A program made the position numbers and the translations under genes. From the NCBI GenBank assembly GCA_022566735.1, contig JADFIG010000001.1, positions 186,001-250,000 on the forward strand: 64,000 nt of DNA, read 5' to 3'. Shown one piece after another: positions 1-64,000 of this stretch (positions are counted from its first letter, which is position 1; each line of letters begins with the position of its first letter). The notes under the pieces were generated by a model. The model did not search any database and had not been told where the DNA came from. It saw nothing but the letters and a program-made list of their open reading frames with translations. This DNA comes from Pseudomonadota bacterium. Its GTDB lineage: Bacteria > Pseudomonadota > Gammaproteobacteria > Burkholderiales > Burkholderiaceae_C.

Positions 1-551
1 GCCTGCGCAAGTCGCTGGCCCAGGTGGACGCCACGCGCACCGCCTACTACCCGACCTTGACGCTCACGGGCAGCGTGGGCGGCTCGTCCACCGCGCTGAC
101 CCAGGTGCTGACCGACCCCGTGGGCACGCTGGGGGCCGGCCTGGTGCTGCCTTTCGTGCAGTTCCGCGACATGCGGCGCAACATCGCCATCTCGCAGACC
201 GACCACGACAGCGCCGTGATCGGCTGGCGCCAGAGCTGGTACAGCGCCTTGTCCGACGTGGACAACGCCCTGGCCTCGCGCCAGCAGTACGAGCAGCAGG
301 GCCTGCGCCTGCAGGAAGCGGTGGCCGCCGCGCGCAACACCGAGCGCCTGGCCGAGGCCCGCTACCGGGCTGGCTCGGTGCCGCTCAAGACCTGGCTGGA
401 TGCGCAGGAAACCCGCCGCCAGGCCGAAATCAGCCTGGCGCAGAGCCGCCTCAACCGGCTCAACGCCATGGTCACGCTCTACCAGGTGCTGGGCGGGGAT
501 GTGACCGAGGCCGCCACGCCGGCAGGCGGCGCTTCGCGGCCGCAGGGCTGA
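1..551 (+). CDS. Outer membrane efflux protein (TolC/NodT-type), C-terminal part, truncated by window start
   Basis: Frame open to the window edge; ...YYPTLTLTGSVGG...YRAGSVPLKTWLDAQETRRQAEISLAQSRLNRL... is typical of OMF C-terminal coiled-coil repeats. Confidence 0.85.
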   Translation, partial: LRKSLAQVDATRTAYYPTLTLTGSVGGSSTALTQVLTDPVGTLGAGLVLPFVQFRDMRRNIAISQTDHDSAVIGWRQSWYSALSDVDNALASRQQYEQQGLRLQEAVAAARNTERLAEARYRAGSVPLKTWLDAQETRRQAEISLAQSRLNRLNAMVTLYQVLGGDVTEAATPAGGASRPQG

Positions 552-560
552 GCCGCTGCC

Positions 561-1418
561 TCAGGCCGGGACGGCGGGCTCCGTGGACGCCGTGCGCAAG
601 GAAGGCAGCAGCATGCGCCAGACGCCCTGTCCGGCCGCATCGAAGGCAACGACGGCGCGGTGGAATTCCTGGCGGGCCGCCACGTCCACCAGGGGCTCGG
701 GCAGCAGCGGGTCGAACACCAGCTGGCGGATGGCGTCGTTGCCCAGCAGGTAGCTTTCGCGGGCGGCGGTTTCGGTGTCGAGCTGGTGCGAGGTCGCCAG
801 CCAGGCGTCGAGCTTGGCGCGGGTGCGGGCGTAACCCTGGCTGAGGGCGCTGCCATGCCAGAGGTGGCGGGCGCGGCGGTCGAGGTCGTCGTCCAGTTCG
901 GTCGCCACGAACACCGGCGCCTGCGCGTCCAGGCCGAGCTTGTGCAGGCGCTCTCGGGCCGCTGCCGCGTGTCCCGCGAAGTTGTCGGGGCGCAGGTAGA
1001 GCTGCTCGGACACGGCCCGAAAGCCCAGCAGGGCCAGCGCCCGTTCGCGTTGGCGCAAGGGGCCGCGGTCGCTGCGGCCCAGGCCCGCGGTGCTCACCAT
1101 CAGCCAGGCGCCGGACCACTCGCACAGCCGCTCTTCGGCGTGGCGCCAGCGCGAGAGGTCCTCGGCCATGCTGGCGGCCTGTGGGCCCAGCACGTAGGCG
1201 CCGCGTCCGCAGGACTGGATCATGCCGGTCGCGCTGAGCCGCACCAGGGCCACGCGCACGCTGTTCTCGCGGATGCCGAAAAGGCTGGCCGAATTCACGG
1301 CGTCGCTCGCACTCAGGGGCGCGCCATGGGCCGCGAGCAGCAGGTTGAGGATGAGGCTCTTGGGCGTGGGGGCCCGGCTGGGTGTCGTTGCCATGGCGGG
1401 CAGCTTAGAGACACGCAT
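561..1418 (-). CDS. PaaX-family transcriptional regulator (alternative start at 1394)
   Basis: N-terminal wHTH SLILNLLLAAHG..FGIRENSVRVALVRLSATGMIQSCGRGAYVLG, PaaX-like architecture. Confidence 0.65.
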   Translation of the reverse strand: MRVSKLPAMATTPSRAPTPKSLILNLLLAAHGAPLSASDAVNSASLFGIRENSVRVALVRLSATGMIQSCGRGAYVLGPQAASMAEDLSRWRHAEERLCEWSGAWLMVSTAGLGRSDRGPLRQRERALALLGFRAVSEQLYLRPDNFAGHAAAARERLHKLGLDAQAPVFVATELDDDLDRRARHLWHGSALSQGYARTRAKLDAWLATSHQLDTETAARESYLLGNDAIRQLVFDPLLPEPLVDVAARQEFHRAVVAFDAAGQGVWRMLLPSLRTASTEPAVPA

Positions 1419-1429
1419 GTTTCCCTGTC

Positions 1430-1447
1430 AACGGTGTTTTGACCGTT
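1430..1447. promoter_or_regulatory. Candidate operator: inverted repeat AACGGT-N6-ACCGTT in the divergent PaaX / Crp-Fnr intergenic region
   Basis: Perfect 6-bp arms read directly, 11 bp upstream of the annotated PaaX-like start. Confidence 0.45.
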
Positions 1448-1570
1448 TGTGTAATGTTTTGGCCTGCTGTGCGGACGTGGCCCTGCGCGGGTCTTGAGCG
1501 ACATCAACGAAGCGGGCGCCCGGCTTTCCCAAAATCTCACCCAAGGATCGAGATATCATGAGGAGCACAC

Positions 1571-2356
1571 ATGATCGACTGCCCGGTCGATGTCACCGCG
1601 GGTTTGCGCGGCACGCCGGTGTTCAGGGCGTTGCCGGACGACGTCTTGCACCGCCTGGCCCAGGACGCGCAGGTGCTGACGCTGTCGCGCAGCGACATGC
1701 TGTTCCACCGCGGCCAGCCTTGCGAGGGCCTGCACGTGCTGCTGCAAGGGCAGGCCAAAGTGTACGCGCGCGTCGACAAGGCCCAGGACGGCGGCCAGGA
1801 CAAATGCCAGGAGAAGGTCATCGAGGTGGTGACGGCGCCGGCCTGCCTGGGCGAATCCATGCTCAGCGGCGAGGTCGACCACCGGGTGCACGCCGCCATG
1901 CTCAGCGACGGCGTGGTGCTGCTGCTGCCGCGCGCGTCGGTGATGCGCGAGTTGCAGGACAGCCCGGCCCTGGCGGTGCAGTTGCTGGCCGATGTCTCCG
2001 GGCGGCTCAACCGCATGGTGCATGACATCGAGGCCGTGACCCTGCATTCGGCGGCGCAGCGCGTGGTGGCTTACCTGCTGCACCACCGCGCGGCAGAAAC
2101 CCTGGTGACCGCGGCCCCGCTGCGCGGGCGTGTGCCGGCCCATGGCGCGACACGCGCGGTGACCGGCCAGCCTCCGCCCCCGTCAGAGTGCACTGTCTCG
2201 CTGCCCGCCAGCAAGGGCACGATCGCGTCCTTGCTGTCGGTCACGCCGGAGCACTTCTCGCGCATCCTCCATGACCTGCAGGCGCGCGGGCTGATCGCCG
2301 TCAACCGCCGCCAGATCCACATCCCCGACGTGGCGCGCCTGGCCTGTCTGGCCTGA
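1571..2356 (+). CDS. Crp/Fnr family transcriptional regulator
   Basis: Cyclic-nucleotide-binding-like N-terminus plus C-terminal HTH LPASKGTIASLLSVTPEHFSRILHDLQARGLIAVNRRQIHI; AGGAG SD upstream of ATG. Confidence 0.85.
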   Translation: MIDCPVDVTAGLRGTPVFRALPDDVLHRLAQDAQVLTLSRSDMLFHRGQPCEGLHVLLQGQAKVYARVDKAQDGGQDKCQEKVIEVVTAPACLGESMLSGEVDHRVHAAMLSDGVVLLLPRASVMRELQDSPALAVQLLADVSGRLNRMVHDIEAVTLHSAAQRVVAYLLHHRAAETLVTAAPLRGRVPAHGATRAVTGQPPPPSECTVSLPASKGTIASLLSVTPEHFSRILHDLQARGLIAVNRRQIHIPDVARLACLA

Positions 2357-2368
2357 GCGCGGCGGCGT

Positions 2369-4255
2369 TCAGATCGGCCGGGTGCGCTCTGCCAGCCAGC
2401 GCAGGGCATCGCCGCTCACCAGCGGGGCAAGGCGGCGCAGCACCTCGGCGTGGTAGGCGTTGAGCCACTGGCGCTCGTCCTCGCGCAGCAAGGCGTTGTC
2501 GATGCAGCGGGTGTCGATGGGGCACAGGCTCAAGGTCTCGAAGGCCAGGTAGGTGCCGTGTTCGGGTGTGCCCGGCTCGGCATCGGGCACGGCGGGGGGC
2601 ACCGCCACGTTGAGCACGAGGTTCTCGATGCGGATGCCCCACTGGCCCGGTCGGTAGAGGCCGGGCTCGATGGACGTCACCATGCCCGGCTGCATGGCCA
2701 TGTCCGCGTTGGGCACGGCCTTGGAGATGGACTGCGGGCCCTCGTGCACATTGAGGAAGTAGCCCACGCCGTGGCCTGTGCCGTGGCCGAAGTCCAGGCC
2801 CTCGGCCCACAGCGGTGCGCGGGCGATGGCGTCGAGCATGGGCGCCAGCGTGCCTTGCGGAAAGCGCGTGCGCGACAGCGCCATCGTGCCCTTGAGGACC
2901 AGGGTGAAGTCGCGCTTTTGCGCCGCCGAGGGCGTGCCGATGGCCCACACGCGGGTGATGTCGGTGGTGCCGCCGAGGTACTGCGCGCCCGAGTCGATCA
3001 GCAGCAGGCCTTCGGCGACCAGGCCTTGCGGGGTGCTGATCCAGCTGAACGCTTCGGGCGTGGCGCGGTAGTGGGGCAGGGCGCCGTTGGCGTTGAAGCC
3101 GGCGATGGTCGGGAAGCTCAGGCTGACGTAGCCAGGCTGCTCGGCGCGTGCGGCCGTCATGCGCTCGTCGATGGTCAGCTCGCTGATGGCTTCGCGGCCC
3201 AGGGCCTGGTCCAGCCAGGCGTAGAAGGCACACATGGCGGCGCCGTCGCGTTCCATGGCTTCGCGGATGAACGCCGCTTCGGCCTCGGTCTTGCGGGACT
3301 TGGCCACGGTGCTGGGGTTGAGGCCCTCGACCACCTTCACGCCCTCGGGCACGGCCTGGCGCAGCCCCCAGGTGATGCGCTTGGGGTCGACCAGCAGCAC
3401 GCTGCCAGCGGGCAGGGTGGCCAGCGCGGACAGGGCCTGTGCGTAGGGGCGCACGCGCACGCCATCGGCGGCCAGCCGCGCCTGCAGGGCGGCATCGACC
3501 TTGCCCTCGGCCACGAACAGATCGACAGCGTCTTGCGACACCAGGGCATGGCCCAGGAAGACGGGGTTGTACTCGACGTCGGCGCCGCGCAGGTTGAGCA
3601 GCCAGGCCAGGTCGTCCAGCGTGGCCACCCAGTGGTGGCTGGCGCCCCTGGCCTGCAGGGCCTGGCGCAAGGCGCCCAGCTTGTCGGCGCGGGCGGTGCT
3701 GGCGTGCGGCGGCAGGTGCTCGTACACCGGGGCCATGGGCAGGCCGGGGCGCTCAGGCCAGGCGCCATCCAGCACGTCTTCGCTGGCCTGCAGTCGCCAG
3801 GCGGGCGTGGTCAGCGCGGCCAGCGCGTCCTGCAATTGCTGGGTCTGGGCCAGGCCCACGACGCTGCCGTCCAGGGCCAGCACGGCGGCTTGATCTGCAG
3901 CGAGGCCGGGCAGTTCACGCAGCCAGGCCACATGGGCAGGCACGGGTGCGCCATCGAGCTTGACCAGGTCCACTCCCGTGCCGGCGAGTTCGGCCTCCGC
4001 CTGGGTCCAGTAGCGGCTGTCGGTGAACAGCGCGGCGCGCTCTGCGGCCACCAGCAGCGTCCCCGAGGAGCCCGTGAAGCCGCTGAAGTGCGCGCGGCCC
4101 TGCCAGCGCTCGGGCAGGTACTCCGAGAGGTGCGGGTCGCTGCTGGGCAGCAGCACCGCCTGCCAGCCGCGCGCGGCCATGTGCGCTCGCAAGGCCTGCA
4201 GGCGCGCTGCGACGGGGAGGAGGGGGGCGGTGTGGGGCTGGGCTGCTGAGGGCAC
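2369..4255 (-). CDS. Aminopeptidase P family (Xaa-Pro aminopeptidase), M24
   Basis: 628 aa; creatinase N-domain plus M24 motifs LLIDSGAQYLGGTTDITRV, GHGTGHGVGYFLNVHEGP. Confidence 0.93.
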   Translation of the reverse strand: MPSAAQPHTAPLLPVAARLQALRAHMAARGWQAVLLPSSDPHLSEYLPERWQGRAHFSGFTGSSGTLLVAAERAALFTDSRYWTQAEAELAGTGVDLVKLDGAPVPAHVAWLRELPGLAADQAAVLALDGSVVGLAQTQQLQDALAALTTPAWRLQASEDVLDGAWPERPGLPMAPVYEHLPPHASTARADKLGALRQALQARGASHHWVATLDDLAWLLNLRGADVEYNPVFLGHALVSQDAVDLFVAEGKVDAALQARLAADGVRVRPYAQALSALATLPAGSVLLVDPKRITWGLRQAVPEGVKVVEGLNPSTVAKSRKTEAEAAFIREAMERDGAAMCAFYAWLDQALGREAISELTIDERMTAARAEQPGYVSLSFPTIAGFNANGALPHYRATPEAFSWISTPQGLVAEGLLLIDSGAQYLGGTTDITRVWAIGTPSAAQKRDFTLVLKGTMALSRTRFPQGTLAPMLDAIARAPLWAEGLDFGHGTGHGVGYFLNVHEGPQSISKAVPNADMAMQPGMVTSIEPGLYRPGQWGIRIENLVLNVAVPPAVPDAEPGTPEHGTYLAFETLSLCPIDTRCIDNALLREDERQWLNAYHAEVLRRLAPLVSGDALRWLAERTRPI

Positions 4256-4336
4256 GGTGCGTGGCGCTTGGGGAGTGTCTCGTTCCCCGATGTTGCCATG
4301 GCTGGCAAGCCCCCGGTGCCCGCCCTGATGCCTGCC

Positions 4337-5800
4337 TCAGCCTGCTGGCGGAGGCGCAGGATGGGGTGAAGATGGCGGTGGCGCCACGCGCACCACCATG
4401 GCGTTGGGCTCCAGCGCGTGCGGGTCGGGGAAGACGCGGGCGTGGCGCTGCGAGGTGAAGTAGGCCCAGGCCCAATCCATCATCACCACGGTGCGGTTGC
4501 GGAAGCCGATCAGGAAGTACACGTGCACGAACAGCCAGAACAGCCAGGCCGCGAAGCCGCTGAACTTGACCTGCTTCCTGGTGAAGGGGATGTCCAGCAT
4601 GGCCACCGCCGCGCGCTTGCCGATGGTGGCCAGCGAGCCGTAGTCGAAGTAGCGGAAGGCCTGCGTTTCGAGGCCCTGCATGCGGCGCAGGATGTTGAAG
4701 GCGGCCTTGCGCCCCATCTGCTTGGCCCCCGGGCTCACGCCTGGCACGACCGTGGGGTGGGCCGGGTCCAGGTAGCTGCGCGCCGAGGCCAGGTCGCCCA
4801 CCACGCAGATGTTGGGGTGGCCGGGGATGCTCAGGTCGGGCTGCACCACCACGCGGCCGGCGCGGTCGAGCTCGCAGCCCGTGCACTTGGCCAGGGCGCG
4901 GCCCAGCGGCGAGGCGGCCACGCCGGCGGCCCACACCACCGTGCGCGAGGGCAGGAAGTGCGAGGTCGTGACCACGCTGCCATCGGCTTGCTTGTCCTGC
5001 AGCTGGTAGTGGATGCCGAAGGCCGTGATGTCGGTCACCTTGGCGCCGGTCAGCACCTCGGCGCCGAGCATCTCCAGTTGCTCCTTGGCGCGCTGCGAGA
5101 GGTCGTCCGTGAAGGTGCCCAGCACGCGCGGCGCACCTTCGAGCAGGATGATGCGGGCCATGCGCGAGTCGATGCGGCGGAACTCCGCGCTCAGCGTCTG
5201 CTGGGCGATCTCGGCCAGCGTGCCGGCCATCTCCACGCCGGTGGGGCCGGCGCCGACGACGGCGAAGGTCAGCCAGGGCTCGCGCCTGGCCGGGTCGGTT
5301 TCGCGCTCGGCCTGCTCGAAGGCCGTCAGCACGCGGCGGCGGATGGTGAAGGCATCGCCCAGGGTCTTGAGGCCGGGGGCGTACTTGGCCCAGTCGTCGC
5401 GGCCGAAGTAGCTGTGCGTGGCCCCCGCGGCCAGGATGAGGTGGTCGAAGTGCACGTGCTCGCCGCCGTCCAGCACCACGCAGTCGGACGCCGTGTCGAT
5501 GGAGGTGACCTCGCCCATCAGCACCGTCAGGTTGCCGCGTGCGATCTGTTTGCGCAGGATGTGGCGGATGGGCCCCGCGATCGACGGCGCCGGCAGCCCG
5601 GCCGTGGCCACCTGGTAGAGCAGCGGCTGGAAGAGGTGGTGGTTGGTGCGGTCGATGACGACGATTTCCAGGTCCGCATCCGACAGCGCTTTGGCCGCTT
5701 CGAGGCCTCCGAAGCCACAGCCGACGATGACCACGCGCTGGCGTTGTGGCGAGGTCGGGGAGGCAGGAGAGGGCAGCGGCGACAGGCTCATGCGCGACAA
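4337..5800 (-). CDS. ndh: Type II NADH dehydrogenase (NDH-2), FAD-dependent
   Basis: VVIVGCGFGGLEAAKAL; LLYQVATAGL; VVGAGPTGVEMAGTLAE; CVVGDLA. Confidence 0.92.
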   Translation of the reverse strand: MSRMSLSPLPSPASPTSPQRQRVVIVGCGFGGLEAAKALSDADLEIVVIDRTNHHLFQPLLYQVATAGLPAPSIAGPIRHILRKQIARGNLTVLMGEVTSIDTASDCVVLDGGEHVHFDHLILAAGATHSYFGRDDWAKYAPGLKTLGDAFTIRRRVLTAFEQAERETDPARREPWLTFAVVGAGPTGVEMAGTLAEIAQQTLSAEFRRIDSRMARIILLEGAPRVLGTFTDDLSQRAKEQLEMLGAEVLTGAKVTDITAFGIHYQLQDKQADGSVVTTSHFLPSRTVVWAAGVAASPLGRALAKCTGCELDRAGRVVVQPDLSIPGHPNICVVGDLASARSYLDPAHPTVVPGVSPGAKQMGRKAAFNILRRMQGLETQAFRYFDYGSLATIGKRAAVAMLDIPFTRKQVKFSGFAAWLFWLFVHVYFLIGFRNRTVVMMDWAWAYFTSQRHARVFPDPHALEPNAMVVRVAPPPSSPHPAPPPAG

Positions 5801-6006
5801 AAGGGAAGACGGGGTGGAAAGGCCGGGGGCTGCGCCGGTGGCAATGCCCCCACAAGGGTTGGTGTTTATACCAGTGTCGGGCCCCTTCTAGCCCCCCGCG
5901 TTGTGTTGAAGTAGCCCCCGATCTCGGGGTGAATCGCGTCAGATGGCGCATTTTCGGATCAAAAAGCCACGCGTCGAGCCGCGCAGGGCGCCTGGCGGGA
6001 CCCGGT

Positions 6007-7920
6007 TCAGGTGCGATCCGTCTGCGGTGTCTCCGCCAGCACAAAGCGCCCCTTGCCGCCGTGCTTGGCCTCGTACATGGCGGCGTCCGCACGCTGGCAC
6101 AGCACCTCCAGGCCCTCGTGCACATCGAACAGGGCCGCGCCCAGGCTGGCGGCAGGCTGCACGGTGTGCTCGCCGATCGGGCAGGGCGCACCCAGTTGGT
6201 CGAGGATGCGCTGAGCGATGCGGCAAACCTCCTCCGGGTGGCCCGCGCCTTCGAGGATGATGGTGAACTCGTCGCCCGCCAGGCGGCAGACGCAGTCGGT
6301 GGTGCGCACGCAGGCCTCCAGGCGGTTGGCCACCTCGATGAGCAGGCGGTCGCCCGCGGCGTGCCCCAGGCGGTCGTTGATCGCCTTGAAGCCGTCGAGG
6401 TCCACGTACATCACGGCCAGCGTCTGGGGGTGGCGCCGCGCGCGCGACATCGCCTGGCGCAACCGCTCGGCGAACACGCGCCGGTTGGGCAGGCCGGTGA
6501 GGCTGTCGCGGCGGGCCTGGTCGGCCAGTTCGCGCTGCTGGGCCTTGAGCGTCGAGATGTCGTTGAAGACGCGGATGTGCTGGGTGAACTGCGGCGCGTC
6601 GCCGGGCAGGACGATCACGCTCAGCCAGGTTTCCAGCAGGCGGCCGCCGGGGCCGGCCAGCGGGCATTCGCCAGACCAGCGCTGGCCCGTGTCCAGGGCC
6701 TCCCGGATGCCCGCCAGGTGGGGCTCGTCCAAGGGCGCCAGGCCCAGGCCGGGCGCGTGCTGCCCGATCACCTCTTCGCGGCGCAGCCCCGACAGGCGCA
6801 GGAAGGCCGGGTTGGCCATGAGCACGCGGTCCTGCGCGTCGCTGACCACCACCGCGTCGGCGGTCTCGTCGATCACGCGCGAGGCCAGGCGCAGCCGCTC
6901 GGCCGCCTGGCGCTGCTCGGTCACGTCCAGCGCAATCGACAGGATGTGGTCGAGCTGCCCGTCCACGCCATAGACCGGCGCCTTGATGAGGTCGACCAGG
7001 CGCTCGCCCCCCGGCGTCCGGTAGATCAGGCCGTTGAACTGGTGCACCCGCGGCTCCTGCACGACGGCCTGGTCCTGGGCCAGACCCCGCTCGACCAGGT
7101 GGCCCGGCAGCACCTCCTCGGGGCGGCGGCCCAGCACCTCGTCGGCACCGAGCTGCATGGTGCAGGCCGCCTGGCGGTTCCACACCACGTAGCGGCCGGC
7201 ATTGTGGGCGCGCGTGCTGCGGGCGAACACCGCCATGGGCAGGCTGTCGACCAGGCTGCGGTAGAAGGCCTCCTGCTCGCGCAGCGCCGTGAGGGAGCGG
7301 TGCACCTCGCTGGTCTCCCGCGAGATCAGCACCACCCCGTGCGGCAGCGGGATCATCTGGTGGCTCAGCCAGCGCGGCAGGGCGGGCGCGTCGCCGTCGT
7401 CCGGCGCATCCCGCACGGGCAGCACATGCTCATCGACCTCGGGGCGGCCGCTGTCCCAGGCCTGGTGCAGGCGCTGCTCGAAGCTCGGGTGCAGGCCCGC
7501 GGGCAGCACGTCCCTCAGCAACTGGTGGACCAGGGGCGGGCCGCCGGGCGAGAACAGCGCGTGGGCACGTGCATTGGCCTGGGTGACCACATGGCCAATG
7601 ACATGCCCCATCGGGTCTTGGCGCCGCTCCAGCACCATGACGGCGTCCTGACATCCTTCCAGCCAGTTGTGCCAGACATCCACCCGGCCATGCGCCGCGT
7701 GCAGCGCATGCGACAGCCGGCGGTGGCTGCGCCAGGCGTGCCAGGCCGACAGCACGGCCACGCAGGCACCCAGCCACTGCCAGTGGCTTGAAAGCGAGGA
7801 CGTCAGCGCGATCCCGGTGAGCAGGCCGGCCACAGGCCCCAGTCCGGACAGGGGCGAGAGGGCGCAGCGCGGGCGGGTGGGCGTCCCCATGCGCATCACA
7901 GAGATCAACGACATGGACAC
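6007..7920 (-). CDS. PAS domain-containing diguanylate cyclase (GGDEF)
   Basis: DSLTGLPNRRVFAERL..YVDLDGFKAINDRLGHAAGDRLL..CRLAGDEFTIIL; two PAS-like regions upstream, N-terminal hydrophobic segment. Confidence 0.9.
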   Translation of the reverse strand: MSMSLISVMRMGTPTRPRCALSPLSGLGPVAGLLTGIALTSSLSSHWQWLGACVAVLSAWHAWRSHRRLSHALHAAHGRVDVWHNWLEGCQDAVMVLERRQDPMGHVIGHVVTQANARAHALFSPGGPPLVHQLLRDVLPAGLHPSFEQRLHQAWDSGRPEVDEHVLPVRDAPDDGDAPALPRWLSHQMIPLPHGVVLISRETSEVHRSLTALREQEAFYRSLVDSLPMAVFARSTRAHNAGRYVVWNRQAACTMQLGADEVLGRRPEEVLPGHLVERGLAQDQAVVQEPRVHQFNGLIYRTPGGERLVDLIKAPVYGVDGQLDHILSIALDVTEQRQAAERLRLASRVIDETADAVVVSDAQDRVLMANPAFLRLSGLRREEVIGQHAPGLGLAPLDEPHLAGIREALDTGQRWSGECPLAGPGGRLLETWLSVIVLPGDAPQFTQHIRVFNDISTLKAQQRELADQARRDSLTGLPNRRVFAERLRQAMSRARRHPQTLAVMYVDLDGFKAINDRLGHAAGDRLLIEVANRLEACVRTTDCVCRLAGDEFTIILEGAGHPEEVCRIAQRILDQLGAPCPIGEHTVQPAASLGAALFDVHEGLEVLCQRADAAMYEAKHGGKGRFVLAETPQTDRT

Positions 7921-8020
7921 CCCGACTGGAGAACAGACTCAGTGTGCGGGTTGTCGGCGAGGGGCCGTGATCACTTGAGGTGGCTGTCGCGAGATGCCAC
8001 GTCGGTGCACGCCAAGCGTT

Positions 8021-8560
8021 TCATGCCGCGGCGCGATGCTCCCCGTGAGGGCCGTGGTGCAGGCTCAGAAAGGTCTGTTGCAGCAGCCGGGCGTCGGCAC
8101 TGGCGCGGTGGCGCTGCAGGCCCAGGCGCGCCGTCACCTGCCGTTTGACGTCGTGCCAGCGCGCGGCCTGGGCATCGCTGAGCAGCGCGCGCAGGTGGTC
8201 GAGCTTGAAACGGGGGGCACTTCCGGCGGCATCGAACAGCCGGCTCAGCCAGCTGTAATCGTGCGACCAGGCATCCGAATACAGTGTCAGCCCCGCCAGC
8301 CTCTCGTTGAGCAACTGAGCCACCTCGCGCGCCGGGCGGCCATGCTGGAGGAGTTGCTCGCGCCGGATGCCATGCACCGACTCGGCCTGCGGATCCCAGT
8401 GCCGCCAGTCGGGCTCGGGGTGCACCAGGCTGCACCAGCTCTGGCCTCGCGAGGTCACGAAACCGACCTCGATGGGGTAGCTGCCGGCACCGAAGCCCGA
8501 GGCTTCAATGTCCAGGATGGCGGGCGCCCAAGGCGGCTGGTCGGCGGGAGAAGATGGCAT
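8021..8560 (-). CDS. 3'-5' exonuclease (DnaQ/RNase T-like)
   Basis: LDIEASGFG...SYPIEVGFV...WSHDYSWLSRLF...HRASADARLL, matching DEDD exonuclease motifs. Confidence 0.75.
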   Translation of the reverse strand: MPSSPADQPPWAPAILDIEASGFGAGSYPIEVGFVTSRGQSWCSLVHPEPDWRHWDPQAESVHGIRREQLLQHGRPAREVAQLLNERLAGLTLYSDAWSHDYSWLSRLFDAAGSAPRFKLDHLRALLSDAQAARWHDVKRQVTARLGLQRHRASADARLLQQTFLSLHHGPHGEHRAAA

Positions 8561-8584
8561 GCGGAACCCTGGAAGATTTTGGTG

Positions 8585-9820
8585 TCATGGCGGCATTGTC
8601 GCAGTCCCCGTCAGGTCGATGCTGCAGGGTTTGAACGGCTGTCGCTCGTCAAGCTCATCGACATAGGCGTCCACGCCGCGGTCCTCCCGACGCAGGAAAT
8701 CGGCCACCGCCTGCCGCAAGCCGGGGTGCCTGAGCCAGTGGGCGGACTGCGTCTTCACCGGCAGCAGGCCGCGTGCCAGCTTGTGCTCGCCTTGCGCGCC
8801 CCCTTCGAAGCGGCGCAGGCCCTGGGCGATGCACCATTGCAGGGGCTGGTAGTAGCAGGCCTCGAAATGCAGGCACGACACCGAGGCCAGCGCGCCCCAG
8901 TAGCGCCCATGGGCCACGCCCTGTTCGCGGTCCACCGCCAGCAAGGCGCAGGCGATGGCTTGTTCGCCGTGGTGCGCGATGAACAGCACCCAATCCTGCG
9001 GGCAGACCTGGGCGGCGGCTTGCCAGAAGGCGGGCGTCAGGTAGGGCTGCTGGCCGCGCTCCTGGTAGGTCTGGGCGTAGCAGCGGTAGAAGAAGGCCCA
9101 GTCGCTCTCGGTGATCTCGGCGCCTTCGCGGACCTCGAAGTGGATGCCGGCGTCGCGCACCTTGCGGCGCTCCTGCTGGATCTTCTTGCGCTTGTCGCGC
9201 TGCAGGCTGGCCAGGAAGTCGTCGAAATCGGCAAAGGGCTGGGGCTCCCGGTTGCGCCAGTGGAACTGCACCCCGTGGCGCAGCAGCCAGCCGCGCGCTC
9301 CGGCCAGCGCCGCTTCGGCCTCGCTGAGGAACAGCAGGTGCGCGGACGACCAACCCTGCCGCGCGCATTCGGCCTCCAGGGCGGCCAACAAGGTCTGTCG
9401 CACGGCCGTTTGGGCTTCGTGCGGCAAACCGGGGTGGACCAGCAGGCGCTGCCCCGGGATGGGCGAAAACGGCACCGCCCCCAGCAGCTTGGGGTGGTAA
9501 CGCTGTCCCTGCGCGGCCAGGGCGCGGTCGTGCGCGTCGGCCCAGGCCCAGTCGAACACGTATTCCCCATAGGAATGGGATTTGGCAAAACTCGGGCAGG
9601 CCCCCAGCAGCCGGCCCTCGCCATCGCGCACCGTGAGCACATGGGGCTGCCAGCCCGTGTCGGCGCAGGCGCTGCCGCTGGCCACCATGGCCTGCAGCAC
9701 GCCGTGGCGCAGGAAAGGGCGGGCGCCCTCCACGCCGGGCAGCAGCGCGTCCCAGTCCTGGGCGGGGACGCTGGCGAAGTCCGGCAGCCAGGTGGCGTGC
9801 AACGTGCCTGCCGTGTCCAT
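8585..9820 (-). CDS. GNAT/FemAB-like N-acetyltransferase (peptidogalycan biosynthesis / DUF482 type); ORF extends to 9934 with an upstream ATG
   Basis: YEFDWAWADAH-like segment, RRKVRDAGIHFEV, LHFEACYYQPLQWCIAQGLRRFEGGAQGEHKLARGLLPV; MDTAGTLHATWLPDF is the more plausible start. Confidence 0.8.
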   Translation of the reverse strand: MDTAGTLHATWLPDFASVPAQDWDALLPGVEGARPFLRHGVLQAMVASGSACADTGWQPHVLTVRDGEGRLLGACPSFAKSHSYGEYVFDWAWADAHDRALAAQGQRYHPKLLGAVPFSPIPGQRLLVHPGLPHEAQTAVRQTLLAALEAECARQGWSSAHLLFLSEAEAALAGARGWLLRHGVQFHWRNREPQPFADFDDFLASLQRDKRKKIQQERRKVRDAGIHFEVREGAEITESDWAFFYRCYAQTYQERGQQPYLTPAFWQAAAQVCPQDWVLFIAHHGEQAIACALLAVDREQGVAHGRYWGALASVSCLHFEACYYQPLQWCIAQGLRRFEGGAQGEHKLARGLLPVKTQSAHWLRHPGLRQAVADFLRREDRGVDAYVDELDERQPFKPCSIDLTGTATMPP

Positions 9821-9932
9821 GCCCGCTTCGGTGCCGGCATTGGCGCATCCATCGGCACACTTCGCGGCCTGGCCCGCTACCATGTCGTCTTGCGCGCCAG
9901 GCTTGCGCGCGTCTTCCGCTTGAATTCTGTCC

Positions 9933-11666
9933 ATGAACGCTGTGTCTTCCGTGAGCCGTCCCGCATCGCTGCCTTCTCAGGCGCTGGACGTGGCCTTGCT
10001 GCAATTCAACCCCACCGTGGGCGACCTCGCTGGCAACGCCCGCGCCATCGTCGCGCAGGCCCGCCAAGCCTACGCCGAAGGGGTGCGCCTTGCTGTGACA
10101 CCGGAAATGGCCTTGTGCGGCTACCCGCCGGAAGACCTGCTGCTGCGCCCCGCCTTCCTGCAGGCCTGTGACGATGCGGTGGCCCAGATCGCCCGCGAAC
10201 TGGCCGACCTGCCCGGCCTGAGCCTGGTGCTCGGCCACCCGCAACGCCTGGACGAGCCGACCGTGCGCACCCGCTCCTGGTCCGTGCCGCGCCTGCTCAA
10301 CGCTGCCAGCGTGCTGTGCGAAGGCGTGCGCGTGGCCACCTACGCCAAGCGCGAGTTGCCCAACTACCAGGTCTTCGACGAGCGCCGCTATTTCATCAGC
10401 GGGCGCGAAGCCGGGCTGGGCCCCGTGGTGGTGGACGTGCAAGGCTGGCGCGTGGGCCTGCTGGTCTGTGAAGACGCCTGGTTCGACGAGCCCGCCCGGG
10501 CCGCCGCGGCCCTGGGGGCCCAGGCCCTGGTCGTGCTCAACGCCTCGCCCTTCCATGCCGGCAAGTCCGCCGAGCGCGAACAGCGCATGGGCGAGCGTGC
10601 CCGCGAGCTGGGCCTGCCCCTGCTGTACGCGCACCTGGTGGGCGGGCAGGACGAGGTCGTGTTCGATGGCGCATCGTTTGCCGTGGACGGCACCGGCCGG
10701 GTCATGGCCCGCGCGCCCGGCTTTGCCGAAGACGTGCTGAGCGTGCGCCTGCAGGCCGACGCCCTGGGCGCGGTGCACGTGGCGGGGCGCATGGCAGCGC
10801 CGATGTCGCCCGAAGCCGAGATCTGGCAGGCCCTGGTCACCGGCGTGCGCGACTACCTGGGCAAGAACGGCTTCCCAGGCGCCATCATCGGCCTGTCGGG
10901 CGGCATCGACTCTGCCCTGGTGCTGGCGATCGCCGTCGATGCCCTGGGTGCCGACAAGGTGCGCACCGTGATGATGCCCTCGCCCTACACGGCCGACATC
11001 TCCTGGATCGACGCGCGCGACATGGCCGAGCGCCTGGGCGTGCGCCACGACGAAATCGCCATCGCCCCCGAGTTCGAGGCCTTCAAGACCTCGCTGGCAC
11101 CGCTCTTCGTGGGCCGCGCTGAAGACACCACCGAGGAAAACATCCAGGCCCGCATCCGCGGCACCCTGTTGATGGCCCTATCGAACAAGACCGGCGCCAT
11201 CGTGCTGACCACCGGCAACAAGAGCGAGATGGCCACCGGCTACTGCACGCTCTACGGCGACATGGCCGGCGGCTTTGCCGTCATCAAGGACCTGGCCAAA
11301 ACGCTCGTCTACCGCCTCTCGCGCTGGCGCAACCAGCAGGCCGCGGCCGCGGGCCAGGTCGAGCCCATCCCCGAGCGCATCATCACCCGCCCACCCTCGG
11401 CCGAGTTGCGCCCCGACCAGACCGACCAGGACAGCCTGCCCGAATACGACGTGCTCGACGCCATCCTGGAGCGCTACATGGAGCTCGACCAGTCCATCGA
11501 AGAAATCGTCGCCGCCGGCTTCCCGCGCGCCGACGTGGACAAGGTCACCCGCCTCATCAAGCTCAACGAATACAAGCGCCGCCAGGCCCCGATCGGCATC
11601 CGCATCACCCACCGCGCCTTCGGCCGCGACTGGCGCTACCCGATTACCTCGCGTTTCCGTGCCTGA
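9933..11666 (+). CDS. nadE: Glutamine-dependent NAD+ synthetase
   Basis: N-terminal nitrilase domain (LLVCEDAWF) and synthetase domain IIGLSGGIDSALVLAIAVDAL, TTGNKSEMATGYCTLYGDMAGGFAVIKDL. Confidence 0.96.
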   Translation: MNAVSSVSRPASLPSQALDVALLQFNPTVGDLAGNARAIVAQARQAYAEGVRLAVTPEMALCGYPPEDLLLRPAFLQACDDAVAQIARELADLPGLSLVLGHPQRLDEPTVRTRSWSVPRLLNAASVLCEGVRVATYAKRELPNYQVFDERRYFISGREAGLGPVVVDVQGWRVGLLVCEDAWFDEPARAAAALGAQALVVLNASPFHAGKSAEREQRMGERARELGLPLLYAHLVGGQDEVVFDGASFAVDGTGRVMARAPGFAEDVLSVRLQADALGAVHVAGRMAAPMSPEAEIWQALVTGVRDYLGKNGFPGAIIGLSGGIDSALVLAIAVDALGADKVRTVMMPSPYTADISWIDARDMAERLGVRHDEIAIAPEFEAFKTSLAPLFVGRAEDTTEENIQARIRGTLLMALSNKTGAIVLTTGNKSEMATGYCTLYGDMAGGFAVIKDLAKTLVYRLSRWRNQQAAAAGQVEPIPERIITRPPSAELRPDQTDQDSLPEYDVLDAILERYMELDQSIEEIVAAGFPRADVDKVTRLIKLNEYKRRQAPIGIRITHRAFGRDWRYPITSRFRA

Positions 11667-11726
11667 GTGCCTGAGTGAGTGCCTGGGCGCGTGTCGGGTT
11701 TCGCACATGACAGCAGTCGTGCTTAA

Positions 11727-12152
<426 letters not shown>

Positions 12153-12199
12153 TCACCGGCGCATGACCCGGGGCCGGGGCTGCAGCAGCAGCTTCGGCT

Positions 12200-12814
12200 T
12201 CAGATGCCCGCAGCCACGCCACCTGGGCCCGTGTCGGCCTGCTCGGGTGGCGTTTGTGCTTTCAGGGTGGCGACATCGCTGGCCAGCTGGTCCAGCAGGC
12301 GGGGGATGTCGGTGTCCACGCGCAGCAACTCCTGCACGTCGGGCCACAGGAAGCCGTCGTCGCGGCTGCGGTCGATGAAACGCAGCAACTCGTCGTAGTA
12401 GCCGGCCACGTTCAGCAGGCCCAGCGCCTTGCGGTGGTAGCCCAGTTGGCGCCACGTCCAGACCTCGAAGATCTCTTCCATGGTGCCGATGCCGCCGGGC
12501 AGGGCGATGAAGGCGTCCGACTGCATGGCCATCCGGTGCTTGCGCTCGTGCATGCTGTCCACCACCTGCAGGTCGGAGACGCCGCCGTGGCCCAGTTCGC
12601 GCTGGATCAGCTTGGCCGGGATGACGCCGACCACGCGCGCGCCATGCGCCAGGGCCGCGTCGGCCACCGCGCCCATCAGGCCCGCGCTGCCGCCGCCATA
12701 CACAAGTTGCCAGCCACGCAAGCCGATTTGCCTGCCGACCTCACGCGCGGCGGCGAGGTGGGCCGGGTCGTTGCCGGTGCGCGAGCCGCAATAGACACAC
12801 AGGGACAGGCTCAT
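12200..12814 (-). CDS. LOG family protein (cytokinin riboside phosphoribohydrolase-like)
   Basis: VYCGSRTG..YGGGSAGLMGAVAD..LPGGIGTMEEIFEVWTWRQLG. Confidence 0.93.
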   Translation of the reverse strand: MSLSLCVYCGSRTGNDPAHLAAAREVGRQIGLRGWQLVYGGGSAGLMGAVADAALAHGARVVGVIPAKLIQRELGHGGVSDLQVVDSMHERKHRMAMQSDAFIALPGGIGTMEEIFEVWTWRQLGYHRKALGLLNVAGYYDELLRFIDRSRDDGFLWPDVQELLRVDTDIPRLLDQLASDVATLKAQTPPEQADTGPGGVAAGI

Positions 12815-12824
12815 GGGGGGGGCT

Positions 12825-13370
12825 TCAGCTGCGGTGGTCGATGAGGCGGGTGCGGCAGACCACGTCGTGCAGGAACTGCTGCTGGGGCAGCAGGCGCGTC
12901 AAGGCGGTGTAGATCAGGACCCACACCAGCATCGCGCCATACAGCAGCTTGCTCTGGTGCCAGCCGGCCAGCCAGCTGCCCAGCCAGGCGGGCATGAACC
13001 ACAGCCACGACAGCAGGAAGCGCTGGCAGGCGGGCCACAGCCGCAGGGGGCTGCCGTCGGCCATCACCAGGCGCACCTGCCAGGTCTTCATGGCCAGGGT
13101 CTGGCCACCGTGGGTCCAGAACCAGATGAAGTACAGGGCCAGCGCCAGGAACTGGGTGGCCATCATGCCGGTGCGGCCCTGCAGGGCATGCACCTGCCCC
13201 GCCGACACGCTGTAGATGGCGCCCGCTGCCATGAGCAGGCCGAACAACAGCACGCCCTCGTAGATGAAGGCGGCCATGCGGCGGCGCAACGGGGCGGCCG
13301 GGCCTTGCGCGCGCGCGGCGAGTTCGGCCGCGCTCAGGCCACCCTGGGTGGGGAGTTGGAACACCGACAT
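12825..13370 (-). CDS. RDD family membrane protein
   Basis: RRRMAAFIYEGVLLFGLLM...GGQTLAMKTWQVRLV...FLHDVVCRTRLI. Confidence 0.85.
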   Translation of the reverse strand: MSVFQLPTQGGLSAAELAARAQGPAAPLRRRMAAFIYEGVLLFGLLMAAGAIYSVSAGQVHALQGRTGMMATQFLALALYFIWFWTHGGQTLAMKTWQVRLVMADGSPLRLWPACQRFLLSWLWFMPAWLGSWLAGWHQSKLLYGAMLVWVLIYTALTRLLPQQQFLHDVVCRTRLIDHRS

Positions 13371-13376
13371 CCGGGA

Positions 13377-14225
13377 TCAGGGTTGCGCGCCGGTGCCGCT
13401 GGCTGGCAGCGAGGCCATGGCGGCGCTCTGGGCGCCCTTGCGCGGCAGCAGGGTGACCGGATCGACGAAATCCTTGGACGCCGTGATCTTGGGCATGCCG
13501 GCCTGCTGGTGCAGCGGCGGGTTGGGACGCTGATTGACCAGGTTGGTGGTGGCGCCCGGGCCGGCCTTGACCAGGGTGGGCGCCACGAGCACGGGCTGGC
13601 TGCCCGACGCGTTCAGGTTGCCGCCATGCGGGGGGGGCACCACGTTGGACTTGCCGGACGGGCTGCTGGCCGGCGCGGGGGTGCGTTTGGCGGTGTAGAT
13701 CTGGCCGGCCTCGCGCGGGCCGACCATGTTGTCGCGCAGCATGACGGGGTGGGCGCGGCGCTGGGCCTGGCGGCTGAGGTCCAGGCGGTCTTCGGCGGAC
13801 AGCGCCTGGTAGGCCGCCCACTTCTGCTGGCGTTCGTCCGAGGGCAGCTGGCGCGATTGCTGGAAGCGCAGGCGGGCTTCGCCGCGCTCGCTGGCGGGCA
13901 GGGCCGCCCACTGCTTCATGCGCTCCTGCACGCGCTGGCGTTCCTGCGGGGTCAGGGCGTCCATGCGGCTGGCCACCTTGATCCATTTCTGGCGGCTGGT
14001 GTCGTCCAGGCGGCCCCATTGCATGGCCAGGGGGGCCAGCGTCTGGCGCTGGGCGGGCGTGAGGGCCTGCCAGTCCGTGCCGCTGGCTGCGCCGGCCGTG
14101 GCGGGGTGCATCTCGGCGGCGGCCATGGCCTTGTGCGCGTGGCTGCCCAGCGCGCAGGCCAGCAGCATGGCGCCCACGGAGGTGAGCACGATGTTGCGGG
14201 CGAGGGCGGGGCGAGGAGCGGTCAT
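13377..14225 (-). CDS. DUF3106 domain-containing protein
   Basis: Repeated WQALTPAQRQTLAPLAMQWGRLDDTSRQKWI / LTPQERQRVQERMKQWAALPASERGEAR motifs. Confidence 0.75.
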   Translation of the reverse strand: MTAPRPALARNIVLTSVGAMLLACALGSHAHKAMAAAEMHPATAGAASGTDWQALTPAQRQTLAPLAMQWGRLDDTSRQKWIKVASRMDALTPQERQRVQERMKQWAALPASERGEARLRFQQSRQLPSDERQQKWAAYQALSAEDRLDLSRQAQRRAHPVMLRDNMVGPREAGQIYTAKRTPAPASSPSGKSNVVPPPHGGNLNASGSQPVLVAPTLVKAGPGATTNLVNQRPNPPLHQQAGMPKITASKDFVDPVTLLPRKGAQSAAMASLPASGTGAQP

Positions 14226-14265
14226 GCGCGAAAGGACGGGGCCGGGTTGTGGACGGTGGCGGGGT

Positions 14266-14907
14266 TCAGGGCGTGACGACCGCGGGGGCGGTGTCGCTGG
14301 TCTTGAGGTCGCCGTCAGGCTCGGGCACCGAGGTGTCCAGCGGGCGCACGGGGGTGCGGTTGTCGCTGCGCAGGTACTCGCTGAAGCCCGGGTCGGCGTA
14401 GGCGTCGGGGGGGAGGTCGTCGGTCAGCAGGGCGGTGTCGACGTCGGCGGCGGCCTGGACTTTTTCCTCGGCGTGGTAGAGGTGCACGCCCCACAGGCCG
14501 GCGATCAGGGCCAGCACGGGCAGCAGGGAGGCCAGGCGCCAGCCCCAGGCCACCGGGCCGTCGTCCAGGCGGCGGCCATGGCCGACCTGGCGGGATTCGC
14601 GGGCTTCGTTCCAGTTGCTGTTGCCTTGGCCCAGCACCACGGCGCTGGGGCCACCGGCGAGCTGCACGCCCACCACGGCGGCGCCAGCGGTGGCCGTTTG
14701 CGGGCTCAGGGCGGCACCGGCCGCGCCCAGGCGCGCCAGGCGAGCGGCTTCGACGGCCTGGTGGCGGGCCACGCGCAGGCGCTCGGAGATGTCGTGCGGG
14801 AGCCCCTCGGCGCCATCGTTCAGGCGCGCGGTCACGCGCAGCGCGAAGCGGGCCTCCAGGCCTTCGCGCCGGGCATCGGTCAGCGGTGTGGTGGAACGAT
14901 TTGTCAC
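14266..14907 (-). CDS. DUF3619-like membrane protein, downstream of ECF sigma factor (GTG start)
   Basis: Frame of ORF 14266..15501; GTG start overlaps the sigma-factor stop (GTGA); single TM LLPVLALIAGLWGVHLY. Confidence 0.6.
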   Translation of the reverse strand: MTNRSTTPLTDARREGLEARFALRVTARLNDGAEGLPHDISERLRVARHQAVEAARLARLGAAGAALSPQTATAGAAVVGVQLAGGPSAVVLGQGNSNWNEARESRQVGHGRRLDDGPVAWGWRLASLLPVLALIAGLWGVHLYHAEEKVQAAADVDTALLTDDLPPDAYADPGFSEYLRSDNRTPVRPLDTSVPEPDGDLKTSDTAPAVVTP

Positions 14908-15488
14908 AATGTGATACCCCGGGCTAGCAATGCTTTGGACAGCGCCTGAACCGCCCGCGAGCAATGGGTTTTCACGCTGCCTTCTGAGCAACCCATGGCC
15001 GCAGCCGTCTCGGATACATCCAGTTCCTCCCAGTAACGCAGCAGGAACGCTTCCCGTTGACGCGCCGGCAATTTGCCGATTTCGTCTTCGATCTGGGCCA
15101 GCACCTGCGCGCGACCGACCTGGGTTTCCGCCCCTTCCGAGCGAGTGTCCTCCACGTCCAGCGCTTCGAGAAGGTCGAAATCCCCATCTTCGCCACCTGC
15201 GGCGGCTTCCAGGTCGCCGATGTTGGTGAACAAGGCGTTGCGGACCTTCTGGCGGCGGAACCAGTCCAGGGTGGCGTTGGAGAGGATGCGCTGGAACAGC
15301 ATCGGCCACTCGCCGGCGGGGCGGTCGGCATAGCTCTGGGCCAGCCGGATCATGGCGTCCTGCACGATGTCCAGGGCGGCGTCGTCCTGGCGAACGGCGT
15401 ACACCGTGCGTTTGAAGGCGCGCAACTCCACGCTTTTCAAAAAGGCGTTGAGCTCTTCTTCTCGTGTGGGGCTGGGCAGCGGGGTCAA
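14904..15488 (-). CDS. RNA polymerase sigma factor, ECF (RpoE-like)
   Basis: AFKRTVYAVRQDDAALDIVQDAMIRLAQSY; LPARQREAFLLRYWEELDVSETAAAMGCSEGSVKTHCSRAVQAL. Confidence 0.92.
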   Translation of the reverse strand: MTPLPSPTREEELNAFLKSVELRAFKRTVYAVRQDDAALDIVQDAMIRLAQSYADRPAGEWPMLFQRILSNATLDWFRRQKVRNALFTNIGDLEAAAGGEDGDFDLLEALDVEDTRSEGAETQVGRAQVLAQIEDEIGKLPARQREAFLLRYWEELDVSETAAAMGCSEGSVKTHCSRAVQALSKALLARGITL

Positions 15489-15564
15489 GACCTTGGGGCA
15501 AACTTTTTGGCCGGGGGCATTATGGCATTGACCATGACCCAGGCCGGCCGCCGCACGGCCTGGC

Positions 15565-15592
15565 TTGAATTGCCTTCCAGGGGTGCGATAAT
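15565..15592 (+). promoter_or_regulatory. Candidate sigma70 promoter for ilv operon: TTGAAT-N16-GATAAT with TGn extended -10
   Basis: -35 at 15565-15570, -10 at 15587-15592, TGC at 15584-15586. Confidence 0.5.
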
Positions 15593-15721
15593 GTCAGTTT
15601 TGCGCCATCTCGATCTGGCTTGAAGCTGAGCTGCCAACCGGCCTCGGCAACAGGCCGCGCAGGCTCCAAATCCGCCTCACAAGGGCGAGCGCACGGCCAT
15701 CCGTGGTCGCAGCGCTGCTGC

Positions 15722-15776
15722 CGACTCCCGCTTTCCGGAGGGGAGTCGCCGGTGTAGAGGGGCACCGATCGTTTTT
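15722..15776 (+). promoter_or_regulatory. Structured ilvI leader: hairpin CGACTCCC/GGGAGTCG and hairpin CGGTG/CACCG followed by ATCGTTTTT (attenuator-like)
   Basis: Perfect 8-bp stem 15722-15729/15741-15748; 5-bp stem 15750-15754/15763-15767; T5 at 15772-15776; ends 31 nt before ATG 15808. Confidence 0.45.
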
Positions 15777-15807
15777 CGTTAGAGAAATTCGGAAAGGTTC
15801 TTCCATC

Positions 15808-17616
15808 ATGGAAATGTCCCACGCTGACATCAAGCGCGCCGGCTCGGCCGACGCCCATCACGCCCCCACGTCCTCCCCCACCCAGGGCCTGGCTTCGCAA
15901 GGCGAAGTGCTCAATGGCTCGGAAATCCTCGTGCGCTGCCTGCAGGCCGAGGGTGTCAAGCACATGTGGGGCTACCCCGGCGGTGCGGTGCTCTACATCT
16001 ACGACGCGCTGTACAAGCAGGATTCGATCGAACACGTGCTGGTGCGCCACGAACAGGCTGCCGTGCACGCTGCTGACGGCTATGCCCGCGCCACCGGCGA
16101 CGTCGGCGTGGCCCTGGTGACCTCCGGGCCCGGCGTGACCAATGCCATCACCGGCATCGCCACGGCCTACATGGACTCCATCCCCATGGTGATCGTGACC
16201 GGCCAGGTGCCCACGCCCGCCATCGGCCTGGACGCCTTCCAGGAGTGCGACACCGTCGGCATCACCCGCCCCATCGTCAAGCACAACTTCCTCGTCAAGG
16301 ACGTGGCCGAGCTGGCCGCGACGATGAAGAAGGCTTTCCACATCGCGCGCACCGGCCGCCCGGGCCCGGTCGTGGTGGACATCCCCAAGGACGTGTCGCT
16401 GAAGACGACCGCTTTCCACTACCCTGACTCGGTGGAAATGCGCTCGTACAACCCGGTGCGCAAGGGCCATGGCGGCCAGATCCGCAAGGCCGTGCAGCTG
16501 CTGCTCAACGCCAAACGCCCCTACATCTACACCGGTGGTGGCGTCGTCCTGGGCGAGGCCTCCAAGGAGCTGCGCGAGCTGGTGGGCATGCTGGGCTACC
16601 CCAGCACCAGCACCCTGATGGGCCTGGGCGCCATCCCCGCGTCCGACAAGACCTTCCTGGGCATGCTGGGCATGCATGGCACCTACGAAGCCAACATGAC
16701 CATGCAGAACGCCGATGTGGTGATCGCCGTGGGCGCCCGCTTCGACGACCGCGTGATCGGCAACCCCAAGCACTTCGCCCAGGTCGAGCGCAAGATCATC
16801 CACATCGACATCGACCCGTCTTCGATTTCGAAGCGCGTGAAGGTGGACATCCCCATCGTCGGCGATGTCAAGGACGTGCTGATCGAGATGATCGCCCAGA
16901 TCAAGGAGTCCACCGCCAAGCCCGATGCCAACGCCCTGGCCGCCTGGTGGAACCAGATCAACGAGTGGAAGAAGCGCGACTGCCTGAAGTACAAGACCTC
17001 CGACGAGGTCATCAAGCCGCAGTTCGTGGTGGAAAAGCTGGTGGAGCTCACCCGCGGCACCGACCACTACATCACCTCCGACGTGGGCCAGCACCAGATG
17101 TTCGCGGCCCAGTACTTCAAGTTCGAAGAGCCGCGCCGCTGGATCAACTCCGGTGGCCTGGGCACGATGGGTGTGGGCCTGCCCTACGCCATGGGCATCA
17201 AGCTGGCCAAGCCGGACGCCGATGTGTTTTGCATCACCGGCGAGGGCTCGATCCAGATGTGCATCCAGGAGCTGTCGACCTGCCTGCAATACCAGACCCC
17301 GGTCAAGGTGCTGTCGCTGAACAACCGCTACCTGGGCATGGTGCGCCAGTGGCAGCAGCTGGAGTACTCCGGCCGCTACTCGCACTCGTACATGGACGCG
17401 CTGCCTGACTTCGTCAAGCTGGCCGAGGCCTATGGCCACGTCGGTCTGCTGATCGAGCGTCCGGGCGACGTGGAAGGCGCGCTGCGCGAGGCCATCAAGC
17501 TCAAGGACCGCTCGGTGTTCCTGGACATCCGCACCGACCCCACCGAGAACGTGTGGCCGATGGTGCAGGCCGGCAAGGGCATCTCCGAGATGCTGCTGGG
17601 TTCCGAGGAACTCTGA
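15808..17616 (+). CDS. ilvI: Acetolactate synthase, large (catalytic) subunit
   Basis: GYPGGAVLYIYDAL; ThDP-binding GEGSIQMCIQELSTCLQYQTPVKVLSLNNRYLGMVRQWQ; followed by ilvH and ilvC. Confidence 0.96.
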   Translation: MEMSHADIKRAGSADAHHAPTSSPTQGLASQGEVLNGSEILVRCLQAEGVKHMWGYPGGAVLYIYDALYKQDSIEHVLVRHEQAAVHAADGYARATGDVGVALVTSGPGVTNAITGIATAYMDSIPMVIVTGQVPTPAIGLDAFQECDTVGITRPIVKHNFLVKDVAELAATMKKAFHIARTGRPGPVVVDIPKDVSLKTTAFHYPDSVEMRSYNPVRKGHGGQIRKAVQLLLNAKRPYIYTGGGVVLGEASKELRELVGMLGYPSTSTLMGLGAIPASDKTFLGMLGMHGTYEANMTMQNADVVIAVGARFDDRVIGNPKHFAQVERKIIHIDIDPSSISKRVKVDIPIVGDVKDVLIEMIAQIKESTAKPDANALAAWWNQINEWKKRDCLKYKTSDEVIKPQFVVEKLVELTRGTDHYITSDVGQHQMFAAQYFKFEEPRRWINSGGLGTMGVGLPYAMGIKLAKPDADVFCITGEGSIQMCIQELSTCLQYQTPVKVLSLNNRYLGMVRQWQQLEYSGRYSHSYMDALPDFVKLAEAYGHVGLLIERPGDVEGALREAIKLKDRSVFLDIRTDPTENVWPMVQAGKGISEMLLGSEEL

Positions 17617-17650
17617 GCGACCGAATCCACCGAGGCCTGGCCGACCCAGG

Positions 17651-17692
17651 CTGCCACGGACGGACGCTTGCCGGCGTCCGATCAGGTGGCAG
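17651..17692 (+). ncRNA. Nested stem-loop in the 184-nt ilvI-ilvH spacer (candidate regulatory or processing RNA element)
   Basis: CTGCCAC...[CGGACGC-TTGCCG-GCGTCCG]...GTGGCAG: outer 7-bp and inner 7-bp stems both perfectly complementary; adjacent hairpin CCTGG-CCGAC-CCAGG at 17636-17650. Confidence 0.5.
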
Positions 17693-17801
17693 ACCGCGGC
17701 GGCCGGGCTGTTGAGAAGCAACCGAACCTCATCGAACCGCGAGGCCACAGCGCCGGGGTTACCGCCCCGCCGACCCAGGAGCCTCGCCTGGACCGATCAC
17801 C

Positions 17802-18293
17802 ATGAAACACATCATTGCCCTGCTGATTGAAAACGAAGCCGGCGCCCTGTCCCGCGTGGTGGGCCTGTTCTCCGCCCGCGGCTACAACATCGAGAGCCTG
17901 ACGGTCGCCACGACCGAAGACCCCTCGCTGTCGCGCATGACCATCGTGACCAACGGCTCCGACGACGTCATCGAACAGATCACCAAGCACCTCAACCGCC
18001 TCATCGAGGTGGTGAAGGTGGTGGACCTGTCCGAAGGCCCTTACACCGAGCGCGAGCTGATGCTCATCAAGGTGCGTGCCGTGGGCAAGGAGCGTGAGGA
18101 GATGAAGCGCATGGCCGACATCTTCCGCGGCCGCATCATCGACGTCACCGACAAGACCTACACCATCGAACTGACTGGCGACGCAGCCAAGCTCGATGCC
18201 TTCATCGAGGCCATCGACCGCGCCGCCATCCTTGAAACCGTGCGCACCGGGACCAGCGGGATCGGGCGTGGCGAGCGCATCCTGCGCGTCTGA
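17802..18293 (+). CDS. ilvH: Acetolactate synthase, small regulatory subunit
   Basis: MKHIIALLIENEAGALSRVVGLFSARGYNIESLTVATTEDPSLSRMTIV. Confidence 0.97.
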   Translation: MKHIIALLIENEAGALSRVVGLFSARGYNIESLTVATTEDPSLSRMTIVTNGSDDVIEQITKHLNRLIEVVKVVDLSEGPYTERELMLIKVRAVGKEREEMKRMADIFRGRIIDVTDKTYTIELTGDAAKLDAFIEAIDRAAILETVRTGTSGIGRGERILRV

Positions 18294-18324
18294 TACCCCC
18301 GCTTTTCTTGAACCTTGTGCCTGA

Positions 18325-19383
<1,059 letters not shown>

Positions 19384-19433
19384 TCGTTGCCGATCAGGAG
19401 GCGGTGCGCTGAGCTTTCAGCGCGCTGCCAGCG

Positions 19434-19466
19434 AAAGCCGCACGGTGCAAGCCGCGCGGCTTTTTT
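19434..19466 (+). terminator. Rho-independent terminator after ilvC
   Basis: AAAGCCGC-N14-GCGGCTTT with T6 at 19461-19466, between convergent ilvC and OMF gene. Confidence 0.75.
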
Positions 19467-21034
19467 CATGGCTGTTTCGTGGTGGTGTGGGTGGCGTCGG
19501 TGGTGGCGTTCCGGGCCGCGTCCGACCATCCGCCGCCGACGGCCTTGTAGAGGGCCACGGTGACGAGCGCGCGGGCGGTCTGCGCCTGGATGAGTTCGTC
19601 TTCGCGCTGCAGGGCGGCGAGCTCGGCTTCGATGGCGGACTGCAGCAGGCCCTGGCCCTCGCTGAAGAGCTGCTGGGCGTGGCGGGCGCCATCGGCGGAG
19701 GTGCGCCAGGCGGTGCCCAGGCGTTCGGCGCGCTGGTCGAGGGCGCGGCGGGCACTGTAGGCGTTCTCGACGTCTTCGAGCGCGGTCAGCATGGTTTGCT
19801 CGTGCTGTGCCACGGCCGCATCCAGTTGGGCGTTGCTGGCTTCGATGCGGGCACGGATGCGGCCGCCTTCGAAGATGGGCAGGCGCAGCCCGGCACCCCA
19901 GGACAGGAAGTTGCCGTTGGCCGCCAGGTTGCCGATCTCGATGCGCCCCTCATTGGCCAGGAAGCCCAGGTAGAAGCGCGGGAACATGTCGGCCTTGGCG
20001 CTGCCCACGCGGGCGGCCAGGGCCTGCACGACGCGGGCGCTGCCGCGCACGTCGGGGCGGCGGCCGAGCACGTCGGAGGGCAGCACCGCGGGCAGCTGGG
20101 CGGGGATGACGCTGGCGTCGGCCGGGGCGGTGGCCGTGGGCGCGGGCAGGGTGATGCGCGTTTCGGGCGCCTGGCCGGTCAGCACGGCGAGGCGGCGCAG
20201 GCGGGCCTGCAGCAGGCTGTCGAGCGGGGCCTGGGCGCTCTCCAGCGACTCGACCTGTGCGCGCACGCGGTCGATGTCCAGCCGCGTGGCCTGGCCGGCG
20301 TCGAAGCGGCCCTGGGCGTAGCGCTGCAGGCGGCGCGCGCTGGCGAGGCTGCGTTGCAGCAGGCCGATGCGGCGCTCCAGGCTGCGGGCCTCGATGTAGT
20401 TGGCTGCGACGTCACCGGCGACCATGAGTTGGGCGCCGTGCACGCGCTCGTCCTGCGCGAGTGCGGCCTGGCGGGCGGCTTCGGCGTCGCTGCGGCGGGC
20501 GCCGAAGATGTCGACCTCCCAGGCGGCGGCAAAGCCCTGGCCGCTGTAGCTGCTGATGGGCACGTTGGGGTGGCTGAGGCCGCTGAGGTCCGGCATGGGG
20601 ATGGCCGGTACAGGCAGGGGGGGCAGCGTGACCTGGGGGACGCCCGGGCCGTGGAGCGAGTCCGTCTGCGTGCGGGCGGTGTAGCCGAAGGCCTGCAGGC
20701 TGGGGTAGAGGGCCGACTCGGCCTGCGTGACCACGGCGCGGGACTCGTGCACATGGGCCAGGGCCACGCGGATGTCGGCGTTGGCACGCAGGGCCTGGTC
20801 GATCAGGCTTTGCAGCGTGGGGTCGGGGATGTCCTGCCACCAGCGCGAGAGCTCGGTGTGGGCGCTGCCGGGGGCGGCGTCGAAGGCCTGGGGCGTGGCC
20901 ACCCGGCTGGCGGGCACATCGACCTGGACCGTGGTGCAGGCCGACAGCCCGAGCAGGCCGAGCAGCAGACCGACGCCCAGGTTGAGGGCGGCGCCTGGAC
21001 GGCGGGCAGCGGCGGGAAGGTGGCGTCGGGGCAT
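19466..21034 (-). CDS. Efflux transporter outer membrane lipoprotein, NodT family
   Basis: LLGLLGLSACTTVQVDVP lipobox; SRWWQDIPDPTLQSLIDQALRANADIRVALAHVHESRA; ...YKAVGGGW. Confidence 0.93.
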   Translation of the reverse strand: MPRRHLPAAARRPGAALNLGVGLLLGLLGLSACTTVQVDVPASRVATPQAFDAAPGSAHTELSRWWQDIPDPTLQSLIDQALRANADIRVALAHVHESRAVVTQAESALYPSLQAFGYTARTQTDSLHGPGVPQVTLPPLPVPAIPMPDLSGLSHPNVPISSYSGQGFAAAWEVDIFGARRSDAEAARQAALAQDERVHGAQLMVAGDVAANYIEARSLERRIGLLQRSLASARRLQRYAQGRFDAGQATRLDIDRVRAQVESLESAQAPLDSLLQARLRRLAVLTGQAPETRITLPAPTATAPADASVIPAQLPAVLPSDVLGRRPDVRGSARVVQALAARVGSAKADMFPRFYLGFLANEGRIEIGNLAANGNFLSWGAGLRLPIFEGGRIRARIEASNAQLDAAVAQHEQTMLTALEDVENAYSARRALDQRAERLGTAWRTSADGARHAQQLFSEGQGLLQSAIEAELAALQREDELIQAQTARALVTVALYKAVGGGWSDAARNATTDATHTTTKQP

Positions 21035-21076
21035 GGCAGGCGTCGTCGATCGGGTTCGGTGGACCAGGCTGGTGGA

Positions 21077-22531
21077 TCAGCCCGGTGGGTGGGCGGCATC
21101 GGCCCCATCCAGGTGGCCTTGTGCATGGGCCAGCAAGAGGGCCAGCGCGGCCGAGGCCAGCCGGGTGCGCGGGCTGTCGGTGGCGTTGGTCAGGATGACG
21201 GGCACCTGGGCGCCCAGCACGATGCCGGCCACATCGGCATCGGCCAGCAGGTGCAGCTGCTTGACCAGCATGTCGCCGGTTTCCATGTTGGGCACGACCA
21301 GCACATTGGCCTGGCCGGCCACCGGGGAGTCCGGATGCGTCAGGCGCGCCACGTCGGCGTCGATGGCCGCGTCGAAGGGCAGGGGGCCGTCGACGATGCC
21401 GCCGGCGATCTGGTGGCGCTCCAGCATCTTGCACAGCGCGGCCGCGTCCATCGAGGAGCTGAGCTTGCTGTGCACCGCCGCCGCGGCCGAGAGGATGGCC
21501 ACGCGCGGCGCCATGCCCAGCACGCGGGCCAGGTCGATGGCGTTCTGCACGATGTCGCGCTTGTCTTCCAGCGTGGGCTGGATGTTGACGGCGGCGTCGG
21601 TGACGAGGAAGGGCTGGGCGTGGTCGGGCACATCGGCCACATAGGCGTGGCTGATGCGGCGGTGGGTGCGCAGGCCGTGCTGGCGGTGCACGAGCGCGCG
21701 CAGCAGCTGGGCGGCATCCACATCGCCCTGCATGAGGGCCTGCACCCGTCCCGTGCGCGCCAGGTCGAGCGCGGCGTGCAGGGCCTCGGTGGCGTTGTCG
21801 GCGTCGACCCAGGTGAGGGCGTCCGCGTCATCGGCGTCATCGGCGGCCCCCAGGTCGATCTCCAGGCTGTCGGCCAGGGCCCTGATGCGCTGGCGCGGCC
21901 CGATGAACACCGGGCGGATCAACCCGGCGTGGCGGGCTTCGATGGCGGCGCGCAGGCCGTGGGCCTCGACGGGGAAGACCACCGCGCAGGCGACCGGTTC
22001 GAGCTCCGCGGTCAGCGCCATCAGCTGGGCAAAGCGTTCGTGGCGGTGCAGGTGCAGCTCGGGCAGCGCGGTGGCCGGGCGCCGGATCGGGGTGGTCGGC
22101 GCGATGACCTCGGCCTCGCCGCTGATGACGGCCTTGCCTTCCTGGTTGATGCAGGTGCAGGCCAGGCGCAGGCGGTTCTTCTCGCCCTTGTGCGTGACGG
22201 TGACGCTGACCGTGATGACGTCGCCCAGGCCCACCGGCCGCAGGAAGCTCAGTTGCTGCGAGACGTAGATGGTGCCGGGGCCAGGCAGGCGGGTGCCCAG
22301 CACGGTGGAGATCAACGTGCCGCCCCACATGCCGTGGGCGATGACGCGGTGGAAGGGGGACTCGCGCGCATAGGCCTCGTCGAGGTGGGCCGGGTTGACG
22401 TCACCGCTGAGGATGGCGAAGACCTCGATGTCTTCCTTGGTGAGCGTGCGCTGCAGCGAGGCGGTTTCGCCGACGCTGATGTCGTCGTAGGTGCGGTTTT
22501 CCAGCAGGGCAGGGATCTGGTCGGGGCTCAT
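21077..22531 (-). CDS. Bifunctional enoyl-CoA hydratase (MaoC) / phosphate acetyl(butyryl)transferase
   Basis: N-terminal MaoC: HLDEAYARESPFHRVIAHGMWGGTLIS; C-terminal PTA domain: DAAVNIQPTLEDKRDIVQNAIDLA..GQANVLVVPNMETGDMLVKQL. Confidence 0.9.
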   Translation of the reverse strand: MSPDQIPALLENRTYDDISVGETASLQRTLTKEDIEVFAILSGDVNPAHLDEAYARESPFHRVIAHGMWGGTLISTVLGTRLPGPGTIYVSQQLSFLRPVGLGDVITVSVTVTHKGEKNRLRLACTCINQEGKAVISGEAEVIAPTTPIRRPATALPELHLHRHERFAQLMALTAELEPVACAVVFPVEAHGLRAAIEARHAGLIRPVFIGPRQRIRALADSLEIDLGAADDADDADALTWVDADNATEALHAALDLARTGRVQALMQGDVDAAQLLRALVHRQHGLRTHRRISHAYVADVPDHAQPFLVTDAAVNIQPTLEDKRDIVQNAIDLARVLGMAPRVAILSAAAAVHSKLSSSMDAAALCKMLERHQIAGGIVDGPLPFDAAIDADVARLTHPDSPVAGQANVLVVPNMETGDMLVKQLHLLADADVAGIVLGAQVPVILTNATDSPRTRLASAALALLLAHAQGHLDGADAAHPPG

Positions 22532-22540
22532 GGCGGGGCC

Positions 22541-24394
22541 TCACTCCTGCTTGACGTAGCTGCCGGGGGCGTCGGGCAGGCGGCGCTTGCTGCCGGGCAC
22601 GCCCATGGATGGCGGTGCGCTCAGGCCGCTGGAGTGCTGTACCAGCCAGTTCTGCCAGGCCGGCCACCACGAGCCTTCCTGGTGGGGCACCTCGGCCTGC
22701 CAGCGCTCGGGCGACATGTAGGCCTCGGTGGGCGGGCGGTGGTGCAGCTGGAAGTGGCGGCCCTTGTGGCCGGGTTCGCTGACGATGCCGGCGTTGTGGC
22801 CGCCGCTGGTGAGCGCGAAGGTGACGTCCAGCGGCAGCAGGTGCAGCTTGTAGACGGACTTCCAGGGCGCGACGTGGTCGCTGACCGTGCCGACGGCGAA
22901 GCAGGGCACGCGGATGTCGGTGAACCAGATGGGCTGGCCGTCGACCTCGTAGCGGCCGCCGGAGAGGTCGTTGTGCAGGAAGAGCTTGTGCAGGTACTCC
23001 GAGTGCATGCGGTAGGGCATGCGGGTGGTGTCGGCGTTCCAGGCCATCAGGTCGTTGGGCATGTCGCGTTCGCCCAGCAGGTAGTTCCTCATCGCGCGCG
23101 ACCACACCAGGTCGTTGGAGTGCAGCGCCGTGAAGGCCCCGGCCATCTGCGAGCCCTTGAGGAAGCCTTGCTCGGCCATCATGGCCTCGATGAGCTCGAC
23201 CTCGCTTTCGTTGATGAACAGCAGCAGCTCTCCCGCCTCGGTGAAGTCGCCCTGCGCCGCGAACAGCGTCATCGAGGCCAGGCGGTCGTCGCCTTCGCGG
23301 CCCATGGTGGCGGCGGTGATCATCATCAGCGTGCCGCCCAGGCAGTAGCCCACGCCGTGGACCTTGCGGTCGGGCACGATCTGGCCGACGGTGTCGAGCG
23401 CGGCCATCACGCCTTGCGTGCGGTAGTCCTCCAGGCCCTTGCAGCGGTCGGCCTCGCTGGGGTTCTTCCAGGAGATCATGAACACCGTGTGGCCCTGGTC
23501 GACCAGGTACTTGACCAGCGAGTTGTGCGGCGACAGGTCCAGGATGTAGTACTTCATGATCCAGGCCGGCACGATGAGCACGGGTTCGGCCTGCACCTTG
23601 TCGGTGGCGGGGCTGTACTGGATCAGCTCGATGAGGTCGTTGCGGAAGACGACCTTGCCCGGCGTCAGCGCGACGTCGTGGCCGACCTTGAAGCGCTCGG
23701 TGCCGGCCGCGGGCAGGCCGCGGACCATGCGCTGAGCGTCATCGGCCCAGTTGGCCATGCCGCGCAGCAGGTTCATGCCACCCTGGTCGGCCGTGGCGCG
23801 GATCACCTCGGGGTTCATCCAGGGGATGTTGGCCGGGTTGAAGATGTCCATCCACTGTCGGGCGGCGAAGGCCACCATGTCCTCGTGGCGGTGGTTCAGG
23901 CCGGGCACGCCGTGGGTGGCGGTGGCCCAGGCGTGCTCCAGCACCTGGAAGGACTGGGCGTACACATTGAAGGGCCAGTGCTGCCAGGCATTGCTGGCAA
24001 AGCGGCGGTCGCTGGCCGGGATGGGCAGGGCCTTCGCGGCGCCGGCAGCGGCGCCCTGGGCGGCACCGTGCCGGGTGTCCTTCAAGGCGTCTTTGGCCGC
24101 GTTGCGGGCCTCCCGCGGGTTCAGCGCCGCTTCCGCCAGCCGCGAGCCCGCCTGGGTGACGTCCTCGGCGGCGCGTTTGAGCACATCGAGCTGCTTGCCC
24201 GGCGAGATCATCATGTGCATCAGCCAGTCCAGGTACACCAGGGTGGACTGGATGGGCGAGATGCCGCCCATCAGCTGCCCGACCTGGCTGTGGACGTGCA
24301 GGTCGAGCGCGCGCACCCAGTCGTCCCACGACATCTGCGGGATGAGCGGCTGGGCTTGCGGCGGGCAGTGGGCGGGAAGATGGGTGTTGGGCAT
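22541..24394 (-). CDS. phaC: Poly(3-hydroxyalkanoate) synthase family protein (class I PhaC-like)
   Basis: Lipase-like box GVGYCLGGTLM (catalytic Cys), PAWIMKYYILDLSPHNSLVKYLVDQGHTVFMISWKNP, SGGHNAGIVSEPGHKGRHF. Confidence 0.9.
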   Translation of the reverse strand: MPNTHLPAHCPPQAQPLIPQMSWDDWVRALDLHVHSQVGQLMGGISPIQSTLVYLDWLMHMMISPGKQLDVLKRAAEDVTQAGSRLAEAALNPREARNAAKDALKDTRHGAAQGAAAGAAKALPIPASDRRFASNAWQHWPFNVYAQSFQVLEHAWATATHGVPGLNHRHEDMVAFAARQWMDIFNPANIPWMNPEVIRATADQGGMNLLRGMANWADDAQRMVRGLPAAGTERFKVGHDVALTPGKVVFRNDLIELIQYSPATDKVQAEPVLIVPAWIMKYYILDLSPHNSLVKYLVDQGHTVFMISWKNPSEADRCKGLEDYRTQGVMAALDTVGQIVPDRKVHGVGYCLGGTLMMITAATMGREGDDRLASMTLFAAQGDFTEAGELLLFINESEVELIEAMMAEQGFLKGSQMAGAFTALHSNDLVWSRAMRNYLLGERDMPNDLMAWNADTTRMPYRMHSEYLHKLFLHNDLSGGRYEVDGQPIWFTDIRVPCFAVGTVSDHVAPWKSVYKLHLLPLDVTFALTSGGHNAGIVSEPGHKGRHFQLHHRPPTEAYMSPERWQAEVPHQEGSWWPAWQNWLVQHSSGLSAPPSMGVPGSKRRLPDAPGSYVKQE

Positions 24395-24430
24395 GGTGGC
24401 GACGGCAGGAGGGTGGATGGAGACAGGGCC

Positions 24431-25558
24431 TCAGCCCTGACGGGCCAGCATCGAGCGGAATCTTGTCAGCGCGATGACCAGGAAGAGCGCGCCAGCGGCC
24501 GACACCGCCAGCAGTTGAGGCAGGACAAGCGCCAGATCCGCGTCGCGGTACAGCACGGCCTGCGTGAGCTTGACGAACTGGGTTGTGGGCGAGACCTGCA
24601 CGATGTGCTGCATCAGCTCGGGCATGCTTTCCACCGGGGTGGCCGCGCCGCTGAGCAGGTAGAGCACCACGTAGACCGGCGCCGCCAGCAGTCCGAACTG
24701 TGGCATGGACGAGGCCGTGGTGGCCAGCAGGATGCCCAGCGCCGTGACGGCAAAGAGGTAAAGCGCCGTGCCCAGCATGAACAGGGGCACCGAGCCTGCG
24801 ATGGGCACCTGCAGCCAGCCGCGGATGACCAGCTCCAGCGACAGCCACACCGCCAGCAGGATGACGCCGCCGTTGGCCAGGATCTTGGCCAGGGCGATTT
24901 CACTGGGGCGCACCGGCATGACCAGCAGGTGCTCGATGGTGCCGTGCTCGCGCTCGCGGATGACGGCCGCGCCCACCAGGATGATGGCCAGCACCGTCAC
25001 GTTGGTCACGATGAGCATGACCGAGGTGAACCAGTGCGACTGGTTGTTCGGGTTGAACAGCAGGCGCACGACCGGCGGGGCCGGCAGCATCGAGGTGATG
25101 CCGCGCTGGTGGAAGAAGTCCAGCTGTTCGCGCAGGAAGATTTCGTTGAGGTAGACCGCGCCCAGGCCGGCCTGGGTCATGGCCGTGGCGTCCACCGTGA
25201 CCTGGATGGCGGGACTGCGCCCGGCCAGCACGTCGGCTTCAAAGCGCGGCGGGATGTCGATGACGAAGATGAAGTCGCCGCGGTCCAGGGCCTGGCTGGC
25301 CTCTTGCGGGGTGACGTCGCGCGGGGCCTGGAAATAGGGCGGCTGCAGGGCGTCGCGCAGGCGGTGGGACAGCGCGGACTGGTCGCCGTCGATGATGCCC
25401 ACCGAGGCGTGAGAGACCTCGGCCTTGACGCCCTTGGCCGTCGTGTACACGGCCGCGGTGAAGGCGAACAGGATCAGCGCCATCAGCGGCAGGTCGGTGG
25501 CCAGGCTGCGGAGCTCTTTCCACGACAGCCGCCAGACGTTGCGCAACCAGTGCTTCAT
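24431..25558 (-). CDS. ABC-2 type transporter permease (YhhJ-like)
   Basis: 375 aa; ABC-2 membrane features VIREREHGTIEHLLVMPVRPSEIALAKILANGG. Confidence 0.88.
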   Translation of the reverse strand: MKHWLRNVWRLSWKELRSLATDLPLMALILFAFTAAVYTTAKGVKAEVSHASVGIIDGDQSALSHRLRDALQPPYFQAPRDVTPQEASQALDRGDFIFVIDIPPRFEADVLAGRSPAIQVTVDATAMTQAGLGAVYLNEIFLREQLDFFHQRGITSMLPAPPVVRLLFNPNNQSHWFTSVMLIVTNVTVLAIILVGAAVIREREHGTIEHLLVMPVRPSEIALAKILANGGVILLAVWLSLELVIRGWLQVPIAGSVPLFMLGTALYLFAVTALGILLATTASSMPQFGLLAAPVYVVLYLLSGAATPVESMPELMQHIVQVSPTTQFVKLTQAVLYRDADLALVLPQLLAVSAAGALFLVIALTRFRSMLARQG

Positions 25559-25561
25559 GAC

Positions 25562-28369
25562 TCAGTCCTCCTGCTTGCGCACCAGCAGGCGTGCCAGCAC
25601 CAGGTAGGTCACGCCAAAGCCGAGCAAGGCCGCGTACATCGGCCCGAAGCTGGCCACGCCCAGGCCTTTGGTGAAGGCGCCCAGGCTGATGAGCTGGAAC
25701 CACGAGGCCGGGAAGCCCTTGCCCACCCAGACCGCCATGCCGGTCAAGGTGGACACCGGGTAGAGCAGGCCGGAGAAGTTCACCGACGGGATCAGGCAGA
25801 TGATGGCCGAGGCGAACGATGCCGCCACCTGCGAGCGCAGGAAGGCCGACAGGAACAGGCCCAGCGCCGTGGTGGCGAACACGAAGCACAGCGCCCCCAG
25901 GCTGAGCGCCAGGAAGCTGCCCTTGAGCGGCACCTGCAGCAGGGTGACGCTGAGCAGCAGCAAGGTGAGGTAGCTGGCCATGGCCAGGGCCACGTACGGC
26001 ATCTGCTTGCCCAGCAGGAACTGGCCCACCGTGGCCGGCGAAGCGTAGAGGTTGAGGATGGAGCCCATCTCCTTTTCACGCACCACGCCCAGGGCCGTCA
26101 GCATGGCCGGGATGATGATCAGGCACAGCATCATCAGGCCCGGGGTGGACGCGTAGATGCTGCGGAAGGACTGGTTGTAGGCGAAGCGGGGTTCGAATCG
26201 GGCGGGCAGCGTGGGCGGCGTCAGGCCGGGGGTCTCGCGGGCGAAGCGCATGGCGTGCTCCAGCACGATGCCCTGGGCGTAGCCGCGCACGTTCTCGGCG
26301 GTGAAGGGCTGGGTGCCATCGATGAAGAAACCCACCTCCGGACGGCGCCCGGCCAGCAGGTCGCGGCCATAGCCAGGCGGGATCTCCAGCACCAGGCTGA
26401 CATCGTGGCGCCGCAGCTGGGTCTGCACCTCCTGCTCGCTGTGCAGGTCGGGCTGCTGGTCGAAGTAGCGCGAGCCCGCGAAGTGCTCGATGAGCTGGCG
26501 GCTGTCGTGCGTCTGGTCGTGGTCGAGCACGGCGAATTGCACCTTCTCCACGTCGAAGGACACGCTCCACGCCGCCGTCACCAGCAGGATGATGGGGCCC
26601 AGCAGGGCGAAGGTCAGGCGGATGCGGTCGCGGCGCAGCTCCAGGCCCTCGCGCTGCGCGAAGGCCCACACGCCGGCGAACCAGCCCAGCAACGCCTGCA
26701 GCAGGCTGGCATCGCCGGCGCGGGTGGCCATGGCGAGGGGCGAGGCCGTGGGGGTGGATGCCGTGGCGGCGGGCGACGCGCCTGTGCTCGCGGTGCTTGT
26801 GGCCGCGGCCCGCGCGGCTTGCACGGTGTCGTCGGCGGCCTGCAGGTAGGCCACGAAAGCGGTCTCCAGCGAGTCGGCCTGCTGGCTGTCGCGCAACTCG
26901 GCGGGCGAGCCCACGGCCAGCACACGACCGCGGTGCATCAGCGAGATGCGGTCGCAGCGCTCGGCCTCGTTCATGAAGTGCGTGGACACGAAGATGGTGA
27001 CGCGGTCCCGGCGCGACAGCTGCACGAGGTGGCGCCAGAACAGGTCGCGGGCTGCGGGGTCCACGCCCGAGGTCGGCTCATCGAGGATCAGCACTTCGGG
27101 CTGGTGCAGGCAGGCCGCGGCCAGTTGCAGGCGCTGGCGGATGCCCAGCGAGAGCTCGCGCGGGCTGGCGTCGGCGTGGTCCTGCAGGTCGAAGTCGCGC
27201 AGGGACTGCGCGATGGCCTGGCTGGCTTGTGTGCCCTCCAGGCGGTAGAGCCGCGCGTGCAGGTCCAGGTTCTGGCGCACGCTCAGTTCTTCGTAGAGCG
27301 AGAAGGACTGCGACATGTAGCCCACGCGCAGCCGCGTGGCGAGGTCGCCGGCGCGGATGGGCTGGCCCAGCAACTGGGCCTGACCGCTGCTGATGTCCAG
27401 CAGCCCGGTCAGCATCTTCATGGTCGTGGTCTTGCCGCAACCGTTGGAGCCCAGGAAGCCGAAAATCTCGCCGCGCTCGATGCGGAAGCTCACATCGTCC
27501 ACGGCCACGAAGTCGCCGAAGCGGCGCGTCAGCTTCGTGGCCTCGATGGCCGGCGGGCCTTCGCTGTGCACGTGCGGCGGGATCTGCAGCGGCTCGGGGT
27601 TGCCGCGCTGCTCGGGCGGCAGCAGGTCGATGTAGGCGGCTTCCAGGGTGCCCTGGGGCGTGCGGGCCAGCACCTCGCGCGTGCGGTCGAACACCAGCAC
27701 GCGACCGTCGTTCATGGCCACCAGGTGCTCGAAGCGCTCGGCCTCTTCCATGTAGGCCGTGGCCACGATGACGGTCATGCCCGGACGCTCTGCGCGCAGG
27801 GCCTCGACCAGCGCCCAGAACTGGCGGCGCGACAGCGGGTCCACGCCGGTGGTCGGCTCGTCGAGGATGAGCAGGTCCGGGTCGTGCACCAGCGAGCAGC
27901 ACAGACCGAGCTTCTGCTTCATGCCGCCGGAGAGCTTGCCCGCGGGGCGGTCGCGGAAGGGCGCCAGGCCGGTGGCGTCCATCAGGCGTTGCAGGCGCTG
28001 GGCCCGCTCGCGGGCGCCCTGGCCGAACAGGCGGGCGAAGAAGTCGATGTTCTCGGCCACCGACAGCGTCGGGTAGAGGTTGCGCCCCAGGCCTTGCGGC
28101 ATGAAGGCCACGCGCGGCGCCAGCGCGGCACGCTCGCGGGCCTGGGCCATGTCGTGGTCCAGCACCTGGATGCCACCGCGCTGCAGGCGTTTGACCCCCG
28201 CGATCAGCGACAGCAGCGTCGACTTGCCCACGCCGTCCGGCCCGACCAGGCCGATGGTCTGGCCCGCCGGCAGGCTCAGGCTGACATGGTGCAGCGCCAC
28301 CGCGTCACCGTAGCGGTGGCTGACGTCGGTGAGCACCACGGCCGGTGCGGAGGGGGGCAGGGTGGTCAT
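25562..28369 (-). CDS. RbbA-type fused ABC transporter (two ATPase domains plus ABC-2 permease)
   Basis: Walker A GPDGVGKST and GSNGCGKTT; signatures LSGGMKQKL and LSLGIRQRL; C-terminal permease ALGVVREKEMGSILNLYASP. Confidence 0.93.
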   Translation of the reverse strand: MTTLPPSAPAVVLTDVSHRYGDAVALHHVSLSLPAGQTIGLVGPDGVGKSTLLSLIAGVKRLQRGGIQVLDHDMAQARERAALAPRVAFMPQGLGRNLYPTLSVAENIDFFARLFGQGARERAQRLQRLMDATGLAPFRDRPAGKLSGGMKQKLGLCCSLVHDPDLLILDEPTTGVDPLSRRQFWALVEALRAERPGMTVIVATAYMEEAERFEHLVAMNDGRVLVFDRTREVLARTPQGTLEAAYIDLLPPEQRGNPEPLQIPPHVHSEGPPAIEATKLTRRFGDFVAVDDVSFRIERGEIFGFLGSNGCGKTTTMKMLTGLLDISSGQAQLLGQPIRAGDLATRLRVGYMSQSFSLYEELSVRQNLDLHARLYRLEGTQASQAIAQSLRDFDLQDHADASPRELSLGIRQRLQLAAACLHQPEVLILDEPTSGVDPAARDLFWRHLVQLSRRDRVTIFVSTHFMNEAERCDRISLMHRGRVLAVGSPAELRDSQQADSLETAFVAYLQAADDTVQAARAAATSTASTGASPAATASTPTASPLAMATRAGDASLLQALLGWFAGVWAFAQREGLELRRDRIRLTFALLGPIILLVTAAWSVSFDVEKVQFAVLDHDQTHDSRQLIEHFAGSRYFDQQPDLHSEQEVQTQLRRHDVSLVLEIPPGYGRDLLAGRRPEVGFFIDGTQPFTAENVRGYAQGIVLEHAMRFARETPGLTPPTLPARFEPRFAYNQSFRSIYASTPGLMMLCLIIIPAMLTALGVVREKEMGSILNLYASPATVGQFLLGKQMPYVALAMASYLTLLLLSVTLLQVPLKGSFLALSLGALCFVFATTALGLFLSAFLRSQVAASFASAIICLIPSVNFSGLLYPVSTLTGMAVWVGKGFPASWFQLISLGAFTKGLGVASFGPMYAALLGFGVTYLVLARLLVRKQED

Positions 28370-28403
28370 GCGCGCTCGACGCCTGGCTCGTGTCGCCGCG
28401 GGC

Positions 28404-29447
28404 TCAGCGCGAGGCTGCCGCAGCCGGTGCGCTGGTGGCCGAGGCCGCCGGGCTGGCTTCCGTCACCTCGGGCAGCCGCACCTGCAGCGATGCCGGCCAG
28501 GGCGTGCGCGCATCGGTGCGCACATGGCCGTAGCCCGTCAGGCCGGCCTTGACGTAGCGGCTGTAGCGCTGGGCGACCTCGCGCGGCACCTGCAGCTTCA
28601 CGCGGTAGACCAGCTTGTCGCGCTCGGCTTCGGTTTCCACGTACTTGGGCGTGAACTGGGCTTCCGCGGCCACGAAGGACACGTGGGCCGGCACCACGTA
28701 CTGCGGTGCGGCGTCCAGCACGATGCGCGCCTCGTCGCCCACCTGCAGGCGCCCGGCCACCGAGGTCGGCAGGAAGATCGTCATGTAGGCGTCCGACAGG
28801 TTGAGCAGCGTCACCACGCGTCCGCCCGAGGGGATGACCGAGCCGGGCTCGACCACGCGGTACTCGATGCGGCCGTCGACCGGCGCACGCAGGCTCATGT
28901 CGTCGATGGCCACATTCAGGCGGCGGATCTGGGCCTCGGCCTCGCTGCGCGCAGCACCCGCTTCGCCGATGGCGGCGGTGGCGACTTTCACGCCAGCCTG
29001 CTCGCCATCGCGCTGGGCGGTGCGGCGTTCGACTTCAGCGCCCGAAACCAGCGCGTCCTGCTTGAGCTTGCTGGCGTGGTCCAACTCCAGTTGGGCCAGG
29101 CGGGCCTGCACGCGGCGCACCTCGGTTTCGGCCTGGGCGCGCTGCATGGCCTGGCCGGCACGGTCGCGGGCGGCGGCCACGGCGTCGCGCTGGGCCAGCA
29201 ACTCGGTGCTGTCCTGGCGGGCGATGAGGTCGCCGGCACGCACCAGGTCGCCCTCGTGCACGGGCAGCTCGACGATGCGGCCTGGGTACTTCGCCGCGAC
29301 CTCGATGCGCTCGACTTCCATGCGGCCATTGCCGCGGGCCAGGCCTTCGGGCAGGCCGCGGTCGCGCACATGCAGCCAGTAGGCAAGGCCTGCGGCGGCG
29401 GCCACGGCGGCCAGGGGCAGGGTCCAGCGCAGAAGGGTCTTGTTCAT
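28404..29447 (-). CDS. HlyD-family membrane fusion / efflux periplasmic adaptor (YhiI-like)
   Basis: MNKTLLRWTLPLAAVAAAAGLAYWLHVRDRGLPEG..RIVELPVHEGDLVRAGDLIARQDSTEL; stop of tetR overlaps its ATG. Confidence 0.9.
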   Translation of the reverse strand: MNKTLLRWTLPLAAVAAAAGLAYWLHVRDRGLPEGLARGNGRMEVERIEVAAKYPGRIVELPVHEGDLVRAGDLIARQDSTELLAQRDAVAAARDRAGQAMQRAQAETEVRRVQARLAQLELDHASKLKQDALVSGAEVERRTAQRDGEQAGVKVATAAIGEAGAARSEAEAQIRRLNVAIDDMSLRAPVDGRIEYRVVEPGSVIPSGGRVVTLLNLSDAYMTIFLPTSVAGRLQVGDEARIVLDAAPQYVVPAHVSFVAAEAQFTPKYVETEAERDKLVYRVKLQVPREVAQRYSRYVKAGLTGYGHVRTDARTPWPASLQVRLPEVTEASPAASATSAPAAAASR

Positions 29448-30127
29448 GTCGTGTGCGGCAGAAGGTCGGGGGAAACGGGGTGCGCGGGCAAGGGGGCGGC
29501 GAGCTGCGCGCGCAGGCTGTGGGCGATGAGCGAGAGCAGGGCCTCGACGCGCTCGGGCGTCAGCGCGGTCCAGCCCATGCGCCGCAGCAGCACGGTGTCG
29601 GACAGGCCCAGCCCCATCACCTGGTGAAACGCCAGGCAGGCCAGGGCGCGCACCTCGAAGGCGTGGGCCGGGCGATCGCAGATGCGTGACACGATGCGGC
29701 AGACCTCGACGTGCGCGGGCTCCAGCACCTCGGCGAAGATGCGCTCGAAGGCCTGGCCATGTTCGCCTTGCTCGTTGTGTGCCCGCAAAAAGAACTGCAC
29801 CCAGCTGGACGGCACGTCCCCGGCCAGCAGGGTGCGGGCCGCGGCGTCCTGCAGCCGGCTCAGGGCCGGCTCCTGTTGTTGCGCGATGAAGCGGGCCAGG
29901 TGCTCTGCCGCCTCGGCATACAGCGCTTCCTTGCTGCCGAAGTGGTAGGGGATGGCGCCCAGGTTCACGCCGGCCGCCTGCGTCAGCATGCGGGTGGTCG
30001 TGGCGTCGAAGCCGTGGCGACCGAACAGGTCCAGTGCCACGAGCAACATGCGCTGGCGGGTCGGCGCGTCGGCGGCGAGGGCAGCGGTGGGCGCGCAGGG
30101 GGCAGCGGGCGGCATGGCGAACGACAT
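29444..30127 (-). CDS. TetR/AcrR family regulator (CerR-type C-terminal domain)
   Basis: RQRMLLVALDLFGRHGFDATTTRMLTQAAGVNLGAIPYHFGSKEALYAEA. Confidence 0.92.
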   Translation of the reverse strand: MSFAMPPAAPCAPTAALAADAPTRQRMLLVALDLFGRHGFDATTTRMLTQAAGVNLGAIPYHFGSKEALYAEAAEHLARFIAQQQEPALSRLQDAAARTLLAGDVPSSWVQFFLRAHNEQGEHGQAFERIFAEVLEPAHVEVCRIVSRICDRPAHAFEVRALACLAFHQVMGLGLSDTVLLRRMGWTALTPERVEALLSLIAHSLRAQLAAPLPAHPVSPDLLPHTT

Positions 30128-30168
30128 GGCAGTGCAGGGTGTTGCGCTGCAGCATGCCTGCCATCCAG

Positions 30169-30190
30169 AATTCAGTCAACTGTATGAATT
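30169..30190. promoter_or_regulatory. Candidate TetR operator AATTCAgtCAacTGtaTGAATT
   Basis: 22-bp imperfect palindrome, 8/11 paired positions, 41 bp upstream of the TetR ATG; contains TTGACT (-35-like) on the minus strand. Confidence 0.5.
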
Positions 30191-30246
30191 GATGCGGATC
30201 AAGCCACGCGGCAACTTCGCGCCGGCGTGCGTGCCATGCGTCCGGG

Positions 30247-30771
30247 TCACAGCCCGCATGCCATGAAGCGCGCGCCCTCGCCGAAGCTCGACAGCTTCTC
30301 CTGCACGGCCACGCCCGGCGCGGGCGCCTCGGCAAAGCCCTGCCGCTGCCAGAAGCCGACCGAACCCTGCACCGCCACCAGCACCATCTGCTGCAGTCCC
30401 AGAGCCCGGGCGCGCGCGCGGGCCTGGGCGACCAACCGTGGCCCCAAGCCCAGGCCTTGCGCAGCCGGGCCCACGGCCAGGTCGTGCAGGTACAGCCAGC
30501 GCGGCTGGGCCGGACGCTGCCAGCGGCTGGCGTGCAGCACCGGCAGGCTGTGCGCATCCGCGGGCAGGCAGACCAGGTAGGCCAGGACACGGTCGGTGTC
30601 CGTGGCACCGGTGGCATCCCCATGGCGCTCCGCCACCCAGCAGGTGTCCACGCCGCCTTCGAGCTTGCTGGCAAAAGCGGCCAGCGGTTCGTGGAAGTCC
30701 GGGGCGTAGCTGCGCTGCTGCACGGCCAGCACGGCGGGCAGGTCGGTCGGGGTCATGGGGCGGATGAGCAT
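30247..30771 (-). CDS. GNAT family N-acetyltransferase
   Basis: MLIRPMTPTDLPAVLAVQQRSY...LYLHDLAVGPAAQGLGLGPRLVAQARARARALGL...GSVGFWQRQGF. Confidence 0.9.
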   Translation of the reverse strand: MLIRPMTPTDLPAVLAVQQRSYAPDFHEPLAAFASKLEGGVDTCWVAERHGDATGATDTDRVLAYLVCLPADAHSLPVLHASRWQRPAQPRWLYLHDLAVGPAAQGLGLGPRLVAQARARARALGLQQMVLVAVQGSVGFWQRQGFAEAPAPGVAVQEKLSSFGEGARFMACGL

Positions 30772-30918
30772 GGGGGCGCCTGGCGTCGGTCACCAGCAAG
30801 CCAGGCGCCTGCTTGCGGGGGTGGTGGTGTTTCTCCGGACCCTTGGCGCGCCCGGGGCGAGATGGGCTGGCGTTATCCTCAAGACATCCCATCTTGATGC
30901 ATTGTCTTTCGAACTGCC

Positions 30919-31665
30919 ATGATCACTGTTGAAAAGAGCCGACCCTGGCGCGGCGTGGCCATCGCGGCCGCCCTGGTGGTGGTCGGTGCCGGCGCCTACT
31001 GGGCCCTGGGCTCCTCGGACGACGCCAGCGGAAGCGCCCGCCGTGCCGACGCAGGCAACGGCATGTGGCCCGGCCTGGGTCACAGCGCCTCGGTGGTGGC
31101 GTCCGGTTCGCCCGAGCTCCACCCCCCGATGCTGGCCGATGGCCGTCCCGCCGACCTCAGTGAAAGCGACTGGAAATCCCTGGAGTCCGCCCTGGCCAGG
31201 CAGGCCAATGGCAAGGCCGAAGCCGCACGCATCGTCAACTACCTGCGCTACCAGAAGGCCTTCGAGACCTGGCAGAACCTCGACGAGCAGCGCGAAGCCC
31301 GCCGTCGCCACGAGATGGCCGAGGCCCTCATGAGCGAGCTGCCCGACCGACTCAAGTCCGGTGAGTTCACGCTGGTCGAGGCCACCCTGATGGGCGTGGT
31401 GCTGCTGGCCGAGATGGAGCCCGACGAGGCCAGGCGCACCCAGCGCGTCGAGGCCTGGCAGGCCAAGGTCGGCACCCTCGTGGCCAACCCCGAGGACGAA
31501 GCCCAGATGGCCGCACTCAACCGCGAGACCGAGTTCAAGCGCCGCCGCGCCTCGGCGTTCGGTGACTGGCAGGCCAGGACGGATCCCAACGAGCGCTCCA
31601 CGGCCAAGCTGACCCAGGCCATGGACGACATCCAGCGCATGTACAACAGCGGCGCGTCCAACTGA
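30919..31665 (+). CDS. Hypothetical membrane-anchored helical protein (possibly related to lipase/phospholipase accessory proteins)
   Basis: N-terminal TM GVAIAAALVVVGAGAYWALG then long charged helices; family assignment uncertain. Confidence 0.6.
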   Translation: MITVEKSRPWRGVAIAAALVVVGAGAYWALGSSDDASGSARRADAGNGMWPGLGHSASVVASGSPELHPPMLADGRPADLSESDWKSLESALARQANGKAEAARIVNYLRYQKAFETWQNLDEQREARRRHEMAEALMSELPDRLKSGEFTLVEATLMGVVLLAEMEPDEARRTQRVEAWQAKVGTLVANPEDEAQMAALNRETEFKRRRASAFGDWQARTDPNERSTAKLTQAMDDIQRMYNSGASN

Positions 31666-31794
31666 GGCGCACCGAGCCGGATGCCGTGCTGCGACGCGGC
31701 TTCGCGCGGGTCACCCCCGCTGCCCCCCCGACATGCTCAAAAACTGACGGCGCGGCGAAAGGCATGCAGGCGAAGGGCTCGCACAGAGGCATGC

Positions 31795-32484
31795 TCAGGG
31801 CTGCGGGAAAACATCGCTGCCATTCACCCGCACCGGCACCTGGCTCAGGTCCCAGTTGCCCGCGGCGATCTGCGCCTGGAGAGCCTGGGTGCGGTAGGTG
31901 CTGGCACGCACGGCCGGACGCGGGTGGTGCGCCAGCCAGTCGTGGCGCACGCGCACGTACTCGCTGACCCAGGTCCGCTCCTCGCCACCTGCGGCCGGGG
32001 GGCTTTCGGCGAAGCGCTGGCGCAGCAGCCACAGGATGCTGCCGCTGTGGATGTAAGAGTCGTAGATCACCAGCGCTGACAAGGGCAGGGTGAAGCCGTT
32101 GTCATCGGCCCAGCGCATGGCCGGGTGGAAGTAGACCTGCTCGAAGAACTGGTCCTGGATGCGGTGCATCACCGGGTCGTTGCGGCCGGCATCGCGCAAC
32201 AGGTTCTTGAAGGTCGCGTCCTCCGTCAGGGCCACGCTGCCCACCTGGTCGGCGTAAGGGGCCAGGGCCTCGCTGCGCGTGCCGCCCGCGGCCACGTACA
32301 TCTTCACCAGCTTGCGCAGGTTGCCGTACTCGGTGGTCTGGGCGCGGCCGTAGGTGATCTGGCGGATGTCGTGCGGCCCGTCGGCGTAGATCGAGATGGC
32401 GCCGTGATTGCCGTCCGGCGTGCCGCTCTCGACGGTGTTGATGATGCGTTCGATCAGGTTGCGCTGGATGGCGGTCAGAAACAT
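31795..32484 (-). CDS. Chitosanase / GH46-like lysozyme-fold protein
   Basis: MFLTAIQRNLIERIINTVESGTPDGNHGAISIYADGPHDIRQITYGRAQTTEYGNLRKLVKMYV...LPLSALVIYDSYIHSGSI. Confidence 0.65.
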   Translation of the reverse strand: MFLTAIQRNLIERIINTVESGTPDGNHGAISIYADGPHDIRQITYGRAQTTEYGNLRKLVKMYVAAGGTRSEALAPYADQVGSVALTEDATFKNLLRDAGRNDPVMHRIQDQFFEQVYFHPAMRWADDNGFTLPLSALVIYDSYIHSGSILWLLRQRFAESPPAAGGEERTWVSEYVRVRHDWLAHHPRPAVRASTYRTQALQAQIAAGNWDLSQVPVRVNGSDVFPQP

Positions 32485-32588
32485 CGTGCTCCCCGGGTGC
32501 AGACCGGCATGGCCTGGGGCCGATTCTGTCGCGTCGGTCGCCAGGGGTCGAGTCGGAAACTGGGGATTGCCTTGTCCCCGTCTGCGCG

Positions 32589-33032
32589 TCAGGACCCGGC
32601 GCGTGCGCCCAGCAGGTGCATGCCTGCCAGCACCCACATCAGCACCAGCACCACGTTGCTCGCCGCGAACGCCGCCAGCCGGTGGATGACGTGGTTGTAG
32701 CTGAGGTGGATGAGGCTGTGCAGCACCCGCAGGCCCACATAGGACCAGGCCAGGGCGACCAGGAGCCCCGGCACCGGGCCGCTGACGTGCAGCAGGATGC
32801 TGATGACGTAGAACAGCACCGGCAATTCCAGCAGGTTCATGTAGTTGCGGTTGGGCAACTGCACATGGGGCGGCACCGCGGCGGACTCCCCGTACTTGAA
32901 ATCGTCGGGGACGATCTCGCGGCGGCGTCCTGCCCGCACCCGCACGAAGGGGATCAGCAGCAGCACCAGGGCGGTCCAGCCCGCGAGGGCGAACACCGGG
33001 AGGAGGATGTGCGTGTCGTGCGTGTCGTGCAT
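32589..33032 (-). CDS. MAPEG family membrane protein
   Basis: NRNYMNLLELPVLFYVISILLHVSG...LAWSYVGLRVLHSLIHLSYNHVIHRLAAFAASNVVL. Confidence 0.9.
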   Translation of the reverse strand: MHDTHDTHILLPVFALAGWTALVLLLIPFVRVRAGRRREIVPDDFKYGESAAVPPHVQLPNRNYMNLLELPVLFYVISILLHVSGPVPGLLVALAWSYVGLRVLHSLIHLSYNHVIHRLAAFAASNVVLVLMWVLAGMHLLGARAGS

Positions 33033-33115
33033 ACGGGCTAGGCTAAGGCCAGGCCCGACGGGGTGTCAATCCGCCAGCCCCGGGGGCGGGCACCGTCCGC
33101 GCTCGACGTGCCGCG

Positions 33116-34021
33116 TCACAGCCCCAGCCAGCGCAAGGCGCCGACCCACAGCGGCACGGTGACCATGCCCAGCACGGTCGACAGCGTGATCAGCCCGGCC
33201 ACGAAGGGCCCGCTGCCCCCCATGCGCACCGCCAGCACATAGGCGCTGGACGCCGTCGGCAAGGCCCCGAAGGCCACCAGGATGGCGTGCTGGGCGGGCG
33301 GCAGCGCCAGCCACACGCCCAGCCCGAGCGCAGCCAGGGGCAGCACGACGTGCCGGATGAGCAGGAAGCCCGCGGCCAGCCCGGGCGCCGCGGCCAGGCC
33401 CGTCCATTGCAGCCCCGCGCCCACGGCCAGCAGGCCCATGGGCAGGGCGGCCTGGCCGATGCGGCTGACCGTCTCCAGCGTCCAGTGCGGCAGGGGGATG
33501 TCCAGCAGGCGCACGCCCAGCCCCGCCAGGGTGCTGATGATCAGGGGGTTGCGCGCCATCTCGCGCAAGGTGTTGTGGCCGCCGTGGCGCGCCAGGCTCC
33601 ACACGGCCCCGGCGTTGCACAGGGGCACGCACAGGGCGATCAGGATGGCGATGAGGGCGACGCCCTGAGCCCCCAGCAAGCGATCTGCCAGGGCCAGCGC
33701 GATGTAGGAGTTGAAGCGAAAAGCCACCTGGGCGCCACTGGCGTGCAGGCGGGCGTCCACCCCGGGCCAGTGGCGCAGCAGCGTGGCCAGCCACAGACCC
33801 AGCAGGCACAAGGCCACGCCCGCGCCGGCCAGGGCGGCCGCATCGGTGGGTCGCAGCGGGCTTTTGACGATGGAGGCGAACAGCAGCGCCGGAAACAGCA
33901 GGTGGTAGACCAGGCGCTCCACCACGTCCCAGGTGGGGCGTTGGAAGGCGGTGAAGCGGCACAGGGCAAACCCGCCCACAATCAACAGGAAATCGGGCAG
34001 CAACAGCAAGGGGTCCAGCAT
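33116..34021 (-). CDS. AEC family (auxin efflux carrier-like) transporter
   Basis: MLDPLLLLPDFLLIVGGFALCRFT...QVAFRFNSYIALALADRLLG; about 10 TM. Confidence 0.88.
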   Translation of the reverse strand: MLDPLLLLPDFLLIVGGFALCRFTAFQRPTWDVVERLVYHLLFPALLFASIVKSPLRPTDAAALAGAGVALCLLGLWLATLLRHWPGVDARLHASGAQVAFRFNSYIALALADRLLGAQGVALIAILIALCVPLCNAGAVWSLARHGGHNTLREMARNPLIISTLAGLGVRLLDIPLPHWTLETVSRIGQAALPMGLLAVGAGLQWTGLAAAPGLAAGFLLIRHVVLPLAALGLGVWLALPPAQHAILVAFGALPTASSAYVLAVRMGGSGPFVAGLITLSTVLGMVTVPLWVGALRWLGL

Positions 34022-34134
34022 GGGTCGAGCGTAACGCCTTCGCCTTGAATTCCGCGGGACCACCCCCACATGACCCGGCAAAGCTGCGTGGATTCACCGC
34101 GTCAGCCCATTTTTGCAAGCAAGGACACCAAGGC

Positions 34135-34794
34135 ATGGATTCGATTTCCTGGCACCTGCGCATGCTGCGGCACATGGCTGTGGCCACGCTGCTGACGGCG
34201 CTGACGGGTGCGTGGGGCGTGCGAGGCGCGGCCCCCGGGGTGGGGCCGGCGGGCTGCACGGGCGGACAGGCCTGCGCCGCCACGCTGGAAGGGCAGGACT
34301 TCGCCGACACCGCCGTGCTCTCGGAGCGCACCCTGCGCCTCAACGGCCTGGGGCTGCGCGGTGTGGCCTGGATCAAGGCCTTCGTGGCGGGCCTCTACCT
34401 GCCCGCACCCACGCGCGACAGCGTGCAGGTGCTCACCATGCCGGGGCCCAAGCGCCTGCGCCTGAAGATCATGCTGGACGCGCCCAGCCACGAGCTCACC
34501 AAGTCCCTGACCAGCCGCATCGCCCGCAACGAGACCGAGGCCGCCCAGGCCCAGATGGAGGAGCGCCTGAGCCACCTGGCCGGCCACCTCGACAGCATGG
34601 GCGAGTTGCACGTGGGCGACACCGTGGACATCGACTTCATGCCCGAGCGCGGCATCGTCCTGCGCCTCAACGAGCGCCCGGTCGGCACCCCTGTGGCGGG
34701 CGAAGACCTCTACCGCTCCGTGCTCAAGATCTTCGTCGGCGATCGCCCCGTGGACAAGCGCCTCAAGGAGGGCCTGTTGCGTGGCGGGGTCTGA
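34135..34794 (+). CDS. Chalcone isomerase-like family protein, secreted
   Basis: LNGLGLRGVAWIKAFVAGLYLPAPT...KRLRLKIMLDAPSHELTKSL...FMPERGIVLRLNERPVGTPVAGEDLYRSVLKIFVGDRPVDKRLKEGLL. Confidence 0.85.
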   Translation: MDSISWHLRMLRHMAVATLLTALTGAWGVRGAAPGVGPAGCTGGQACAATLEGQDFADTAVLSERTLRLNGLGLRGVAWIKAFVAGLYLPAPTRDSVQVLTMPGPKRLRLKIMLDAPSHELTKSLTSRIARNETEAAQAQMEERLSHLAGHLDSMGELHVGDTVDIDFMPERGIVLRLNERPVGTPVAGEDLYRSVLKIFVGDRPVDKRLKEGLLRGGV

Positions 34795-35734
34795 CGCGGA
34801 CGAGGCAGGCCGCGACCCGCACCTCGATCGCTTCATCGACGTGCTCTGGCTGGAAGATGGCCTGAGCGCCAACACCCTGGCCGCTTACCGCCGCGACCTC
34901 GGCGCCCTGGCCGGCTGGCTGCGCGAACATGGCGGCGCGACGCTGGTGCAGGCCCGGGAGACCGATGTCCACGGCTACATGGCAGCGCGCCATGCCGAGT
35001 CCCGGCCCTCCTCGGTGGGACGGCGGCTGAGCGTCTTCCGGCGCTTTTTCCGCTGGGCTGTCCGCGAGGGCCTGTGCACCGAGGACCCGACCCTGCGCAT
35101 GGAAGCCCCCCGCCAGCGCATGCGCCTGCCGGGCACGCTCACCGAAGACCAGGTCGAGCGCCTGCTGGCCGCCCCCGAGGTGCTGGACATGCTCGGCCTG
35201 CGCGACCGCGCCATGCTGGAGTTGCTCTATGCCAGCGGCTTGCGCGTGAGCGAACTGGTCGGCCTGCGCACCGTGCAACTGGGCCTGAGCGAAGGCGTGT
35301 TGCGCGTCACCGGCAAGGGCAGCAAGGAGCGCCTGGTGCCCTTCGGCCAGGAGGCAGGAGAGTGGCTGCAGCGCTACCTCGACGAGGCCCGCGGCCTGAT
35401 CCTGGGCGAGCGGGTCAGCGAGGCGCTGTTCGTCACCTCGCAGGGCCAGGGCATGTCCCGCCAGATGTTCTGGAAGCTGATCCGCAAGTACGCCATCCTC
35501 GCGGGCATCACCCAGCACCTGTCGCCGCACACCTTGCGCCACGCCTTCGCCACCCACCTGCTCAACCACGGCGCCGACCTGCGCGTGGTCCAGATGCTGC
35601 TGGGGCACGCCGACATCTCGACCACCCAGGTCTACACCCACGTCGCGCGCGAACGCCTGCGCCAGCTGCATGCCCAGCACCACCCGCGCGGGGGCGAGGC
35701 AGGCAGCAGCGGCGCTGCGGACCCCGGCGCCTGA
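34781..35734 (+). CDS. xerD: Site-specific tyrosine recombinase XerD
   Basis: LYASGLRVSELVGLRTVQLGLSEGVLRVTGKGSKERLVPFG...SPHTLRHAFATHLLNHGADLRVVQMLLGHADISTTQVYTHV; overlaps the upstream gene. Confidence 0.95.
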   Translation: MAGSDADEAGRDPHLDRFIDVLWLEDGLSANTLAAYRRDLGALAGWLREHGGATLVQARETDVHGYMAARHAESRPSSVGRRLSVFRRFFRWAVREGLCTEDPTLRMEAPRQRMRLPGTLTEDQVERLLAAPEVLDMLGLRDRAMLELLYASGLRVSELVGLRTVQLGLSEGVLRVTGKGSKERLVPFGQEAGEWLQRYLDEARGLILGERVSEALFVTSQGQGMSRQMFWKLIRKYAILAGITQHLSPHTLRHAFATHLLNHGADLRVVQMLLGHADISTTQVYTHVARERLRQLHAQHHPRGGEAGSSGAADPGA

Positions 35735-35735
35735 G

Positions 35736-36602
35736 TCAGTCCACGCCGAGCAGGAAGGCCATTTCGGCGTCGGTGAAGCCTGCGGCCTTGCGGGCCGCCT
35801 CGTTGAAGGGCGGCCGCAGCCGCGGGACCTCGTACTGCGTCACCAGCTGCGGGTAGAGCGTCACCGCATCCAGCCCGCGGGCCTGGCACAGGTGGTGGAA
35901 CCAGCGGTTGCCGATGGCCACGTGCCCGACCTCGTCGCGCAGGATGATGTCCAGGATGCCCACCGCCGCGGCGTCGCCCGCCCGGGTGAGCTTGTCTTGG
36001 ATGAGCGGTGTCGCGTCCAGACCGCGGGCCTCCAGGGTGCGGGGCACCAGGGCCATGCGCGCCACGACGTCCTCGCGCGTTTTCTCGCACATGCCCCACA
36101 GGCCATCGTGCGCGTCGAAGTCCCCGTAATCGAAACCCAGCGTCTGCAAGTGCGCGCGCAGCAGGCCGAAGTGCAGGGCCTCTTCACTGGCCACGCGCAG
36201 CCAGTCGCGGTAGAAGTCGGTGGGCATGCCGGCGAAGCGCCAGACCGCGTCCAGCGCCAGGTTGATGGCATTGAACTCGATGTGGCAGATGGCGTGCAGC
36301 AGCGCGGCGCGCCCCTCCAGCGTGAAGGGGCTGCGCGAGGGCACCTGCTTGGCCGGCACCAGGGCGGGCCGGGGAGGGCGGCCGGGCATGGCCGCCGTCT
36401 GTGCGGGGCTCAGGCCGATGGCTTCGTCGCGCCAGCCAGGAGGCAGGGTGGCTGCGGTGGCGGGTTCGGTGCCCGTCTCGGTGGGCGGACCGCCGTGGGC
36501 CCACAGCGGCGACATCGCCTCGTGCAAAGCCCGGGCGGCCCCGGCTTTCAGTGCCGGGTCGGGCTGCAGCAGGATCTCAAGGGCTCGGTGGCGGGGGGAC
36601 AT
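35736..36602 (-). CDS. DUF455 family ferritin-like protein
   Basis: ALLHAICHIEFNAINLALDAVWRFAGMPTDFYRDWLRVASEEALHFGLLRAHL..DEVGHVAIGNRWF. Confidence 0.88.
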   Translation of the reverse strand: MSPRHRALEILLQPDPALKAGAARALHEAMSPLWAHGGPPTETGTEPATAATLPPGWRDEAIGLSPAQTAAMPGRPPRPALVPAKQVPSRSPFTLEGRAALLHAICHIEFNAINLALDAVWRFAGMPTDFYRDWLRVASEEALHFGLLRAHLQTLGFDYGDFDAHDGLWGMCEKTREDVVARMALVPRTLEARGLDATPLIQDKLTRAGDAAAVGILDIILRDEVGHVAIGNRWFHHLCQARGLDAVTLYPQLVTQYEVPRLRPPFNEAARKAAGFTDAEMAFLLGVD

Positions 36603-36682
36603 GTGCGGATTGTCGCGCGTGTCCGCCCACGCCGACCCGCCCGGCTCGACCTGCTGGCGCCGACCCGCTCACCCTGACCCGC

Positions 36683-36724
36683 TCACTCCGACCAGTTCAC
36701 TCCGACCAGTTCACTCCGACCAGT
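36683..36724. repeat. 14-bp tandem repeat (TCACTCCGACCAGT)x3 spanning the 3' end of uppP
   Basis: Three perfect contiguous copies 36683-36696, 36697-36710, 36711-36724. Confidence 0.95.
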
Positions 36725-37553
36725 TCACCCAGCCGAAGTGGGCCGACACCAGGATCAGCACCCCGAAGGCGATGCGGTACCAGGCGAAGGGGATGAAGCT
36801 GTGGCTGGAGACGTAGCGGATCAGCCAGCGCACGCACACCCAGGCTGACAGGAAGGCGAAGAACAGGCCGACCATGAACAACGGCAGGTCGGTGGCCGAC
36901 AGCAGGGCGCGATCCTTGTAGAGGCTGTAGACGCCCGCGCCCACCAGCGTGGGGATGCCCAGGAAGAAGCTGTAGTCGGTTGCGGCCTTGCGCGACAGGC
37001 CCATCAGCATGCCGCCGATGATGGTCGCGCCGGAGCGGCTGGTGCCGGGCACCAGGGCCAGGCACTGCACCAGGCCGACCTTGAACGCGTCCATCAGCGT
37101 CAGGTCATCGACCGTTTCGACACGGGCGCGTGGCGAGCGCGCGGCGATGCGCTCGGCCACCAGGATGATCAGGCCGCCCAGGATGAAGGTGCTGGCCACC
37201 ACCGTGGCGTTGAACAGGTAGGCCTTGACCAGCTTGCCCACGGCCAGGCCGATGACCACCGCCGGCAGGAAGCCGACCAGCACATTCACGGTGAAACGCT
37301 GCGCCTTGGGGTCCGATCCCAGGCCGGTCAGCGTGTCGCGGATGCGCTGCAGGTAGACCAGGATGACGGCGAAGATGGCACCGGTCTGGATGGCGATCTC
37401 GAAGACCTTGGCCTTCTCGCTGCCCGCGGACTGGGCGAACTGCAGCAGCGTGTTCGCCAGGATGAGGTGGCCTGTGCTGGAAATGGGCAGGAACTCGGTC
37501 AAGCCTTCCACGATGCCCATCAGGGCGGCTTTGAAGAACAACACCACGTCCAC
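36711..37553 (-). CDS. uppP: Undecaprenyl-diphosphatase (UppP/BacA)
   Basis: [30 protein letters not shown]...[38 protein letters not shown] start with GGAGG SD. Confidence 0.95.
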
Positions 37554-37685
37554 CACGAACCTCCAGCAAACGGCTTGCGCCGACACACGAACGAGCGCGC
37601 ATCTTAGGCGAGGCACATGTCAGTGCATCCGTCACGAAGGCCCCACGGCGCCCCGGGGACAGGGGGCTTGTCTACACTGCGCCAC

Positions 37686-39341
37686 ATGTCCATCCCTTCT
37701 GCCGCGCGCACCGACGCGTCTTCACACAACTTTGCCGAGCCAGGCTGGGCCCCGCCAGCGTCGGCCTGGGTGAACCGTTTTGCGCACTTCAGTCACGACA
37801 GCGCCCAGCGCCGCGAGGTGCCCCTGGGCACCGCCTTGCTGGGCGATCCGCTGCCGAACCCGCGCTGGGTGGCCACCAGCGAAACCCTGGCGCGCGAGCT
37901 CGGCTGGCCCGCAGGCTGGCAGGATGGGCAGGCGCTGCAGGTGTTCAGCGGCAACGCTGTCTGGCCGGGCATGTCGCCCATGGCCACGGTCTATTCAGGC
38001 CACCAGTTCGGCCAATGGGCGGGGCAGCTGGGCGACGGGCGGGCGCTGCTGCTGGGCGAGATCGACAGCCCCGCCGGTCCGCAGGAGGTGCAGCTCAAGG
38101 GCGCCGGCATGACGCCGTACTCCCGCCGTGCCGATGGCCGCGCCGTGCTGCGCTCCAGCATCCGCGAGTTCCTCTGCAGCGAGGCCATGCACGCCCTGGG
38201 CATCCCGACCACGCGCGCCCTGGCGCTGACGGCCTCGCCGGAGCCGGTGCGCCGCGAGACCCTGGAAACCGCCGCGGTGGTCACGCGCGTGGCCCCCAGC
38301 TTCATCCGCTTCGGCCATTTCGAGCACTTCGCGCACAGCGGCCGCCCGCGCCACCACGAGGCCCTGGCCGCGCTGCTGGATTTCGTCATCACCCACCACT
38401 TTCCCCACCTGAAAGAGCCGCCCCAGCCCGCCGCTCCGCCTGCGTTGGCCCTGCTGGGCGACGTGGTGCGGCGCACCGCCGAGCTCATGGCGGCCTGGCA
38501 ATCGGTGGGCTTCTGCCACGGGGTCATGAACACGGACAACATGTCCATCCTGGGGCTGACCATCGACTACGGCCCCTTCGGCTTCCTGGATGTGTTCGAC
38601 CCCGAGCACATCTGCAACCACTCCGACCCCCAGGGCCGCTACAGCTGGAACAACCAGCCGCAGATCGGCTACTGGAACCTGCGTGCCCTGGCGCAAGCCC
38701 TGCTGCCTTTGCTCCCCGGCGCGGAGGAAGGGGCGCAGGGGGCGCAGGAGGGGGCGCAGGAGGGGGCGCAGGAGGGGGCGCAGGAGGGGGCGCAGGCGCT
38801 CACCGAGGTGCTGCGCACCTACGAGCAGCGCTTCCCGCAGGCCATGAACGCCCGCTGGCGCGCCAAGCTGGGCCTGCAGGCCGAGCGCGAGGAAGACAGC
38901 GAACTCGCCCTCGACTTCCTGCGCCTGCTGGCTGCCGGGCGGGTGGACTTCACCATCGCCTTCCGGCGGCTCAGCGCCTTCGTGGCCGAGTTGCCGCCCG
39001 GGCAGGCTGGCGCCGACCCGCGCAACGCGCCGCTGCGCGACCTCTTCCTGGACCGCCCCGCCTTCGACGCCTGGGCGACGCGCTACCAGCAGCGCCTGCG
39101 CGCCGAGGGCAGCGTGGACGCCGAGCGTGCCGCGCGCATGCGCCGCGTCAACCCGGTCTACGTGCTGCGCAACCACCTGGCCGAAGTCGCCATCCGCCAG
39201 GCGCAGCGCGGCGACGACAGCGAGGTGCAGCGCCTGCACCGCCTGCTGCAGCGCCCCTTCGACGAGCAGCCCGGCTGCGAGGCCGAGGCCGACTTCCCGC
39301 CCGACTGGGCGCAATCCATCGAGGTGTCCTGTTCATCATGA
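37686..39341 (+). CDS. selO: Protein adenylyltransferase SelO (YdiU family)
   Basis: [24 protein letters not shown]...[45 protein letters not shown]...[24 protein letters not shown]. Confidence 0.95.
38727..38795 (+). repeat. In-frame 12-bp tandem repeat (GAGGGGGCGCAG)n inside selO encoding (EGAQ)n
   Basis: GAAGGGGCGCAG GGGGCGCAG then four perfect GAGGGGGCGCAG copies; protein [23 protein letters not shown]. Confidence 0.95.
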
Positions 39342-39757
39342 GCGACCATCCCGTCCAGAAGACCGACGCCGAATGGCGCGAGCAACTCACCGCGCCCGAG
39401 CGTGAGCCCTTGACCTACCGCGTCACCCGCCAGGCCGCCACCGAGCCGCCGTTCAGCGGCCGTTACTGGGATCACTTCGAGCCTGGCAGCTACCGCTGCG
39501 TCTGCTGTGGCGTCCATTTGTTCAATGCCGACACCAAGTTCGACGCCGGCTGCGGCTGGCCCAGCTACTGGCAGCCCGCGGCCGACGACCTCATCGAGTA
39601 CGTGCGCGACACCAGCCACGGCATGATTCGCACCGAGGTCCGCTGCAAGCACTGCGGCGCCCACCTCGGCCACGTCTTCGACGACGGCCCCCAACCCACG
39701 GGGGACCGCTACTGCATCAACTCCGCCGCGATAGACTTCCAGCCGGCTTCCCGCTGA
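39338..39757 (+). CDS. msrB: Peptide-methionine (R)-S-oxide reductase MsrB
   Basis: [52 protein letters not shown]...[32 protein letters not shown] overlap with selO. Confidence 0.96.
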
Positions 39758-39769
39758 ACACCCCTGCCC

Positions 39770-40405
39770 ATGAAAATCTTCTTCGACCTGCTGCCCGTCA
39801 TCCTGTTCTTTGCCAGCTACCACTGGGCCAGCGCCCACAAGGAGCTGGTGGCCCAGGGGTTGACCCAGCACCTGGGCTTTGCGGTGTCCGGCGGCGTGGT
39901 CGGCCTCACCGAGGCGCCCACCCTGCTGGCCACGGTGGTCGTGATCGTCGCCACCGTGCTGCAGATCGTGGTGCTCAAGGCCCTGCGCAAGCCGGTCGAC
40001 AAGATGCTGTGGGCCGGGCTGGTCATCGTGGTGGTGCTCGGCGGCCTGACGCTGTGGTTCCACGACGAGCGCTTCATCAAATGGAAGCCCACGCTGATCT
40101 ACTGGATGATGTCGGCCGGCTTCCTCGTCACCGAGATCCTGCTGGGCCGCAAGATGCTGCGCCAGATGATGGGCGGGCAGATCGAGGCGCCTGACGCCGT
40201 GTGGCGCAGCCTGGGCTGGGCCTGGGTGCTGTTCTTCGCCGGCATGGGCGTGCTCAACCTGTACGTGGCCTTCAACTTCGCCACCGACACCTGGGTGAGC
40301 TTCAAGATGTGGGGCAGCCTGGGCTTGACACTGGCCTTCACGCTGGCGCAAGGTGTCTACCTCAGCAAACACGTGCAGCCCGTCGAGGCGGGGGGCTCGC
40401 AATGA
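39770..40405 (+). CDS. yciB: Septation protein A / inner membrane protein YciB (IspZ)
   Basis: MKIFFDLLPVILFFASYH...MWGSLGLTLAFTLAQGVYLSKHV. Confidence 0.92.
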   Translation: MKIFFDLLPVILFFASYHWASAHKELVAQGLTQHLGFAVSGGVVGLTEAPTLLATVVVIVATVLQIVVLKALRKPVDKMLWAGLVIVVVLGGLTLWFHDERFIKWKPTLIYWMMSAGFLVTEILLGRKMLRQMMGGQIEAPDAVWRSLGWAWVLFFAGMGVLNLYVAFNFATDTWVSFKMWGSLGLTLAFTLAQGVYLSKHVQPVEAGGSQ

Positions 40406-40710
40406 GCACCACGAACCTGAGCGCCGCCAACCGCGCGGCCGAGCCGGTGTCGGCCGCCGAGATGGAAGCCGTGCTGCGCGCCGCCCTGCAGCCCGACTTC
40501 ATCGCCGTCCAGGACGACACCGCCGCCCACCGGGGCCATGCCGGCCACAGCGGTGCGGACTTCGGCACCCATTTTTCCCTGCAGATCCGTGCAGCCTGTT
40601 TCTCCGGTTTGTCACACGTTCAGCGACATCGCCTTGTGTATGATGCCCTGCGCGACCTGATGCCCCGTGGGGTGCATGCCCTGGCGATCAAGGCCGAGCC
40701 CACCTCCTGA
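40402..40710 (+). CDS. BolA family protein
   Basis: LQDDTAAHRGHAG-like and HFSLQIRAACFSGLSHVQRHRLVYDALRDLMPRGVHALAIKA; ATGA overlap with yciB. Confidence 0.92.
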   Translation: MSTTNLSAANRAAEPVSAAEMEAVLRAALQPDFIAVQDDTAAHRGHAGHSGADFGTHFSLQIRAACFSGLSHVQRHRLVYDALRDLMPRGVHALAIKAEPTS

Positions 40711-40756
40711 TCCCATCCCTTTCGCCATCCTTTTCCGCTTTAGCGCTTTGCTCAAC

Positions 40757-41581
40757 ATGAAGACTTCCCGTCACGTCAAGGCTGCCCTGCTGGCCGCTTC
40801 GCTGTCGCTGGCCGCTCCGCTGGTCTCGGCCCAGAACATCGCCATCGTCAATGGCAAGGCCGTGCCCAAGGCCCGCGTCGACGCCATGATCGAGCAGATC
40901 GTGAAGTCGCCCCAGCAGCCCGGTCAGCCCCCGCTGGCCCGCAGCCCCGAGCTGGAACAGAAGGTCAAGGACGAGATCGTGCTGCGCGAGATCTTCATCC
41001 AGGAAGCCGAACGCCGCAGCCTGCAGACCTCGTCCGACTACAAGAACCAGATGGAGCTGGCCCGCCAGTCCATCCTGATCCGCGCCCTGTTCCAGGACTT
41101 CGAGAAGAAGAACGGCACCACCGATGCCGAGGCCCGCGCCGAGTACGACAAGATCAAGGCGGCCAACGGCGACAAGGAATACCGCGCCCGCCACATCCTG
41201 GTCGAAAAGGAAGAAGACGCCAAGGCCCTGGTCGCCCAGCTCAAGGGTGGCGCCAAGTTCGAAGACCTGGCCAAGAAGAACTCCAAGGACCCCGGCTCCG
41301 CCGAAAACGGTGGCGACCTGGATTGGGCCAACCCCGGCAACTACGTGCCCGAGTTCTCGGCCGCGATGGTCAAGCTGAACAAGGGCGAGTTCACCGACAC
41401 CCCGGTGAAGTCGCAGTTCGGCTACCACATCATCAAGCTGGAAGACACCCGCGCGGTGCAGTTCCCGGCCTTCGACGACGTCAAGGCCCAGATCATCCAG
41501 CGCAACAACCAGGCCAAGGCTGCCAAGTTCCGCGAAGAACTGAAGACCAAGGCCAAGACGGACTACAAGTTCTCGAACTGA
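40757..41581 (+). CDS. Periplasmic parvulin-type peptidylprolyl isomerase (PpiC/SurA-like)
   Basis: Signal peptide; ARHILVEKEEDAKALVAQLKGGAKFEDLAKKNSKDPGSAENGGDLDWANPGNYVPEFSAA...VKSQFGYHIIKLE. Confidence 0.94.
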   Translation: MKTSRHVKAALLAASLSLAAPLVSAQNIAIVNGKAVPKARVDAMIEQIVKSPQQPGQPPLARSPELEQKVKDEIVLREIFIQEAERRSLQTSSDYKNQMELARQSILIRALFQDFEKKNGTTDAEARAEYDKIKAANGDKEYRARHILVEKEEDAKALVAQLKGGAKFEDLAKKNSKDPGSAENGGDLDWANPGNYVPEFSAAMVKLNKGEFTDTPVKSQFGYHIIKLEDTRAVQFPAFDDVKAQIIQRNNQAKAAKFREELKTKAKTDYKFSN

Positions 41582-41635
41582 TCCGTCCGCGCACGCTGCC
41601 CAGGCCCTGAACAGGGGCCGAGGCACGAAAGGAAA

Positions 41636-41671
41636 AGGCAGGCCCGGAAATCTCCGGGGCCTGCCTTTTTT
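41636..41671 (+). terminator. Rho-independent terminator after the PPIase gene
   Basis: AGGCAGGCCCGGA-AATC-TCCGGGGCCTGCCTTTTTT: long GC stem with one bulge plus T tract. Confidence 0.9.
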
Positions 41672-41712
41672 CATGGGGCTTCATGGGGCCGGGGCGCGTG
41701 CGCTTTCCGTGC

Positions 41713-42465
41713 TCAGTTGCGCTTGCGGAACACCAGGTCCCACACGCCATGGCCCAGGCGCAGGCCGCGGTTCTCGAACTTGGTCAGCGGCCGGTAGGCG
41801 GGCTTGTCGGCGTAGCCTTCGGCGGTGTTGGCCAACTGGGGCTCGGCCGACAGCACCGCCAGCATCTGCTGGGCATAGGGCTCCCAGTCGGTGGCGCAGT
41901 GCAGGTAGCCGCCAGGGGCCAGGTGCCTGACCAGCTCGGCCACGAAGGCCGGCTGCACCAGGCGGCGCTTGTTGTGCTTCTTCTTGTGCCAGGGGTCGGG
42001 GAAAAAGATGTGCACACCGGCCAGCGAGCCTTCGGGCACCATCTGCTTGAGCACCTCGACGGCGTCGTCCTGCACGATGCGCAGGTTGGTGAGGCCGCGC
42101 TCGCCGATCTGCTTGAGCAGGGCGCCGACGCCGGGTTCGTGCACCTCGCAGCCGATGAAATCGGTGTCGGGCAGCAGCTCGGCGATCTTGGCCGTGGCGT
42201 CGCCCATGCCGAAGCCGATCTCGAACACCACCGGGGCCTGGCGGCCGAAGGTGGCGACGAGATCGAGCGGCTGCGGCTTGAGCGGCAGCACGAACTTCGG
42301 GCCCAGCTCGGCCAGGGCGCGGGCCTGGCCCTCGGTGGTGCGGCCAGCACGCATCACGAAACTGCGGATGCTGCGCGGATGGGCCACGTCGGCAGGCGCC
42401 GACGCGGTGCCGGCGGGGGTGTCGCTGCCCTCGGGCAGGCAGTCTTTCTCGGAAGGCGAACTCAT
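41713..42465 (-). CDS. trmB: tRNA (guanine-N7-)-methyltransferase
   Basis: [40 protein letters not shown]...[20 protein letters not shown]. Confidence 0.96.
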
Positions 42466-42629
42466 GGCCGTATTTTAGGGCCGAGGGTCTGCCCGCAGGC
42501 GACGCACCGGGAGCGTGCAAAACGCGCGTGAACAAATTGGCCAAGTGCCTGGCGAGGACTGAAACTGGTTGTGTTTTCGCCGGCTCATTCTGCGATCCTG
42601 AAGACATGGACAGGGCCCTGCTCGCCCCG

Positions 42630-42653
42630 AGCACCAGCACCAGCACCAGCACC
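42630..42653 (+). repeat. (AGCACC)x4 hexanucleotide repeat in the 5' region of the PEP-CTERM gene
   Basis: Four perfect contiguous copies. Confidence 0.9.
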
Positions 42654-42678
42654 CTGTGCAGTTGAAACGGAGGATCCC

Positions 42679-43407
42679 ATGGCATTGTTGACCCGCATCT
42701 CCTGGAGCGTCGGCCTGGGCGTCTGGGCCCTGAGCGCGCAGGCCATCCCCGTGACGATGCCGACGACCAACCTCGATGCCGAGGCCATCTACACCTTCCA
42801 GCAGGACACCGCCAGCCTGATGGACAGCATGGGCATCTCGGCGCACGCGCTGGGCAACACCCGGGCGGTCAACGGCAGTGCCTGGCAGTTCATGATGCCG
42901 GTGACCCAGGTGACGCTGGACATCGGGCTGTTCTCTCTGAAGCCCGAATCGGGCTTTGCCTCCGGTGCGGGCCTGTTGATCCGCAGCGAGTGGGGCGCGC
43001 TGACGCTGGCCAACTTCGGGCTGGACTTCAAACGCAATGTGCTGACCGCCGACCTCGGCACCGCCGCGGGCATCACCAGGACCTTCGACGTCTACAGCTT
43101 CACCGTGGACAAGGGCCTGCACCTGTCGACCACCGGCGGCCTGTCGATGGCGATGAACCTCTCGCACATGACCCTCACCGGCGGGGCGCAGACGGCGTTC
43201 GCCAACGCGCTGCAGCTGGAGGAGTACGCGGTGGCCGTGTTGCCGCTGATGGACTTCGGCACCCTGGACGTGAACATCTCGCCGGCCCTGCGCTTCGGTG
43301 TGTCGGACCAGGCGCTGGTCGCCGCCATCCCCGAGCCGCCGCGCTTTGCCACGCTGGGCCTGGGGTTGCTGGGGCTGGCCTTCGTGGCGCGACGCCGACT
43401 GTCCTGA
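42679..43407 (+). CDS. PEP-CTERM sorting domain-like exported protein
   Basis: N-terminal signal peptide (SVGLGVWALSAQA); C-terminus IPEPPRFATLGLGLLGLAFVARRRLS matches the PEP - TM - Arg-rich tripartite signal; CGGAGG SD. Confidence 0.7.
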   Translation: MALLTRISWSVGLGVWALSAQAIPVTMPTTNLDAEAIYTFQQDTASLMDSMGISAHALGNTRAVNGSAWQFMMPVTQVTLDIGLFSLKPESGFASGAGLLIRSEWGALTLANFGLDFKRNVLTADLGTAAGITRTFDVYSFTVDKGLHLSTTGGLSMAMNLSHMTLTGGAQTAFANALQLEEYAVAVLPLMDFGTLDVNISPALRFGVSDQALVAAIPEPPRFATLGLGLLGLAFVARRRLS

Positions 43408-43478
43408 GCCCTCAAGGCGCACTTCCGGCTGCCTGCGGGCGGCCGCCTGCCTGCCTGGCGCTACAATCAGCGCCACTG

Positions 43479-43552
43479 GCGGGCGTCGTTCAATGGCAGG
43501 ACTTTTGCTTCCCAAGCAAATAACGTGGGTTCGATTCCCATCGCCCGCTCCA
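43479..43552 (+). tRNA. tRNA-Gly (anticodon CCC), CCA encoded
   Basis: GCGGGCG...CGCCCGC acceptor stem, anticodon arm TTTGC-TTCCCAA-GCAAA, T-arm GTGGG-TTCGATT-CCCAT; TACAAT -10-like at 43462-43467. Confidence 0.95.
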
Positions 43553-43665
43553 GTCTGCCCCTGCCTTGAGGGGGATGATCCGACACAGAAACTCCGTACA
43601 GTGTTGATGTTGTGCGTTTGCCGTCATGCGGCAGTCCCATTCACCACTTCTGCAGGCAGGATGCT

Positions 43666-44727
43666 GTGAGTTTCAGTCGTCTCGATGGATTCCGGATCGC
43701 GGGTGTCAGCACCATCGTTCCTGCCACCCAGGTGGACAACCTCTCCCTGGGAGATCGCTACGGTGCGGACGACGTCCGCAAGGTGGTGTCCATGGCCGGT
43801 GTCCGCCAGCGCCATGTGGTCAGCGCGGGACAGACCTCCGTCGACCTGTGCACCGAGGCGGCGCAGCGCCTGCTCGACACCCTGGGCTGGGCCCCCGAGA
43901 GCGTCACCGGCCTGATCATGGTGACCCAGTCGCCGGATCACTTCCTGCCTTCGTCGGCCTGCGTGGTGCATGGCCGCCTGGGCATGGGCGTGGATTGCGC
44001 CGCCTTCGACGTCGGGCTGGGCTGCTCGGGCTACCCCTATGGCCTGTACCTGGCCGCGGCCATGCTCAAGGGCGGCGGACACCAGCGCATCCTGATGCTC
44101 AACGGCGACACGCCCAGCCGCTTCACCAGCCCCGATGACCACGCCACCACGCTGCTGTTTGGCGATGCCGGTTCGGCCACGGCGCTGGAGGCCGTGCCTG
44201 CCGGTGGGCCGGCGGCGCACTTCGGGCTGTTTTCCGATGGCGCGGGGGCCGAGGCCCTGATCATGAAGGGCGGCGCTTTCCGCGACCGTTTCCCCGCCGA
44301 TGCGCGGGACCTGTACGTGCGCATGGACGGCGCGGGCGTCTTCAACTTCACCATCAAGCGCGTGCCGCCCATGGTCCAGGACACCCTGAACGTGGCCGGG
44401 CTGGGCGTGCAGGACGTGGATGCCTACATCTTCCACCAGTCCAACCGCTTCATCATGAAGCACCTGATCAAGAAGTGCGGCCTGCCGGAAGACCGCGTGC
44501 CGTTCACGCTGGAGGAAACCGGCAACTGCGGCGGGCCGTCGGTGCCTGTCACGCTGACCCGCGGCCTCGCGCAGCGTCCCAAGGACCGCAGCCAGTGCGC
44601 GATGTTGCTGGGCTATGGCGTGGGCCTGTCATGGGCCTCTGCCATCATCCACCTGGATCCCGCCTGCGTGCTCCTGCATGGCGTGTCCACCGTCCCTTCC
44701 GACACTGTCCAGGATCCTGCCCCATGA
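43666..44727 (+). CDS. 3-oxoacyl-ACP synthase III (FabH-like) family protein
   Basis: C-H-N triad visible: DVGLGCSGYPYGL, YIFHQSNRFIMKHL, EETGNCGGPSVPV; GTG start. Confidence 0.9.
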   Translation: MSFSRLDGFRIAGVSTIVPATQVDNLSLGDRYGADDVRKVVSMAGVRQRHVVSAGQTSVDLCTEAAQRLLDTLGWAPESVTGLIMVTQSPDHFLPSSACVVHGRLGMGVDCAAFDVGLGCSGYPYGLYLAAAMLKGGGHQRILMLNGDTPSRFTSPDDHATTLLFGDAGSATALEAVPAGGPAAHFGLFSDGAGAEALIMKGGAFRDRFPADARDLYVRMDGAGVFNFTIKRVPPMVQDTLNVAGLGVQDVDAYIFHQSNRFIMKHLIKKCGLPEDRVPFTLEETGNCGGPSVPVTLTRGLAQRPKDRSQCAMLLGYGVGLSWASAIIHLDPACVLLHGVSTVPSDTVQDPAP

Positions 44728-44978
44728 GCCAGACCGCGATCACCCTGACCGAGGCCCTCGAGATGATGGCCGACGCGTTCAACGAGCCCCTGGAAAACGT
44801 CCGCCCGGACACGCCGCGCGACAGCATCCCCGGCTGGGATTCCATGGGCGCGCTGATGCTGATTGCCGAACTGGACGAGCGCTTCGGCATCGAGCTCACC
44901 GCCGAGGTGTCCCGCGAGATGCGCCAGGTGCAGCACGTGCTGGACTTCCTGGCGCAGCACGGCGCCTTGTCGGCATGA
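44724..44978 (+). CDS. Acyl carrier protein
   Basis: 4'-phosphopantetheine site GWDSMGALMLIAELDERFGIEL; ATGA overlap with the KASIII gene. Confidence 0.9.
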   Translation: MSQTAITLTEALEMMADAFNEPLENVRPDTPRDSIPGWDSMGALMLIAELDERFGIELTAEVSREMRQVQHVLDFLAQHGALSA

Positions 44979-44998
44979 GCGGCATGAACGGCATGAAG
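44972..44998 (+). repeat. 9-bp tandem repeat GGCATGA(G/A)(C/G) x3 across the ACP stop codon
   Basis: GGCATGAGC GGCATGAAC GGCATGAAG; repeated in-frame stops for ACP and repeated ATGs in another frame. Confidence 0.85.
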
Positions 44999-45018
44999 GC
45001 CTGAGCGGAGGGCGCGCG

Positions 45019-46287
45019 GTGGTGCAGGCAGCCCGTCCCGTCGCCGGTGCGTCGCCGAAGTCCCCGGCGGTGCCGAGCGCGCCCCAGCTGGCCCAGTCTG
45101 TCCAGCCGGCAGCCGTTGCGCAGCCCCCGGTCGCCCCGATCCCCCGCGAGAAAACCAGCCGCCTGGTGGCGCGCGCCCTGGGCCTGAGCCCGCAGGCGCT
45201 GGAAGAGGCCTTCCGCCCGGCAACGCCGGCCGATCTCCCGGGGGTGCTGGCCTTGCGGCACCGTGTGCTGGGGGAGGCCCTGAGCTGGGACGACGCGCGT
45301 TACGTGCGCTGGCGCTACCTGCCCGAGGCGGGCGGGCGTGGGCTGGCGACGTGCTGGGTCTGCGTGCGCGGCGAGGAGGTGCTGGGCATGATCGGCACCG
45401 AGGCCTTGCAGGTGAGCGCCGGGGAGGCGCGCCGCGAAGTGCACGCCGCCATGGACCTGATGGTGCGGCCCGATCTGGCTGACAGTGGCCTGGGCGTCTG
45501 GATCAACCAGACGGTGTGCGCCCGCCTGGGCTGCGTGCTGGCGATCGGCTCCAACCCCAACTCCAGGAGCGTGCTGGCGCGCACGTTCGAAACCCTGCCG
45601 GACCGCCGCTCCTACACGCACCCGCTGCATTTTGCGCACTTCATGGCCAAGCGCCTGTCGCCGCGGCCACTGGCCTGGCTGGCTTCGCGTGCGGCCGATC
45701 TGCTCATGGTGGGCTTGCGAGGCTGGCGCCTGTGGACACCGGGCGCGGGGCTGTCGATGGCGCAGTTGACGCACATGGATGACGCCGTGGCCGCCGACAT
45801 CGAGGCGCTGCTGCGCTCCGCACAACGCCCCGACCGGGTCGAGGTGGCGCGCGACGTGGCCACGCTGGCGCACAGGCTGCTGGCCAACCCGCGCACGCGC
45901 TGCGAGGTCTGGCTGGTTCGCCATGGCGCGCGGCCGGTGGGCATGGTGGCCACGCGCCGCGTTCCGATCGAGGAGGGGCGCCATGCTGTGCAGGTGCTTG
46001 ATGCGGTGCTGGATGCCACCCGGGGGCCCGCCGCCCAGCGAGCGGTCTTGCGCACCCTGCTGGCCGGGGTGTGCGCGCGGGCTTACCGGGGCGGCGCCGA
46101 CTACCTCAGCTGGACCTTGTACGACCCCGCCCTGGAGGCCGAGCTCCAGCCCCTGATGTTCCGCCTGCAGCCCCACCCGTTCGAAACCCTGTCCTGGGTC
46201 TGCCCGGATGCCGATTTCCGCGCGGCGGTGCTGTCGCGCCCGGGCTGGTCGCTCAGCGAGATCCACACCGACCGGGACTCGGCCTGA
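45019..46287 (+). CDS. GNAT-like acyl/acetyltransferase, large, co-operonic with KASIII and ACP
   Basis: FRPATPADLPGVLALRHRVLGEALSWDDARYVRWRYLPE...VHAAMDLMVRPDLADSGLGVWINQTVCARLGC; GTG start with GGAGG SD 7 nt upstream. Confidence 0.65.
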   Translation: MVQAARPVAGASPKSPAVPSAPQLAQSVQPAAVAQPPVAPIPREKTSRLVARALGLSPQALEEAFRPATPADLPGVLALRHRVLGEALSWDDARYVRWRYLPEAGGRGLATCWVCVRGEEVLGMIGTEALQVSAGEARREVHAAMDLMVRPDLADSGLGVWINQTVCARLGCVLAIGSNPNSRSVLARTFETLPDRRSYTHPLHFAHFMAKRLSPRPLAWLASRAADLLMVGLRGWRLWTPGAGLSMAQLTHMDDAVAADIEALLRSAQRPDRVEVARDVATLAHRLLANPRTRCEVWLVRHGARPVGMVATRRVPIEEGRHAVQVLDAVLDATRGPAAQRAVLRTLLAGVCARAYRGGADYLSWTLYDPALEAELQPLMFRLQPHPFETLSWVCPDADFRAAVLSRPGWSLSEIHTDRDSA

Positions 46288-46323
46288 GCCTGGGTTCGAC
46301 CCGCGGGCCGACCGTGGGCGTCG

Positions 46324-47253
46324 TCAGTAGAAGATCGCCAGCAGCAGCCCGCCGATCAGCACCCACTTGCCCACGTAGTAGGCCGTGCGGTTCGTGGCTT
46401 TGAGCTGCTTGGCCTTTTCGCGGGCCTTGTAGGCCACGCCGAAGAACTTGTTGATGCCGCCGAGCTGCTCGCCTTGCTCGTTCTGCGTGGCCGAGGCCTT
46501 CATGACGATGGCGGCAAACACCTGGTTGAGCCAGCGCACCACCGGCGTGTAGACCGGGCGCTCGACGTCGGCGAACAGGATGATGCGCGGCTGCTGCGTG
46601 GTGTTGGCGGCGTGGTGGATGTAGGTCTCGTCGAACATCACGACCTCGCCGTCCTTCCAGTGGTAGCGCTGGCCATCGACCTCGATGAAGCAGCCCGGGT
46701 CGTTCGGTGTGATCAGGCCCAGGTGGTAGCGCAGCGAGCCGGCGTAGGGGTCACGGTGGCGCACCAGCGTGGCACCTGGCGGCAACGAAGCGAACATCGC
46801 GGCCTTGATGCCGGGGATCTGGTTGAGCAGGGCCACCGTCTTCGGGCAGCGCGCCATCGCCGAAGGCTGCTCCACGCCGTACCACTTCAGGTAGAAGCGC
46901 TTCCAGCCGGTGCGAAAGAACGAGTTGAAGCCGATGTCGTTGTAGCCATCGGCGGCCTTGATGTTGCCGCCTTCGTCGAGCGCCAGGGCCTCGTCGCGGA
47001 TCATCTGCCAGTTCTCTTGCAGCACCTTCAGCTCGGGGAACTGCTTGTCGTCCAGGTAGGGCTGGCTGCCGACCTTGGAAAACAGCACCATCAGCGAGTT
47101 GAAGGGCGCGATCAGCACGGTGAAGTCGGTGAGCGCGCGCACCAGGCCGAAGCGCACCTTGCCGCGGAAATGCGCGTGCAGTGCTGCGGCGATGAAGGTG
47201 ATGAGCACCCAGTGGCGGGGCGCCAGGGGCCAGAGGTCTTGAGCGAGGGTCAT
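46324..47253 (-). CDS. lpxO: Aspartyl/asparaginyl beta-hydroxylase family, lipid A hydroxylase LpxO-like
   Basis: LVRHRDPYAGSLRYHLGLITPNDPGCFIEVDGQRYHWKDGEVVMFDETYIHHAANTTQQPRIILFADVERP. Confidence 0.88.
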   Translation of the reverse strand: MTLAQDLWPLAPRHWVLITFIAAALHAHFRGKVRFGLVRALTDFTVLIAPFNSLMVLFSKVGSQPYLDDKQFPELKVLQENWQMIRDEALALDEGGNIKAADGYNDIGFNSFFRTGWKRFYLKWYGVEQPSAMARCPKTVALLNQIPGIKAAMFASLPPGATLVRHRDPYAGSLRYHLGLITPNDPGCFIEVDGQRYHWKDGEVVMFDETYIHHAANTTQQPRIILFADVERPVYTPVVRWLNQVFAAIVMKASATQNEQGEQLGGINKFFGVAYKAREKAKQLKATNRTAYYVGKWVLIGGLLLAIFY

Positions 47254-47337
47254 GGGACGGCGGACAGAAAAGCGGGCGTTGGGTCGCGCGTTCGTTTGTG
47301 CGTTGCTGCAACGAGGCCGTGGCGGGGCAGCGGCCGC

Positions 47338-48864
47338 TCAGCGGTCCAGGCCACCCAGGCAGACGTACTTGGCTTCGACGTAATCTTCGATGCCCTGGCG
47401 CGCACCTTCGCGCCCGAGGCCGGACTGCTTGACGCCGCCAAAGGGCACTTCGCAGGTTGAGATCAGGCCGGTGTTCACGCCCACCATGCCGTACTCCAGC
47501 CCTTCGCTGACGCGCCAGATGCGACCGATGTCGCGGCTGAAGAAGTAGCTGGCCAGGCCGAATTCGGTGTCGTTGGCCAGGCGGATGGCCTCTTCTTCGG
47601 TGTCGAACGAGAACACCGGCGCCACGGGGCCGAAGATTTCCTCGCGGGCCACGCGCATGGAGGCGTTCACGCCAGACAGCACGGTGGGTTGGAAGAAGGC
47701 GCCCTGGCCGCCAGGCACCACCGCACGCTGGCCGCCTGTGCGCACTTTCGCGCCCTTGGCCACGGCGTCGCCCAGCAGCTCCTCGACCTTGGCCAGGGCC
47801 TGGCCGTCGATCAGCGGGCCCTGAGCCACGCCTGCTTCGAAGCCGTTGCCCACGCGCATCTCGGCCACCTTGGCGGTGAGCTTCTCGACGAAGCGCTCGT
47901 AGATGCCAGCCTGGGCGTACAGGCGGTTGGCGCACACGCAGGTCTGGCCGGCGTTGCGGTATTTGCTGACCAGCGCGCCTTCGACGGCGGCGTCCAGGTC
48001 GGCGTCATCGAAGACGATGAAAGGCGCGTTGCCGCCCAGCTCCAGCGAGAGCTTCTTGACCGTGGGCGCGCACTGCTTCATCAGGATGCGGCCGACCTCG
48101 GTCGAGCCCGTGAACGACAGGTGGCGCACCACGTCGCTGTTGCACAGGGCCTGGCCCACTTCGATGGAGCGCTCGGCGTCGGCCGTGAGGATGTTGAGCA
48201 CGCCCGGTGGCATGCCGGCGCGCTGGGCCAGTTCGGCCACGGCCAGGGCCGACAGCGGCGTGGCCTCGGCCGGCTTGATGACCACGGGGCAGCCGGCGGC
48301 CAGGGCCGGGGCCACCTTGCGGGTGATCATGGCGATGGGGAAGTTCCACGGCGTGATGGCCGCGCACACGCCCACGGCCTGCTTGAGCACCAGGTAGCGC
48401 TTGCTCGGGTCCGTGGTCGGCACGGTTTCGCCGTAGATGCGGCGGCCTTCCTCGGCGAACCACTCCAGGAAGCTGGCGCCGTAGACGACTTCGCCCTTGG
48501 CTTCGGCCAGGGGCTTGCCTTGCTCGGCGGTCATGATGCGGGCGAGGTCCTCGGCGTGCTGGTGCAGCAGGTGGAACCACTTCATCAGGATGGCAGAGCG
48601 CGCCTTGGCCGGCAGCCTGGCCCAGGCCGGCCAGGCACGGTGGGCCGCCGCGATGGCGGCTTCGGTCTCGGCCGCGCCCAGGTTGGGCACCGAGGCCAGG
48701 TGGGCGCCGGTGGCGGGATCGGTCACGTCGAAGCGCCGGGACGCGTCCGCGGCGTCCACCCACTGGCCGTCGATCAGGGCCTGGGTCTGGAGCAGGGTGG
48801 GGTCCTGCAAACTGCTCAGGGGAGACACGGCAGGGGAAGCGGAGGGGGAAGTCGTCACGGTCAT
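47338..48864 (-). CDS. gabD: NAD(P)-dependent succinate-semialdehyde dehydrogenase
   Basis: [39 protein letters not shown]...[33 protein letters not shown]. Confidence 0.93.
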
Positions 48865-48955
48865 CGGGTCCTCGCGTCACTCAAGTGGGCTGTCCGGATG
48901 CGCCGGCAGCGGGCCGGTGCGGGGCAATCCGTCATCATAGGACAAGGGCCAAATC

Positions 48956-48961
48956 TATAAT
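48956..48961 (+). promoter_or_regulatory. Candidate -10 box TATAAT upstream of alaS
   Basis: Perfect hexamer 85 nt upstream of ATG; no clear -35. Confidence 0.35.
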
Positions 48962-49020
48962 CTGCGGCTCAGTCCGAATCCCTGCCCGGCGCATGCCTGG
49001 GCAACGTCCTCCTGACCGTC

Positions 49021-49042
49021 CGTCGAGAAAGCGTCGAGAAAG
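49021..49042 (+). repeat. 11-bp tandem duplication (CGTCGAGAAAG)x2 at the alaS ribosome-binding region
   Basis: Two perfect copies ending 4 nt before alaS ATG at 49047. Confidence 0.95.
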
Positions 49043-49046
49043 CCGA

Positions 49047-51674
<2,628 letters not shown>

Positions 51675-52703
51675 TCAGCCGTAGCTCAGCGCCGAGGCCT
51701 TGCCACGGAACACCCGGTAGGAAAACACCGTGTAGCCCAGGATGGCCGGCACCGTGATGGCCGCACCCAGGCCGATGACCTGCAGGGAGGCATGCGCGCT
51801 GGCGGCCTGCCACACGGTGATGCGGTCCATCACCACGTAGGGGAAGAGGCTGTAGGCCAAGCCGATGCCGGCCATCGCGCAGACCAGCACGGTGGCGAAG
51901 AAGGGCAGGGCGCTCAGGCGGTCGAGCACCAGCTTCGAGTTCAGTACCACGCGCACGGCGATCAGCGCGCCCAGGGTCACCAGCGGGATGGGCAGCAAGG
52001 CGATGAAGTCGGGCAGGGCGAACCAGCGCGTGCGCACCGTGGGGCTCAGCAGCGGCGTGGCCAGCGAAATCAAGCCGATGCCGATCACGACCAGGGGCCA
52101 CACGGCCTTGCCCCAACGCACGGCGCGTTGCTGCAAGTCGCCCTCGGTCTTGATGATCAGCCAGCCCGCGCCCAGCAGCAGGTAGGCCGCGCTCAGCGAC
52201 AGCGCGATCAAGCCAGCGAAAGCGGTGGGCCAGGGGCCGGGCGCGAAGCCCGTGACGTAGCGCCCCAGCATCCAGCCCTGCGCCAGCGAGGCCAGTGCCG
52301 AGCCCGCGATGAAGGCGCGATTCCACAAGGCCTTGTGCGCATCCCGCGCCTTGACGCGGAAGTCGAAGGCCACGCCACGCAGCGTCAGCCCCAGCAGCAT
52401 CAAAGCCACCGGCAGGTAGAGCGCGCCCAGGACCACGCCTTGCGCCTTGGGGAAGGCGATCAGCAGCAGGCCCACGCCCAGCACCAGCCAGGTCTCGTTG
52501 GCGTCCCAGAACGGGCCGATGGCCGCGACCATCACGTCGCGCTCTTCGGCATTGGCGCGGGCCATCCACATGCCCACGCCCAGGTCGTAGCCGTCCAGCA
52601 CCACGTAGATCAGCATGGCCAGGCCCATCAGGGCCATGAAGGCCACGGGCAGCCAGTCTCCGCTCCATCCGCTCAAGGCGTCGGTCAGGTGTGCGGGGTT
52701 CAT
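51675..52703 (-). CDS. cydB: Cytochrome d ubiquinol oxidase subunit II
   Basis: YVVLDGYDLGVGMWMARANAEERDVMVAAIGPFWDANETWLVLGVGLLLIAFP. Confidence 0.95.
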   Translation of the reverse strand: MNPAHLTDALSGWSGDWLPVAFMALMGLAMLIYVVLDGYDLGVGMWMARANAEERDVMVAAIGPFWDANETWLVLGVGLLLIAFPKAQGVVLGALYLPVALMLLGLTLRGVAFDFRVKARDAHKALWNRAFIAGSALASLAQGWMLGRYVTGFAPGPWPTAFAGLIALSLSAAYLLLGAGWLIIKTEGDLQQRAVRWGKAVWPLVVIGIGLISLATPLLSPTVRTRWFALPDFIALLPIPLVTLGALIAVRVVLNSKLVLDRLSALPFFATVLVCAMAGIGLAYSLFPYVVMDRITVWQAASAHASLQVIGLGAAITVPAILGYTVFSYRVFRGKASALSYG

Positions 52704-54085
52704 GCGTGGGCTCCTTGGGTGGGCGTGACGGGCGTGTTGCGTGTGCCGGGGTGGTCGTCCATGGGCGGCGTCAGCGGCTTCTCGCTCATGTAGCGCAGCA
52801 CCATGACGTAGGCCGACAGCAGCAGCGCGTACATCACGAGGTAGCCGGTCAGCGTCCAGGCCACGTGCGATGCCGGCACCGTGGCCACGACATCCCGCGT
52901 CAGCAGTTGCCCGAAGACGATGTAGGGCTGGCGGCCGATCTCGGTGACGTACCAGCCGGCCAGCGTGGCCACCCAGCCGGAAAACCCCATCCAGCGCAGC
53001 GCCTGCAGCAGCCAGCGCGGCAGCCGCTCGGCCTGCCAGCCCACGCGGCGCAGTTGCCACCAGGCCAGCCAGCTCACCGCCAGCATCAGCGTGCCCACGC
53101 CCACCATCGCGCGGAAGGCCCAGAACATCGGCGCCACGGGCGGGTGCACGCCCTCGAACTCGTTGAGTCCGCGGATCTCGCCGTCGGCATCGTGCGTGAG
53201 GATCAGCGACGCCATGCGCGGCACCTCCACCGCGAAGCGCGTGGTCCGCGTCGCCTCGTCGGGCAGGCCGAAGAGCACCAGCGGCGCCCCGCGCTCGGTG
53301 TGCCACACGCCCTCGATGGCCGCGATCTTCTGCGGCTGGTGCTGCAGGGTGTTGAGCCCGTGCGCATCGCCCACCAGGATCTGCACAGGCACCAGCACCG
53401 CCGCCACCGTCAGGGCCGCGCGCAGCACCAGCGGCGCCGCCGGGCTGGCCGTGCCACGCAGCACGCGCAGGGCCGTCGCCCCCGCGATCAGGAAGCTCAC
53501 CGTCAGCCCCGAGGCCAGCAGCATGTGCGCCAGCCGGTAGGGGAAGGACGGGTTGAAGACCACCTCCAGCCAGTTGCGCACGTGGAACTCACCGTCGATG
53601 AGCTCGAAGCCGGCGGGCGTCTGCATCCACGAGTTCAGGCTCAGGATCCAGAAGGCGCTCAGCGTCGTGCCGAACGCCACCAGGCAACTGGCCAGCAGGT
53701 GCACGCGCTCCGACACCCGCTCGGCACCGAACAGCATCACGCCCAGGAAGGTGGCTTCCAGGAAGAAGGCCGTCAGCACCTCGTAGCCCAGCAGGGGCCC
53801 GGCGATGTTGCCCACGCGCTCCATGTAGCCCGGCCAGTTGGTGCCGAACTGCAAGCTCATGGTGATGCCGCTGACCACGCCCATGGCGAACGTCAGGGCG
53901 AAGATCTTGGTCCAGTAGCGCCAGGCCAGCAACCAGCGCTCGTCGCGCGTGCGCACCCAGCGCCAGCGGAAGAACACCAGCCACCAGCCCAGCGCGATGC
54001 TGATCGTCGGGAACAGGATGTGGAAAGAGATGTTGGCCGCGAACTGGATGCGCGACAGCATCAGCGTGGAGAGTCCGGTGTCCAT
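52700..54085 (-). CDS. cydA: Cytochrome ubiquinol oxidase subunit I (CIO-like short Q-loop type)
   Basis: LSRIQFAANISFHILFPTISIALGWWLVFFRWRW...GTNWPGYMERVGNIAGPLLGYEVLTAFFLEATFLGVMLFG; ATGA overlap with cydB. Confidence 0.95.
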   Translation of the reverse strand: MDTGLSTLMLSRIQFAANISFHILFPTISIALGWWLVFFRWRWVRTRDERWLLAWRYWTKIFALTFAMGVVSGITMSLQFGTNWPGYMERVGNIAGPLLGYEVLTAFFLEATFLGVMLFGAERVSERVHLLASCLVAFGTTLSAFWILSLNSWMQTPAGFELIDGEFHVRNWLEVVFNPSFPYRLAHMLLASGLTVSFLIAGATALRVLRGTASPAAPLVLRAALTVAAVLVPVQILVGDAHGLNTLQHQPQKIAAIEGVWHTERGAPLVLFGLPDEATRTTRFAVEVPRMASLILTHDADGEIRGLNEFEGVHPPVAPMFWAFRAMVGVGTLMLAVSWLAWWQLRRVGWQAERLPRWLLQALRWMGFSGWVATLAGWYVTEIGRQPYIVFGQLLTRDVVATVPASHVAWTLTGYLVMYALLLSAYVMVLRYMSEKPLTPPMDDHPGTRNTPVTPTQGAHA

Positions 54086-54088
54086 GGC

Positions 54089-54676
54089 TCAGCCCTCCGT
54101 GCCGGTGTGGCCGTGGCTGGCGGGCTTGGCCGCACCGCGCTTGGCGATGCCGGTGAAGTCCAGCAGCTTGCCCACCTTGGCGCCCATCTTCATCAGCTTG
54201 GACAGCGTCTGCGCGTCCATGTGGCTGACCTCGTCGAACCACTGCGTCAGCTGCTCGATGAGGTCGTGCATCTCGCGCATGCGGGCCTGGGCGTGGGCGT
54301 CCTCGGGACTGGCGGGCTCCTGCAGCAACGCGTCGCGCAGCATGCTCAGCGTCGGCTCGATCTCGCGGCGACGGCGCTCCTCGGCCAGGCGGCGGAAGGT
54401 GTCCCAGGCGTTGCCCGAGGGTTCGAAGTACTCGCGGCGGTCACCCGGCATGTGCCGCAGCCGCACCAGGCGCCAGGCCTGCAGCTCTTTCAGGCCCATG
54501 CTGACGTTGGAGCGCGAAAAGCCCAGCGTCTCGGCCATCTCGTCGGCATGGATGGGCAGGGCCGACACGTAGATCAGGGCATAGATCTGCCCCACGGTGC
54601 GGTTGATGCCCCAGCGGCTGCCCATTTCGCCGAAGTGAGAGACAAAGCTGTGGGCAAGGGGGCTGAGCGTGGTCAT
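54089..54676 (-). CDS. GbsR/MarR family transcriptional regulator
   Basis: FVSHFGEMGSRWGINRTVGQIYALIYVSALPIHADEMAETLGFSRSNVSMGLKELQAWRLVRLRHMPGDRREYFE. Confidence 0.9.
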   Translation of the reverse strand: MTTLSPLAHSFVSHFGEMGSRWGINRTVGQIYALIYVSALPIHADEMAETLGFSRSNVSMGLKELQAWRLVRLRHMPGDRREYFEPSGNAWDTFRRLAEERRRREIEPTLSMLRDALLQEPASPEDAHAQARMREMHDLIEQLTQWFDEVSHMDAQTLSKLMKMGAKVGKLLDFTGIAKRGAAKPASHGHTGTEG

Positions 54677-54732
54677 GGCGGGCCTCGAAACTTTCGGCAG
54701 GTGTTTGATGTGCGGCAATGGTATGTTGAAAG

Positions 54733-54748
54733 TTCAGTAATTACTGAA
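54733..54748. promoter_or_regulatory. Perfect 16-bp palindrome TTCAGTAATTACTGAA, candidate GbsR operator
   Basis: Perfect dyad 57 bp upstream of the regulator ATG; a third half-site TTCAGCAAT at 54751-54759. Confidence 0.65.
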
Positions 54749-54912
54749 AATTCAGCAATAACCAAGGGCGCAGGCTGGGCATTGGCGGCAGCGCATGGCG
54801 GGGCGCACCTGTCGGCACTGATTCCCTGGTGTCATGCAGCATCCTGTGCGCGAGGCCGGCCGGTGCGCACAGTCACAGTCAGTTGACCCACCACACCCTG
54901 AGGAGACGCGCC

Positions 54913-55800
54913 ATGGCCCACCCGGTTGCACAGCACCCCATCGTTCCCCGCGAGCGCCTGCAGTTCGGCCTGGATGGCGACATCCCCAAGCACTGGTTCG
55001 GCGGCGACCCGTTCAAGACACGTTTCTGGGATGCGCTCTCGCTCATCTTCCCGCCCGGCGAGAAGTACTTCATGAACTGCGTGCGCGACTGGCGCGAGCA
55101 GATCTCCGACCCCCAGCTGCTGCAGGACATCAAGGACTTCAACCGCCAGGAAGCCCAGCACAGCCTGGTCCACCGCCAGGACAACGACCGCCTGCGCAAG
55201 CAGGGCGTGGACGTCGACCGCCTCAGCGACATGGTCGACACCATGCTCAATGGCGACTATCGCCGCCGCTACAGCCCCGGCTACAACATCGCCATCACCT
55301 CGGCGCTGGAGCACTTCACCTCCATCATCGCGCACAGCCTGTTCGACAAGCGCGACGTCATGAAGGAGGCCGACCACCGCGTGCGCGCCATGTACGCCTG
55401 GCACGCCATCGAGGAGGTCGAGCACAAGGGCGTGGCCTATGACGTGATGGTGGATTACGCCAAGGTGGGTTATGTCGGCCGCGTGTGGGGCCTGGTGCAC
55501 GCCTCGGTGATGTTCCCCATGACCATCTTCCGCGTGCAGCGCCAGCTGATGATCCACGACGGCTTCAGCCTGTCCCAGCGGCTCAAGCTCATGGCCAAGG
55601 GCCTGTGGTGGCTGCTCAAGCCCGGCGGCGTGCTGGCGCCCATGTACCGCCACTACATCACCTACTACAAGCCCGGCTACCACCCCTGGCAGGAGGCCGA
55701 ACAGCCCGGCTACGAGGAGTGGCTGGCCGCTTTCGAGCAGAACGGGAGCGACCCGGTCAAGGCCGCCGAACAGACGCGCCGGGACCTGGCCCTGGTCTGA
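54913..55800 (+). CDS. Metal-dependent hydrolase family (PF10118-like), copy 1
   Basis: HPIVPRERLQFGLDGDIPKHWFGGDPFKTRFWDALSLIFPPGEKYFM...FNRQEAQHSLVH...MYAWHAIEEVEHKGVAYDVM. Confidence 0.85.
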   Translation: MAHPVAQHPIVPRERLQFGLDGDIPKHWFGGDPFKTRFWDALSLIFPPGEKYFMNCVRDWREQISDPQLLQDIKDFNRQEAQHSLVHRQDNDRLRKQGVDVDRLSDMVDTMLNGDYRRRYSPGYNIAITSALEHFTSIIAHSLFDKRDVMKEADHRVRAMYAWHAIEEVEHKGVAYDVMVDYAKVGYVGRVWGLVHASVMFPMTIFRVQRQLMIHDGFSLSQRLKLMAKGLWWLLKPGGVLAPMYRHYITYYKPGYHPWQEAEQPGYEEWLAAFEQNGSDPVKAAEQTRRDLALV

Positions 55801-55942
55801 GCGGGGCGCGCGCGGCTTGAGTGAAAACCCTGTGCGGCGGGTGTCGTTGCCGAAACCCTGATGTCACCCGACATCCTGTCGAGCGATCCCACCGTTTCTT
55901 ACGATGCATGCATCCCGGAGACAAACCACAGAGGATCACAAC

Positions 55943-56833
55943 ATGGCACCTCAATCCGACATGCAGCACCCCATCGTGCCGCGCGAAAAACTGGACTTCG
56001 GCCTGGATGACAGCATCCCCAAGCACTGGTTCGGTGGCGATGCTTTCAAGACCCGTTTCTTCGACGCGATGTCCCTGATCTTCCCGCCCGGCGAGAAGTT
56101 CTTCATGGTCACCGTGCGCGACTTCCGCGACCGCGTCAGCGACCCCAGGCTGCTGAAGGACATCAAGGACTTCAACCGCCAGGAAGCCCAGCACAGCCTG
56201 GTGCACAACCAGTACAACGACCTGCTGCGCAAGCAGGGCATGCCGGTGGACAAGCTGATCGGCTGGCTGGACTGGCTGCTGTTCGACAAGTACCGCAGCC
56301 GCCACAGCCGCGAGTACACCCTGGCCATCACCGGCGCGCTGGAGCACTTCACCGCCCTGGGCGCCCACGCCATGTTCGACGAGCGCGACATCATGGGCGA
56401 CGCCCACCCCAATGTGCGCGCCATGTACGCCTGGCACGCCATCGAGGAAGTCGAGCACAAGGGCGTGGCCTACGACGTGATGGTCGATTACGCCAAGGTC
56501 GGCTACTTCAAGCGCATCGGCGCCCTCATCCACGCCACCTTCATGTTCCCGTACGTGATCTTCAAGTTCACCAACGAGATGCTCAAGGCCGATGGCTTCA
56601 GCTTCCTGCAGCGCCTGAAACTCCATGCCAAGGGCGTGTGGTGGCTGCTCAAGCCCGGTGGCTTTGCCGCGCCCCTGCACAAGCACTACATCCAGTACTA
56701 CAAGCCCGGCTACCACCCCTGGCAGGAAACCGAACAGCCTGGCTACGAAGAGTGGCTGCGCGGTTTTGCCAAGGGTGGCAACCCTGTGGAAGCCAGCGAG
56801 CTGATGCGTGCGGATCTGGCAGCAGCCCGCTGA
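55943..56833 (+). CDS. Metal-dependent hydrolase family (PF10118-like), copy 2
   Basis: HPIVPREKLDFGLDDSIPKHWFGGDAFKTRFFDAMSLIFPPGEKFFM...FNRQEAQHSLVH...MYAWHAIEEVEHKGVAYDVM. Confidence 0.85.
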   Translation: MAPQSDMQHPIVPREKLDFGLDDSIPKHWFGGDAFKTRFFDAMSLIFPPGEKFFMVTVRDFRDRVSDPRLLKDIKDFNRQEAQHSLVHNQYNDLLRKQGMPVDKLIGWLDWLLFDKYRSRHSREYTLAITGALEHFTALGAHAMFDERDIMGDAHPNVRAMYAWHAIEEVEHKGVAYDVMVDYAKVGYFKRIGALIHATFMFPYVIFKFTNEMLKADGFSFLQRLKLHAKGVWWLLKPGGFAAPLHKHYIQYYKPGYHPWQETEQPGYEEWLRGFAKGGNPVEASELMRADLAAAR

Positions 56834-56879
56834 GCGTCGCGCGAATTCCCCGCGTGCCTGACCCGTCGTTGGTAGACTT

Positions 56880-56904
56880 CGGCACACCTGTTTTGGGTGT
56901 GCCG
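56880..56904 (+). terminator. Hairpin CGGCACACC-tgttttg-GGTGTGCCG between hydrolase copy 2 and araC-1 (terminator or 5'UTR structure)
   Basis: Perfect 9-bp stem, followed by ATTTCCTTT. Confidence 0.55.
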
Positions 56905-56913
56905 ATTTCCTTT

Positions 56914-57978
56914 ATGCGCATTCCTCTTCCCTCTGCGGCCATGCTGGAGGCCATGGGTATCAAGCCCATCCCCTTGTTCATGCTGTCGGCCTGGATCAAG
57001 GCCGGCGCCAAGTGCGGGTTCAATGTCCAGCCCCTGTTCAAAGAGGCGGGCATCAAGATCGACCTGATCCGTCTGGAAGACGCCCGGGTCTCGCCGCTGC
57101 AGCTGATCTCCCTGCTGGAGCAATGCGTCGCCCTGTCGCCCGACAAGCACTTCCCCTTCGTGCTGGGCGACACCTTCGCCTTCGAGTCCCTGCCCGAGTT
57201 CGAAACCCTGCTGACCACCAGCCCGACGCTGCGGGATGCCTTGCGCGTGGCCGACATGGCCAAGCGCATGGTCCTGCCCTGGCTGACGCTGGACGTCAAG
57301 GAAGAGGGCGAGCTGGCCCGCGTGTGCGTGGGCTTCGACGTGCCCGTGCCCCATGTCGCGGCCTACGGCCTGCCCCTGCACCTGGTGACGGAAGCCATCC
57401 TGGCGTGCATCCGCAAGTTCGGGCGCACGCTGCAGGGCTCGGAGCAGGGCTTCGTGGGCGTCACCGTCAAGCGGCCGCCGCCGAGCTATGCGGACAAGTT
57501 CGAGGCCTTCTTCGGCTTCCCCGTGAGCTTCAATGCGCCTGCCGATGCACTCGTCTTCGAGCGCCGCATCCTCGACCTGCCGCTGGAAGGCGCCTTCCCG
57601 GCCTTGCACGAGCAGGCCCAGTTCCTGGCCGAGCAGCGCCTGGGCAAGGAAGCACGCCGCCAGGGCGTGGCCGCCGAGATCGAGGAGCTCATCACCCGCG
57701 AGCCCAACCTGCTGGCCCTCGGTGTGGAGGACATGGCCGACCGCCTCAGCCTCCATCCCCGCACCCTGCAGCGCAGGCTCAAGGACGAGAACGACAGCTA
57801 CCTGCACGTTCAGGCCCGCATGCGCCACCGCCTGGCCTGTCAGTGGCTGCGTCAGGGCGATGTGTCCATCGACGACATCAGCGCGCGCCTGGGCTTCTCG
57901 GACCGCCGCGCCTTCACCGCCGCGTTCAAGCGCTGGGAAGGCACCACGCCCAGCGCCTGGCGCGAACAGCAGGCCTGA
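56914..57978 (+). CDS. AraC family transcriptional regulator, copy 1
   Basis: Arabinose_bd-type N-domain; HTH MADRLSLHPRTLQRRLKDENDSYLHVQARMRHRLACQWLRQGDVSIDDISARLGFSDRRAFTAAFKRWEGTTPSAWR. Confidence 0.93.
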   Translation: MRIPLPSAAMLEAMGIKPIPLFMLSAWIKAGAKCGFNVQPLFKEAGIKIDLIRLEDARVSPLQLISLLEQCVALSPDKHFPFVLGDTFAFESLPEFETLLTTSPTLRDALRVADMAKRMVLPWLTLDVKEEGELARVCVGFDVPVPHVAAYGLPLHLVTEAILACIRKFGRTLQGSEQGFVGVTVKRPPPSYADKFEAFFGFPVSFNAPADALVFERRILDLPLEGAFPALHEQAQFLAEQRLGKEARRQGVAAEIEELITREPNLLALGVEDMADRLSLHPRTLQRRLKDENDSYLHVQARMRHRLACQWLRQGDVSIDDISARLGFSDRRAFTAAFKRWEGTTPSAWREQQA

Positions 57979-57996
57979 GCTGGTTTGCGGTCGGGC

Positions 57997-58024
57997 GCAC
58001 ACGCGCGGTTCGAAGCGCGTGTGC
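57997..58024. other. Strong hairpin GCACACGCGC-GGTTCGAA-GCGCGTGTGC downstream of araC-1
   Basis: Perfect 10-bp stem; no U tract follows. Confidence 0.6.
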
Positions 58025-58244
58025 ATCCGTTGTGCGTGCGATGTTTCTCGATGCGTCCATCGCAAGCATCTGCACCAGGGCGCACGCCATATGCGTAGCA
58101 ACGAGCCCATCATTTGGGTGGTCGTGTCGCACGTTCGTCCTTGTTGGCATCCGGCGTTCCTTGTGCGGGGTCAAAACGTCACATAGATTAGTCTTCAGCC
58201 AGCCGTTTGGCTGATCGTTAATCGATACCGGCGTACGTCCCGCT

Positions 58245-59300
58245 ATGCAACCTCGGCAGTCCTCCTCTCTCGCGCCTGTCCCCGTGCCTGCTCTCGGCAG
58301 CTGGCGTCAGGCCGCCTCGGCGTGCGGCTTCACCATCGACCCGGTCTTGCGCGAAGTGGGCATCAACCCCCACGACCCGCAAGTGCCCTTGCGTGTGACG
58401 CCCGCCAACCTGTTCAAGGCCTTCTCGATGTGTGTGGAGCGTGCGCGCGGCCACCACTTCCCTTTCGCCCTGGGCGAGAACTTCGTCTTCGAACACTTCA
58501 CCGAGTTCGATGCCTTCATCGACTCCTGCTCGACCATCCGCGAGATCCTGGAGCTCGCCGGCTGGGCCCGCGAGTTGCTCACGCCGTGGATGGCCCTGCG
58601 CCTGGACGAGTTCGGCGCCGAGGCCCACATCCGTGTGGTGATGACGGTGCCCGACCAGGATCCCGCCGAGCTGTGCCACGTGCGCGAGGTGCTGCTGGCC
58701 GCCATCCACCAGTTGCTGCGCCGTGCCTCCCACAACGCCCACATCCTGCTGTCCGTGCGCATGGCCGGGCCTGTGCCCGCCCATCCCGAAAAGTACGCCG
58801 AGCACTTCGGTGTGCCTGTGAGCTTCAACGAGGAGACCGACGCGCTGGTCATGGACCGCCGCTGGCTCGACCAGCCGCTCAACGCACCGCCGCCCCAGGC
58901 CCTGACCGAAGCCCGCCAGCGCATCGAACGCCGGCTCAACCAGGAAGGCGCGGAGCGCCACATCGTCGACGAGGTCCGCTGGGCCCTGGAGCGCCGTCCC
59001 GAGTTGCTGCGCGAGGGCCTGGAGGCCACCGCCGTTGCGCTGGGCCTGCACCCCCGCACCCTGCAGCGCCGCCTGCAGGCCGAGGGCGTGAAGTACGTCG
59101 ACATCCAGTCGGAAGCCAAGTGCCACCGCGCCCAGATCATGCTGCGCCGCCGCGCCATCAGCATGGAGTCGATCAGCGAGGAGCTGGGCTTCTCCGACCG
59201 CCGCGCCTTCACCTTCGCCTTCAAGCGCTGGATGGGCGTGTCGCCCAGCGTCTACCGCAGCCGCCTGAGCAGCGGCCACGGCGTTGCACTCAGCGCCTGA
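58245..59300 (+). CDS. AraC family transcriptional regulator, copy 2
   Basis: LGLHPRTLQRRLQAEGVKYVDIQSEAKCHRAQIMLRRRAISMESISEELGFSDRRAFTFAFKRWMGVSPSVYR. Confidence 0.93.
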   Translation: MQPRQSSSLAPVPVPALGSWRQAASACGFTIDPVLREVGINPHDPQVPLRVTPANLFKAFSMCVERARGHHFPFALGENFVFEHFTEFDAFIDSCSTIREILELAGWARELLTPWMALRLDEFGAEAHIRVVMTVPDQDPAELCHVREVLLAAIHQLLRRASHNAHILLSVRMAGPVPAHPEKYAEHFGVPVSFNEETDALVMDRRWLDQPLNAPPPQALTEARQRIERRLNQEGAERHIVDEVRWALERRPELLREGLEATAVALGLHPRTLQRRLQAEGVKYVDIQSEAKCHRAQIMLRRRAISMESISEELGFSDRRAFTFAFKRWMGVSPSVYRSRLSSGHGVALSA

Positions 59301-59411
59301 ACGAGCGCCTGAATGATCACCTCGATGCGCTTCTGGATGCGGCTCCGGGTTGGCACCACCTGAGCGGGGCAGGGCGGGCCGGCATGGCGCGGGCCTGCTA
59401 GAGTCGGGCCC

Positions 59412-60635
59412 ATGTCAGAACGCGCAGATCTCCACGGCCGGCACATCGTGCTGGGCCTGTCCGGCGGCATCGCCTGCTACAAATCGGCCGAGCTGGTGCG
59501 CCTGCTCACCAAGGCCGGCGCCACCGTGCAGGTGCTCATGACCGAGGCGGCCCAAGCCTTCATCACCCCGGTGACGATGCAGGCCCTCTCCGGGCGCCCG
59601 GTCTACACCAGCCAGTGGGACGCCCGCGAGGGCAACAACATGGCCCACATCAACCTGGGCCGCGAGGCGGATGCGGTGCTGATCGCGCCGGCCAGCGCCG
59701 ACTTCATCGCGCGCCTGGCCCAGGGCCGGGCCGATGAACTGCTCAGCCTGCTGTGCCTGGCCCGCCCGCGCGAGCGCTGTGCGCTGCTGGTCGCCCCGGC
59801 CATGAACCGCGAGATGTGGTCGCACCCGGCCACGCAACGCAACATCGCGCAGCTCCAGGCCGATGGCGCGCAGCTGCTGGGCCCCGACAGCGGCGACCAG
59901 GCCTGCGGCGAGGTGGGTGACGGCCGCATGCTGGCGCCCGAGGACATCCTCGAAGAGCTCATCGCCTTCTTCCAGCCCAAGGTGCTGGCGGGACAGCGCC
60001 TGCTCGTCACCGCGGGCCCGACCTTCGAGCCCATCGACCCGGTGCGCGGCATCACCAACCATTCGAGCGGCAAGATGGGTTTTGCCATCGCCCGTGCGGC
60101 CCGCGAGGCCGGCGCCGAAGTCACGCTCGTGGCCGGTCCCGTGCACCTGCCCACGCCCCGAGGCGTGCGCCGCATCGACGTGATGACCGCCCAGCAGATG
60201 TTCGACACGGTGCTGCCGCTGGCCGCGCAGCATGGCGTCTTCGTGGCCACCGCGGCCGTGGCCGACTGGCGCCCGGCCTCGCTGGCCGAGCACAAGATCA
60301 AGAAAGATGGCAAGAAGCAGGTGCCCAGCTTCGAGCTCACCGAGAACCCGGACATCCTGGCCACCGTGGCCTTGCTGGCCCAGCCGCCGTACTGCGTGGG
60401 CTTCGCGGCGGAAAGCGAGCACCTGCTGGAACACGCCCGCGCCAAGCTGCAGCGCAAGCGCATCCCGCTGATCGTCGGCAACCTGGGGCCGGCCACCTTC
60501 GGGCGCGACGACAATGCCCTGCTGCTGGTCGATGCCCACAGCGAGCACCCGCTGCCGCCCGACGGCAGCCAGGCCGACAAGCTCACGCTGGCCCGGGCCT
60601 TGATGGCCGAACTGGCCCGTCGCCTGGCGGCCTGA
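59412..60635 (+). CDS. coaBC: Bifunctional phosphopantothenoylcysteine decarboxylase / phosphopantothenate-cysteine ligase
   Basis: [36 protein letters not shown]...[17 protein letters not shown]...[31 protein letters not shown]. Confidence 0.97.
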
Positions 60636-60718
60636 GGTCCTTCGCCTGCCACGCACACGCCCCCAGCGCCCTTCATCCCCATTTTTTTCGCAGGCCGCCG
60701 GGCTTGCGCGACATCCCC

Positions 60719-61168
60719 ATGACCACCGTTGACATCCGCATCCTGGACCCCCGCATGGCCGAGGCCCTGCCGGCTTACGCCACGCCGGGCAGCGCCGGCC
60801 TCGACCTGCGCGCCTGCATCGACGAGGCCCTGGTGCTGGAGCCGGGCCAGGCCCAGCTCATCCCCACCGGGCTGTCCATGCACCTGGGCGATCCCGGGCT
60901 GGCGGCCATGATCCTGCCGCGCTCCGGCCTGGGCCACAAGCAGGGCATCGTGCTGGGCAACCTGGTCGGCCTGATCGACTCGGACTACCAGGGCCCCTTG
61001 ATGGTCAGTTGCTGGAACCGCGGCAGCCAGGCCTTCACCATCCAGCCGATGGAGCGCATCGCGCAGATGGTCATCGTGCCTGTGGTGCAGGCGACGTTCC
61101 GGCTCGTCGACAGCTTCGAGGCCAGCGAGCGCGGAGAGGGCGGCTTCGGCTCGACCGGGCGCGGCTGA
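60719..61168 (+). CDS. dut: dUTP diphosphatase
   Basis: [14 protein letters not shown]...[36 protein letters not shown]...[16 protein letters not shown]. Confidence 0.98.
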
Positions 61169-61248
61169 GGGGCGCTGTCGGACTTCGGGGCTGACCGACG
61201 TTGCGCCTGGGGGGCAGACTGCGGCCGGCTGCCGCAGCCCTGGCGCGC

Positions 61249-61770
61249 TCAGTGCAGCGTGCTGCCTTCCGGCGTCGACGGCCCGAGCGACAGCGGCGAC
61301 AGCGCCACCGAGCCTTGCTCGACCTCGTCTTGCGTGGCGGGGCGAACGTCGCAGACCTTGAGCGTCAGGTTCAGGGAGATGCCGGCCAGCGGGTGGTTGC
61401 CGTCCAGCACGACATGGGTGTCGTAGACCTCGGTGACCGTGTAGATCGCATCCTTGGGCAGGTCCGGGGTGGTGCTGCCTTCGGGCGGGCCTTCGAACTG
61501 CATGCCCTCGCCCACGGCGTCGGGGAAGATGTCGCGGGCTTCGAAGAAGACCAGTTCGGCGTGGTAGTCGCCAAAGGCCTGCTCGGGCTCCAGGTGCAGG
61601 TGGGCTTCGAAGCCCGCGGTCTGGCCGATCAGGGTCTGCTCGACCTTGGCCAGCAGGTCGTCACCGCCCAGCAGGAATTCCATGGGCTCGGCCAGCTCGT
61701 CGATGAGTTGGCCCTGGGCGTCTTCAAGGCGCCACGTCAGGCTGACAACGCAGGGGGAGGAGATGATCAT
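61249..61770 (-). CDS. FKBP-type peptidyl-prolyl isomerase (SlyD-like)
   Basis: MEFLLGGDDLLAKVEQTLIGQTAGFEAHLHLEPEQAFGDYHAELVFFEARDIFPD...VVLDGNHPLAGISLNLTLKVCDVRPAT. Confidence 0.9.
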   Translation of the reverse strand: MIISSPCVVSLTWRLEDAQGQLIDELAEPMEFLLGGDDLLAKVEQTLIGQTAGFEAHLHLEPEQAFGDYHAELVFFEARDIFPDAVGEGMQFEGPPEGSTTPDLPKDAIYTVTEVYDTHVVLDGNHPLAGISLNLTLKVCDVRPATQDEVEQGSVALSPLSLGPSTPEGSTLH

Positions 61771-61872
61771 GCCCGGATCATCTCATGAAGCGCCTTTGCA
61801 GCACTTTTGCGCCTGCGCAGACACTGCACAAGGCGGCACGCACAAGCCTCGCGGACGCTTCACAATGGCGGC

Positions 61873-63090
61873 ATGAACGCCCCCGCCTCGACCCCGCCCT
61901 CGCCCCCGTCTCCCGACACGCCGACGCCCCTGCTGGGCGGCCTGACGCCGCGCACCTTCATGCGCCGCCACTGGCAGAAAAAGCCTTTGCTCATCCGCAA
62001 CGCGGTGCCCGGCGCCCAGCCGCCGCTGGACCGGGCGTCGCTGTTTGCCCTGGCCGGGCAGGAGGATGTCGAGTCGCGGCTCATCGTCCAGCAGCGTTTC
62101 GCACCGGTGAAGGCGCCAGCGAAAGCCGCGGCCAAGGCCTCCTCCGCCGGGCCCGCGGATGCCGGCTGGTCGCTGCAGCACGGCCCCTTCGCGCGACGCG
62201 CCCTGCCGCCGCTGCAGCAGCCCGGCTGGACCTTGCTGGTGCAAGGGCTGGACCTGCATGTGCCGGCCGCGCACGAGTTGCTGCAGCGTTTCCGCTTCGT
62301 GCCCGATGCCCGCCTGGACGACCTGATGATCTCCTACGCCACCGAAGGCGGCGGGGTCGGCCCGCACTACGACTCCTATGACGTGTTCTTGCTGCAAGTG
62401 CATGGCCAGCGCCGCTGGCGCATCGGGCGGCTCAAGGACGACAGCCTGCAGCCGGATGTGCCGCTGAAGATCCTGAGCAACTTCGAGCCCGAGCACGAGT
62501 ACCTGCTGGAGCCCGGCGACATGCTCTACCTGCCGCCCATGTGGGCGCACGACGGCATCGCCCAGGGCGAGTGCATGACCTGCTCGATCGGTTTCCGCGT
62601 GCCCGAGGCGACCGAGTTGGCGCGCGAGGTGCTCATCCGCTTCGTCGAGGAACTCGACAGCGAAGCCCCCCGCCGCCTCTACCGCGACCCCAAGCAGGAC
62701 GCCACCGACACGCCCGGCCTGGTGCCCGAGGCTCTGGAACATTTCGCCGCCGAGGCCATCGAGCGCCTGCTCAAGGACCGCGACGGGCTGCGCTCGGCCC
62801 TGGGCGAGATCCTCACCGAGCCCAAGCCGCGCGTGTGGTTCGAGGGGGGCGAGTCCCTGCCCGAGGGGGTGGGGGTGCGCCTGAACGCCCGCACCCGCAT
62901 GGTCTACGACGGTCAGCGTGTGTTCGCCAACGGCGAATCCTGGCGCGCCGCCGGGCAGGACGCCCGCATGCTGCGCGAACTGGCCGACCAGCGCTGGCTG
63001 AGTGCCAGAACGGTGGCCCGCGCCAGCACGGCCTTGCGCGAACTGCTGGACCAGTGGTCGGAGGACGGCTGGCTGCATCCGCTGCCGTGA
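61873..63090 (+). CDS. Cupin (JmjC-like) protein, ribosomal protein L16 arginine hydroxylase RoxA/YcfD-like
   Basis: TPRTFMRRHWQKKPLLIRNAVPG...DDLMISYATEGGGVGPHYDSYDVFLLQVHGQRRWRIG...PGDMLYLPPMWAHDGIAQGECMTCSIGFR. Confidence 0.92.
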   Translation: MNAPASTPPSPPSPDTPTPLLGGLTPRTFMRRHWQKKPLLIRNAVPGAQPPLDRASLFALAGQEDVESRLIVQQRFAPVKAPAKAAAKASSAGPADAGWSLQHGPFARRALPPLQQPGWTLLVQGLDLHVPAAHELLQRFRFVPDARLDDLMISYATEGGGVGPHYDSYDVFLLQVHGQRRWRIGRLKDDSLQPDVPLKILSNFEPEHEYLLEPGDMLYLPPMWAHDGIAQGECMTCSIGFRVPEATELAREVLIRFVEELDSEAPRRLYRDPKQDATDTPGLVPEALEHFAAEAIERLLKDRDGLRSALGEILTEPKPRVWFEGGESLPEGVGVRLNARTRMVYDGQRVFANGESWRAAGQDARMLRELADQRWLSARTVARASTALRELLDQWSEDGWLHPLP

Positions 63091-63131
63091 CGCCCGTCTG
63101 ACAGACCCCGCCATCCATCCGGAGCATCGAC

Positions 63132-63653
63132 ATGGAACAGCCCCAGGCCTCACCGTCGCCCGATGTCCCTCACCCCCGTGGGCGCATCGATGGGTGGGTG
63201 GACTTTGCCGACCGCTTGCGCGCCACCCTGGCGATGGGCACCACCGAGCCGGCCGACTGGCGCCTGTGCGATGCCGATTTCGCGCGCTGGCCGCTGGGCG
63301 AGCGGGGTGTGGTCGAGGCCCTGGCCCAGTCGGTGCTGGCGCATCCCAAGGGCCGTCTGGTGTTGCTGGCGGCTCGGCTGGACGAACTGCCGCGGCGCCA
63401 TCCCCGCTGGCTGGCCTGGCGTCGGGACTGGACGCACCGCGTCAGTTGCTGGCAGGCCGCCGAGGAGGATGCGGATCAGGTGCGGCCGATGCTGCTGTGG
63501 CCGGGCCGCGTCGGCCTGCGTCTGCTCAACGAGGTCACGGGGGCGGGCGTGTGGAGCACCGAGCCCGCGACGCTGCAAAACTGGCAGGCTGATTTTGATG
63601 CTATTTTGCAACGCTCGACCGAGGGGATGCCAAGCACGACCTTGGGTCTATAG
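63132..63653 (+). CDS. Hypothetical protein
   Basis: Open frame of 173 aa with good coding character; no family recognised. Confidence 0.6.
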   Translation: MEQPQASPSPDVPHPRGRIDGWVDFADRLRATLAMGTTEPADWRLCDADFARWPLGERGVVEALAQSVLAHPKGRLVLLAARLDELPRRHPRWLAWRRDWTHRVSCWQAAEEDADQVRPMLLWPGRVGLRLLNEVTGAGVWSTEPATLQNWQADFDAILQRSTEGMPSTTLGL

Positions 63654-63672
63654 GGAAGAGCCCGATGCGACG

Positions 63673-63678
63673 TATAAT
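63673..63678 (+). promoter_or_regulatory. Candidate -10 box TATAAT upstream of the lipoprotein gene
   Basis: Perfect hexamer about 140 nt upstream of ATG 63819; no convincing -35. Confidence 0.35.
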
Positions 63679-63818
63679 CAGTGGCTGAATGTGGAGCAAC
63701 GCCAGTTGCGATGCATCCTCTGCCCCTGTTGCCCGCACTGTGTTTTCAGACGGGTCTCGGGCTTTGAACACAGTTCCAAGACCACCGGTTTTTTGACACT
63801 CCTTTTGAGGACACAAGC

Positions 63819-64000
63819 ATGAAAAAGTCGCTCCTGCTGGCTTCGCTGATCGCTGCCATGGCTCTGGCCGCCTGCGGTAAGAAAGAAGAACAAGCTGCTT
63901 CCGCCGCTTCCGAAGTCGCTTCCGCCGCTTCTGAAGTCGCTGTGGCCGCTTCCGCTGCCGTGGAAGCCGCTTCCGCTGCTGCTTCCGAAGTCGCTGCTGC
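63819..64000 (+). CDS. Small Ala/Ser/Glu-rich repeat lipoprotein, truncated by window end
   Basis: MKKSLLLASLIAAMALAACGKKEEQAASAASEVASAASEVAVAASAAVEAASAAASEVAA...; lipobox LAAC, open to window edge. Confidence 0.8.
   Translation, partial: MKKSLLLASLIAAMALAACGKKEEQAASAASEVASAASEVAVAASAAVEAASAAASEVAA

Follow-up and report, generated by a model that had tools for sequence, protein, structure and literature searches.

The window analyzed here is a 64,000-nucleotide stretch of an Aquabacterium-like genome (G000, 89% complete) that carries three tightly packed genes on the forward strand. The first (43666..44727; GTG start, TGA stop) encodes a KASIII-like 3-oxoacyl-ACP synthase and the second (44724..44978) a stand-alone acyl carrier protein (ACP2); the two are coupled through an ATGA at 44724–44727, in which the KASIII stop codon TGA overlaps the ACP2 ATG. 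The third (45019..46287; GTG start at 45019 or 45022) encodes an acyltransferase of about 421 residues from an unnamed tandem-GNAT family. The trio is flanked on the left by a tRNA-Gly gene (CCC; 43479..43552, forward strand), which is the fixed left boundary of a variable locus and lies outside the pathway, and on the right by a convergent gene for an LpxO-like Asp/Asn beta-hydroxylase (46324..47253, reverse strand; 445 bits against an LpxO model with a cutoff of 500). No recognizable sigma-70 promoter for the trio was found, nor were there remnants of lost genes above noise between the tRNA and the KASIII gene. Because fabH of this genome lies approximately 200 kb away on the same contig, as does a fabG-like gene, the trio is not the fab operon. 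The first-pass annotation had read the locus as a FabH-like protein with a complete Cys-His-Asn triad, an ATGA-coupled stand-alone ACP with a GWDSMG site, and a GNAT-like protein, all packed on one strand and outside the usual fab operon; the coordinates agree with it for all three genes, and Pfam domains for the KASIII and the ACP.

The KASIII contains both family domains (Pfam ACP_syn_III and ACP_syn_III_C), and the catalytic Cys, His, and Asn in its motifs GLGCSGYPYG, FHQSNRF, and GNCGG are retained in 13 of 13 orthologues. Orthologues were defined by at least 63% identity, which gives 13 loci (a search of 401 family genomes contributed six further ones); the KASIII of the window shares 66% identity with the one located beside an ACP and a GNAT in Methylibium and 63% with its counterpart in the same setting in Thiocapsa. 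A tree of 21 KASIIIs places all cluster and trio members in a single clade (100/99), apart from their own FabH and also from relatives of 42–47% identity. A housekeeping FabH is ruled out by this separate clade, by the 32–33% identity to the genome's own FabH, and by scores of 199 bits against TIGR00747 (cutoff 292) and 229 bits against PRK09352 (cutoff 249); the earlier proposal of a dedicated KASIII, which clustering with FabH would have undone, is thereby upheld. Kinship with DarB was likewise rejected, the DarB-family models giving 27–28 bits against cutoffs of 450–550. The best sequence match among solved structures is 4efi (280 bits). Every one of the 13 orthologues retains the Leu of an LPSS motif, whereas FabH of the window's genome carries Phe there; we take this residue to correspond to Phe87 in the pocket of E. 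coli FabH, and the enzyme may thus use a primer slightly different from that of FabH. Searches for plasmid-borne copies returned only relatives below 60% identity. The 42–47% relatives in family genomes (L108–L111) occur as tandem KASIII pairs followed by an SDR, another uncharacterized ACP-type arrangement.

ACP2 matches the PP-binding family (PF00550, 22.3 bits, cutoff 20.8), and its phosphopantetheine Ser, in GWDSMG, is preserved in all 10 orthologues printed, where the site reads GWDSMG or GWDSLG, and QWDSLG in Thiocapsa. The third protein (ACYLTRANSFERASE) has no match in Pfam, NCBIfam (at 0.001), or among PDB sequences, and its assignment as a GNAT of roughly 420 residues, although right, rests not on a family search but on a 39%-identical Methylibium relative that matches Acetyltransf_1 and on its predicted fold. 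An AlphaFold2 model built from six sequences (pLDDT 77.6, pTM 0.74) consists of two GNAT domains in tandem, and the conserved part of the protein begins near residue 40. The best Foldseek matches to this model are N-myristoyltransferases, themselves tandem GNATs, over nearly the whole length (E ~4e-14); with a TM-score of only 0.46–0.52 and 12–15% identity, the architecture is shared but the family is not. As to the parallel once drawn with LuxI-like proteins and N-acyl amino acid synthases, Pfam and NCBIfam (0.001) gave no match to a family model for LuxI, for FeeM, or for the N-acyl amino acid synthases associated with PEP-CTERM. Order- and class-wide profile searches added only two weak matches, which from their sequences appear to be GNATs among glycosyltransferase-like genes, and no plasmid-borne copies of the GNAT were found.

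Comparison across genomes places the trio within a larger gene set. AsnB and an AMP ligase are linked to the KASIII orthologue at 9 of the 13 loci, and a further carrier protein (ACP1) and a NadE-like gene are present at all nine except one on a truncated contig (the L107 contig ends inside the AMP ligase). In the Aquabacterium genomes G999 and G1127 (L102 and L103), the order is NadE-like, AMP ligase, AsnB, ACP1, KASIII, ACP2, GNAT, LpxO, SSADH, and this full cluster occupies the same genomic position as the trio, between tRNA-Gly and LpxO–SSADH; the same tRNA-Gly stands at the same place in L102, L103, L006, L007, and L088, the last of which lacks the trio. The order in Methylibium sp. NZG is AsnB, AMP ligase, ACP1, NadE-like, PrmC-like, KASIII, SDR, ACP2, GNAT, and Thiocapsa marina, which lies outside the family, carries these nine genes as two groups that face each other. 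KASIII, ACP, and GNAT are adjacent, or split only by the cluster SDR, in all three genera, so the neighborhood check proposed with the first annotation comes out in favor of co-conservation. At five Burkholderiales loci (L064 in G198, and L104–L107), an N-acyltransferase of the AAC(3) family (assigned to Antibiotic_NAT by Pfam in the case of L064) takes the place of the GNAT, in the order AAC(3)-like, SDR, ACP2, second SDR, KASIII, AsnB, AMP ligase, ACP1, NadE-like; in those examined, ACP2 and the second SDR are separated by a FabZ-like gene. The cluster SDR is found in Methylibium, Thiocapsa, and these five loci. Among 200 family genomes, the window's left out, 12 carry the NadE-like gene, and the 2 that have the GNAT belong to these 12 (hypergeometric chance 66/19900 = 0.003, uncorrected for kinship). 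The trio is part of a larger, undescribed biosynthetic gene cluster, the other half of which is missing from the locus in the window and in three further genomes. The notion of a dedicated pathway therefore holds for the dedicated KASIII, the ACP of its own, and the acyltransferase, but the trio is half of this cluster and not the whole pathway.

Related sets exist without the KASIII: at L057, L058, L060, and L061, AsnB, AMP ligase, ACP, and NadE-like genes occur together, with a PrmC-like gene in three of the four and a divergent GNAT of their own, the latter with a similar C-terminal motif in three. GNATs with a comparable W-L-T...D-D ending adjoin some of these AsnB sets. The NadE-like gene of the broader set is present in about 6% of family genomes, and we found no description of the set.

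Several of the larger loci are embedded among surface-polysaccharide genes. The G198 cluster is near exosortase B, EpsD, and an XrtA-type ATPase fused to a WecB-like epimerase, as well as a cytidylyltransferase-like gene and a PIG-L de-N-acetylase; a C-methyltransferase and a sugar epimerase lie downstream of the cluster in L104 and L106, and a PIG-L N-deacetylase is present in L104 and L068. The Thiocapsa locus includes glycosyltransferases and a Wzm-like permease, and sugar-biosynthesis or exosortase neighbors recur in genera g97, g92, and g99. The Aquabacterium and Methylibium clusters stand alone, outside any polysaccharide locus, and the genes next to the trio in the window include neither a glycosyltransferase nor a nucleotide-sugar gene. 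Because of the polysaccharide-type settings, decoration of a surface glycan is favored over a free lipid or signal.

The closest described parallel is the viosamine island of Pseudomonas syringae pv. tabaci 6605, in which vioS (KASIII), acp, vioR (reductase), and vioB serve the synthesis of N-(3-hydroxybutyryl)viosamine (PMC3927599). Deletion of vioR removes the modified viosamine from flagellin, and a short acyl chain has been proposed to be built on the ACP and then moved to the sugar amine (PMC3927599). This island and orfB–orfE of the P. aeruginosa PAK glycosylation island likewise comprise a KASIII, a stand-alone ACP, a 3-oxoacyl-ACP reductase, and an acyltransferase. KASIII, ACP, and acyltransferase also occur together here, but the acyltransferase is the 421-residue tandem GNAT, or an AAC(3)-like enzyme elsewhere; vioA, vioM, and vioT are absent; AsnB, AMP ligase, ACP1, and NadE are additional; and the Aquabacterium cluster is without a dedicated 3-oxoacyl-ACP reductase, with no SDR more than about 37% identical to the cluster SDR in the Aquabacterium genomes searched. 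A similar grouping, with an ACP, a 3-oxoacyl-ACP reductase, and an AMP-dependent synthetase among glycan genes, occurs in Aeromonas group II polar flagellin glycosylation islands; they differ, in the available portion of the account of them, by the lack of KASIII, AsnB, and NadE and by the presence of LuxC and LuxE (PMC7874193). Among exosortase (XrtA/PEP-CTERM) exopolysaccharide genes, the TIGR03098 acyl-CoA ligase (492 bits) and the TIGR03108 amidotransferase (465 bits) are near relatives of the cluster AMP ligase and AsnB, which nonetheless fall below the respective cutoffs (592 and 817), and the cluster differs in holding KASIII, ACP2, NadE, and GNAT. When the literature was searched for O-antigen or exosortase clusters with a KASIII, the papers on viosamine and on Aeromonas came nearest. 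By analogy, the trio would best be read as working like an ACP-dependent sugar N-acylation module.

With moderate confidence, we propose that the trio is the module by which the larger cluster makes and transfers an acyl group, and that this cluster most likely decorates a sugar of a surface polysaccharide. The KASIII would condense a short acyl primer with malonyl-ACP2 to yield 3-oxoacyl-ACP2, which could be reduced to 3-hydroxyacyl-ACP2 by the cluster SDR, or by housekeeping FabG in Aquabacterium; the SDR and FabZ-like genes of the other clusters fit with such acyl-ACP processing. The tandem GNAT would then move the acyl group from ACP2 to an amine, probably that of a nucleotide-activated amino sugar. 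Enzymes of the AAC(3) type acylate the amines of amino sugars, and the strongest hint of an amine acceptor is that one of them can replace the GNAT. As a conjecture, the AMP ligase and ACP1 may load, and AsnB and the NadE-like protein amidate, a second group on the same glycan, with the PrmC-like protein perhaps belonging to the same loading and amidation steps. What the substrates, acceptor, and product would be, and what the amidotransferases would do, is here inferred from knowledge of the families.

As the AMP ligase, AsnB, and NadE are not part of the viosamine module, the product may be more complex or different. We suggest, tentatively and with less assurance than the module itself, that the cluster represents an undescribed class of ACP-dependent pathway with two parallel carriers, in which a 3-oxoacyl or 3-hydroxyacyl group transferred by a new tandem-GNAT N-acyltransferase would be combined with an acid activated by the AMP ligase and amidated by AsnB/NadE, to yield either a doubly modified sugar or a new acyl-amide metabolite. 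Bacteria interact differently with their surroundings when their surface sugars carry short acyl groups, and to our knowledge few enzymes are known that transfer an acyl group from a dedicated ACP to a sugar amine. The cluster is a conserved system whose tandem-GNAT family is named in no library searched; at some loci an AAC(3)-like enzyme has naturally replaced the GNAT in what appears to be the same reaction, and the amidotransferases of the cluster are without an assigned role.

A rather unlikely, though the strongest, alternative is that the complete cluster produces a small acylated molecule in free form (a signal, a siderophore-like compound, or an N-acyl amino acid amide) and that its polysaccharide neighbors are incidental. 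The stand-alone clusters of Methylibium and Aquabacterium leave room for a free metabolite; their enzyme set is near-complete, the AMP ligase, ACP, and amidotransferases are akin to genes for the assembly of small molecules, and ACP1 gives weak scores to cispentacin and ornithine-lipid ACPs. Against this reading stand the GNAT's lack of a Pfam or NCBIfam model match, the fact that no dedicated exporter or regulator was seen conserved with the cluster, and the recurrence of sugar or exosortase neighbors in three genera. Of the first suggestion that the trio makes an acylated small molecule or unusual lipid, the acyl-transfer module therefore stands, while the genomic contexts shift the preferred product to a surface glycan and leave a free acylated product as a lesser possibility.

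The trio-only loci (the window, nzgw550, A. commune, and YR_bin) form one clade (100/99), and the full-cluster Aquabacterium genomes are their sister in the KASIII tree; since this is so, one loss of the other half in the ancestor of the four would be the simplest reading. Values of dN/dS within the clade are 0.08–0.17 for KASIII, 0.12–0.19 for ACP2, and 0.18–0.30 for the GNAT; the trio is under purifying selection and hence not decaying. This persistence after the loss would accord with a module repurposed for a simpler, separate acylation without AsnB, AMP ligase, ACP1, and NadE at the locus, which we consider improbable. A. commune and nzgw550, two of the four, possess a set of AsnB, AMP ligase, ACP1, NadE-like, and PrmC-like genes at another locus, in which no GNAT of its own is detectable, so that service in trans is conceivable, which counts against repurposing; the AsnB, AMP ligase, and NadE of this remote set are nearer to the Methylibium type (66–68%) than to the G999/G1127 set (52, 38–39, and 62%, respectively), which counts for it. 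The other half was not found in the window's assembly, but a DNA match to tmk and holB, which neighbor the set in A. commune, is also missing there, so an assembly gap is possible and the absence is uncertain. The type strain A. commune DSM 11901 has both halves at separate loci, which makes their mutual dependence directly testable.

Slightly less probable than repurposing is that the trio and the adjacent LpxO-like hydroxylase constitute a lipid A modification island acting on the lipid A or core of LPS. At all Aquabacterium loci with the trio, the LpxO-like gene lies next to it, and G160, of the same genus, has neither at the syntenic place, which marks the interval from tRNA-Gly to SSADH as variable. 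However, the LpxO-like gene is convergent and not co-transcribed with the trio, is not beside the cluster in Methylibium, Thiocapsa, or the AAC(3)-type loci, and the GNAT carries no Lpx-type acyltransferase signature in Pfam or NCBIfam. A fortuitous neighborhood of unrelated genes, which the rarity of the GNAT (3 of 201 family genomes, the window's included) might suggest, is refuted by the adjacency kept in Aquabacterium, Methylibium, and Thiocapsa and by the ATGA coupling, and is very improbable.

G160 carries a different gene pair, one TetR-like by sequence, in the interval between tRNA-Gly and SSADH. Just left of the tRNA in the window, a gene at 42571–43407 (forward strand) encodes a PEP-CTERM-type protein with weak NCBIfam matches to the C-terminal sorting region; its position is conserved in the Aquabacterium genomes examined, and a similar-looking gene stands at the same place in G160. 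Farther left, a perfect 12-bp tandem repeat in five copies (38737–38796) within the SelO gene encodes an insertion of GAQE repeats.
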